Positions 1 to 42,106 of a stretch of 42,106 nucleotides of DNA are shown here, one piece after another; the stretch's first letter is position 1; every line of letters begins with the position of its first letter. Source of the stretch: Flavobacteriales bacterium (GTDB lineage Bacteria; Bacteroidota; Bacteroidia; Flavobacteriales_D; Parvicellaceae). The stretch is from the NCBI GenBank assembly GCA_020631555.1, contig JAHDGY010000017.1:1-42106 (forward strand). The letters are read 5' to 3'. Below the pieces are notes generated by a model. That model did no database searches and was not told the DNA's origin. It saw nothing but the letters and a program-made list of their open reading frames with translations. Position numbers and translations under genes: made by a program.

Positions 1-137
1 AACCTTGCAATTTTAAACACCGCAAATGCCAAATTCATGCACCAATTACTGCTAACAAACAGAGAGTACCGCAGTTTGTAAGGAGCGACTATTTAAACAC
101 GTCAAATTAACAATGCTTTAGCTTAGCTGGGAGATAA

Positions 138-3100
138 TTATCGAATTAGCGTGCAATAGCCGCTGTACTCTTCTCCATCGACATTCAAAAGCACGTAGTA
201 CACCCCTTCAGGAACAGGTTTACCTCCGGCGCTTTGCCCAGACCATGCAGACAATCGTTCACCAGAAGAAGCAAAAACTACCTCACCCCAACGATTGTAA
301 ATGCGTAACTTATTATCTCCCGGTGGAATTTCAGAAATGTAAAACTCATCATTCGAACCGTCATTATTCGGTGTAAAAACATTTGGAATCTCTATCGGAC
401 CGTAACAATATTCCACATTTAAACTGTACGTAATGGTATCGAAACAGCTGTAGCTATTCCGCACAACCAACTTGGCCAAATTTTCACCCTCAATAAGACC
501 TACTTTCAATAGATTACCCTTAAGCACAGCCGAAGAATCCACATAACTCCACACGATGCTATCCACGTTAACTGTAACGTTTTCTAATTCCAATGAATCC
601 CCAGGACAATATGGCGCATTCGTAACCTCGTTCAAATTAGCCGATGGTCTTGGGTAAACCGTGATTACGTTTTGCAACAAGAACTTATCTTCACAGCCCT
701 TGTCACTTACAGCTGTTAACCTTACGGAAAAACTATCCAGCTTCGTACTAGAATAACAATGTCTTCCGGGTTGCTCCAAACTTGACGATTGACCGTTTCC
801 AAAGTCCCAATCGAAAGAGGAAATCGATCCAGATGCAATTGAAGAATTATTCGTAATTGTTATACAAGCTTCTTCACAAGCATCTTGGCCAGAAATGCCA
901 ACAACTATTTTAGGCAACGGACTTATATCAATAAGTTTCGAAATTGTATCGGAACAACCATGCTTACTAATCGCAATAAGCGTTGCAGTTGCTGAAGCAT
1001 CAATACCTGTAAAAGCTGGATTCTTTAGGTTACTAGTCTGGCCATCTACCTTCCATTGCCATTTCGTTACGGAATCTCCAAGCGCATTGCTTACCATTAC
1101 ATTAGTTTGATTCTTCAAAGAGAAATTGTCTTTTGTGCAAATAGGGTCCGTGTTAAAGTATGCAGTTGGTTTACCATAAATAGTAAACGTTTTAGTCAAA
1201 GTATCTGAACAGTTTTTGTCGCTCTTTACTACTAACATGATCCTTTTTTCCCCGGAAGTTTGATACGTATGCCTAGGATTAATTTGATCTGTGAAACTAC
1301 CATCTCCCAGATCCCAACTTGTTGAAGCAATATTTCCAGTTGATTGGTTTTGAATTGTTACGCTTCCCAACTGACAACCATTAGAAGGTGTAGTAAACGA
1401 CGCAACCGGATTTGGGTGTGTGTTTAATGTAATCTTAGCCGTATCCTTGCATCCATAAGACGACTCTGAAATCAACGTAACAGTTTGATTACCCGTTCCC
1501 ATCACCCAATTAGGCGTAAAAAGTTGACTCGTCTGCGAACCCATCTTCCAATTCCATTTCTGTAACAAGTCACTATTATCAAACCCTTTATGACTAGATT
1601 TATTTTCAACCTTCAAGCTATCACCAGAGCAATACTTAAAATCTCCCGCAATTGATGCTACAGGTTTACCATAAATTATGACCGTTTCTTTAATCGTATC
1701 CGAGCAACCTTCAGAAGAAACGACAATAAGTTCCACCGGAAATTTACCCGCCGCTCCAAAAGCACGTTTTACATCTTTTGTGTATTCCTTATCGTTGTTT
1801 TCAAAAGTCCACTTATAATTCGCATTTCCAAACACCGACGATAGATTCTTGAATTGAACAAATTCACCTTGACACGTATCTGTAAAATCAAATTTTGCCG
1901 CTGGATTTGCCTTCACCTCAACTAACTTACTATAAGAATGACTACATCCGTTATTATCTATCACAGTCAATTTCGGGTTATGTATTCCCGATGTTTTGTA
2001 AATCCAACTAATGTTATTTTTTCCAGTTTTTTCGAACCCTGCTGTTGTCTCGAAATCCCAGTTCCATTCTTTTATTTTAACACTGGGCGAATTCGGGTGA
2101 TCTGAATTGTCCACAAACCTAAACTCCGAACCGCTACATCCTCCAGGATTGACATTATTTAGGGAAAAGTTCGCGAGAGGCAAATCAAAGATCTCGACCG
2201 TGCGCTGAGAACTATTCTTACATCCATGTGCCGAGGTTACCTCTAATTTCACTGCATACGTATTTGCAGTTGCATATGTATGTTTAAACTTAACAGCATT
2301 GCTAGAATTTTGATCGCCGAGATTCCAAGAATAGTCCAATGTTCCACTTACCCCTGACGCAATTGCCTCAAATTCTATAGCCTCATTCAAACACGTATCC
2401 CTTGCCGTAAAAGCTACATTTGGCCTAGGGTGAATGGTTATAAATTTTATTAGCGTGTCTGGGCAGCCGACATTATCCGTGACTGCCAGAACAACCTTAT
2501 GCTGCCCCTCGGTTGAAAACTTGTACGAAGCGAACGGTCCTTGTGCATCAATTACACCATCTGCATTAAAATCCCAATAAATTAGGTTAATATTTGCATT
2601 TGACGTGGTCGACGTGTTTTGAAACTGACTTGATTCTCCGAAGCAACCCTCACCTCCAGAAAAACTTGCGTTTGGCTTAACCGCTGGATTCACATGAAAT
2701 TCCTGTACTTCACATTGCCCTTTATAATCAAATCGAACCTTGTAAATCCCACTACCTAAATTCTTTTCACCGACCTTCAAAGTTCCGTTTGTTTCCCCAG
2801 GCAATTCTACATCATTCTTAGACCATTGCCAACTCCCATTAAACCCTGCCTTAGCAGTTAATTCTATATCACCTGTACACAATTTACCAGTTGACTTTAT
2901 AGTTACCACTGAAGTATCAAGGATACTCTTCAAACGAAGGTTGTCGTATAAGAAATAGGGAGAACAGTTTTCATGATAGGCCTGAGGCAAGCCTTCACAA
3001 CTAGGTCCTATGATCAATTGGTTAATTAAATGAGGGAGTGACAGATCAATTTTTACCGTCTGCCAACCGGAGCTTGGGTTATAACTTGTTGCTCCCAACT

Positions 3101-3662
3101 TTTTCCATACATTATTTTCTTTGGGACATCGCGGCGCAGTAAAAAAGGATGCACTATCTGTCCCCGCATACCCAAAAACCTCTATATCAACATTCGGAAG
3201 ACCTACCAGTTCATTTACACCGCAATTCTGTAACTTAAAAAAAGATCCGGCTATGTCAATGGATAGTTCATACTTTCTATTACCAAGAAGCGGTTTGTTT
3301 ACAATTGTCTTTAACAATTCAGTCAGAACTTTAGGTGGAGAAGTTGAGACCTCATTTCTCCACATTGCGAAACCTCCAGCGATTCCATTTCCATCAGGAA
3401 GTGTAGTAGGAACATTATTAGGATAATATCCATTTTTGTGAATATAATCGGCTCCTGACGGACTCGTACTCCAACTCTTACACCCCTTCATTTGGCTAAG
3501 ATGTGTTGGCAGCCATCTGTATTCCTCAAATGAAGGATTTGGAATAATGTCCGTCTCGAGAGTTTCGATGGTGATCCCGTTAGCACAATTATCTTGAGCG
3601 AAGCTCCAAAAGGAAACTCCAATTAGAGTAACAAGTAGTATAAAATGTTTCATCTTTTTCAT
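138..3662 (-). CDS. Giant PKD-repeat T9SS type B secreted protein
   Basis: A secreted surface or extracellular protein of about 1174 residues. The signal peptide begins MKKMKHFILL and ends in SFAQ|D, so cleavage should leave an N-terminal Gln. An N-terminal region of about 240 residues (NPSFEEY, WSTSPSGADY) is followed by one Ig-like and roughly nine PKD-like modules with WDFG/WNWDF-type cores. Most modules carry a Cys near the start and a GCxDT-like Cys near the end, suggesting one disulfide per module. The last ~90 residues are a classic CHU_C / gliding-motility-associated C-terminal domain (IPNVFTPNNDGSNDEF, IYNRWGEVVF, GVYYVLL), the type B sorting signal for T9SS. I chose the ATG at 3662; the open frame extends to a TTG at 3704, but that lies next to a promoter-like stretch. 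An ATG at 3653 is also possible. Role in adhesion or as a structural exoprotein is inference. Confidence 0.9.
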   Translation of the reverse strand: MKKMKHFILLVTLIGVSFWSFAQDNCANGITIETLETDIIPNPSFEEYRWLPTHLSQMKGCKSWSTSPSGADYIHKNGYYPNNVPTTLPDGNGIAGGFAMWRNEVSTSPPKVLTELLKTIVNKPLLGNRKYELSIDIAGSFFKLQNCGVNELVGLPNVDIEVFGYAGTDSASFFTAPRCPKENNVWKKLGATSYNPSSGWQTVKIDLSLPHLINQLIIGPSCEGLPQAYHENCSPYFLYDNLRLKSILDTSVVTIKSTGKLCTGDIELTAKAGFNGSWQWSKNDVELPGETNGTLKVGEKNLGSGIYKVRFDYKGQCEVQEFHVNPAVKPNASFSGGEGCFGESSQFQNTSTTSNANINLIYWDFNADGVIDAQGPFASYKFSTEGQHKVVLAVTDNVGCPDTLIKFITIHPRPNVAFTARDTCLNEAIEFEAIASGVSGTLDYSWNLGDQNSSNAVKFKHTYATANTYAVKLEVTSAHGCKNSSQRTVEIFDLPLANFSLNNVNPGGCSGSEFRFVDNSDHPNSPSVKIKEWNWDFETTAGFEKTGKNNISWIYKTSGIHNPKLTVIDNNGCSHSYSKLVEVKANPAAKFDFTDTCQGEFVQFKNLSSVFGNANYKWTFENNDKEYTKDVKRAFGAAGKFPVELIVVSSEGCSDTIKETVIIYGKPVASIAGDFKYCSGDSLKVENKSSHKGFDNSDLLQKWNWKMGSQTSQLFTPNWVMGTGNQTVTLISESSYGCKDTAKITLNTHPNPVASFTTPSNGCQLGSVTIQNQSTGNIASTSWDLGDGSFTDQINPRHTYQTSGEKRIMLVVKSDKNCSDTLTKTFTIYGKPTAYFNTDPICTKDNFSLKNQTNVMVSNALGDSVTKWQWKVDGQTSNLKNPAFTGIDASATATLIAISKHGCSDTISKLIDISPLPKIVVGISGQDACEEACITITNNSSIASGSISSFDWDFGNGQSSSLEQPGRHCYSSTKLDSFSVRLTAVSDKGCEDKFLLQNVITVYPRPSANLNEVTNAPYCPGDSLELENVTVNVDSIVWSYVDSSAVLKGNLLKVGLIEGENLAKLVVRNSYSCFDTITYSLNVEYCYGPIEIPNVFTPNNDGSNDEFYISEIPPGDNKLRIYNRWGEVVFASSGERLSAWSGQSAGGKPVPEGVYYVLLNVDGEEYSGYCTLIR

Positions 3663-3711
3663 GTAAAACGAATTGCCATAAACAATCACAATTCGCTTCG
3701 GCAAGACTACG

Positions 3712-3745
3712 CTAAACTATGGCAGACTTCGTCCACAAGTCCAAA
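3712..3745 (-). promoter_or_regulatory. Possible promoter of the PKD-repeat gene
   Basis: On the minus strand TTTG (3745-3742) is followed after 22 bases by TAGTTTAG (3719-3712), one mismatch from TAnnTTTG. It lies about 50 bases upstream of the ATG at 3662. The mismatch keeps confidence low. Confidence 0.35.
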
Positions 3746-3974
3746 TCAAATATCACTTTTCGTGAATTGACACATTAAATTTTGGAAAATGAAACCCCAA
3801 AACTGTCGAAACCCTTTATTATCAAAGTATACAGAAGTTTATGTTTTTTATGTTATGAATCCATTATCAAATTGCAATTTATGATTACGCGATTTTAAAC
3901 GTAGGATTGTCCAGTTAAATCCAGACTAAATACATGAAATAAAATACCGTATTACTGTTTTGCGATTGTGTAGA

Positions 3975-4003
3975 AACAAAAAAAGAGGGCCATTAGCCCT
4001 CTT
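3975..4003 (-). terminator. Rho-independent terminator after the Cys-rich gene
   Basis: An 8-bp perfect stem (AAGAGGGC 3983-3990 with GCCCTCTT 3996-4003) and a 5-base loop. On the minus strand it is followed by a run of seven T. It lies about 50 bases past the stop of the gene at 4056-4391. Confidence 0.85.
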
Positions 4004-4055
4004 AAATCAAATTCTTACAAAATCCAGAAGGTTTCTTTTCGAGAATACCGAACTT

Positions 4056-4391
4056 TTATTTTGCAGCTTTATCCTCTGCCTTTTCAGCTCCTTTCTTGGA
4101 ACATTTTGAAGACTTTTTGCAACAAGTCTTCTTCCCCTTACTACACTTTTTACTGCCTTTGCTGCAAGCCTTCTTATCCTTACTGCAAGCTTTCTTTTTT
4201 GCAGTGTTGCATTTGTTAGTGCAGTCTTCGCATTCTTTGTTGGTGCACTTTCCTTCTTTGCAATTTTCACACTTACATTCGTTGTGATCAACATTTTCAA
4301 CTTTAGATGCTGAATCGTCTGCCAAAGCAGGCCCTGCAGTATACAATCCAATGAAGGCTAGTACCCCCAGTAATAAAACCAATTTCTTCAT
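4056..4391 (-). CDS. Small exported Cys/Lys-rich protein, possible metal-binding
   Basis: 111 residues. Residues 1-24 form a signal peptide (MKKLVLLLGVLAFIGLY... ALADD). The mature part is almost entirely Lys, Cys, Ser, Glu, Asp and Asn, with 13 cysteines. An acidic first half has CxCxxC and CxxC spacings (CKCENC, CEDC). A basic second half has repeated AC-SK / KKC-SKGKK units and one CC pair, ending in an Ala/Lys/Glu tail. This resembles a metallothionein-like or periplasmic metal-sequestering protein by composition, but I recognise no named family. A second same-strand frame stays open across the region because of the Lys-rich codons; the signal peptide shows which frame is real. Own promoter-like element and own terminator indicate a single-gene unit. 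Confidence 0.8.
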   Translation of the reverse strand: MKKLVLLLGVLAFIGLYTAGPALADDSASKVENVDHNECKCENCKEGKCTNKECEDCTNKCNTAKKKACSKDKKACSKGSKKCSKGKKTCCKKSSKCSKKGAEKAEDKAAK

Positions 4392-4418
4392 TATAATAAT
4401 AATAGTTTAAACGCTTAT

Positions 4419-4426
4419 CAAATATA
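4419..4426 (-). promoter_or_regulatory. -7 element TATATTTG for the Cys-rich gene
   Basis: On the minus strand TATATTTG matches the Bacteroidota -7 consensus TAnnTTTG exactly and ends 27 bases before the ATG at 4391. No TTG sits at the usual 17-23 base spacing upstream. Confidence 0.5.
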
Positions 4427-4601
4427 ACATAAATTGGCCGTCGAAATTGTTAAGCAAGCAGACAAACCTTGTATTAGCCGAGTGTGAACAAGCAAATAGG
4501 AAATAAAGTCTAGGATGTTAGGCACAATTAGAGATTGACCTTTAAGCTGCTTGCAGCCAATTGGGATTCTTAAATCATGAACAACTTATTGTAAACGGCA
4601 T

Positions 4602-5255
4602 TTATAGAGTTGCGACAATCGTCTCAATACCCTTTACCTTTTGACCCAATTCAACATTAATTTCAGCATCCAAAGGCAAAAACATGTCAATCCTAGAGCC
4701 AAATTTGATAAATCCAGCCTCCTGGCCTTTAGCCACAGCTTGATCAACCTTAGAATAGTTTACAATTCGTCTTGCAACAGCTCCAGCGATCTGCCGAAAC
4801 ATTACCTCTACTCCATCATTTCTTTTTAGAACCAATGTAGATCGTTCGTTCTCCGTTGAAGACTTTGGTTTAAAAGCCGCCAAATAAAGTCCCGGATGGT
4901 ACTTATAATAGCTAACCGCTCCATTAACAGGATACCATTGCACATGAACATTTAACGGAGACATGAAAATAGATACTTGCCGCATCCGACAATTGAAATA
5001 TTCCTTCTCCTCTACCTCCTCAATCACAACTACCTTTCCATCAGATGGGGCCAGTATTGCAGCATCGGTATTTGGAACCACCCGTTTTGGAACGCGAAAG
5101 AACTGAGTAACGAGAACTACCAAAATTAATCCAGCAACTGCAATTGATTTAACAATCAAATCATTCTCCACGAATGCACCAATCGCGCCAACTATTGCCA
5201 CAATTCCCAGCACTGTGCTTCCAATTATCGTAAAACCTTCTTTATGAATCTTCAT
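4602..5255 (-). CDS. psd: Phosphatidylserine decarboxylase (short, archaeal-type)
   Basis: 217 residues, the size of the short family of pyruvoyl-dependent decarboxylases that convert phosphatidylserine to phosphatidylethanolamine at the inner membrane. Two hydrophobic segments occupy residues ~10-45. The core has MSPLNVHVQWYPVNG and YYKYHPG. Near the C-terminus FGSRIDMFLP contains the Gly-Ser autocleavage site that generates the pyruvoyl group from Ser. The ATG directly abuts the stop codon of cdsA (zero spacing), so the two are probably translationally coupled. No phosphatidylserine synthase gene is in the window. Confidence 0.93.
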   Translation of the reverse strand: MKIHKEGFTIIGSTVLGIVAIVGAIGAFVENDLIVKSIAVAGLILVVLVTQFFRVPKRVVPNTDAAILAPSDGKVVVIEEVEEKEYFNCRMRQVSIFMSPLNVHVQWYPVNGAVSYYKYHPGLYLAAFKPKSSTENERSTLVLKRNDGVEVMFRQIAGAVARRIVNYSKVDQAVAKGQEAGFIKFGSRIDMFLPLDAEINVELGQKVKGIETIVATL

Positions 5256-6113
5256 TTACTTAATTAACGAGCAATTAACGCTTAATAAATACAGGTAAGT
5301 TAAAACAAATGGTGCAGCAAATAGCACACCATCAAATCGATCTAGAATGCCCCCATGTCCCGGCATAATGCTACCAGAATCCTTGATCCCTACGCTTCTC
5401 TTAATTTGAGATTCCGTCAAATCTCCAAGTGTTCCAAAAACCACTATAATAAGACTAATCACCATCCAATGGACAACGGAACTCTCAGTCAAATAACCGA
5501 AAAGCCATCCAACGAGCATGGCAAGAATTGCACCTCCAACTGCCCCTTCCCAAGTCTTGTTTGGAGATATTCTTTCGAACAACTTCGTTCGCCCTAACAT
5601 GCGCCCAAACAAATAAGCTCCTGTATCATTCGCCCACAAAACGCAAAAGAAACCTAACAATAAACAATTCTGATAACCATCCAATCCAAGTACCTCGTAG
5701 TATTTAGCATCTTCGTAGGCAAAGTAATTCAAACAAGCCAAAGGGCAAACTACATACAACATGGACAAAGCCGTGTAGCTAATATTAGATATTGGATTCG
5801 CATCATTTCTAAACAATTCTACAACAACGATACTCACAAGAATCGGAAAGATCATAAGCAAGCTACCCTGGGCTGTCAGTCCCAAACTGCTACAAGCAAC
5901 CAAACAGTAGATTGCCACCCCACACAAGATTCCAAAAACTTTTGGGGGTCTAAATCCACCGGCATTCATAACTTTAAAGAACTCAAGTAGCCCCAAAAAA
6001 GATACGACCAGAAAGATCAGCGCCACAGAATAGCGATTCCACAAAATAGGCCCTACTACAAGAGCTACGAACACTAGTCCAGATAAACTTCTTACAAGTA
6101 ATTCGCGACTCAC
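5256..6113 (-). CDS. cdsA: Phosphatidate cytidylyltransferase (CDP-diglyceride synthase)
   Basis: 285 residues, polytopic with about eight predicted membrane segments. It makes CDP-diacylglycerol from phosphatidic acid and CTP, the precursor for the phosphatidylserine that Psd decarboxylates. The family signature is clear near the C-terminus: SQIKRSVGIKDSG, then PGHGGILDRFDG with the conserved Asp pair. A conserved NDTGAYLFGR segment and PNKTWEGAVGG precede it. The start appears to be a GTG at 6113, since no ATG lies nearby in frame. It sits 39 bases downstream of ftsH and abuts psd. Confidence 0.95.
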   Translation of the reverse strand: MSRELLVRSLSGLVFVALVVGPILWNRYSVALIFLVVSFLGLLEFFKVMNAGGFRPPKVFGILCGVAIYCLVACSSLGLTAQGSLLMIFPILVSIVVVELFRNDANPISNISYTALSMLYVVCPLACLNYFAYEDAKYYEVLGLDGYQNCLLLGFFCVLWANDTGAYLFGRMLGRTKLFERISPNKTWEGAVGGAILAMLVGWLFGYLTESSVVHWMVISLIIVVFGTLGDLTESQIKRSVGIKDSGSIMPGHGGILDRFDGVLFAAPFVLTYLYLLSVNCSLIK

Positions 6114-6152
6114 AACACTTTAAAAATCAAATAATTCTGCAGTAACCTTAGA

Positions 6153-8156
6153 TTACTGTTCTTTCGAACCTTCGCCATCATGATCAACTCCACCATCTTC
6201 AGATGTTTCTGGCTTATTACTTTGAACCGCTTCCTCCTTTAATTGGTCTTCTCGTGCGTCAAATGCTCGCTTACCAAATATCTCTTCCAAATCCTCCTTA
6301 AAGATTACTTCTTTCTCAAGCAGCTTATGCGCTAAGGCTGTTAGCTTATCTTTGTGTCCACGAAGCAATTCGATAGCTCTAGCAAATTGACTTTCAACTA
6401 TATTCTTAACCTCTTCATCAATGGTTTTAGCAGTGGCTTCGCTGTAAGGTTTTGTAAAAGAATAATCTGCACCAGAAGAATCATAGTAGGATACGTTTCC
6501 TACTTTTTCGTTCAGTCCGTATATCGACACCATGGCATACGCTTGTTTAGTAACCTTTTCGAGATCACTCAAAGCCCCAGTTGATATCTTATCGAATATT
6601 ATACTTTCTGCTGCTCTACCGCCAAGAGCCGCACACATTTCGTCCAAAATTTGCTCGGTAGTGGTAATTTGTCTTTCCTCAGGAAGATACCACGCGGCTC
6701 CCAAACTTTGTCCCCGAGGAACAATGGTTACCTTAACTAATGGAGAAGCGTGCTCTAGCAACCAGCTAACTGTAGCATGGCCCGCCTCATGAAAAGCAAT
6801 TGTCTCTTTCTCCTGCTTGGTAACGATTTTATTCTTCTTTTCCAATCCACCTATTATCCTGTCCACAGCATCAAGAAAATCTTGTTTATCCACTTCCTTC
6901 TTGTTCTTTCTTGCGGCGATCAAAGCTGCTTCATTACAAATATTGGCAATATCTGCTCCAGAAAAACCAGGTGTTTGTTTCGTTAGAAAATCTCTATCTA
7001 AATCCTCCGCAACTTTGATAGGCTTTAAGTGCACTCCAAAAATTTCCTTTCTCTCATTAAGATCCGGCATATCAACGTATATCTGGCGGTCAAATCGACC
7101 CGCTCGCATCAAAGCCCTATCCAGCACATCTGCCCTGTTCGTTGCGGCCAAAATTATAACCCCACTATTGGTACCGAAACCGTCCATTTCGGTAAGCAAC
7201 TGGTTCAACGTATTTTCTCGTTCATCGTTAGTCCCCATATTCGGACTTTTGCCCCTTGCACGACCAATAGCGTCTATCTCATCGATGAAAATAATCGCAG
7301 GTGCTTTTTCCTTGGCTTGTCTAAACAAATCTCTAACTCTACTAGCCCCCACGCCAACGAACATTTCCACAAAATCAGATCCTGAAAGAGAGAAGAACGG
7401 CACTTTAGCTTCTCCAGCTACTGCCTTTGCTAGCAACGTCTTACCAGTTCCTGGAGGGCCCACCAATAACGCCCCTTTCGGAATTTTGGCGCCCAGTGCT
7501 GTATATCTCTTCGGATTTCTTAGAAAATCAACTATCTCTTGCACCTCTTCCTTGGCTCCTTCAAGCCCTGCCACATGGTCAAAAGTTACATTAGTACTTT
7601 TTCCTTGTCCAAACACCTGCGCTCGAGACTTACCGATGTTAAATAACTGTCCTCCACCAGTTCCTCCACCGGCAACACGACGCATAATGAAAATCCACAC
7701 CAGGATGATCAAACCAAACGGCAAAATCCAACCGATTAATTCTCGTCCCCATTCTTCTCGTTTTTCATAACCATAGGCAAGCCCATAGTCTTTTTTCATT
7801 TCCTTAAGCTCTTCTCCAATTGTTTCAGAATCTAGACCAACCTCGAATCGGTAATGCGGCCCCATTTTTGAACCTCCAAACTTAGACCCAGAAATTCGCT
7901 TATCATGCGGGGATTTGGCCAGTTTTTCTTCCTTTATCGTAACTTCTCCCCAACTGCTATTGTAAATAACAACTTCTGAAACATCGCCCTGTTCAACGTA
8001 AGTTCTAAACTCATCTACGGAAATTTTCTTCAAACCACTGTCGTAATCCAGCAGCAACACCATAATTAGGATAAATGCAATTATGGCATAAACCCAGTAA
8101 AAATTAATTGGCGGCTTTTTTATTGGAGATTTTCTTTTTCCTAAGTCTTCAGACAT
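6153..8156 (-). CDS. ftsH: ATP-dependent zinc metalloprotease FtsH
   Basis: 667 residues. This membrane-anchored AAA+ protease degrades misfolded membrane proteins and short-lived regulators. It has two transmembrane segments (about 20-38 and 142-160) flanking an extracytoplasmic domain. A Gly-rich linker leads to the AAA domain, with Walker A GPPGTGKT near residue 233, Walker B IIFIDEID, and the second region of homology ATNRADVLDRALMRAGRFDRQ. The peptidase domain carries the zinc site HEAGH near residue 455 and the third-ligand region STGALSDLEK. The C-terminal tail is acidic and low in complexity. It lies 9 bases downstream of rsfS in one operon. Confidence 0.98.
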   Translation of the reverse strand: MSEDLGKRKSPIKKPPINFYWVYAIIAFILIMVLLLDYDSGLKKISVDEFRTYVEQGDVSEVVIYNSSWGEVTIKEEKLAKSPHDKRISGSKFGGSKMGPHYRFEVGLDSETIGEELKEMKKDYGLAYGYEKREEWGRELIGWILPFGLIILVWIFIMRRVAGGGTGGGQLFNIGKSRAQVFGQGKSTNVTFDHVAGLEGAKEEVQEIVDFLRNPKRYTALGAKIPKGALLVGPPGTGKTLLAKAVAGEAKVPFFSLSGSDFVEMFVGVGASRVRDLFRQAKEKAPAIIFIDEIDAIGRARGKSPNMGTNDERENTLNQLLTEMDGFGTNSGVIILAATNRADVLDRALMRAGRFDRQIYVDMPDLNERKEIFGVHLKPIKVAEDLDRDFLTKQTPGFSGADIANICNEAALIAARKNKKEVDKQDFLDAVDRIIGGLEKKNKIVTKQEKETIAFHEAGHATVSWLLEHASPLVKVTIVPRGQSLGAAWYLPEERQITTTEQILDEMCAALGGRAAESIIFDKISTGALSDLEKVTKQAYAMVSIYGLNEKVGNVSYYDSSGADYSFTKPYSEATAKTIDEEVKNIVESQFARAIELLRGHKDKLTALAHKLLEKEVIFKEDLEEIFGKRAFDAREDQLKEEAVQSNKPETSEDGGVDHDGEGSKEQ

Positions 8157-8165
8157 ATTATTCTT

Positions 8166-8540
8166 TTAGTAAACGGATTCAATTTGGATTACATCAGCGT
8201 CTGCCCACAGCTGTTCCAATTGATAAAAGTCTCTTGCTTCCTTGTAAAACACATGAACAACAACACTAACGTAATCAACCAGCACCCACTGGGCATTTTC
8301 AACTCCCTCCTTGTGCCAAGGCTTTTCACCTAGATGCTCAATTGACTTATCCACCACAGACCTTGCAATAGCCTCTACTTGAGTCACAGAGTCACCATGG
8401 GCAATTACAAAATAATCGCAAACAGCAGTAGAGATTTCCCGTAAATCGAGTACCACAATATCACTTCCCTTCTTGTCCTGAATTCCACTGATTACACAAT
8501 CTACAAGATCCTTAGAACAAACTTTGTTCGTAGTCGTCAT
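8166..8540 (-). CDS. rsfS: Ribosome silencing factor RsfS
   Basis: 124 residues, the normal size of the Iojap/YbeB family, which binds ribosomal protein uL14 and blocks subunit joining when nutrients are short. Recognisable stretches are VVLDLREISTAVCDYFVIAHGDS near residues 30-52, PWHKEGVENAQWVLVDY and VVVHVFYKEARDFYQLEQLWADA, the usual C-terminal block. It is the first gene of the minus-strand operon rsfS-ftsH-cdsA-psd, and its ATG at 8540 follows a good -7 element. Confidence 0.95.
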   Translation of the reverse strand: MTTTNKVCSKDLVDCVISGIQDKKGSDIVVLDLREISTAVCDYFVIAHGDSVTQVEAIARSVVDKSIEHLGEKPWHKEGVENAQWVLVDYVSVVVHVFYKEARDFYQLEQLWADADVIQIESVY

Positions 8541-8562
8541 TCGATAATTTTACAAAGACGAA

Positions 8563-8570
8563 CAAATGTA
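8563..8570 (-). promoter_or_regulatory. -7 element TACATTTG for the rsfS operon
   Basis: An exact TAnnTTTG match on the minus strand, ending 22 bases before the rsfS ATG, in the short divergent region shared with birA. No convincing -33 TTG at standard spacing. Confidence 0.5.
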
Positions 8571-8622
8571 CTTTATATTATTCAATTAACTTACATTGCC
8601 TATTAATCCAACACATGGCCAG

Positions 8623-9375
8623 ATGACAACAATCAATGTAATTGGACATAACACTGTGCGCCTTGATTCGGTGGACAGCACAAACAACTATGCTGCCAAG
8701 CAAATTAACCAGACATTTGTTCCTGAAGGGACTGTAATTCTGGCAGACAATCAGACAGCCGGTAAAGGCCAACCCGGCAATTCTTGGCATAGTATACCGG
8801 GAAAAAACTTAACTTTCTCTCTAATCCTAAGGCCAACTTTTCTACTTGCTAATGATCAATTTTTGATAAGCATGGCAGTTTCTATTGGGATTCGGGAGGG
8901 AATCTATGCCGAACTTGGGATTTGGATTGATATTAAATGGCCAAATGATCTTTTCCACAACAACAAAAAAATTGGTGGAATTCTAATTGAAAATCAAATT
9001 TCAGGAAAGTCCATTTCTTCTTCAATCGTCGGAATCGGTTTAAATGTAAATCAACGCAATTTACCAGTTACAAACAATGCCAATTCGCTAGCAAATATTT
9101 GTGGCGAAGAACTGGATCTAGAGCAAATTTTAGATTCCATCTTATCTAAAATCAACGCCTACTATCTCCAACTAGTTGGTGGCGGCAGAATGAGCGTCAA
9201 GACCAGATATTTGCAATCCCTTCTACTTTATAAGCAAATCGGTTGGTATCGGAAGGGAGATAAGTCTTTTGCTGGATCAATTGTAGATGTATCCGACAAC
9301 GGTCAGTTAGTAATCAAGTTAGAAAGCGGAGAACTGACCAAATTTAACTTTCAGGAAATCAAATTTCTACTTTAA
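8623..9375 (+). CDS. birA: Biotin--[acetyl-CoA-carboxylase] ligase
   Basis: About 250 residues. It attaches biotin to carboxylases such as the AccB subunit, feeding the fatty-acid pathway also represented by acpP and fabF here. Visible motifs: SVDSTNNYA near the start, the biotinyl-AMP loop as AGKGQPGNSWHS (the usual GRGRxGxxW varied to GKGQPGNSW), IKWPNDLF and KIGGILIE. The N-terminal DNA-binding domain of E. coli BirA is absent, so this is the ligase-only class. The frame extends upstream to a TTG at 8596; the ATG at 8623 (MTTINVIGHN) is the better start. The 3' end overlaps the convergent START-like gene by 17 bases. Confidence 0.93.
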   Translation: MTTINVIGHNTVRLDSVDSTNNYAAKQINQTFVPEGTVILADNQTAGKGQPGNSWHSIPGKNLTFSLILRPTFLLANDQFLISMAVSIGIREGIYAELGIWIDIKWPNDLFHNNKKIGGILIENQISGKSISSSIVGIGLNVNQRNLPVTNNANSLANICGEELDLEQILDSILSKINAYYLQLVGGGRMSVKTRYLQSLLLYKQIGWYRKGDKSFAGSIVDVSDNGQLVIKLESGELTKFNFQEIKFLL

Positions 9376-9760
9376 GCATGCGGTCGGCCATATAATTGAA
9401 GAGGTTCTTCAACGGCTTTTCTACCATCATCTTTAAAAACGGATTAACATCAGCATTACAAATCAATTGAGCAATCGTTTGACTAGTCTCATCTTTCAGC
9501 CCAACGTCCAAGGTAAATTTTACCGGAGAACCTGATCCACTTGTCAATTTCAATACTGTAAATTCCTCCCCACCACTTAAATGCAATTCAATCTTGTAAG
9601 TTTGTTGAATTTTAAAGCTACAGTAACTTTCTTCTGCCGACCATTCTGAAACAGAATCACGAGGTAAGAGCAACTCATAGTTTCTTAAATCGGAAAGGAA
9701 AGTATAAACTTTCTCTGGCGAAGCGTTTATAGTTACTACCTCACTTTTTATTGTGGTCAT
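9359..9760 (-). CDS. SRPBCC/START-like family protein
   Basis: 133 residues. The N-terminus TIKSEVVTINASPEKVYTFLSDLRNYELLLP is typical of SRPBCC (START/polyketide cyclase) ligand-binding folds, and the rest alternates beta-strand-like segments before a C-terminal helix (FNYMADRML). The specific ligand is unknown. The ATG overlaps the end of pyrE by 4 bases (ATGA), so it is cotranscribed and probably translationally coupled with pyrE. In related genomes this gene commonly sits between pyrE and birA, as here; that is recollection, not something shown by the sequence. Confidence 0.85.
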   Translation of the reverse strand: MTTIKSEVVTINASPEKVYTFLSDLRNYELLLPRDSVSEWSAEESYCSFKIQQTYKIELHLSGGEEFTVLKLTSGSGSPVKFTLDVGLKDETSQTIAQLICNADVNPFLKMMVEKPLKNLFNYMADRMLKVEI

Positions 9761-10410
9761 TGGCTACCATTGTTTTTCCAACCTGAGGGATTCAACCGCC
9801 ATTTCAACAATGAACCAAGGTCCCCATTGGTTATATAGTTTTCCTGCAAAGCTCTTTCTACAAGTATTTCATAGTCAGCTAAAGTAACCAAATCGCAATC
9901 GGCTTTGGCAAAATTATCAACTGCCAATTCAAACCCGTATGAGAAAATGGCCGCCATACCTAACACATTAGCTCCAGCATTTTTTAACGCTTCAACTGCA
10001 TCCAAGCTACTTCCACCAGTTGAAACCAAGTCTTCAATTACTACTATGTTCTGCTTGCTATCAAAATCTCCTTCGATCTGATTGTTTAAACCATGCTTCT
10101 TCTGAGAAGAACGAACGTATATGAAACGAGCATCTAATTCTTGAGCCACCAAAACTCCATGCGCTATTCCTCCTGTCGCCACACCTGCAATTGCTTCAGG
10201 TTTTCCATACTTCTCCAAAATCGCCTCGCACAATTTTTGCCGAACAAAAGTCCTTATTCTTGGATAAGAAAGAATAATTCTGTTGTCACAATAAATTGGA
10301 GATTTCCAACCAGAAGCCCACGTATATTCATTCGAAGGATCAAGTTTAACAGCTTTGATTTGAAGAAGAAATTCCGCTACTTTTAGCGCCGAATCTTTAT
10401 CGTGTATCAT
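9757..10410 (-). CDS. pyrE: Orotate phosphoribosyltransferase
   Basis: 217 residues from the ATG at 10410. It transfers phosphoribose from PRPP to orotate to form OMP in pyrimidine synthesis. The N-terminal half has KSPIYCDNR and the orotate-binding region. The PRPP-binding signature appears as NIVVIEDLVSTGGSSLDAVEAL. The open frame extends further upstream to 10491, but the added residues are unlike the family and lie inside the coding region of the divergent NUDIX gene. The ATG at 10410 gives the usual family length and follows a near-canonical promoter. Its start codon overlaps that of the NUDIX gene in the palindrome CATG. Confidence 0.94.
   Translation of the reverse strand: MIHDKDSALKVAEFLLQIKAVKLDPSNEYTWASGWKSPIYCDNRIILSYPRIRTFVRQKLCEAILEKYGKPEAIAGVATGGIAHGVLVAQELDARFIYVRSSQKKHGLNNQIEGDFDSKQNIVVIEDLVSTGGSSLDAVEALKNAGANVLGMAAIFSYGFELAVDNFAKADCDLVTLADYEILVERALQENYITNGDLGSLLKWRLNPSGWKNNGSQ
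10354..10386 (+). promoter_or_regulatory. Probable NUDIX promoter inside pyrE
   Basis: TTTG (10354-10357), 21 bases, then TACTTTTA (10379-10386), one mismatch from TAnnTTTG. It ends 22 bases before the NUDIX ATG. It lies wholly within the first codons of pyrE on the opposite strand. Confidence 0.45.
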
Positions 10411-11041
10411 GCCACAAATGTATAAAGTTTTTATCCAGGACAAACCGGTTTTTTTTGCACCGTCGGAGAACTTACTGTTAAAAAAAAACATTGCTACATT
10501 AGAGCCTTATTCACAAGAATCTGTGAGTGACTACATAGCTAAAATAACCGTTTCAAATTTTGAACCCAAATGCTTTTTTGGTGGTTTTGAAGAGAAATTA
10601 GAAACCCACCCATTTTTCGAATCTCACAATTATATCAAAGCCGCAGGTGGAATTGTACTTTCGAACAATTGCAATGCACTTGTTATGCAACGTCTCGGAA
10701 AATGGGATTTACCTAAGGGGAAAATTGAAGAAAACGAAACGGTGGAGGAAGCAGCTGTTAGAGAGGTTGAAGAAGAATGTGGCTTATCAGGAATTCAGAT
10801 CATTAATTTGCTTACTACTACCTTCCATTGTTATGAGGCATTTGGCAAAAAATGGCTTAAAGAAACGACATGGTTTGTTATGGAAAATTTGGGAGAATCA
10901 ACGCTCACTCCTCAAAAAGAAGAGGGAATTACCGAGGTGAAATGGATTGGTGTCGGGCAATTACAGGCAACTTTAAAGGATAGTTACAATTCAATTAAAG
11001 ATGTAGTGGCAGAATTTAACGCCCAGCAAATTCAAGAATAG
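10409..11041 (+). CDS. NUDIX hydrolase
   Basis: 210 residues. A Nudix box is clear near residues 107-129 (GKIEENETVEEAAVREVEEECGL), matching GX5EX7REUXEEXGU, with the catalytic Glu residues that bind Mg. NUDIX enzymes hydrolyse nucleoside diphosphates linked to other moieties; the substrate here cannot be named. The first ~75 residues form an N-terminal domain (MYKVFIQDKPVFF) that I do not assign to a catalytic function. Start may be the ATG at 10409 or the one at 10418. The last 26 bases overlap the convergent dxs gene. Confidence 0.9.
   Translation: MPQMYKVFIQDKPVFFAPSENLLLKKNIATLEPYSQESVSDYIAKITVSNFEPKCFFGGFEEKLETHPFFESHNYIKAAGGIVLSNNCNALVMQRLGKWDLPKGKIEENETVEEAAVREVEEECGLSGIQIINLLTTTFHCYEAFGKKWLKETTWFVMENLGESTLTPQKEEGITEVKWIGVGQLQATLKDSYNSIKDVVAEFNAQQIQE
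10415..10444 (-). promoter_or_regulatory. Promoter of pyrE, inside the NUDIX gene
   Basis: On the minus strand TTTG (10444-10441), an 18-base spacer and TACATTTG (10422-10415) match the Bacteroidota consensus. The -7 element ends only 4 bases before the pyrE ATG, so the transcript would be nearly leaderless. Confidence 0.65.
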
Positions 11042-12776
11042 AGCCCATAATGCTGGCGTCATCCAATCCACACCATTCCAGTTGTTCTTCAGGTGTGCCG
11101 TGGCTTATAAATTCATCTTGAACTCCTAAGATCTTCACCCTTCCTGAATAATCAATTTCGGCTAAATATTCTAATACCGAACTGCCAAAGCCTCCGGCAA
11201 CACAACCTTCTTCAATACACATGATTCCTTCAAATTGATTTGCAATATTCTCAATTCTAGTTTTGTGCATCGGTTTGACAAACCTAACGTTCACATGCTC
11301 GATTGACAACCGGTTGCCGAGAGACTCTATTACCCTTTCTACGGCAACACCAATGTGGCCAACCGACAAAATTGCAAAATCTTCTCCTGCTCTTAACAAA
11401 TTGGACTTACCAAGAGGAACTGATTCAAACTCTTCTCGCCAATTATCCAAGTGGCCATAACCTCGTGGGTATCGAATCACCATCGGGTGATGGTAATCTA
11501 AAGCCGAAAACAGCAAATTCCGCAAGTCTTTTTCATTTAATGGTGCCGCTATAATCAAATTTGGAATTGGTCTTAAAAAGGCCATATCAAATAAACCTTG
11601 ATGCGTCGCACCATCAGCCCCCACAAATCCAGCTCTGTCCAAACAAAATATAACTGGCAATTTTTGAATCGCGACATCATGGATTATTTGATCGTAAGCA
11701 CGTTGAGAAAATGTTGAATACAAATTACAGAATACCATCTTACCCATTGTGGCTAAACCAGCTGAAAAAGTAACAGCATGTTGCTCCGCAATTCCAACGT
11801 CAAAAAACCTATCAGGAAATTCGTCTTTCAAAAAGTTTAGCGAAGATCCAGTAGCCATGGCCGGGGTTACTCCCACTACTCTATCATCTAATGCTGCCAA
11901 TTCGACCAAAGTCAAACCAAAAACATCCTGGAATTTTGATCGCTTATTAGGACTATCACTCACTGTTATATCACCAGTTTTTGGCTCGAATTTTCCCGGC
12001 GCGTGCCAGTAAGTAGTATTCCCAACCTCAGCTGGTTCATACCCCTTACCTTTTACCGTTTTACAATGAAGTACCCGCACTCCTCCAGAATCCTTTAAGT
12101 ACTTTAAACTTTGGACTAACGAAGGAAAATCATGGCCATCAACAGGTCCATGGTATTGAATATTTAATGCCCGAAAAAAAACTTCATAATCGCCTTCATT
12201 CAAAGAACCAACATTATCGTCAATAGACATTCCATTATCATTGAGCACGATTATCAAATTTGCTTTGGTGGTTCCAGCATGGTTCAGTGCCTCAAACGCC
12301 ATTCCTCCAGTAATTGCACCATCTCCAATAACTGCTACGCTTACCACACCTTGTTTATCCCACACTGAGGCAATTGCCATTCCTAGGGCAGCACTAATTG
12401 ATGTCGAACTATGGCCAGTACCAAAACTATCAAACTGACTTTCTTTTCGGCTTGGAAAACCACTTGCACCTGAACTTTTTCGCAAGCGTACCATTTGATT
12501 ATACCTAGAAGTTAGCAACTTGTGCGCATAACATTGATGGCCCACATCCCAAATCAACTTATCCACAGGAAAATCCAAAACATAGTGCAACGCAACAGTT
12601 AACTCAACTGCACCAAGGCTTGCTCCCAAATGCCCCCCGTTACACGCAACTATTTCAACAATTGTTTGCCGCAATGCGTCAATAAGACCAATCAATTCCT
12701 CCTCATTCAATCCTTTGAGATCAGAATAAGAAAATTTTCCCAAGTCCACTTTATATTCGGATGCTTTTAGGTTCAC
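11016..12776 (-). CDS. dxs: 1-deoxy-D-xylulose-5-phosphate synthase
   Basis: 586 residues. A thiamine-diphosphate enzyme that condenses pyruvate and glyceraldehyde 3-phosphate in the first step of the MEP isoprenoid pathway. Motifs: WDVGHQCYAHKLLT, GTGHSSTSIS, the ThDP/Mg motif GDGAITGGMAFEALN with LNDNGMSID, the transketolase central domain with GIAEQHAVTFSAGLA, and DRAGFVGADGATHQG. It is at the short end of the family range. It appears to start at a GTG (12776), as no in-frame ATG occurs before conserved sequence. A small inverted repeat (CTGCAA AA TTGCAG, 12778-12791) lies directly upstream. Its 3' end overlaps the NUDIX gene tail to tail. Confidence 0.96.
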   Translation of the reverse strand: MNLKASEYKVDLGKFSYSDLKGLNEEELIGLIDALRQTIVEIVACNGGHLGASLGAVELTVALHYVLDFPVDKLIWDVGHQCYAHKLLTSRYNQMVRLRKSSGASGFPSRKESQFDSFGTGHSSTSISAALGMAIASVWDKQGVVSVAVIGDGAITGGMAFEALNHAGTTKANLIIVLNDNGMSIDDNVGSLNEGDYEVFFRALNIQYHGPVDGHDFPSLVQSLKYLKDSGGVRVLHCKTVKGKGYEPAEVGNTTYWHAPGKFEPKTGDITVSDSPNKRSKFQDVFGLTLVELAALDDRVVGVTPAMATGSSLNFLKDEFPDRFFDVGIAEQHAVTFSAGLATMGKMVFCNLYSTFSQRAYDQIIHDVAIQKLPVIFCLDRAGFVGADGATHQGLFDMAFLRPIPNLIIAAPLNEKDLRNLLFSALDYHHPMVIRYPRGYGHLDNWREEFESVPLGKSNLLRAGEDFAILSVGHIGVAVERVIESLGNRLSIEHVNVRFVKPMHKTRIENIANQFEGIMCIEEGCVAGGFGSSVLEYLAEIDYSGRVKILGVQDEFISHGTPEEQLEWCGLDDASIMGSILEFAGR

Positions 12777-12897
12777 CCTGCAAAATTGCAGAATTATTAC
12801 AACAAAATCAGGAAATCGCGAATCAGAACTCCATGAGATGGCTCCGAATTTACTTTAAGCAAGAATTCAGGAACACTACTATTCTGTTTCTGTCTCT

Positions 12898-13632
12898 CTA
12901 AACCGACAACTTGTGCGTAGGAAACAAGATTTTAGACGCTTTTTTGGACGCTAACTTTTCTGCCTCTTTCTTTGAAGAGCCCTCGGCTGTAGCAATGGTT
13001 TTGCCATCCACAAGCAAAGCCATACGATACTTCATTCGAGTTCCTAGATTTTTTTCCTCTAGTAACTCAAAGGCAATTTCCTTTCGTTCCCTTTGCCCCC
13101 AGATGTACAGTTTACTCTTGAAATCGGTATCTGAATTTACCAATTCATCTAAATCAATAAGTACAGCAATTATTTTATCAATAACTAGCCTTTTGGTGTA
13201 CTTATAACCTTTATCTATATATATGGCTCCAACAAGCGCTTCTAGCACATTACCTTCAAGCGATTTATAATTTGATCTACTCTGGTGGTACCGGATAAAT
13301 GGTTTTAAATCTAATTGCGCCGATAAATTATTTAAACTATCTCTAGAAACAATCTTAGCTTTCAACTTTGTTAGAAAACCCTCGTCCCGATCCGGAAAGC
13401 GTTCAAATAAATAACCTGCAACAACCAAATCTAAAACAGTGTCTCCCAGAAATTCCAATCTTTCATTAGAGCTTTCCCCTTTCTTCGTTACAGATTTGTG
13501 CCTGAATGCTTCTTCATACAAATCGGCTCTCTTGGTTGTCAGCCCCGTAATTTTTTTCAAGTGAAGTATTAGTTCTCCACAGACCGGTTGTTTCTTTTTG
13601 AAAAGTCTAAATAAACCCGAAATTAAAACCAC
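12898..13632 (-). CDS. rnc: Ribonuclease III
   Basis: 244 residues. It cleaves double-stranded RNA during rRNA and mRNA processing. The RNase III signature NERLEFLGDTVLD lies at residues ~57-69, and a second acidic motif EGNVLEALVGAIYIDKGY follows. A dsRNA-binding domain occupies residues ~165-240 (AEGSSKKEAEKLASKKASKIL). The N-terminus is somewhat basic. The likely start is a GTG at 13632. It lies downstream of acpP-fabF in the usual Bacteroidota order, but 327 bases separate it from fabF, so it may have its own promoter. Confidence 0.95.
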   Translation of the reverse strand: MVLISGLFRLFKKKQPVCGELILHLKKITGLTTKRADLYEEAFRHKSVTKKGESSNERLEFLGDTVLDLVVAGYLFERFPDRDEGFLTKLKAKIVSRDSLNNLSAQLDLKPFIRYHQSRSNYKSLEGNVLEALVGAIYIDKGYKYTKRLVIDKIIAVLIDLDELVNSDTDFKSKLYIWGQRERKEIAFELLEEKNLGTRMKYRMALLVDGKTIATAEGSSKKEAEKLASKKASKILFPTHKLSV

Positions 13633-13959
13633 TTGTATTTAATTAATTGTCGAATAATTCCGCCAATACACATTAAAAACAACCATTCGGGTTTAGGAAT
13701 CACAGATTCTATAACCCCAAAAAAGGTAGTAAATCACACCTTAAATTAATTATGTTCATATGTTGACCAACAGATTCAATCATTCATCCAAATGCTGAAT
13801 ATAATATTAAACAGCTATTTACAAATCTCTAGTCCTAGATCAACTTAAGTGTATTAACACCCTCCACTAGTCAACTTCATTGAATCTATCAAATTCCTGA
13901 GTACGCTTTCCCCGACCAAACACGGTACAACTTCTACAAGGAAATAAACGGATCTTGAC
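13633..13959. other. Gap between fabF and rnc
   Basis: 327 AT-rich bases with no open frame of note on either strand and no clear hairpin followed by a T-run. A promoter for rnc or a long untranslated region could lie here. I see no exact TAnnTTTG on the minus strand. Confidence 0.5.
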
Positions 13960-15213
13960 TTATCCAACGTACTTTTTAACAATAACAGAGGTATTGTGCC
14001 CCCCAAATCCAAAAGTGTTGCTCAAAGCCGCACGGACAGTTCTTTTTTCCGCTTTATTAAAAGTAAGGTTAAGTTTTGGGTCAATTTCCGGATCACTTTC
14101 CGAATGATTTATAGTCGGTGGTACGATGTCCTCCTGCACCGACTTAACGCAAGCAATTGCTTCAATAGCTCCAGCTGCACCAAGCAAATGTCCGGTCATG
14201 GACTTTGTGGAACTAATGTTTAGATTATATGCATGCTCTCCAAAAACCTCCAATATTGCCTTAATTTCAGCAATATCTCCCAACGGAGTTGATGTTCCGT
14301 GAACATTCACATAATCGATATCTTCAGGCTGCATTCCTGCATCCTCTATTGCCAATTTCATAACATTGGTTGCACCAAGGCCTTCTGGATGAGGTGCTGT
14401 CATGTGATAAGCATCTGCTGTCAAAGCAGATCCAACTACTTCTGCGTAAATTTTGGCCCCACGTGCTTTGGCATGTTCCAACTCTTCCAGAACCAAACAA
14501 CCAGCCCCTTCTCCAAGAACAAAACCGTCTCGTGTTTTGTCGAAAGGCCTTGAAGCACGTGCAGCATTTTCATTGTTTGTAGACAAAGCCTTGAGTGCAT
14601 TAAATCCGCCAACACCAGATTCATTCACCGCAGCTTCAGATCCACCTGTTACAATCGCATCCGCTTTACCCAACCTAATGTAGGTAAACGCATCAATCAT
14701 AGCGTTAGTAGAGGAGGCACAAGCCGACACAGTAACGAAGTTTGGCCCTCGATACCCGTGTTTAATGGAAATGTGCCCCGCAGCAATGTCTACAATCATC
14801 TTAGGAATGAAGAACGGGTTAAATCTAGGAGTACCATCACCTTCAATGAAGGCTTGACATTCATCTTGAAATGTTTTAAGACCACCTATACCTGATCCCC
14901 AAATCACGCCAATGCGATCTTTGCTAATTCGGTCTTCATTCAAATTCGCATCCTCAACAGCCTGATCCGTAGCGATCATGGCATATTGAGTAAAAGGATC
15001 CATTTTCCTTGCCTCTTTTCTATCGAAATAATCCATCGGATCAAACCCTTTCACCTCACAAGCAAATTGGGTTTTAAACTTAGATGCATCAAAGCGTGTT
15101 ATCGGAGCTGAACCACTTTCGCCATTAATTAATCCGTTCCAATAATCATCCAGATTATTACCCAAGGGCGTAAGCACCCCAAGTCCAGTAATTACTACTC
15201 GTTTAAACTCCAT
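13960..15213 (-). CDS. fabF: Beta-ketoacyl-ACP synthase II
   Basis: 417 residues, the usual family size. It elongates acyl-ACP chains by decarboxylative condensation with malonyl-ACP. The nucleophilic Cys is in VSACASSTNAM near residue 163, and the two catalytic His are in VNVHGTSTPLGD (near 303) and KSMTGHLLGAAGA (near 340). C-terminal SNTFGFGGHN is also characteristic. The N-terminus VVITGLGVLTPLG confirms the ATG at 15213. It follows acpP by 46 bases and so acts on the product of its own operon partner. Confidence 0.97.
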   Translation of the reverse strand: MEFKRVVITGLGVLTPLGNNLDDYWNGLINGESGSAPITRFDASKFKTQFACEVKGFDPMDYFDRKEARKMDPFTQYAMIATDQAVEDANLNEDRISKDRIGVIWGSGIGGLKTFQDECQAFIEGDGTPRFNPFFIPKMIVDIAAGHISIKHGYRGPNFVTVSACASSTNAMIDAFTYIRLGKADAIVTGGSEAAVNESGVGGFNALKALSTNNENAARASRPFDKTRDGFVLGEGAGCLVLEELEHAKARGAKIYAEVVGSALTADAYHMTAPHPEGLGATNVMKLAIEDAGMQPEDIDYVNVHGTSTPLGDIAEIKAILEVFGEHAYNLNISSTKSMTGHLLGAAGAIEAIACVKSVQEDIVPPTINHSESDPEIDPKLNLTFNKAEKRTVRAALSNTFGFGGHNTSVIVKKYVG

Positions 15214-15259
15214 TTACACAGCCCTGAAAAATTCCAAATAGATGGCACGGAAATTATCC

Positions 15260-15496
15260 CTATCCCTTATTCTCTTCGATATACTTTATTGCCTCTCCAA
15301 CGGTTTGGATGTTCTCCGCTTGATCGTCTGGAATAGCAATATTGAATTCTTTTTCGAACTCCATGATCAATTCCACTGTATCCAAAGAATCAGCACCTAA
15401 ATCATTTGTAAAGCTAGAGTCAACACTAACTTCTCCCTCATCAACTCCTAGCTTATCTACAATAATAGATACCACTCTTGTTTTAATGTCAGACAT
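15260..15496 (-). CDS. acpP: Acyl carrier protein
   Basis: 78 residues, acidic and helical. The Ser that carries 4'-phosphopantetheine lies in [16 protein letters not shown] near residue 37. It shuttles acyl intermediates for fatty-acid synthesis and donates to phospholipid synthesis. First gene of acpP-fabF on the minus strand. Confidence 0.97.
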
Positions 15497-15870
15497 TTTT
15501 TATCAGTTTAAATGGTTAATGCAGCTGCAAATAAAAAAACTTTTAATCTCACCAGCAAATAAAAAAATTACTCGAGGCATTTTTCTCTTGGGTTACAGAT
15601 CTTAGCCCTATATAAAAGTACAACCCCTATATACTCTGGGAAAAGTAAATTTTGAAAAGCCCCTTGGCACACACCTGATGGCGTCAATTTTCAGTAGCTG
15701 AGGACGTTGAGCTTTAAGTTACTGCATAGAACCTGGGACTCAATTTAAACCTCACAATCAAAACGGCAATAAAACATTCTACAATAGACAAATAAAGCCG
15801 ACAACCTGCTCACTGAGGGTAGTAAATGTTTCTATTTTTGCGCAATCATTTTTACGCTAAAAACTGCCAA
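15497..15870. other. Divergent regulatory region acpP / purN
   Basis: 374 bases between divergent genes. On the acpP side GCAAATAAAAAAA occurs twice, at 15527 and 15555; on the minus strand each reads TTTATTTG, one base from TAnnTTTG, so these could be tandem acpP promoter elements. On the purN side TATTTTTG lies at 15833-15840. No small ORF or strong hairpin seen. Confidence 0.5.
15833..15840 (+). promoter_or_regulatory. -7 element TATTTTTG for purN-marC
   Basis: Exact TAnnTTTG match ending 30 bases before the purN ATG at 15871. It lies inside the upstream extension of the open frame, arguing for the ATG at 15871. No good -33 TTG. Confidence 0.5.
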
Positions 15871-16455
15871 ATGATTAATATAGCAATATTTGCCTCTGGC
15901 TCCGGGTCAAACGCATTGAACGTAATACAATATTTTGCGCAACACGATTCGATTCAAGTGTCTAAAGTTATTTCTAATAACGCTGAGGCAGGTGCTTTAA
16001 TTCATGCAAAAAATGAGGGCATCGAAGCCATCTCGTTTACAAGGGAGGAATTCCAAGATCCCGATTCCACTTTTTCTAAATCTCTTAATACTATCGATTT
16101 TGTTGTTCTTGCTGGATTCTTGTGGCTGGTTCCTATTCATTTAATCAACAAATTTGAAGGAAAAATGCTGAACATTCATCCAGCTCTTTTGCCAAAATTC
16201 GGGGGCAAAGGCATGTACGGCAAGAACGTACACAATGCTGTGGCGCAACAAAATGAATCGGAAAGCGGTATAACCATTCATCTTGTTACTGAAAAATACG
16301 ATGAAGGAACAATTGTCGCCCAATTTAAGGCCCCTATTTCAGAGAACGACGGACCAAACGGTATCGAAAAAAAAGTTCGTGCGCTGGAAATTGAACACTT
16401 CCCATCCGTTATTCATAACTACATAGAAAAATGCATTACAACGAATTTAGTTTAG
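15871..16455 (+). CDS. purN: Phosphoribosylglycinamide formyltransferase
   Basis: 194 residues from the ATG at 15871 (MINIAIFASGSGSNAL). It transfers a formyl group from 10-formyl-THF to GAR in purine synthesis. The phosphate-binding loop ASGSGSN is at the N-terminus. NIHPALLPKFGGKGMYG holds the catalytic Asn and His, and TEKYDEGTIVAQ holds the catalytic Asp. The open frame extends 15 codons upstream, but those residues are atypical and cover a promoter element. The last 25 bases overlap marC in a different frame. Confidence 0.95.
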   Translation: MINIAIFASGSGSNALNVIQYFAQHDSIQVSKVISNNAEAGALIHAKNEGIEAISFTREEFQDPDSTFSKSLNTIDFVVLAGFLWLVPIHLINKFEGKMLNIHPALLPKFGGKGMYGKNVHNAVAQQNESESGITIHLVTEKYDEGTIVAQFKAPISENDGPNGIEKKVRALEIEHFPSVIHNYIEKCITTNLV

Positions 16456-17030
16456 AACAAGTTGGGGTTTGTGCAATGATTCTTTTTGCGGTAATTGATA
16501 TTCTTGGCAATATCCCAATTCTAATTAGTATCAAGCAAAAAAACGGAAGAATCCAACCTATTAAGGCATCATTGGTTGCACTTGGAATTATGGTTGCGTT
16601 TCTTTTTCTGGGGGAAAACATTCTTAGGGCAGTCAATATTAAGGTGGAGGAATTTGCCGTGGCAGGTTCATTTATACTATTCTTTCTTGCCATAGAGATG
16701 GTTCTGGGCATTACCCTATTCAAAGACGACAACAATGAAGAGGAAATGACGGCAGTCGTTTCTGTAGTTCCTGTGGCGTTTCCTATCCTGGCCGGAGCGG
16801 GAACAATGACTTCTTTGATCTCCCTTAAAGCCGAATTTGCCTCTATCAATATTCTTGCAGCAATTTTCGTCAATATAATACTGGTTTTTCTGGTACTTCA
16901 ATTTTTAGAAAACATTGAAAAATTGCTCGGAAAACCGAGAATTATGATTCTTAAAAAGGTATTTGGAATTATCCTTTTAGCAATTTCGGTCAAACTATTC
17001 AGTGCAAACATTCAAGAATTGTTTCACTAA
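16431..17030 (+). CDS. MarC family integral membrane protein
   Basis: 199 residues with six hydrophobic segments, typical of the MarC/YchE (UPF0056) family. Family-like stretches are ILFAVIDILGNIPI at residues ~17-30, VPVAFPILAGAGTMTSLI near 115-132 and the C-terminal helix KVFGIILLAISVKLF. The family was once linked to multiple antibiotic resistance, but that role is not supported and its transport substrate is unclear. It starts inside the 3' end of purN, so translation is probably coupled. Confidence 0.9.
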   Translation: MHYNEFSLEQVGVCAMILFAVIDILGNIPILISIKQKNGRIQPIKASLVALGIMVAFLFLGENILRAVNIKVEEFAVAGSFILFFLAIEMVLGITLFKDDNNEEEMTAVVSVVPVAFPILAGAGTMTSLISLKAEFASINILAAIFVNIILVFLVLQFLENIEKLLGKPRIMILKKVFGIILLAISVKLFSANIQELFH

Positions 17031-17260
17031 ACGCAGAAAAAGTATGTGCTGAGTTTAACCCGACAATAGCAGTTTTTTGAAAATACGCACTCTTCCTACA
17101 ACTATTATATAAGAACAACAAACTGCAAAACAAAACCATGCAGTTTAGAATACATACTTTTCAAACCAGTTATTCTAGAGAAAAAAGAACCGTACTTTGT
17201 GAATAATTCCAGTTTCTACTTCAATTTACCGAACAATGATTACCTACCTTAGCGTATTCA

Positions 17261-17716
17261 ATGGATATTACTATCTATACGGACGGAGCTGCTCAAGGCA
17301 ATCCTGGGCGAGGAGGATACGGCATTGTATTGATGTCTGGCAAATATTATAAAGAAGCTTCCGAAGGATTTCGCTTGACTACGAATAATCGAATGGAGCT
17401 ATTAGCCGTTATTGTTGCTCTAGAAATGCTCAAAAAACCAAACCTTAAGGTTACGGTTTACTCGGACTCCAAATACGTAGTCGATGCAGTCGAAAAAGGA
17501 TGGGTGTTTGGCTGGATAAAAAAGAACTTTAAAGGCAAAAAAAACCCTGACCTCTGGCGTAGGTTTCTTCAGATTTACAACAGCCATTCAGTAAAATTTG
17601 TGTGGGTAAAGGGGCATGCCGGCAATAAATACAATGAGGTTTGTGACCAACTGGCCGTAAACGCAGCAAGTCAACAAGAACTATTAATTGATAGCGGTTA
17701 CGAAAACGCTGTATAA
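17261..17716 (+). CDS. rnhA: Ribonuclease HI
   Basis: 151 residues. It degrades the RNA strand of RNA-DNA hybrids. The four catalytic acidic residues are visible: Asp in IYTDGAAQGNPG, Glu in NNRMELLAV, Asp in VYSDSKYV, and Asp in NEVCDQLA, with the conserved His in VKGHAGN. There is no N-terminal hybrid-binding domain. A weak -7 candidate TACCTTAG (17245-17252) lies just upstream. Together with polA it may serve Okazaki primer removal and R-loop clearance. Confidence 0.96.
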   Translation: MDITIYTDGAAQGNPGRGGYGIVLMSGKYYKEASEGFRLTTNNRMELLAVIVALEMLKKPNLKVTVYSDSKYVVDAVEKGWVFGWIKKNFKGKKNPDLWRRFLQIYNSHSVKFVWVKGHAGNKYNEVCDQLAVNAASQQELLIDSGYENAV

Positions 17717-17747
17717 CTCTTTTTACCTTTAGCCAAAATCTCGGTGT

Positions 17748-19193
17748 ATGGAAAAAATTGCGAACTATATTGGAGGAAAATTGGCAGCCCCTATTGGAGA
17801 TAGCTATATTGATAATATTGACCCTTCAAGAGGGAATATTTACAGCCAGATACCTAGTTCCGATCAATTGGATGTAGAACAAGCTTACCAAGCTGCTTCC
17901 AAAGCCTTCCCTGGTTGGAGCAAAACGCCAAAAGAGGAAAGATCTAGAATTTTGTTACGGTTAGCCAACTTAATCGAGGCCAATTTAGACAAACTTGCTG
18001 CCGCAGAAGCACTTGATAATGGCAAGCCATTAAAGCTGGCCAAACGAGTGGACATCCCTCGTGCCGCAAGTAACATTCGATTTTTTGCTACCGCAATTAT
18101 GCACTACGCGTCCGAAAGTCACAAAATGGAAAGCACCGCGATCAACTACACGCTTCGCAAACCAATTGGAGTAGTTGGATGTATTTCACCATGGAACTTA
18201 CCTCTTTATTTGTTCACCTGGAAAATTGCACCAGCAATTGCTTCAGGCAATTGCGTTGTCGCCAAACCATCGGAAGTAACTCCGATGACCGCTTACCTTT
18301 TCTCTAAGCTTTGCATTGAAGCTGGACTTCCTAACGGGATCCTAAACATCATTCATGGTTTAGGACCTAATGTTGGTGGTCCGATAACTACCCACCCAAA
18401 GATTAAAGCAATTTCATTTACGGGCGGCACTGAAACAGGAAAGACGATTGCAAAAATTGCCGCTCCAATGTTCAAAAAACTAAGCCTTGAACTTGGGGGC
18501 AAAAATCCCAACATAATTTTTGCGGACTGCGATTTCGACAAAACACTTTCAACAACCATGCATTCTTCGTTTGCTAACCAAGGTCAAATTTGTTTGTGCG
18601 GATCTCGAATTTTTGTCGAAAGGTCCATTTACGAAAAGTTCAAAAATGCGTTCGTTGAGAAAACAAATAAGCTGAAAGTTGGAAATCCATTCGATTCTGA
18701 TTCCAATCTAGGCGCGGTGGTCTCTGAGGCACACATGAAAAAGGTACTAAGCTACGTGGACTTAGCCAAAGAAGAAGGTGGCACTATTCTGACTGGAGGC
18801 AAACAGGTTAAACTTGAAGGAGAGTTTAGCAACGGATTCTACATTGCCCCAACTATAATAGAGGGTCTGCCCCCGAATTGCAGGACCAATCAAGAAGAAA
18901 TATTCGGACCTGTTGTTACCATTACCCCGTTCGAAAGCGAAGAAGAAGTCCTTAGATATGCTAACGGAACAGTATATGGATTGTCCAGCACGGTTTGGAC
19001 TTCCGACCTAAATCGGGCGCATAGAGTTGCAGAAAAATTGGAGGCTGGAATCACTTGGATCAACTGTTGGCTTGTGAGAGACTTAAGAACTCCATTTGGC
19101 GGAGTAAAGGCTTCTGGAGTTGGGCGCGAGGGCGGATTCGAAGCGCTTCGCTTTTTTACCGAACCGCATAACATTTGTATAAGTACAAATTAA
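17748..19193 (+). CDS. Aldehyde dehydrogenase, ALDH8-like (probable 2-aminomuconic semialdehyde dehydrogenase)
   Basis: 481 residues, a complete NAD-dependent aldehyde dehydrogenase. PWNLP holds the oxyanion Asn, FTGGTETGK the Rossmann loop, LELGGKNPNI the general-base Glu, and FANQGQICLCGSRIF the catalytic Cys (two Cys at residues 282 and 284). The CLCxSRIF motif and the C-terminal WINCWLVRDLRTPFGG with GREGG resemble ALDH8A1 and bacterial 2-hydroxy/2-aminomuconic semialdehyde dehydrogenases, so I favour an aromatic-degradation semialdehyde as substrate. General ALDH identity is near certain; the substrate is inference. It lies 31 bases after rnhA, and its stop codon overlaps the convergent tadA stop. 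Confidence 0.9.
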   Translation: MEKIANYIGGKLAAPIGDSYIDNIDPSRGNIYSQIPSSDQLDVEQAYQAASKAFPGWSKTPKEERSRILLRLANLIEANLDKLAAAEALDNGKPLKLAKRVDIPRAASNIRFFATAIMHYASESHKMESTAINYTLRKPIGVVGCISPWNLPLYLFTWKIAPAIASGNCVVAKPSEVTPMTAYLFSKLCIEAGLPNGILNIIHGLGPNVGGPITTHPKIKAISFTGGTETGKTIAKIAAPMFKKLSLELGGKNPNIIFADCDFDKTLSTTMHSSFANQGQICLCGSRIFVERSIYEKFKNAFVEKTNKLKVGNPFDSDSNLGAVVSEAHMKKVLSYVDLAKEEGGTILTGGKQVKLEGEFSNGFYIAPTIIEGLPPNCRTNQEEIFGPVVTITPFESEEEVLRYANGTVYGLSSTVWTSDLNRAHRVAEKLEAGITWINCWLVRDLRTPFGGVKASGVGREGGFEALRFFTEPHNICISTN

Positions 19194-19636
19194 TCTCGCT
19201 TTTCTTGAAAAAACTCCTTAAGCAGAACTGAGCATTCATCTGCCAACACCCCTCCTTCTACTTGCGTAACGGGATGCAAAATAGGAAAGTTAGCTCGTCT
19301 AAATCCGCGGCGCTCATCAGCAGCTCCGAATACTATTTTACCTATTCTGGTCCAAAACGCCGCACCCGCACACATCATGCACGGCTCTAACGTAACGTAC
19401 AAGGTGCATTCATTCAAATATTTGTTTCCAATCGACTCTGTGGCAGCTGTAAAAGCCTGCATTTCGGCATGAGCCGTAAAATCAGTTAAACGTTCGCAAA
19501 AATTGTGAGCCCGTGCAATAATGCGGTTCTTTTTCACGATAACCGCTCCAACCGGAACCTCATCCTGTTCTTTTGCCTTTTGCGCTTCTAGCAAAGCCTG
19601 ACGCATAAAATACTCATCGTTATATGGTTCCAACAT
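19190..19636 (-). CDS. tadA: tRNA-specific adenosine deaminase
   Basis: 148 residues. A zinc-dependent deaminase that converts A34 to inosine in the anticodon of tRNA-Arg. The zinc and proton-shuttle motif HAE is in TAHAEMQAF, and the remaining ligands are in LEPCMMCAGA. The ATG at 19636 is preferred: the extended frame begins at a TTG that is itself part of a -7 promoter element (19658-19665). Other nucleoside deaminases (guanine or cytosine) share the fold, but size, EVPVGAV and C-terminal features fit TadA. Confidence 0.9.
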   Translation of the reverse strand: MLEPYNDEYFMRQALLEAQKAKEQDEVPVGAVIVKKNRIIARAHNFCERLTDFTAHAEMQAFTAATESIGNKYLNECTLYVTLEPCMMCAGAAFWTRIGKIVFGAADERRGFRRANFPILHPVTQVEGGVLADECSVLLKEFFQEKRD

Positions 19637-19657
19637 TTCGTACAGATTTATACCCTT

Positions 19658-19665
19658 CAAAATTA
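19658..19665 (-). promoter_or_regulatory. -7 element TAATTTTG for tadA
   Basis: Exact TAnnTTTG on the minus strand, ending 21 bases before the ATG at 19636. It decides the start, because the longer frame would begin inside it. Confidence 0.5.
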
Positions 19666-19727
19666 GAAAGCGAATTTACCGCTAATAAATATCATTTAAC
19701 ATCCTGTCGTTGTCATCTTAACATTAG

Positions 19728-19735
19728 TAAATTTG
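19728..19735 (+). promoter_or_regulatory. -7 element TAAATTTG for aspS
   Basis: Exact TAnnTTTG followed by C, ending 25 bases before the aspS ATG. A TTG at 19710-19712 lies 15 bases upstream, slightly closer than usual. Confidence 0.55.
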
Positions 19736-19760
19736 CCCTCATTATTTTTATTGAAAAGGC

Positions 19761-21515
19761 ATGTACAGAACACATAACAATGGGGAATTGCGAATTGCCC
19801 ATCTTAATGAAAAAGTTCAACTTTGTGGGTGGGTTCAGAGAACCAAAGAATTTGGGGGACTAACATTCGTTGACTTGCGTGATCGTTACGGAATTACCCA
19901 ACTGTCATTCAATAAAGTAGTAAACGAAGAATTATGCAATCGAGCCAATGAACTAGCTCGAGAATTTGTCATCACGATAAAAGGTAAAGTTGTTGAACGA
20001 GAAAGTAAAAATCTAAATATTCCAACAGGTGAAATTGAAATTGAAGTTTCTGAATTGACTGTTCTAAACAAATCCAAACTTCCGCCATTTACAATTGAAG
20101 ATGAAACGGACGGCGGAGAAGAATTGCGCATGCAATACCGCTATTTGGACCTTAGAAGAAACCCAGTAAAAGCAAATTTGGAATTGCGTCATCGTATGTC
20201 TTTGGAGACTAGAAAATATTTAGACTCTCTTAAGTTTATGGAGGTAGAAACCCCATATCTAATTAAGTCAACACCTGAAGGAGCCAGAGACTTTGTTGTT
20301 CCTAGTAGAATTAACGACGGACAGTTTTACGCCTTACCTCAATCGCCGCAGACTTTCAAACAATTGTTGATGGTTAGCGGATATGATCGCTATTATCAAA
20401 TCGTAAAGTGTTTTAGAGACGAAGATTTACGTGCAGATCGTCAACCAGAATTCACCCAAATTGACTGCGAAATGGCTTTCGTTGAACAGGAAGATGTACT
20501 GAGTACATTCGAAGGTTTAGTAAAGCATTTGTTTCAAGAAATTAAGGATGTTTCTTTCGAAAAATTCCCAAGAATGACTTATGCTGAAGCTATGGAAAAA
20601 TATGGCTCAGACAAGCCAGACATTCGATTTGGGATGGAATTCGTCGACTTAACAAATACGACCCAAAACAAGGGGTTCAAAATTTTCGACGAGGCTGAAA
20701 TGGTTGTTGGAATCGTAGCAAAAGGATGCGCAAATTACTCAAGAAAGCAACTTGACAAATTGACAGATTTCGTAAAACGTCCGCAAATAGGCGCGAAGGG
20801 GCTAGTCTATGTCAAATGCAACGATGATGGTTCATACAAATCTTCTGTAGACAAATTTTATGACCAAAACGCTCTATCCGATTGGGCTAAAATTGGAGGA
20901 GCTGAGTCAGGAGACTTAATCTTAGTTCTAAGCGGTGGGACGGAAACCACTCGCAAACAAATGAACGAATTACGACTTCATATGGGGGACGAATTGGGAC
21001 TTAGAGATCCTAATGTGTTCAAGCCACTTTGGATAACGGACTTTCCACTTTTGGAATGGGATGACGACCATGAAAGATACCATGCGATGCACCACCCGTT
21101 TACTTCTCCAAAACCAGAAGACATTCATTTAATAGATGCTGAACCCGGAAAAGTTCGTGCAAATGCCTATGATTTAGCAATTAACGGAGTTGAAGTTGGT
21201 GGAGGTTCAATTCGAATTCACGACAGAGAATTGCAAGCCCGAATGTTTGAATTACTTGGATTTTCCGAAGAAGAAGCAAAAAGTCAGTTTGGGTTCTTAT
21301 TGAACGCCTTTGAATATGGAGCTCCTCCACACGGTGGAATTGCCTTCGGTTTTGACAGGTTATGTGCATTATTTGGCGGATCCGACAGCATTCGCGATTT
21401 CATTGCTTTTCCAAAAAACAACAATGGCCGTGATGTAATGCTTGATGCCCCGGCAAACATTGACGAACAGCAACTAGAAGAACTTAGCATTGCCCTGCGT
21501 TTGGAGGTTAGTTAA
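19761..21515 (+). CDS. aspS: Aspartyl-tRNA synthetase
   Basis: 584 residues, a class II synthetase of the bacterial type. An N-terminal OB-fold anticodon-binding domain ([15 protein letters not shown]) leads into the catalytic core with [40 protein letters not shown] (motif 2). The bacterial GAD insertion domain is around residues 310-350, and motif 3 is [10 protein letters not shown]. Whether it also charges tRNA-Asn cannot be told without knowing whether the genome has asnS or gatCAB. Expressed from its own promoter-like element. Confidence 0.97.
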
Positions 21516-21702
21516 ATCATCAACGGAGACACTAACTAACTCTTTTCGCACAAACAGACCTAGTGTTCAATGGTTTAAATGTTTTATTCTGCCTTTAGTC
21601 AAGATTGGGCACAACAAAATCATGATCTTTGGTATTTTTGATAGAAAATCGGCATTATATTTTTGCAATCTAATTGCAAACATACTACTTAACTTAGGCT
21701 GA

Positions 21703-21710
21703 TAATTTTG
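21703..21710 (+). promoter_or_regulatory. TAATTTTG element overlapping the MORN gene start
   Basis: Exact TAnnTTTG whose last three bases are the TTG at which the open frame begins. If it is the -7 element, translation must start downstream, for example at the TTG at 21732. Confidence 0.4.
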
Positions 21711-22607
21711 TATACGTCCAATTACACAGCATTGAAAGCCCTACTTCTCCTCCTAATCATAGGCGGGGGATTTTCAGGATATTCGCAAGATTCCATTGAG
21801 TACGATGGCAAATACGTCAATAGGGTAATTAACGGCAAAAGGGAGGGCCATTGGATTATATTTGCCCACACTAAGAACTTACCAGACTACAGCCCAAATG
21901 CTAAGTACGAGGAAGGCAAATTTATGGCGGGCAGAAGGACTGGACGGTGGACTAGATTTCATGCTAACGGAGAGAAATGGTCAGAAGTTGAGTATAAACG
22001 TGGCAGAAAAAGAGGTTCCTACACAACTTATTACGACAACGGTCAAGTGCAAGAAGTTGGCACTTGGATTCGCCAAAAAAATGTTGGTGAATTTCGCAGA
22101 TATTACCAAAACGGCACAATTCAACAAGAAAAGGTCTTTACGGAAATGGGAAAAACCAACGGACCAGTAAAATACTATTACGATAACGGTCAGATTGAAT
22201 TAGAGTTCACTACTAAAAATGGGGTGGAATTCGGGACGGCTACGCGCTACTATAAAAACGGGAACGTTAAAAACGTTATGAGCTTTGATGCGGCCGGCAA
22301 AGTAACGGAGTTCAAAGAGATGAAAAGAGTAGATCCACCAACAGAGCCAGTAAAAAAGAGAACCAAGCTGGAGGCTCCAATGGTAACAGAAGAGTTGATG
22401 ACCAATAGTGGTCAAAAAGGAAAAGAAATAGGCGAAGGTTTCCACATTCTTTACAATGCTAATCAAGACATTAGCATGAAAGGAAATTTCGCCAATGGTA
22501 GATTAGTGGATGGAGAGCATTACATTTACGATCAGGACGGTTTACTTGAAAAAATCGACATTTATAAAGCCGGTAAATTTGCTGGAAACGGAGTAATGGA
22601 CAAGTAA
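21708..22607 (+). CDS. Exported MORN-2 / YwqK-like repeat protein
   Basis: Up to 299 residues. A signal peptide (KALLLLLIIGGGFSGYSQ|D) should leave an N-terminal Gln. Residues ~65-210 hold repeated YYDNGQ/YxNGxI-type units (YYDNGQVQEVG, YYQNGTIQQEK, YYDNGQIELEF, YYKNGNVKN), the MORN-2 motif grouped under the name YwqK antitoxin. A second part ends with further YIYDQDGLLEK-type units. No toxin partner is adjacent, so the antitoxin label should not be read as function. No ATG occurs in the N-terminal region; start is TTG at 21708 or at 21732, and the latter would still give a complete signal peptide. Confidence 0.8.
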   Translation: MYTSNYTALKALLLLLIIGGGFSGYSQDSIEYDGKYVNRVINGKREGHWIIFAHTKNLPDYSPNAKYEEGKFMAGRRTGRWTRFHANGEKWSEVEYKRGRKRGSYTTYYDNGQVQEVGTWIRQKNVGEFRRYYQNGTIQQEKVFTEMGKTNGPVKYYYDNGQIELEFTTKNGVEFGTATRYYKNGNVKNVMSFDAAGKVTEFKEMKRVDPPTEPVKKRTKLEAPMVTEELMTNSGQKGKEIGEGFHILYNANQDISMKGNFANGRLVDGEHYIYDQDGLLEKIDIYKAGKFAGNGVMDK

Positions 22608-22637
22608 TTAACTTGTGGTTCCTATTTAACATTAGAA

Positions 22638-23660
22638 ATGTATATGAATATGAGTGGGAAAAATGTGGTGTTTGCACTGCTAGCAGTAGGTTTGATGGTA
22701 GCCTGTATTTCTGAAAACCCAAAAAAGGAGCGAAAACCTGTCGCAAAAGCGGTAAGAACTGTAACAACTCCTCAATTCTCATCTGACTCAGCTTACCAAT
22801 ACATTCAGGACCAAGTGGGTTTTGGACCCCGGGTTCCTAATCGCCCCCCTCACGACAGCTGTGCAAAATACCTTCAGGATAAACTCAAAGAATTCGGTTG
22901 GCAAGTCCAAGTCCAAAAAGCAAAGCTTACCGCGTTCCACGGAGGAAAACTGCGCTCACAGAATATCATCGCACAGTTTAATCCAGATAGTTCTCGCAGA
23001 ATTCTACTCTGTGCCCATTGGGACACAAGGCCCTTCGCAGACCGTGATTCGGTGAGACAAAATGACCCAATCGACGGTGCAAATGATGGAGCAAGTGGAG
23101 TTGGAGTATTATTAGAAATTGCCCGCCAGATCGGTCTCAAAAACCCAGAAACAGGAGTAGATATTATTTTCTTTGATTCGGAAGATTACGGTAGACCGCA
23201 GGTGGGTGCCGAGATGTATCAACAATTTTCCCAAGGAACCAGTGATTGGTGCCTCGGTTCTCAGTACTGGGCAAAGAATAAAGTCCCAGCAAACTACCGA
23301 GCCAAAAATGGAATTCTTTTGGACATGGTAGGGGCAAAGGGAGCTACATTCTTAAAAGAAGGTATTTCTAGAAGATATGCAAAGTCCTTCTTAAATAAGG
23401 TGTGGGATATTGGAGCTGAACTGGGTTACGGACAATATTTTGTTAAACGTATGTTTGGTGAAATTACAGATGATCACGTGTTTGTAAACCAAGCCGGAAT
23501 CCCTTGTATTGACATCATTCAATGGGATGAAAAAAGAAGTCAAATTGGTGGATTTGGAAAATTTCACCACACCCACAAGGATAACATGGACATCATTGAT
23601 AAAGCAACTTTAAAAGCTGTTGGTCAAACGGTTATTACAGTCGTATACCGCAGAATATAA
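22638..23660 (+). CDS. Lipoprotein M28-fold glutaminyl cyclase / peptidase
   Basis: 340 residues. A lipobox-like LMVAC ends the short signal peptide, so the enzyme is membrane-anchored. The metallopeptidase M28 fold is shown by LCAHWDTRPFADRD (zinc His near residue 128), DGANDGASGVG (Asp, near 146), FFDSEDYG (Glu/Asp, near 181), and a late His in TDDHVF or HTHKDNMD. FGPRVPN near the start and these motifs match type II glutaminyl-peptide cyclotransferases of Bacteroidota, which turn N-terminal Gln of exported proteins into pyroglutamate. An aminopeptidase activity cannot be excluded. It overlaps nothing; polA follows 71 bases on. Confidence 0.85.
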   Translation: MYMNMSGKNVVFALLAVGLMVACISENPKKERKPVAKAVRTVTTPQFSSDSAYQYIQDQVGFGPRVPNRPPHDSCAKYLQDKLKEFGWQVQVQKAKLTAFHGGKLRSQNIIAQFNPDSSRRILLCAHWDTRPFADRDSVRQNDPIDGANDGASGVGVLLEIARQIGLKNPETGVDIIFFDSEDYGRPQVGAEMYQQFSQGTSDWCLGSQYWAKNKVPANYRAKNGILLDMVGAKGATFLKEGISRRYAKSFLNKVWDIGAELGYGQYFVKRMFGEITDDHVFVNQAGIPCIDIIQWDEKRSQIGGFGKFHHTHKDNMDIIDKATLKAVGQTVITVVYRRI

Positions 23661-23731
23661 TTCAGCCCCACACACCCCGAAATTTGCGTTCAATTAATCC
23701 TTACTTTGGATTTTCAAATCTAAAGTTTGGT

Positions 23732-26518
23732 ATGTCTACAGAAAATAAAAAGCTATTTCTACTGGATGCGTTTGCATTAATCTACAGAGCCCATTTTGCA
23801 TTTATTAAAAACCCAAGAATTAATTCAAAGGGTCAAAATACTTCAGCCGTTTTTGGCTTTACAAATGCATTATTAGAAGTTCTCAGAAAGGAACAACCCA
23901 CTCATTTGGGAGTTGTTTTCGACGCGCCAACACAAACCGCTCGAGAAGCAATTTTCCCGGAATACAAGGCCAACCGGGATGAAATGCCTGAAGACATCCG
24001 AAACTCCATCCCTCTAATCTACAAACTGTTGGAAGCCATGAACATTCCAGCCTATTCTAGTGATGGATATGAGGCAGATGATGTAATTGGAACACTTGCA
24101 AAAAAAGCGGAGCAGAATGGATTCGCAACATATATGATGACCCCCGATAAAGACTTTGGCCAGTTGGTTTCGGAAAACATCTTTATGTACCGACCGGGAA
24201 GAAGTGGAAAACCGGCAGAAGTTTGGGGTATTCCCGAGGTTTGTGAGCAGTTTCAAATATCCCGACCAACTCAGGTAATAGATATTCTTGGACTTTGGGG
24301 CGACGCAGTAGACAACATTCCGGGGGTACCCGGAATTGGCGAGAAGACAGCCAAGAAATTAGTAGGACTTTACGATAGTGTGGAAGGTTTACTCGCCAAT
24401 ACAGATCAGTTGAAAGGTAAGCAGAAAGAAAACGTCATTAATTTCGCAGATCAAGCCTTACTTTCTAAACAACTGGCCACCATATTATTGGACGCACCTG
24501 TAGATTTTAAACCAGATGAATTAGAAATAACAGTTCCAAATAAGGAGGCATTAATTGACCTGTTTAGTGAATTGGAATTTCGGAATATGGCTAAACGCGT
24601 TCTGGGTGAAGACGTACAATTAAAACAAGTTGCACCGGTATCAGGACAAATGGATCTTTTTGCCGATTCTGGAATTGAACAAAATGATGCAATAACCGAA
24701 GAGCGTAAATCGATTGAAACCGTACCGCATAGCTACCAACTAATTGCCACCAAGGAAGAGAGACAAAAGTTAATCCATAAGTTGGAAAACTGCTCTGCAT
24801 TTTGTTTTGATACTGAAACAACAGGAACTAACGCACTTCAAGCAGAAATCGTTGGGTTAGCAATAAGCTTCAAAGCACACGAAGCGTACTACATTCCAAC
24901 AACCAACGACCGAAACGTGGCTACGGAAATTCTCGCCGAGTTTAAATCTGTGTTTGCAAGTGACAAAATTGAAAAAATAGCCCACAATATTAAATACGAT
25001 TTGGCCATTCTATCCCATTACGGTTTGCGGGTTGAAGACCCTGTTTTCGATACCATGATTGCACATTATTTGTTGCAACCCGACATGAAACATGGTATGG
25101 ATATTTTAGCAGAAACCTACCTCAACTATCAACCAGTATCTATTGAGACCATAATTGGCAAAAAAGGAAAGAATCAACGAAATATGGCTGATCTTTCCCC
25201 AGAAGCAATTGTTGATTACGCAGCTGAAGATGCAGATATTACCTTTCAACTTTGGAAGCATTTTCGACCTAAATTTGAAGAAGCTCCTTTCAAAAGCATT
25301 CTATTCGATGTGGAACTTCCATTATGCAGAGTGCTCACTAGAATGGAAGCCGAAGGAATACGGCTAGACGTTGGAGCTCTAGAAAAATTCTCCCAAGAAT
25401 TGCAAACTGACCTGGTGGATTTGCACGATAAAATTCACGAATTGGCAGGGGTTGAATTTAATATCGACTCACCTAAACAACTGGGCAACGTTCTTTTCGA
25501 TAATTTGAAAATTGACGAGAAAGCAAAAAAAACCAAAACTGGACAATACCAAACAAGTGAAGAGACATTAGTAAAACTTGAAGGAAAGCACGAAATTATT
25601 CCACATATACTCTCCTACCGTTCTGTAAAAAAACTAAAATCGACATACGTAGATGCACTGCCTACAATGGTCGATTCAAGTACAGGAAATGTTCATACGA
25701 GCTACATGCAAACCGTAGCCGCCACAGGAAGACTTAGTTCCAATAACCCTAATCTTCAAAACATTCCAATCAGAACAACAAGGGGACAAGAAATAAGAAA
25801 AACGTTTATTCCTAGAAATTCTGATTTTACCTTATTGGCTGCAGATTACTCACAAATCGAGCTTCGCATAATGGCTGCGTTAAGCAAGGAGAAAGCAATG
25901 CAAGAAGCGTTTGTTAATGGAATCGATATTCATTCTACTACTGCTTCAAAAGTATTTAACGTTTCACTTGATGAAGTAACCCGAGACATGCGTAGCAAAG
26001 CTAAAATGGTCAACTTTGGAATTATTTACGGAATTTCAGCATTTGGATTGTCACAACGATTGTCCATTCCAAGAAAAGAAGCTAAAGCTATAATTGACAA
26101 TTATTTTGAAAAATATCCCGAAATCAAAGGGTTTATGGATTCGAGCATTCAGTTTGCGAAGGATAATGGCTATGTTGAAACCATCTTGGGAAGAAGGAGA
26201 ATCCTAAAGGACATTCATTCAAACAATGCAGTAGTAAGAGGCTTTGCGGAACGAAACGCTATAAATGCCCCGATTCAGGGTTCGGCAGCCGATATCATTA
26301 AAATAGCGATGATCAACATTGATCAAAAAATGTTCGAGCAAGAAACCAAATCCAAAATGTTGTTACAAGTTCATGATGAATTGGTGTTCGATGTGCACAA
26401 GGATGAGATGGACTATATGGCCACTATGGTAAAGGAAGAAATGGAACAAGCCGTTCAACTTTCGGTGCCCCTCACCGTTGAATACGGAACAGGAAACAAC
26501 TGGCTTGAAGCCCATTAG
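23732..26518 (+). CDS. polA: DNA polymerase I
   Basis: 928 residues from the ATG at 23732; the frame extends 16 codons to a TTG, but MSTENKKLFLLDAFALIYR is the usual start. Domains in order: 5'-3' exonuclease (residues 1-290, with EADDVIGTLA and GDAVDNIPGVPGIGEKTA), 3'-5' proofreading exonuclease (DTETTG near 360, NIKYD near 418, YAAEDAD near 496, so all catalytic acids are present), and the family A polymerase with motif A DYSQIELR near 704, motif B RSKAKMVNFGIIYG and motif C QVHDELVFD near 878. It fills gaps and removes primers in replication and repair. Unlike many family A enzymes, proofreading looks intact. Confidence 0.97.
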   Translation: MSTENKKLFLLDAFALIYRAHFAFIKNPRINSKGQNTSAVFGFTNALLEVLRKEQPTHLGVVFDAPTQTAREAIFPEYKANRDEMPEDIRNSIPLIYKLLEAMNIPAYSSDGYEADDVIGTLAKKAEQNGFATYMMTPDKDFGQLVSENIFMYRPGRSGKPAEVWGIPEVCEQFQISRPTQVIDILGLWGDAVDNIPGVPGIGEKTAKKLVGLYDSVEGLLANTDQLKGKQKENVINFADQALLSKQLATILLDAPVDFKPDELEITVPNKEALIDLFSELEFRNMAKRVLGEDVQLKQVAPVSGQMDLFADSGIEQNDAITEERKSIETVPHSYQLIATKEERQKLIHKLENCSAFCFDTETTGTNALQAEIVGLAISFKAHEAYYIPTTNDRNVATEILAEFKSVFASDKIEKIAHNIKYDLAILSHYGLRVEDPVFDTMIAHYLLQPDMKHGMDILAETYLNYQPVSIETIIGKKGKNQRNMADLSPEAIVDYAAEDADITFQLWKHFRPKFEEAPFKSILFDVELPLCRVLTRMEAEGIRLDVGALEKFSQELQTDLVDLHDKIHELAGVEFNIDSPKQLGNVLFDNLKIDEKAKKTKTGQYQTSEETLVKLEGKHEIIPHILSYRSVKKLKSTYVDALPTMVDSSTGNVHTSYMQTVAATGRLSSNNPNLQNIPIRTTRGQEIRKTFIPRNSDFTLLAADYSQIELRIMAALSKEKAMQEAFVNGIDIHSTTASKVFNVSLDEVTRDMRSKAKMVNFGIIYGISAFGLSQRLSIPRKEAKAIIDNYFEKYPEIKGFMDSSIQFAKDNGYVETILGRRRILKDIHSNNAVVRGFAERNAINAPIQGSAADIIKIAMINIDQKMFEQETKSKMLLQVHDELVFDVHKDEMDYMATMVKEEMEQAVQLSVPLTVEYGTGNNWLEAH

Positions 26519-26570
26519 AAAACCATTTAGCTAAACTCCATTTTTGAGCGATTCCAAAGCGCTTGTTTTG

Positions 26571-26578
26571 TATATTTG
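26571..26578 (+). promoter_or_regulatory. -7 element TATATTTG for the lipoprotein gene
   Basis: Exact TAnnTTTG, 22 bases before the ATG at 26601. A TTTG at 26543-26546 lies 24 bases upstream, one base longer than the usual upper spacing. Confidence 0.55.
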
Positions 26579-26600
26579 ATATGCCCAACGAGAATTTACT

Positions 26601-27506
26601 ATGAATATAGGTTTTGCCATTCGTAATTTCTCGGCGCTACTCATCATCCTACTCGTCAGCTGTGGAGAAGACGCCGAATTTTCCGATGTTCTACATTTAG
26701 ATACCACTAAAAACGGTAGTCACCCAGATGACGAAAGGATTACTAACATAATGCACAATGTTCCTTCTGCTTTCGAAACGGTAAGTATCATTGAAAAAAC
26801 TGGAGCGAGCTACACTGACAAATTGCCAAACGACCCGCTCCGCATCAATGACTATTTGACTATTTCGCAAAAAGCTCTGAACATTGGCGTGTACGGAGCA
26901 GATTTAAACTACGCAAGTGTATTTGATGAAACTGCCGACATAATGCTGTATTTAAAAGCCACAAGATACCTTGGTGAAGACCTCGGAATTATGGACATTA
27001 TTACAGAAGACGTTTTAGATCGGGTTAATGACAACTTTGATCAAAAAGATTCGCTGCAAAGCATCTTTTCCGAAATTTATTCTGACATAGACACCTACTT
27101 CAAGGATGACGGACGCCATGAACTCTCCGTATTGATTGTAATCGGAAGTTGGATTGAAGCAGCATATTTGGCAACCCAACAACTTGCCATAAATCCAGAT
27201 AGTGAACAAATCGCACAGCGAGTTGCTGAACAGAAATATTCACTCAACAGCTTAATTGCGTTGGCAGAAGGTTATTCGGATAAAGATGTATTAGACCATA
27301 TGCTGTTAGACTTGAAAGACCTTAACACACATTTTAACTCCATTACCGAAGTCAAAAAAGATAAAAAGGGTAATCAGGATAACAACACCAAAACTAATGA
27401 TAGGGAAACAATAGGTCACGAATTTACATTAATAGCTGACAACAAAGTGATGAACAACATTACCAGCAAAGTCAATGAAATCCGTAGCGGAATAGTTTCA
27501 TTCTAA
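26601..27506 (+). CDS. Uncharacterised lipoprotein
   Basis: 301 residues. A signal peptide ends in a lipobox (ILLVSC|GED), followed by acidic residues. The rest is predicted mostly helical, with LKATRYLGEDLGI, SDIDTYFKDDGRHELSVLIVIGSWIEAAYLATQQLA and a Lys/Asn-rich, low-complexity loop near residues 250-275 (KKDKKGNQDNNTKTND) before the last helix. I do not recognise a family with known function. It has its own promoter-like element and is not tightly linked to either neighbour. Confidence 0.75.
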   Translation: MNIGFAIRNFSALLIILLVSCGEDAEFSDVLHLDTTKNGSHPDDERITNIMHNVPSAFETVSIIEKTGASYTDKLPNDPLRINDYLTISQKALNIGVYGADLNYASVFDETADIMLYLKATRYLGEDLGIMDIITEDVLDRVNDNFDQKDSLQSIFSEIYSDIDTYFKDDGRHELSVLIVIGSWIEAAYLATQQLAINPDSEQIAQRVAEQKYSLNSLIALAEGYSDKDVLDHMLLDLKDLNTHFNSITEVKKDKKGNQDNNTKTNDRETIGHEFTLIADNKVMNNITSKVNEIRSGIVSF

Positions 27507-27568
27507 AAACAACACCTAAACCAACCAAAGCTATTGCTTAGCCGTAATTAAACTCAAAGGGCGCTTTT

Positions 27569-27605
27569 CCCAATCACCCAATCACCCAATCACCCAATCA
27601 CCCAA
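27569..27605 (+). repeat. 8-bp tandem repeat (CCCAATCA) x4.5
   Basis: Four perfect copies of CCCAATCA and a partial fifth end 4 bases before the ATG at 27609. They occupy the position where a ribosome-binding site would sit. Seen directly in the sequence. Confidence 0.95.
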
Positions 27606-27608
27606 AAA

Positions 27609-28055
27609 ATGAGAAAACTAATTTATATAGCAACCATAGTCAGTTTACTTCTACCAAATTTAAGCACAGCTCAGTGCAAAAGATATGCGAAGAAAACTTG
27701 CAAACCAATGTTGGAAGACTACACACACAATGGACAGTTGAACACAGCTCTCCTTTATGCTGGAGATAATGCCGAGTTGATGCTTACTTTCTATTCAGGT
27801 CAGAAATATCGTCTCTTGGTTTGCTCTATGGAAGAATTGGGAGATGTGTCGTACATTATTAAGGATGCCCAAGGCAACAAAGTGTATCAAAGCCCAAGGA
27901 ATGCAGAAAAAACCTATTTCGATTTCAAAGTGGCTTCAACTCAACAGTTAGTACTTCAAGTAAACGTTCCCGAGGCGGACGACACAGTTGTCAAAGACGA
28001 ACATGGTCTAGAACACGCAGGATGCGTGGCCATAATGGTTGGGTTCAAAGAATAA
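27609..28055 (+). CDS. Small exported protein of unknown function
   Basis: 148 residues. Signal peptide MRKLIYIATIVSLLLPNLSTAQ with cleavage before Gln (TA|QCKRY). The mature part is ~125 residues with four Cys (QCKRYAKKTCKP, LLVCSME, HAGCVAI) and alternating polar/hydrophobic segments that suggest a beta-sandwich. I recognise no named domain. Its 5' region carries four and a half copies of an 8-bp tandem repeat ending just before the ATG. It converges on the threonine dehydrogenase gene with only 12 bases between. Confidence 0.75.
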   Translation: MRKLIYIATIVSLLLPNLSTAQCKRYAKKTCKPMLEDYTHNGQLNTALLYAGDNAELMLTFYSGQKYRLLVCSMEELGDVSYIIKDAQGNKVYQSPRNAEKTYFDFKVASTQQLVLQVNVPEADDTVVKDEHGLEHAGCVAIMVGFKE

Positions 28056-28067
28056 TAATACGAATGT

Positions 28068-29027
28068 CTAACGGGCAGCCATTTGTGCGGAAATATTCTT
28101 GATCATATCCTTCACCATATCTTCTAGGCTATATTTAGCCATCCAACCCCAATCCTGTTGCGCAACAGAATCGTCAATTGAACTCGGCCAGCTATTCGCG
28201 ATTTTTTGACGAAAATCTGGAGCATAATCTAATTCAAAATCTGGTAAAACATCCCTAATCTCAGCTCCAAGTTGCGCGGGGGTAAAGCTAAATCCAGTCA
28301 AATTGTAAGCAACTTGAGAAAGAGATTCGACTGGAGCATCCATTAGCTGTATGGTCGCCTCAATTGCATCCGGCATATACATCATCGGCAGCTCCGTTTC
28401 TTGGTTTAAAAAACTCGTGTACCTACCTTTTGATAACGCCTCATAGAATATTTCAACAGCGTAGTCTGTTGTACCTCCACCGGGCTTGGATTTATAACTA
28501 ATCAATCCAGGATAACGAATACCCCGCACATCAACACCGTAATTCGCTTTGTAATATTCGCACCAACTTTCCCCAGCTAATTTTCCAATACCATAAACTG
28601 AGGTTGGCCTCATAATGGTAGATTGCGGAGTGTTATTTTTGGCAGTATTTGGACCAAATACTGCAATTGAACTGGGCCAAAATACCTTTTTGATAATTCC
28701 TTCTTTAGCCAAGTCAAGAACATGAAATAAACCATCCATGTTAAGCTTCCAAGCATATTCTGGGTTCTTTTCCGCAGTTCCAGACAGCAAAGCAGCCAAT
28801 TGATAAATCTCGACAACTTGGTACTTCTCAACAATTTCTCGCAAACGTTTGGCATCAAGGATATCCAACTCTTCGAACGGACCTTCAACTTGCAGCGAAT
28901 TCAAGGAAGGCTTTATGTCTGAAGCCACAACTTGAACATTCTTATTTCTCCTTCTCAATTCGGCAACAAGCTCTGTTCCAATCTGTCCAGACGAACCAAC
29001 AACCAGAATATTTCCTTCAACTCGCAT
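28068..29027 (-). CDS. NAD-dependent epimerase/dehydratase, probable L-threonine 3-dehydrogenase
   Basis: 319 residues of the extended SDR fold. An N-terminal Rossmann motif (VVGSSGQIGTELV), AALLSGTAEKNP, and the catalytic Tyr/Lys in TSVYGIGKLAGE are visible. The C-terminal region (YNLTGFSFTPAQLGAEIRDVLP, then WPSSIDDSVAQQDWGW) resembles the SDR-type L-threonine 3-dehydrogenases known from flavobacteria, which oxidise threonine to 2-amino-3-oxobutyrate. A Kbl-type ligase would be expected elsewhere. The SDR identity is firm; the substrate is inference from overall similarity. It has a canonical promoter. Confidence 0.85.
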   Translation of the reverse strand: MRVEGNILVVGSSGQIGTELVAELRRRNKNVQVVASDIKPSLNSLQVEGPFEELDILDAKRLREIVEKYQVVEIYQLAALLSGTAEKNPEYAWKLNMDGLFHVLDLAKEGIIKKVFWPSSIAVFGPNTAKNNTPQSTIMRPTSVYGIGKLAGESWCEYYKANYGVDVRGIRYPGLISYKSKPGGGTTDYAVEIFYEALSKGRYTSFLNQETELPMMYMPDAIEATIQLMDAPVESLSQVAYNLTGFSFTPAQLGAEIRDVLPDFELDYAPDFRQKIANSWPSSIDDSVAQQDWGWMAKYSLEDMVKDMIKNISAQMAAR

Positions 29028-29046
29028 AAGGTTTATTTTGAGGATC

Positions 29047-29077
29047 CAAATCTAAATACGTAATCACATTTCACAAA
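29047..29077 (-). promoter_or_regulatory. Canonical promoter of the threonine dehydrogenase gene
   Basis: On the minus strand TTTG (29077-29074), a 19-base spacer and TAGATTTG (29054-29047) match the Bacteroidota consensus fully. It ends 19 bases before the ATG at 29027. Confidence 0.75.
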
Positions 29078-29084
29078 ACAAAAA

Positions 29085-29101
29085 GCCCATTAACATTGGG
29101 C
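29085..29101 (-). terminator. Second terminator downstream of the T9SS gene
   Basis: Stem GCCCA (29085-29089) with TGGGC (29097-29101), 7-base loop, followed on the minus strand by TTTTTGTTTTG. It lies between the main terminator and the next gene's promoter. Confidence 0.6.
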
Positions 29102-29132
29102 AGAAAAATTGGACAGTTCAAATCCAGAGTAT

Positions 29133-29163
29133 TAAAAAAGGAGGCCGAAAGACCTCCCTTTTT
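29133..29163 (-). terminator. Terminator of the first T9SS paralog
   Basis: GGAGG (29140-29144) pairs with CCTCC (29153-29157) around a small loop. T-runs flank both sides, so it could work in either direction; on the minus strand it follows the stop at 29185. Confidence 0.8.
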
Positions 29164-29184
29164 GTTCAATCTATTTTCTAGAAT

Positions 29185-30537
29185 TTATTTTACCACCATG
29201 ATTGGATGTGTAGTAGAAGTTCCACCAGCTGTTAACGTATAGAAATACTGGCCTTCTTTGAATTCTCTTGTGTCTAGCTCAATCTTTTGCTCTCCTTGCT
29301 CTACATTTTGATAACTTCTTGAATGAATCACCCTACCAGTTACATCCGTAACCGTAAGATTTACGTCTCCTGATTTCTCCAAATCGTATACAATATTGGT
29401 TCGGTCATGTGCTGGATTCGGATATACTTTTGAGCTCTGGATATCCGAATTATCGCTTACTCCTGAATAAATTTCATCTTGTGAAATTTTGAAATATGCC
29501 GCCAACGACTCCTTCCCATACCCTTTACCAAAAGCGTAGAAGGGAATATACTGTCCTCCCCAAGCCGACAGATTATACTTCGCATTACTAGTTAGAACAT
29601 AAGAAGCATTAAAATCGTCCCTCTTATAAACGGGATAGGTGTCTTTTCCTGCCAGCTCCGAGCCCCAAATTTCTAATGAATTGGTATTAACGAATGCCGT
29701 ATCTGACAATGAAATGGTTTTGCCCGGCACAAAAGCCACCTCCAACGCAAAAATCCCCTTCGCCGCACCAGGAATAACCCAATCCGCCTTAACTTTCACT
29801 TTGTGTCTTCTCTGCTCACCTGACCGCGAACTATCTGCATAAAATGCATCATCCAACGGTATCTTAATTTCCTTTGAATAACCTCTAATTGAATCCTTAT
29901 CTAAATGGTAATATAGTCGTTTAAAAAAAACAGTATCCTTAAACTCGGCTTGCAATTTGGGAAAATAGCCTGTAGTCTTCAATTTGTCCCCAGTCACAAA
30001 CCTCAACCTTAAAGTATCAACAATATCTTTTTCAAAACGAAAATATTCTGTAACGATTAGCATACTATCAAGAATAATTTCATAGTCTGTCTCCAAATCC
30101 ACTGAATGTTTCCACTGTGTATAAAACAAAGGACTATTTAAATCAACTACTTGCGCGAATCCATGTTCCCTATTTGCTACTGCTGTATCCTTCTTGTCCT
30201 TGGTTTTATACGTATATCTGGTAATCGAGTCTGCAGTTAAAGCATCTCCACTCCACAATATTTGCTTTACATTCGGATGTTCTTTTTGGTAGGCTCCAGC
30301 ATAATTGATCCAAGCCGAATTCACTCCCCTTAAACCATTTTCACGACTTTGATTATTTACCTCATAATCAGAATTATTCCCAGGAAATTGGTAAAAGTTA
30401 CCATCTTCCTGCTGAATCAGCTGGTGATGCTGAAGTTCTGAACTGTTAATGTTTTTAACTTGAGATTTCTCTACGTGTTGCGCACTTACGGCCATAGCCA
30501 ATGAAGCACTTACCGCAACGGCGAAGCTTTTCTTCAT
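29185..30537 (-). CDS. T9SS type A secreted protein, tandem paralog 1
   Basis: 450 residues. Signal peptide MKKSFAVAVSASLAMAVSA|QHVEK (Gln at +1). The last ~80 residues are a T9SS type A sorting domain (VYPNPAHDRTNIVYDLE, VTDVTGRVIHS, GQYFYTLTAGG, VVK). The body shares a family architecture with the next two genes: WINYAGAYQKE, a DSITxYTYK segment, IILDSMLIVTEYFRFEKDIVDTLRLRFV, KIPLDDAFYADS, WVIPGAAKGIFALEVAFVPG, and KRDDFNASYVLTSNAKYNL followed by KISQDEIYSGV. I know no domain name or function. This copy is the most diverged of the three. Monocistronic, with terminators after it. Confidence 0.85.
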   Translation of the reverse strand: MKKSFAVAVSASLAMAVSAQHVEKSQVKNINSSELQHHQLIQQEDGNFYQFPGNNSDYEVNNQSRENGLRGVNSAWINYAGAYQKEHPNVKQILWSGDALTADSITRYTYKTKDKKDTAVANREHGFAQVVDLNSPLFYTQWKHSVDLETDYEIILDSMLIVTEYFRFEKDIVDTLRLRFVTGDKLKTTGYFPKLQAEFKDTVFFKRLYYHLDKDSIRGYSKEIKIPLDDAFYADSSRSGEQRRHKVKVKADWVIPGAAKGIFALEVAFVPGKTISLSDTAFVNTNSLEIWGSELAGKDTYPVYKRDDFNASYVLTSNAKYNLSAWGGQYIPFYAFGKGYGKESLAAYFKISQDEIYSGVSDNSDIQSSKVYPNPAHDRTNIVYDLEKSGDVNLTVTDVTGRVIHSRSYQNVEQGEQKIELDTREFKEGQYFYTLTAGGTSTTHPIMVVK

Positions 30538-30663
30538 AGTAATTTTTTTATTAATAAACTGCCTTAAAGGTTGGATTTATACGTATAAAATCCTAATATT
30601 TTTATACAAAAAAACTAGATTACTACGATAAAACCAAAACTGGATACCACAACAAACCTAAAC

Positions 30664-30709
30664 AAAAAAAGGCTGCTCCAGCGGTGAACTTTCACCGCTG
30701 GAGCAGCCT
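30664..30709 (-). terminator. Terminator with 18-bp perfect stem
   Basis: Bases 30671-30688 pair perfectly with 30691-30708 around a 2-base gap (an A-T pair can extend it). A run of seven T follows on the minus strand. It lies downstream of the stop at 30735. Confidence 0.85.
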
Positions 30710-30734
30710 CAAAAATATCTTGCGTTTACTTAGC

Positions 30735-32021
30735 CTATTTGCTCACCACCAATCTTTTGGTTACTGATTGCCCTTGGGCACTTATGACGCAGTTGTAAAA
30801 GCCATCTGAAAGACTTTCTGTATTAACCTCTATCACTTGCGAACCGGTTTCAAACATACCGAAACTTAGGTTCTGCACAACCTTGCCAGAAATATCAGTA
30901 ATCACCATCTGAACTTTTGACGGCTCCGCCAGTACGAAATTAACATTGGCCGACTCCGAAGCTGGATTTGGATAAATAGAACTTACCTCAACTTTGGCTC
31001 CTTCTGCCATGCCAAGCACCACGTCATCCTGGGAGAGTTTCAAAGACATTTGGGTTGATTCAAAACCATGTGGATTGATATAAGCCCAATGCGGTGTAAA
31101 AATACCATTAAAACTGCCTGCCAAATTATATCTCGCATCCTTTTGCACAAACTGATTAGCGTTGAAATCCCGTTTAATATAATTGGCAAAAGTTTGTGCA
31201 TCCTTTTCCAAACCAATCATATCCACTTGTAGCGCATTGATATGTTTGCCTAACGTATCTCCCGGTTTTACTGTCGTATCACCCGGAACAAAAGTTAATA
31301 CAATGGAGAACACGCCATTATTGGCTCCCGGACTTGTCCAGCCTAACTTCTCATTTACAATATTTGTTCTTTCCTGCCCAGATCCAGTACCGCCCGCAAA
31401 AAATGCACTGTCAAGTATTATTTTTTTCTCTAAGGTATATCCAACAGGAAGATTTTTTGCCTGGTCATACTTTATTGGTATAAAGGATAATGTATCCCCA
31501 GGAAAAGACGGCCAATTCACACCAAAGGAATATTGTGAAGTAGAGGCAGGCACATATCGAACTACAAGAGTGTCTACAACACTATCATTAACACGATGAT
31601 ATCTAGTGACAACTTTAATGCTATCAATTTGGATATCGTAATTAGGCTGGTAAACGTAATTTCCGTCCCACTGATCCCGAAACAGTTCGCTTCTCAGGTC
31701 ATACGTTTGAGCAACATGATAATAATCTACAGGCCTTGCTCCTGAAGAAAAGTAATTATGAACAACTGTTGAATCCGGATAAAGGTATGGACCAATATAC
31801 CCCACTAGTTCGGAGCCGTAGAACTCCTTATATGCAGAAGCATAATTAATCCAATTTGATCGAATTTCGCGCAACGACCCGAAATCTTCATCCCCTTTGA
31901 TTTGCTTCAATGGGCGCAAATCATTGGACTTCCCAAACACTGTCATTTGCTCTAAATTTTGCCCCATCGACAATGCAGGAGCCATTGTAATCAATAAAAT
32001 TGCGTTTAATTTTCTTATCAT
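30735..32021 (-). CDS. T9SS type A secreted protein, tandem paralog 2
   Basis: 428 residues. Signal peptide MIRKLNAILLITMAPALSMG|QNLEQM (Gln at +1). The body aligns with its neighbours: SNWINYASAYKEFYGSELVGYIGPYLYPDSTV, VAQTYDLRSELFRDQWDG, DSIKVVTRYHRVNDSVVDTLVVRYVP, WTSPGANNGVFSIVLTFVPGD, YIKRDFNANQFVQKDARYNLAG, and LKLSQDDVVLGMAE. It ends in a type A sorting domain (SIYPNPASESANVNF, ITDISGKVVQNL, DGFYNCVISAQG, RLVVSK). No catalytic motif is evident and few Cys occur. It likely forms an extracellular beta-rich protein; the role is unknown. Confidence 0.85.
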   Translation of the reverse strand: MIRKLNAILLITMAPALSMGQNLEQMTVFGKSNDLRPLKQIKGDEDFGSLREIRSNWINYASAYKEFYGSELVGYIGPYLYPDSTVVHNYFSSGARPVDYYHVAQTYDLRSELFRDQWDGNYVYQPNYDIQIDSIKVVTRYHRVNDSVVDTLVVRYVPASTSQYSFGVNWPSFPGDTLSFIPIKYDQAKNLPVGYTLEKKIILDSAFFAGGTGSGQERTNIVNEKLGWTSPGANNGVFSIVLTFVPGDTTVKPGDTLGKHINALQVDMIGLEKDAQTFANYIKRDFNANQFVQKDARYNLAGSFNGIFTPHWAYINPHGFESTQMSLKLSQDDVVLGMAEGAKVEVSSIYPNPASESANVNFVLAEPSKVQMVITDISGKVVQNLSFGMFETGSQVIEVNTESLSDGFYNCVISAQGQSVTKRLVVSK

Positions 32022-32325
32022 AAGTTTGCATGTTTGTAATTAACTAACCTAAACAATTACCAAGGATAATTCAATAATCATCAAATATATAAAGAAAATG
32101 AACCAATTTAACTAACACACCCAATTAACCATTGTGCAATCAATAACTCTGGAAATAATCAATTATTCGCACCATTATAGAGGATTGACAATTCGAACAA
32201 TTTGAAGCCTTAGCTAGCCACCTAAAACGGACAATATTGGGCGCTATTTGATTACCAACTGCCAACCATTCTAACAAAAAAGGCCACCCAATGGGTGGCC
32301 TGAAGACTTATGATGAGAAAGTATC
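32022..32325. other. Intergenic region between T9SS paralogs 2 and 3
   Basis: 304 AT-rich bases. They contain the terminator of paralog 3 (at 32281-32301) and, beyond it, the presumed promoter region of paralog 2. No exact TAnnTTTG on the minus strand was found. Confidence 0.5.
32275..32301 (-). terminator. Terminator of the third T9SS paralog
   Basis: AGGCCACCCA (32281-32290) pairs with TGGGTGGCCT (32292-32301), practically an 8-bp stem with a 5-base loop. Six T follow on the minus strand, 25 bases past the stop at 32326. Confidence 0.85.
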
Positions 32326-33597
32326 TTACTTTACAACCAAAACCTTTGTAATAGCATTAATACCATCAGAAAGCGTGTAGTTGTAATATCCGGCTACTAA
32401 CTCCGCAGTATTGATTTTCATACTTTGAGCCCCGTTTTGAACCAATCCTTCGTTGATCTCTAACACAACCTTACCAGTTACGTCAGAAATAATCAAGCTG
32501 ATATTTGCTGGATTCGTCAAAGCATAATTTAAGGTCGCCTGCCCTTCTGCAGGATTAGGGTAAATAGAATTTACAGAAATATTACCATTCTCGGCAACTC
32601 CAGCAACAACATCGTCCTGAGAAATTTTGAAAGCCATTGCATAGGATTCCCAACCAAATGTTTCTCCGTATGCCAGCATTGGTAAATAAGCACCATTCCA
32701 ACCTCCGGCTGTATTGTAGCGTATTATTTTGTTTACATAGTGACTACAATTGTAATCACGCTTGATATACTGCGGAAATGAATTTTTACCTTCTAGCTCG
32801 AATGAACGCACACGGAATCCATTTACATCTTTACCTATAATATCTCCATGTTTTGTAGAATCACCCGGAATGAACGAAACCTCAACGGAAAATACTCCTC
32901 CACTTGATGCAGGAATAGTCCAGTTAGTTTCCACGGCAACTATATGGTTATACTCACCGCTATCCGCGTAAAATTCGCTAGTCAACGGAATTTTCAATTC
33001 TTCTGTATAACCCACAAGTTTCTGAGAAGCTTGATCGTACGATAAACGATCGATGAATGTGGTATCGTTAGGAAAAACTGGCCAGTTAACTCCATAAGCT
33101 TGCTTTGTACTAGCTCCTCTTGGCACCATTCGGAGAACCAATGTGTCTACTACATCCTTCACTCTGTAATATTTCGTAGTCATAACAATGCTATCTAATG
33201 TAATGTCATATCCAGTATCAAAATTGTAGCCGTCAAATCGATCAGTTAAAATAGATGAGTTTAAGTCAACAGTTTGAGCAATGTTATGTACCCACCACCA
33301 GATAGAATCCTGTCCGTAGACAGCAATAACAGTTGAGTCAGGAGTAAGGTACGGGCCATAATAAAGCGCTAATTGACTACCATACTCTTCTTTATAACTA
33401 GTAGGATAGTCAATCCATGTAGATTGTATTTCACGCTCTGAATTTTCTCCGAAACCGTTTATCATGTACGATGGCAAATGCTCCAACTGAATTTGGCTGT
33501 CACCAGTATTTTTAACTGTGTGCATTTGTTTAAATTCTTGACCAAAGGAGGTCAGCGTCCCCACAATTGCCAAAATAACAATGTAACCTTTCTTCAT
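32326..33597 (-). CDS. T9SS type A secreted protein, tandem paralog 3
   Basis: 423 residues. Signal peptide MKKGYIVILAIVGTLTSFG|QEFKQM (Gln at +1). Shared family segments: STWIDYPTSYKEEYGSQLALYYGPYLTPDSTV, IAQTVDLNSSILTDRFDGY, DSIVMTTKYYRVKDVVDTLVLRMVP, AYGVNWPVFPNDTTFIDRLSYDQAS, WTIPASSGGVFSVEVSFIPGDS, QYIKRDYNCSHYVNKIIRYNTAG and FKISQDDVVAGVAE. The C-terminal type A sorting domain has SIYPNPAEGQATLNY and ISDVTGKVVLEI, ending LVVK. It is closest to paralog 2, so the triplet probably arose by two rounds of duplication. Function unknown. Confidence 0.85.
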   Translation of the reverse strand: MKKGYIVILAIVGTLTSFGQEFKQMHTVKNTGDSQIQLEHLPSYMINGFGENSEREIQSTWIDYPTSYKEEYGSQLALYYGPYLTPDSTVIAVYGQDSIWWWVHNIAQTVDLNSSILTDRFDGYNFDTGYDITLDSIVMTTKYYRVKDVVDTLVLRMVPRGASTKQAYGVNWPVFPNDTTFIDRLSYDQASQKLVGYTEELKIPLTSEFYADSGEYNHIVAVETNWTIPASSGGVFSVEVSFIPGDSTKHGDIIGKDVNGFRVRSFELEGKNSFPQYIKRDYNCSHYVNKIIRYNTAGGWNGAYLPMLAYGETFGWESYAMAFKISQDDVVAGVAENGNISVNSIYPNPAEGQATLNYALTNPANISLIISDVTGKVVLEINEGLVQNGAQSMKINTAELVAGYYNYTLSDGINAITKVLVVK

Positions 33598-33985
33598 AGT
33601 AAATTTAATTGATTATTGAACGGACTAAATTATGTATTTTTAGGCTTATTTCATTGATAAAACGACACTTTTAAGCAAGACATTGATTGCCAATTAACTA
33701 TCTGTTAAAATATATTTTATATTCTAGGTAAATAGGCGTAAAATGTTGATACCTCAACCAATTGAAATAATATTAATTACCGGATGAAAACAACCAACTC
33801 CATTCCGACGAAATAAAATTTGGCAAACTAGCATTAAACTTTATTTAAAGCCTAATATTGATGTTTTGCATGTTTTTTAACTCGAATTTTTAACACCATC
33901 ATCAAACGATAGGATTCTGTTTTTTTAACATATTGTGGTTGGCGGTGTAAACTTGGAAAATGCTATCTGAGAAAATTGAATAAAG

Positions 33986-34019
33986 GCCACAAGATCTTTA
34001 ATCTGGATTACCTTGTGGC
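33986..34019. repeat. Inverted repeat upstream of the TPR operon
   Basis: GCCACAAG (33986-33993) and CTTGTGGC (34012-34019) are perfect inverse complements with 18 bases between. No T-run follows on the plus strand and only a weak one on the minus strand. An operator or mRNA-structure role is possible. Confidence 0.6.
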
Positions 34020-34042
34020 ATTATCTCTGTAGAATAAATCAT

Positions 34043-34050
34043 TAGATTTG
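34043..34050 (+). promoter_or_regulatory. -7 element TAGATTTG for the TPR operon
   Basis: Exact TAnnTTTG ending only 5 bases before the ATG at 34056, so the transcript would be nearly leaderless if this is the promoter. No TTG at the usual distance. Confidence 0.4.
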
Positions 34051-34055
34051 AATTT

Positions 34056-35951
34056 ATGATTCGTGCGATAACGATTTTAGCCGTTGCCTTATTAAGTTTG
34101 AACTGGTTTTCCGCTTTCGGTCAAACTGACCTCGATAGAAAATTAGCTTATCAATATTTCCAAAATGGCGAATTCGACAAAGCGCTGATCTATTACAAGA
34201 AATTGTACGACGACCGTCCAACAAAATCGAATTACTCCTATCAGTACCAATGTTACCTAAAGCTAAGCCAGCTTGAGGAGGCGGAAAAACTGACAAAAAA
34301 ACATTTGAAGAGAAGATCTTCTGAATTGTGGTTATACGTTAATTTGGGTAATATATACCAACTACTCGAAAAACCGAAAAAGGCTTCCCAGTATTACGAA
34401 AAGGGGATAAAGGGAATTGATCAAAAATCCACATTTTCCCAGGTAAAAGCACTCGGAACCAAGTTTAAGGATGATGGGCTACTTGATTACGCCCTTAAAA
34501 CTTACCTGCGCGCACAGAAGGTTCTCGCCAACCACCACGCGCCCTACAATACACATGTTGGTGAAATTTATGGTCTGCAAGGAGAGACTGAAAAAATGAT
34601 TAACCAATACATCGAGCTATTAGATGTTAGTGATGGCTACTTAATTACAGTTCAAAGTTTGCTGAACAGGGCAATAGATTTCGAAGAAGATGAATCTAAA
34701 ACGGAACAACTTCGAACGGTGTTGCTAAGAAAATCTCAGAAAGCCCCGGATAATGTGGCATACTCTGAAATGTTGATTTGGTACTTCAAACAGAAAAAAC
34801 AATTTGCAGCCGCTCTAATTCATGTCAAAGCCCATGACAAGCGATCGAATAGCAATGGAAAAAAACTATTAGACTTCGGAGAATTGTGTGTTAACAACAA
34901 AGCATACTCAACTGCTATTAAAGCCTTTGATGCAGTTATTAGCTATGGTCCAGAATCATTGTTCGAACAACGAGCGCGATCGAGAAAGCTCAATAGCATG
35001 TACCTCAAAATCTCTGAAACTTCGGATTGGACAGAAAACGAAGTCAGGAATTTGGCCAACCTGTACCAAAGCGAATTATCGAAACTTGAATTTATTGGAG
35101 GTGCAACAGACTTAATCTGGGAAAAAGCGGAAATTCATGGATACTATCTAAGGGAGAGCGATTCGTCAGTAGTTATACTTGAAGGGGCACTTGCCAAAGG
35201 AGGACTTTCTAAGAAAAACCGCGCAATTACAAAATTAAAACTAGCCGAATTCCTTACCATTAGTGGAAAGGTTTGGGACGCGTCTCTATACTATTCTCAG
35301 GTAGAAAAAGACTTCAAACATGATCCTTTAGGACACCAAGCAAAGTTTCAAAATGCTAAACTTTCTTATTATAATGGCGACTTTGAATGGGCTCAAGCCC
35401 AACTGGATGTTCTTAAAGCTTCGACATCTAAGTTGATTTCCAACGATGCAATAGAATTGTCGGTACTAATTTCAGACAATATTTGGATGGATTCCACCAA
35501 TGCCGCTTTGATAGCCTTTTCGAAAGCAGACCTTTTGGTTCGGCAAAATAAGTTTGAAGAAGCAAACCAAGTATTTGATTCCCTCTCCACATCCATCGGT
35601 TTTCATGCCTTAAACGATGAAATCTTATTCAAACGCTATGAAATGGAATTCATTCAAAAGAACTACTCAAAAGCTATTGAATATTTAGAAGCAATTATCA
35701 AAGATTACGCAGACGATATTTTGGCCGATAATGCCCATTTTAAATTAGCGGAAATGTATGAACTTCGGCTTAATCAACCTGGGCTGGCAACTGTTCATTA
35801 TCGCGAAATTTTATTCAATTACACGGGTAGTCTTTTGGTAATTGAGGCAAGAAAACGATTTCGAAGAATCTTAAAAACTCTCCCTGAAGAGCAAATTGAA
35901 AAACTGGAGCTAAACTCCGGAAGGGGAATTAAAAAAATTGATCCGAATTAG
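34056..35951 (+). CDS. Exported tetratricopeptide-repeat protein
   Basis: 631 residues. Signal peptide MIRAITILAVALLSLNWFSAFG|QTD (Gln at +1). TPR-like helical hairpins begin at once (YQYFQNGEFDKALIYYKKLYDDRP, LWLYVNLGNIYQLLEKPKKASQYYEKGI) and recur to the C-terminus (NYSKAIEYLEAIIKDYADDILADNAHFKLAEMYE). The last part looks like the outer-membrane-associated TPR helices found in periplasmic scaffolds. No enzymatic domain seen. It is the first gene of an operon with a DUF4286 gene, rsmA and an S66 peptidase. A scaffolding role in the periplasm is inference from the repeats and the signal peptide. Confidence 0.88.
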   Translation: MIRAITILAVALLSLNWFSAFGQTDLDRKLAYQYFQNGEFDKALIYYKKLYDDRPTKSNYSYQYQCYLKLSQLEEAEKLTKKHLKRRSSELWLYVNLGNIYQLLEKPKKASQYYEKGIKGIDQKSTFSQVKALGTKFKDDGLLDYALKTYLRAQKVLANHHAPYNTHVGEIYGLQGETEKMINQYIELLDVSDGYLITVQSLLNRAIDFEEDESKTEQLRTVLLRKSQKAPDNVAYSEMLIWYFKQKKQFAAALIHVKAHDKRSNSNGKKLLDFGELCVNNKAYSTAIKAFDAVISYGPESLFEQRARSRKLNSMYLKISETSDWTENEVRNLANLYQSELSKLEFIGGATDLIWEKAEIHGYYLRESDSSVVILEGALAKGGLSKKNRAITKLKLAEFLTISGKVWDASLYYSQVEKDFKHDPLGHQAKFQNAKLSYYNGDFEWAQAQLDVLKASTSKLISNDAIELSVLISDNIWMDSTNAALIAFSKADLLVRQNKFEEANQVFDSLSTSIGFHALNDEILFKRYEMEFIQKNYSKAIEYLEAIIKDYADDILADNAHFKLAEMYELRLNQPGLATVHYREILFNYTGSLLVIEARKRFRRILKTLPEEQIEKLELNSGRGIKKIDPN

Positions 35952-35952
35952 A

Positions 35953-36282
35953 ATGATTATCTATAATGTTACTGTAAGCATCGAGAAGCAAACAGAAAAG
36001 GAATGGGTAGAATGGATGCGCACAGTGCACGTACCGGAGGTAATTGCAACAGGCTGCTTTATTGAGGCACGAATGAGTAAGGTAATGACCGAAGGAATGT
36101 ACGAGGAAACACCTGACCCTAGCTACAGTATTCAATACCTTTGCAAAACTCAACAAGACTATGAACGGTATCAAACTGAATTTGCTCCGCAATTGCAACA
36201 GGCGCACACGCAGAAATACGCCAATAAATTTGGAGCATTTAGAACATTGCTAGACGTTGTAGAAATCTTCCAACATGGTTAG
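35953..36282 (+). CDS. DUF4286 family protein
   Basis: 109 residues from the ATG at 35953, one base after the TPR stop. The frame extends to a TTG at 35938, but MIIYNVTVSIE is the usual beginning of this family. The sequence is a small alpha/beta fold with EKEWVEWMRTVHVPEVIATGCF, YSIQYLCKTQQDYERYQTEFAPQLQ and KFGAFRTLLDVVEIF. DUF4286 is a common, uncharacterised Bacteroidota family, often upstream of rsmA as here. Its end overlaps rsmA by 8 bases. Confidence 0.88.
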   Translation: MIIYNVTVSIEKQTEKEWVEWMRTVHVPEVIATGCFIEARMSKVMTEGMYEETPDPSYSIQYLCKTQQDYERYQTEFAPQLQQAHTQKYANKFGAFRTLLDVVEIFQHG

Positions 36283-37057
36283 AGCTAAGAAACACCTTGG
36301 TCAGCATTTTCTTACCGACCCCGAAATATCTTCAAATATCAATAAGGCCCTTACCGGATTCGGTGAATACAACGAGGTTTTGGAAGTAGGTCCGGGAACT
36401 GGAGCGTTAACCCGGTTTTTATTGGAAGGCAAGTACAAAGTATCCGTTGCAGAAATTGATCAAGAATCCATTGCCTATTTGCATGAACATTTTCCAAACC
36501 TGCCTGTCTACGCTGAGAGCTTTCTGCAGTTTGATCTGCACGAAAAATTCGAAGGAAGACAACTGGCCGTAATTGGGAACTTCCCTTACAATATTTCCTC
36601 GCAGATTGTTTTTAAAATACTAGACAATGTGGATTTAGTACCTGAAGCAGTTGGCATGTTTCAAAAAGAAGTGGCAGAGAGAATAGCGGAGAAACCTGGT
36701 TCAAAAACCTACGGCGTTACAAGCGTACTTACTCAAGCTTATTACGACGTTGAATATCTGTTCACAGTGAATGAGGATGTATTTGATCCGCCACCTAAGG
36801 TTAAGTCTGGGGTGATAAGAATGAAGCGAAAACCAATGAACGATTTCGGATGCGACAAAAAACTATTCAAACAAATAGTCAAAATAACTTTCAACCAACG
36901 GCGCAAAACAATTCGAAACTCTATTAAATCGCTTGTGAGCGGATTGGAATTTCAGCACGACTATTTACCGCTAAGACCGGAACAATTGAGCGTTGAACAA
37001 TTTAAGGAATTAGCTATTGCAGTTTCTGAAAAACGTAAGGCTCAAAGCCCGTCATGA
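36275..37057 (+). CDS. rsmA: 16S rRNA dimethyladenosine transferase RsmA (KsgA)
   Basis: 260 residues. It dimethylates two adjacent adenosines in helix 45 of 16S rRNA during 30S assembly. The N-terminal KKHLGQHFLTD, SAM motif I VGPGTGALTRFL, and the catalytic NFPYN (motif IV) in GNFPYNISSQIV are clear. FDPPPKVKSGVI and the helical C-terminal domain with FNQRRKTIRNSIK follow. It overlaps its upstream neighbour by 8 bases and shares an ATGA overlap with the next gene. Confidence 0.97.
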   Translation: MVRAKKHLGQHFLTDPEISSNINKALTGFGEYNEVLEVGPGTGALTRFLLEGKYKVSVAEIDQESIAYLHEHFPNLPVYAESFLQFDLHEKFEGRQLAVIGNFPYNISSQIVFKILDNVDLVPEAVGMFQKEVAERIAEKPGSKTYGVTSVLTQAYYDVEYLFTVNEDVFDPPPKVKSGVIRMKRKPMNDFGCDKKLFKQIVKITFNQRRKTIRNSIKSLVSGLEFQHDYLPLRPEQLSVEQFKELAIAVSEKRKAQSPS

Positions 37058-37956
37058 TAATTCCTCCAAATCTATCTCCGGGAGACCAAGTTGGATTAAT
37101 TGCTACTGCAAAAAAAGTTGATTCAGGAGGCATTGAATACGCGACCAATTTACTGAATATTTGGGGATTAGAAGTAATTGAAGGACCCAACCTCCGAAAT
37201 CAACTTCACCTGTTTGCAGGTTCCGACAATGAAAGAGCATCTGACCTGCAATGGGCTATAAATCAACCAACCATTAAGGCCATAATCTGTTATCGTGGAG
37301 GGTATGGAACCATGCGCATGCTCGAACAGGTAAACCTAGCCTCGCTGATACAAAATCCGAAATGGATATGTGGATATAGTGATGTTTGTGTTTTACATGG
37401 AGCACTTCAGCAACTTGGCTTAGCGTCTCTGCACTCTACAATGCCAGTGAATTTTGAATCAAATTCCTCTTCGGCTTTGGAGAGCTTCAAAAATGCACTA
37501 ATGGGCTACCCTTCCAACCTGATTTTTGATTCGACCAATGAAAACAGGATTGGAAAATCTCGTGGTCAGCTTATTGGTGGAAATCTTTCCATTCTCCAAA
37601 CCTTATCTGGGACAAAATACGACCTTGATTACCGCGACAAGATCCTAGTAATCGAAGATCTAGACGAATACCTTTACCATATCGATCGTATGATGCAAAG
37701 CTTGAAGGCTGGCAACAAATTAGATCAGCTTCGGGGGTTAGTGGTTGGAGAAATGACAGATCTAAAAGATAACGAAACCCCTTTCGGAATGACGATCCGC
37801 GAGATAATTCATGACGCCATAAAGGACTATGATTTCCCGGTAGCGTTCAATGCACCAATTGGACATTTCTCCGACAATCATACCATTGCCCTAGGGCAAG
37901 AATACTCCCTGTCGGTTGACTTGAATTCAACTTCCCTTCAACCTCTGAAGAATTAA
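37054..37956 (+). CDS. LD-carboxypeptidase (peptidase family S66)
   Basis: 300 residues. Family S66 enzymes cut the L,D bond of muropeptide tetrapeptides during murein recycling. The N-terminus LSPGDQVGLIATAKKVD is typical; CYRGGYGTMRML and CGYSDVCVLH include the nucleophilic Ser in GYSD. The Glu is likely in VIEDLDEYLYHIDRM and the His in PIGHFSDNHTIALGQ, so the Ser-Glu-His triad is present. It has no signal peptide, so it acts in the cytoplasm. The related MccF microcin-immunity peptidases share the fold, but size, context and motifs favour the housekeeping enzyme. It overlaps rsmA by 4 bases. Confidence 0.92.
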   Translation: MIIPPNLSPGDQVGLIATAKKVDSGGIEYATNLLNIWGLEVIEGPNLRNQLHLFAGSDNERASDLQWAINQPTIKAIICYRGGYGTMRMLEQVNLASLIQNPKWICGYSDVCVLHGALQQLGLASLHSTMPVNFESNSSSALESFKNALMGYPSNLIFDSTNENRIGKSRGQLIGGNLSILQTLSGTKYDLDYRDKILVIEDLDEYLYHIDRMMQSLKAGNKLDQLRGLVVGEMTDLKDNETPFGMTIREIIHDAIKDYDFPVAFNAPIGHFSDNHTIALGQEYSLSVDLNSTSLQPLKN

Positions 37957-37969
37957 AATAGGAAACTCC

Positions 37970-38620
37970 TTATTTCTTTTTAACGCGCTTAATACTGCAG
38001 CCTAAAGGCCTAGTGCTATTGTTCTTAACTGGAAGTCCTGCACTTACTTCAACAATTGCATCACGAACATAAAAGTCTTTGACTTCACCACCGTTCTTCA
38101 CATTGTCATCAATAGCACCTTTGTAAACCAACTTCATGTCTTTGTCAAACATAAATACGTGTGGAGTAGTTTTCGCACCGAATGCATCGGCTAGCGCACT
38201 ATTAGGATCTAGAACGTATTTGCTTTTGTATCCATAATCGCTAGCTCTAGTCTTCATCTTCTCAAACGTATCGTCACCCTCCGTATTTCCTCGTTTAGCT
38301 TCATTTGAGTTAACCAGAACCATCCCGAACTTGTTTCGATCGGCTAAAACCTGAACATTGTTATATCTACCTTCCCAACCTTCGCTGTTGCTAGAACCAA
38401 CCACAAACGGACAGGTGTTACAAGAAAATATGACAATCAAACCATTCTCCTGCTTAAGCGAGTTCAGCGAATATTCTTCGCCCGAAACATCTTTCATTTT
38501 CACGTCTGCCATTGGAGCCGAAGCACCAATTTCTATAGAGTTTTTCGACTCTTCCACTGTTGTAAATGCCATTAATCCAGTCATCATTGCTGCAAATAAA
38601 TATAAAACTGTCTTTCTCAT
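37970..38620 (-). CDS. Exported redoxin, AhpC/TSA-like, copy 1
   Basis: 216 residues. N-terminal hydrophobic signal (TVLYLFAAMMTGLMAFTTVEES). The thioredoxin-fold core has SAPMADVKMKDVSGEEYSLNSL and an active-site region FSCNTCPFVVGS with CxxC followed by Pro-Phe. DPNSALADAFGAKTTPHVFMFD supplies the cis-Pro loop, and KGAIDDN is also family-like. The C-terminus is GCSIKRVKKK, where the conserved Cys may be a resolving thiol, as known in the PRX-like1/thioredoxin-family group. Substrate unknown. The gene is tail-to-tail with the S66 gene and has no clear terminator. Confidence 0.88.
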   Translation of the reverse strand: MRKTVLYLFAAMMTGLMAFTTVEESKNSIEIGASAPMADVKMKDVSGEEYSLNSLKQENGLIVIFSCNTCPFVVGSSNSEGWEGRYNNVQVLADRNKFGMVLVNSNEAKRGNTEGDDTFEKMKTRASDYGYKSKYVLDPNSALADAFGAKTTPHVFMFDKDMKLVYKGAIDDNVKNGGEVKDFYVRDAIVEVSAGLPVKNNSTRPLGCSIKRVKKK

Positions 38621-38801
38621 TATTTTAGAATTGAAGTGAGTATAAATTCGCGAAAATCTCTAGCTACAAGGTTTAGGACATCGCAACTAAATTTAAGTAA
38701 TTAATCTTAAAACAAGTCCCAGCCATGAGGGATTTTGCGATCTAGCGAGGCATTTACCCTATGAAAGGGGGAAAGATTTATACTATCTCCATTTGCTCTT
38801 T

Positions 38802-39461
38802 TTAAGACCGCTTTTTACGTTTACGCTTTACGCGCTTGATACTACAACCGTGTGTTTTGGTGACTGCAATGGGTGGAGTTTCTCCGTTTGACAAGGCTTC
38901 CATCGCATCCTTAATGTAGAAAACCTTAACTGAATCCATTGTTTTGGCATCATCATCAACATCACCTTTATAAACCAACTCGAAATCCTCGTTAAACAAA
39001 AACAAATGCGGTGTTGCTTTGGCCCCAAATGCATCTGCCAGCTTATGCCCGGCATCGTAAAGGTACGGCCAAGTATAAGCTTGTTCTTTAGCTCTAGCTT
39101 GCATGCTTTCGAAGGAGTCTGCCCCATCCCGATTACCAGTACTGGAATTCAACATAACCAAGCCTACCTTGTTTTTCTTGGCATGCTTTCTAACCAATTC
39201 ATAACGTTTCTCCCAACCCTCAAAACTTGGTGGAGCACCTACAACGCATGGACAGGTGTGACCACTAAAAACTACTAACAATCCTCTTTTACCCATTTCT
39301 TCACGCAACAAAACAGAATCACCAGAAACATCCATAAACTTCGCCAATTGCATGGGCATTTTAACCCCAATTGCAATAGATTTAATATCCTTCTTTTGTT
39401 GAGAAAAAGAGAATATGGGCAATAACACACCAGCAAATAATAAGATTTTTGATCGTTTCAT
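38802..39461 (-). CDS. Exported redoxin, AhpC/TSA-like, copy 2
   Basis: 219 residues, clear paralog of the preceding redoxin. Signal peptide MKRSKILLFAGVLLPIFSFS|QQKKD (Gln at +1). The active-site region is FSGHTCPCVVGAPPSFEGWEKRYE: the first Cys of CxxC is replaced by Gly and a Cys now follows Pro, giving TCPC instead of CNTCPF. DAGHKLADAFGAKATPHLFLFN and KGDVDDD are conserved. It ends in GCSIKRVKRKRKKRS, with a longer basic tail than copy 1. The altered Cys pattern suggests a different redox chemistry or partner. Confidence 0.88.
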   Translation of the reverse strand: MKRSKILLFAGVLLPIFSFSQQKKDIKSIAIGVKMPMQLAKFMDVSGDSVLLREEMGKRGLLVVFSGHTCPCVVGAPPSFEGWEKRYELVRKHAKKNKVGLVMLNSSTGNRDGADSFESMQARAKEQAYTWPYLYDAGHKLADAFGAKATPHLFLFNEDFELVYKGDVDDDAKTMDSVKVFYIKDAMEALSNGETPPIAVTKTHGCSIKRVKRKRKKRS

Positions 39462-39544
39462 ATGGTTGTAAGCAATTACATCTCCCCGTTTAGTAGTTGC
39501 CCGAACCGTGCTAATTAAATTATACCGAATTCTTGGAGCAGAAA

Positions 39545-40411
39545 TTACGCACCATGCATCTTCAGAAAACCCACTTCTCGCTTTGTTAGATGCCTGAACT
39601 TCCCTCGCGTCAAACTACCTTTGGTTAACCCAGCAAACGAAATTCGATCCAATTTAGTTACCTCGTAACCAAGATATTCAAACATCCTTCTTACAATTCT
39701 ATTCTTTCCCGAATGGATAGTAACCACCACATTAGTTTTCGACTTTCCCTTAACGTGTTCAATCTCGTCGATCTTAATCTGACCGTCTTCCAATTCAACC
39801 CCTTCTAGCAAATCTTTAAGGCTCTGGTCTTGAACCGGCTTATCGCACTCAACCAAATACACCTTCTTAACCTCGTAACTGGGATGGGTTAGCTTTTTTG
39901 CAGTCGCACCGTCGTTTGTAAACAGTAAAAGACCAGTTGTGTTTCGGTCTAATCGGCCCACCGGATAAATCCGCTCGGCACATGCACCTTCCAACAGTTC
40001 CATTACCGTCTTTCTACCCCGATCATCATTTGTTGTAGTGAGATAGTTTTTGGGCTTATTCAAGAGAATATACTTGTAATTCTCCCTTCGCAGTTTCCTT
40101 CCTTTAAATAGGATTGTATCGGTTGGATTGACCCGAAAACCTAACGTTGTTATCACCTCACCATTGACCTTCACTTCTCCATCAACAATCAATTGATCTG
40201 CCTGTCGCCTAGAACACACACCTGCATTAGCCAAATACCTATTGAGTCGAATGGATTCGATTTGCGATTCGGTAGATACCTTCTTGGATCGCTTTCGCTC
40301 AGAAGCTTTTTCCTTTTCCTGACGATTATAACTTCGGCGTGCATTTTTAGCCTCTTCCTTTCGAGACTTCCGCTCCTTTTGTTTCTTAAATTTCTTGAAC
40401 CGATCTTCCAT
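39545..40411 (-). CDS. Pseudouridine synthase, RluB/RsuA type
   Basis: 288 residues. A strongly basic, Lys/Arg-rich N-terminal tail of ~55 residues (KKFKKQKERKSRKEEAKNARRSYN) precedes an S4 RNA-binding domain (RLNRYLANAGVCSRRQADQLI). The catalytic domain has YPVGRLDRNTTGLLLFTNDG with the catalytic Asp in GRLDRNTTG, then GKNRIVRRMFEYLGYEVTKLDRISFAG. The family modifies rRNA (RluB at 23S 2605, RsuA at 16S 516); the large-subunit type is more likely but not proven. It follows the SCO gene by 3 bases, so the two are cotranscribed. Confidence 0.93.
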   Translation of the reverse strand: MEDRFKKFKKQKERKSRKEEAKNARRSYNRQEKEKASERKRSKKVSTESQIESIRLNRYLANAGVCSRRQADQLIVDGEVKVNGEVITTLGFRVNPTDTILFKGRKLRRENYKYILLNKPKNYLTTTNDDRGRKTVMELLEGACAERIYPVGRLDRNTTGLLLFTNDGATAKKLTHPSYEVKKVYLVECDKPVQDQSLKDLLEGVELEDGQIKIDEIEHVKGKSKTNVVVTIHSGKNRIVRRMFEYLGYEVTKLDRISFAGLTKGSLTRGKFRHLTKREVGFLKMHGA

Positions 40412-40414
40412 AAC

Positions 40415-41158
40415 CTACCCCTTCTTTAAAAGCGTTTCAATATCCTGCTCTAATTGCACCATCTCTTCTTCAGATGTACCATCGTAATAGCCTCTTATTC
40501 GACCAACTGTATCTACTAAAGCGATCATTTCTGTGTGTACAAAATCGTTCTCCGATCCATGATCGTAATGTGGATCATCTTTATCGGGCGCTACAAAATA
40601 CGACTGCCGCGCCAAACGGTAAAGCTCCTTCTTCTCTCCAGTCAAGAAAACCCATTGGCCAATTTTGTACCCTGAGGCACTCGAAGGGTGGGTGCTATGG
40701 TTCGTTTTCGGCACTTTCCGGTCAGCAGTTATAGTAATTTCAGTTTCACGCACACCCATTTTGGTAGCATATTCTCGCAGCACAGGAACAGAATCTACCT
40801 CAGGCCAAACCGTATGCGATAGAATCACCATTCGATCTTCATCTTTGAAATTCTTGTAGATCGTGCTTAAGTTATCGTTCATTGTTTTACAAATTCCCGG
40901 ACAGGTTGTAAAGAAAAAGTCTACAACTTTAACCCGCCCCCGATAGGTTGCAAGAGAAACGCTCTGCCCATCTTGATTTACTAGATTAAAGTCACTAATC
41001 CGGTGCCCCATTCCAACCTGACGCTTGGTTAAATCAACCATATCAATTTGCAAGTCAACCGGATTGAGGATCGGTAAGGCCTTTGGTTGGGACAATATAA
41101 AATATGCTAAAATGGCACCTCCCATAAACACCACTAAAACACCTATTACTCTCAGCAT
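40415..41158 (-). CDS. SCO1/SenC family copper-binding redox protein
   Basis: 247 residues from ATG 41158. An N-terminal membrane anchor (MLRVIGVLVVFMGGAILAYFI) places the thioredoxin-like domain outside the cytoplasm. The copper site is formed by the CxxxC in TTCPGICKTM and a late His (DFVHTEMIALVD). VVDFFFTTCPG and ILSHTVWPEVDSV are typical. SCO proteins deliver copper to the CuA centre of cytochrome oxidase or maintain its thiols. The frame extends to an ATG at 41185, but a -7 promoter element lies in that extension, so 41158 is preferred. Confidence 0.93.
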   Translation of the reverse strand: MLRVIGVLVVFMGGAILAYFILSQPKALPILNPVDLQIDMVDLTKRQVGMGHRISDFNLVNQDGQSVSLATYRGRVKVVDFFFTTCPGICKTMNDNLSTIYKNFKDEDRMVILSHTVWPEVDSVPVLREYATKMGVRETEITITADRKVPKTNHSTHPSSASGYKIGQWVFLTGEKKELYRLARQSYFVAPDKDDPHYDHGSENDFVHTEMIALVDTVGRIRGYYDGTSEEEMVQLEQDIETLLKKG

Positions 41159-41173
41159 TATAGTATTTTCCTG

Positions 41174-41181
41174 CAAAGGTA
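41174..41181 (-). promoter_or_regulatory. -7 element TACCTTTG for the SCO operon
   Basis: Exact TAnnTTTG followed by CA on the minus strand, ending 15 bases before the ATG at 41158. It decides the start codon. No well-spaced -33 TTG. Confidence 0.55.
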
Positions 41182-41297
41182 ACATTCAACAATTGACAAT
41201 GGATAATTCATAATTGACAATTATTCCAATAAGCAATCATTGCCCTCCTTAATAGTCATCATCCAAACGAATAGGACATAATGAACTTTCCTTTGGA

Positions 41298-41393
41298 CTT
41301 CGAGAACCTCAGTCCACGGAAAGCTTGGTTCGCACGTTGAGAAGACCGCAGCACTGAGGGCACTCGAAGTGCGCTGCCCTGAGGTATTCGAAG
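41298..41393. repeat. REP-like intergenic palindromic element
   Basis: CTTCGAGAACCTCAG (41298-41312) pairs with CTGAGGTATTCGAAG (41379-41393), 13 of 15 bases matching. Inside it sits GCACT-CGA-AGTGC (41360-41372), with GCAGCACTGAGGG and CTGCCCTGAG around it. Locally GC-richer than its surroundings. The phrase types (CTTCGA, CTGAGGG, ACTCGAAGTG) resemble dispersed intergenic repeats seen in many Bacteroidota; that is from memory, as only one copy is in this window. Confidence 0.7.
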
Positions 41394-41456
41394 GGTCGAA
41401 GGGCTAGAATGGAGAATAGACAAGCTAATTGTCAAAAATCAACTTGAACTGATCCT

Positions 41457-41464
41457 TATATTTG
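41457..41464 (+). promoter_or_regulatory. -7 element TATATTTG for the RidA gene
   Basis: Exact TAnnTTTG followed by C, ending 24 bases before the ATG at 41489. A TTG at 41429-41431 lies 25 bases upstream, a little far. Confidence 0.5.
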
Positions 41465-41488
41465 CTGATCAATAAAATCTAATTCTAC

Positions 41489-41917
41489 ATGTCTGAAAAG
41501 ATAAACTCCGAAAAAGCACCAAAACCAATGGGGCTCTATCCTCACGCTAGAAAAGTTGGCAACCTATTGTTTTTGTCTGGAGTTGGTCCTCGGGCTTCAA
41601 AATCAGGAAGTGAAGAAGCCAATATACCGGGTTTGCAATACGACAAAAACGGCAACTATCAAGAATTTGACTTTGAGGCTCAATGCCATTCGGTATTCGA
41701 AAACGTACGTACAATTCTGGAAGCCTCGGGATCGAGCTGGGACAAAATTGTTGATGTTACCACCTTCTTAACCGACATGAAGCGAGATTTTAGAACATAC
41801 AATAAAGTATACGCGGAATACTTTAAGGAAAACCAGCCATGCAGGACAACTGTTGAAGTTGGCGCGCTACCCTCTCCTATTGCAATTGAGTTAAAATGTA
41901 TTGCAACGGTTGATTAG
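41489..41917 (+). CDS. RidA family protein, probable 2-aminomuconate deaminase
   Basis: 142 residues, longer than the ~128 of housekeeping RidA. GLYPHARKVGNLLFLSGVGPR, FDFEAQCHSVFENVRTILEASGSSWDKIVDVTTFLTDM, YNKVYAEYF and CRTTVEVGALPSPIAIELKCIA are family segments, and the substrate carboxylate-binding Arg (in CRTTVEV) is kept. The PHAR... beginning, the length and the insertion after GPR resemble 2-aminomuconate deaminases of the 3-hydroxyanthranilate pathway (NbaF/AmnD type). This would act right after the ALDH8-like enzyme encoded at 17748-19193. A generic enamine/imine deaminase is the alternative. It is probably the first gene of a unit continuing past the window. Confidence 0.85.
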   Translation: MSEKINSEKAPKPMGLYPHARKVGNLLFLSGVGPRASKSGSEEANIPGLQYDKNGNYQEFDFEAQCHSVFENVRTILEASGSSWDKIVDVTTFLTDMKRDFRTYNKVYAEYFKENQPCRTTVEVGALPSPIAIELKCIATVD

Positions 41918-42106
41918 ATAAACAACCTTCTGAAATCTACTTCTTAATTCAAGCACTAATTTAAACTTTGCGCAATATCGGCGCGATTTGTACGGTAGTT
42001 GAAAATATTAATCGAGACCTTTGCACATAAAGTAGTTTGAGATTGTTGATTTTAAGTTCTGTTGTTGGTTGATTTTTCATTCTATTCATTCTTTATATTG
42101 TTGCTG
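41918..42106. other. Window end, no gene seen
   Basis: 189 bases with no ORF of note and no clear terminator. A GACCTTTGCA at 42016 resembles a -7 element (first base off) and could drive a gene beyond the window. Confidence 0.4.

Follow-up and report, generated by a model that had tools for sequence, protein, structure and literature searches.

The window, by which we mean the whole 42,106-nucleotide stretch analysed, corresponds to contig C57 in a 2.87-Mb assembly (87% complete) from an uncultured Flavobacteriales-type bacterium. On its minus strand lie the three open reading frames that the preliminary description had reported: copy 3 (P0003, 32326-33597, 423 aa), which is transcribed first of the three, copy 2 (P0002, 30735-32021, 428 aa) and copy 1 (P0001, 29185-30537, 450 aa). 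Translations inspected by eye show Sec signal-like N-termini in all three copies, with a basic start, a hydrophobic stretch and then Q; the signal-peptide-like starts, on the minus strand, are MKKGYIVILAIVGTLTSFGQ in copy 3, MIRKLNAILLITMAPALSMGQ in copy 2 and MKKSFAVAVSASLAMAVSAQ in copy 1. At the other end, each protein carries a type A T9SS sorting domain (PF18962, Por_Secre_tail; Pfam cut-off 27 bits), located on the minus strand at 32335-32565 in copy 3 (38.6 bits), 30744-30977 in copy 2 (45.6 bits) and 29197-29427 in copy 1 (50 bits). All three matches exceed both the Pfam and the NCBIfam cut-offs, in agreement with the earlier assignment. The bodies of the proteins, ~285 residues in each copy, are encoded on the same strand at 32605-33444 (copy 3, residues 52-331; family profile E 2.7e-102), 31017-31877 (copy 2, residues 49-335) and 29467-30336 (copy 1, residues 68-357), the latter two also matching the family profile. 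The surroundings in the window are housekeeping genes, and gene context gives no functional hint. The window also encodes a second class of T9SS cargo, a 1188-aa PKD-repeat protein (138-3704) whose sorting domain is of type B (CHU_C).

Whole-length blastp comparisons gave 43% identity between copies 2 and 3 (E = 3e-109), and 33% both between copies 1 and 3 (E = 1e-76) and between copies 1 and 2 (E = 2e-62), establishing that the three bodies are homologous. When only the bodies are compared, copies 2 and 3 share 47-48% identity as against 35-37% for copies 1 and 3, so that copies 2 and 3 are the closest pair, as first proposed. The shared order of segments described earlier is present in all three copies, with some letters substituted in copy 1, e.g. 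DSM for DSI and KYNLSA for RYNLAG. No DNA-level similarity among the three copies is detectable, so the duplications in the window are old.

Each gene is followed by its own intrinsic terminator on the minus strand, a hairpin with a T-run, as had been noted. The one after copy 3 (32281-32301) has a 9-bp stem and the one after copy 2 (30669-30710) a 19-bp stem, both much longer than the stems at the other sites listed; the one after copy 1 (29134-29157) consists of the hairpin GGAGGTCTTTCGGCCTCC (29157-29140) followed by T6. The scan listed this last site on the plus strand; read on the minus strand, it was confirmed by eye as GGAGGTCTTTCGGCCTCC-TTTTTT. Overall, the consensus scan returned 6 terminator-like sites where 4.9 are expected. 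Together with upstream gaps of 200-450 bases, the terminators suggest that the three copies may be expressed separately. The Bacteroidota-type promoter motif TANNTTTG occurs in the window at chance level (58 vs 49).

The own genome encodes the partners that such cargo would need. It contains a SprA match of 2498 bits and two PorU homologs over cut-off (1274 and 1266 bits); since both components are encoded, the export pathway for type A cargo is present. These two full-length PorU sortase homologs stand side by side at C1:43681-47046 and C1:47669-51028, and a third, diverged PorU match is found on C60. About 90 type A sorting domains score over cut-off in this genome. The window proteins are like other T9SS type A cargo (PF18962 / TIGR04183) in their Sec signal-like start, secreted body and C-terminal sorting domain over cut-off, but differ in that their bodies belong to no named family and carry several positionally conserved O-glycosylation sequons.

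That no domain name can be attached to the body was borne out by searches of Pfam, NCBIfam, PDB sequences and PDB profiles, none of which gave a match to the body. Likewise, no curated domain was matched in the bodies of 63 full-length family members scanned, all 63 of which matched the sorting domain. Half-against-half profile comparison gave no sign of an internal duplication of the body. AlphaFold2, run with the three window bodies and two relatives as input, produced two body models, both weak (pLDDT 45 and 43.5, pTM 0.54 and 0.53) and both beta-rich, and a PDB fold search with them returned no match at E <= 0.001; the best matches, non-significant, were mostly jelly-roll capsids. From these poor models, the fold may be beta-rich.

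Two named domains that occur in the same bacterial class were considered as kin of the body and rejected. DUF4270 (PF14092) gave one weak local match to a narrow family profile (E 3e-4, DS...DP...IDSI), yet its profile-profile similarity to the body is not significant (hhalign probability 0.6%, E 0.1), and neither is that of CBM96 (PF24517; probability 0.1%, E 0.4). As a separate observation, DUF4270 matches the end of CBM96 through its own C-terminal part (profile-profile, E 3.6e-4, probability 37%; L062, L149-L168), which hints at a possible CBM96-like jelly-roll fold for DUF4270.

Relatives were gathered stepwise, by sequence search in relatives, then with a 12-row and then with a 23-row profile. 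The 12-row profile found the family in 15 of 299 genomes across the order, the 23-row profile in 87 of 395 across the class, and in a separate phylum-wide draw of 396 genomes, those listed being mostly near-complete and from other families, it was found only in the own genome. The named relatives are two Flavobacteriales metagenome assemblies. Profile matches to proteins of ~1,270 aa were left out of the family as weak (E above 1e-4), two of them being subtilases, and viral contigs, scanned with a single protein and with three alignments, yielded no relative. The family is old, patchy and spread across many less-studied Bacteroidota families; its absence from the genera of the phylum-wide draw may be the reason why it has no database name.

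The tandem family at the locus is real, as originally described, but is not peculiar to it, for the own genome holds at least three more copies, a tandem pair on C108 and a single copy on C79. In addition, C48:7743-8223 (L136) contains a decayed copy, in which an in-frame stop interrupts the body fragment and the sorting tail stands apart from it. Another kind of cargo is also duplicated in tandem in this genome, as two neighbouring, similar-looking proteins of ~610 aa at C64:21059-26932 (L007, L008). In a maximum-likelihood tree of 65 bodies (quick method, SH-aLRT support only), the three window copies cluster with the C108 pair (support 93), so that at least five copies stem from an expansion specific to this lineage; the branching order within this group is not settled by the tree.

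Neighbouring family genes occur at 16 of 50 loci, spread over several unrelated branches of the tree. Families f84 and f98 carry an adjacent orthologous pair made up of the same two subfamilies, so that adjacency itself has been retained, and an adjacent pair is kept in f13 too. In 12 loci from several bacterial families (L094, L097, L100, L102, L103, L105, L107, L108, L124, L127, L129 and L133), gcvP lies beside the family gene or two open reading frames from it, and a convergent MlaE/MlaF pair often stands on the other side. We read this conserved synteny with gcvP as an ancestral position and not as the sign of a role in glycine metabolism.

The most distinctive feature of the body is its pattern of Asp-Ser and Asp-Thr pairs. 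D-(S/T)-(A/I/L/V/M/T) is the Bacteroidota O-glycosylation motif, with near-full occupancy in non-cytoplasmic proteins (PMC8550257, PMC12871550) and a third-residue preference for L, I, V, T, A, S and M (PMC12871550). Scoring the sequon as D[ST][AILVMT], we found 6-8 per window copy, every one inside the body and on the minus strand. In copy 3 they lie at 33331-33339 (DST, residue 87), 33301-33309, 33187-33195 (DSI), 33139-33147 (DTL), 33058-33066 (DTT) and 32854-32862 (DST); in copy 2 at 31767-31775 (DST, residue 83), 31617-31625 (DSI), 31578-31586, 31566-31574 (DTL), 31488-31496, 31404-31412, 31272-31280 and 31251-31259 (DTL); and in copy 1 at 30223-30231 (DSI, residue 103), 30181-30189, 30061-30069 (DSM), 30010-30018 (DTL), 29929-29937, 29887-29895 and 29695-29703. 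Across the family, the strongest body columns pair an Asp with a following Ser or Thr (PDS-T, LDS-I, VDT-L, DT-x and GDT-[LI]).

The 65 bodies contain 337 sequons as against 77 +/- 9 in composition-preserving shuffles, a 4.4-fold excess that, because the bodies are related, reflects conserved positions and not 65 independent draws. Control motifs gave 0.76 (E for D), 0.84 (N for D) and 1.07 (reversed) of expectation. Every body has at least 3 sequons (mean 5.2), and six alignment columns contain 285 of the 337, leaving 52 outside these columns, below the shuffle expectation for the whole body. Two sites are near-universal, with a sequon in 63 and 62 of the 65 sequences and a third residue that is almost always aliphatic. 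Outside the body, the family proteins are nearly free of the sequon: their C-terminal parts (5,843 residues in total) hold a single one and their N-terminal parts (1,859 residues) none. At the same loci, the ratio to expectation is 1.25 for soluble proteins without a signal peptide and 1.93 for secreted-like proteins, as sorted heuristically, compared with 4.4 for the bodies. A similar but weaker tendency is seen in 54 unrelated sorting-domain cargo from the collected loci, whose bodies have 193 sequons vs 104 expected (1.85-fold) and whose tails have 1 vs 11.1 +/- 3.4 expected, suggesting that these lineages are users of O-glycosylation. In the type A tails of the unrelated cargo, D-[ST] with any other third residue is likewise rather scarce, and the depletion may thus partly reflect fixed sequence.

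These observations lead us to the following reading. Sec would export each window protein to the periplasm, where O-glycans would be added at several fixed D-[ST]-[hydrophobic] sites of the body. The C-terminal sorting domain, free of sequons, would then direct the protein through SprA across the outer membrane, after which PorU would cut this domain off, leaving the body anchored at, or released from, the cell surface. There, the body would most likely work as an adhesive or structural surface domain, no conserved catalytic constellation being seen in it, and the tandem paralogs (33-47% identity) would display different variants. We give this explanation as a whole, a T9SS type A cargo with an O-glycosylated body and an adhesive or structural role at the surface or in secreted form, a probability of about 0.5. 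Within it, we infer glycosylation of the D-[ST] sites from the motif, and a surface location is predicted for the family proteins. The adhesive or structural role is probable, as judged from the fusions of the body, its lack of a catalytic signature, the diversification of the paralogs and an analogy with the S-layer of T. forsythia. As to the fusions, in same-family relatives LTD and PKD modules stand between the body and the tail (Pfam matches in two), a third relative shows a like LTD/PKD continuation that ends at a contig edge, and other members have Ig-like or SprB-repeat-like stretches, all of which fits a binding or structural module.

An alternative explanation is that the D-[ST] pairs are structural, serving as turn or strand-start caps or as ion ligands (e.g. 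for Ca2+) in a beta-sandwich, that glycosylation is incidental or absent, and that the body is a ligand-binding, e.g. carbohydrate-binding, jelly-roll. The Bacteroidota glycosylation system takes both S and T, and the D-[ST] sites keep fixed positions and for the most part a fixed choice between S and T (58 S to 5 T in one column, 60 T to 3 S in another), which is the main caution here and points to structural D-[ST] pairs, possibly instead of glycosylation. The aliphatic third residue at the two universal sites would likewise suit a core-facing strand residue. The beta-rich character of both weak models and the prevalence of jelly-roll capsids among their non-significant matches also agree with it, and the conserved W, Y, R, N and G in the C-terminal third of the body could make a binding face. 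However, the comparisons with CBM96 and DUF4270 are non-significant (E 0.4 and 0.1), and the sequon excess together with depleted tails in cargo of other folds is hard to explain by structure alone. We regard this alternative as possible but less likely.

A second alternative concerns copy number only and is compatible with the other readings, namely that the tandem copies arose as a by-product of ordinary gene duplication in a genome rich in cargo and do not differ in role. The abundance of type A sorting domains, the unrelated tandem cargo on C64 and the decayed family copy on C48 are in its favour, but the copies have kept open reading frames despite their age, and f84 and f98 both retain the orthologous pair of subfamilies side by side, with a pair likewise kept in f13; we consider it somewhat unlikely. 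Finally, that the body acts as an enzyme of some unrecognised kind, e.g. a hydrolase acting on extracellular polymers, is very improbable, for although many T9SS cargo are enzymes (PMC10202324) and several Asp are invariant, each invariant Asp precedes S/T in repeated motifs and not in one single site, the strongest columns show neither a conserved pair of Glu nor Cys nor a cluster of His that could bind metal (Cys and His make up 0.4% and 1.7% of residues), and no Pfam, NCBIfam or PDB relative was found. We conclude, by an argument from silence, that the body is probably non-enzymatic.

Returning to the reading of the body as an O-glycosylated surface or secreted domain, a more far-reaching version of it can be drawn by analogy with TfsA and TfsB of the T. 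forsythia S-layer, a two-component layer whose proteins are T9SS-exported and O-glycosylated on the D-[ST]-x motif (PMC10202324, PMC4175972, PMC8550257). In this version, small T9SS glycoproteins with fixed O-glycan sites, often encoded as adjacent, co-inherited pairs, would build a coat or an adhesive layer on the surface of poorly cultured Bacteroidota, as a small-protein counterpart that works like the Tfs layer. TfsA and TfsB are 133 and 151 kDa in size, whereas the window proteins have 423-450 residues and are likened to them by mode only; we consider the coat a speculative and rather improbable proposal.

In summary, this is a new family inside a known kind, T9SS type A cargo, and not a new kind of system; what is new, at the level of sequence, is that the near-invariant body residues are D-[ST]-[hydrophobic] triplets that match the Bacteroidota O-glycosylation sequon. 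Cargo of which the searched databases know nothing but the sorting tail can now be placed in a defined domain family that can be named and for which a profile, a tree and a distribution are at hand. A link between two hallmarks of the Bacteroidota also becomes testable, in that sequon-rich cargo bodies stand against an almost sequon-free sorting tail. If this pattern is wider, glycans may be kept away from the segment that the translocon and PorV have to read.
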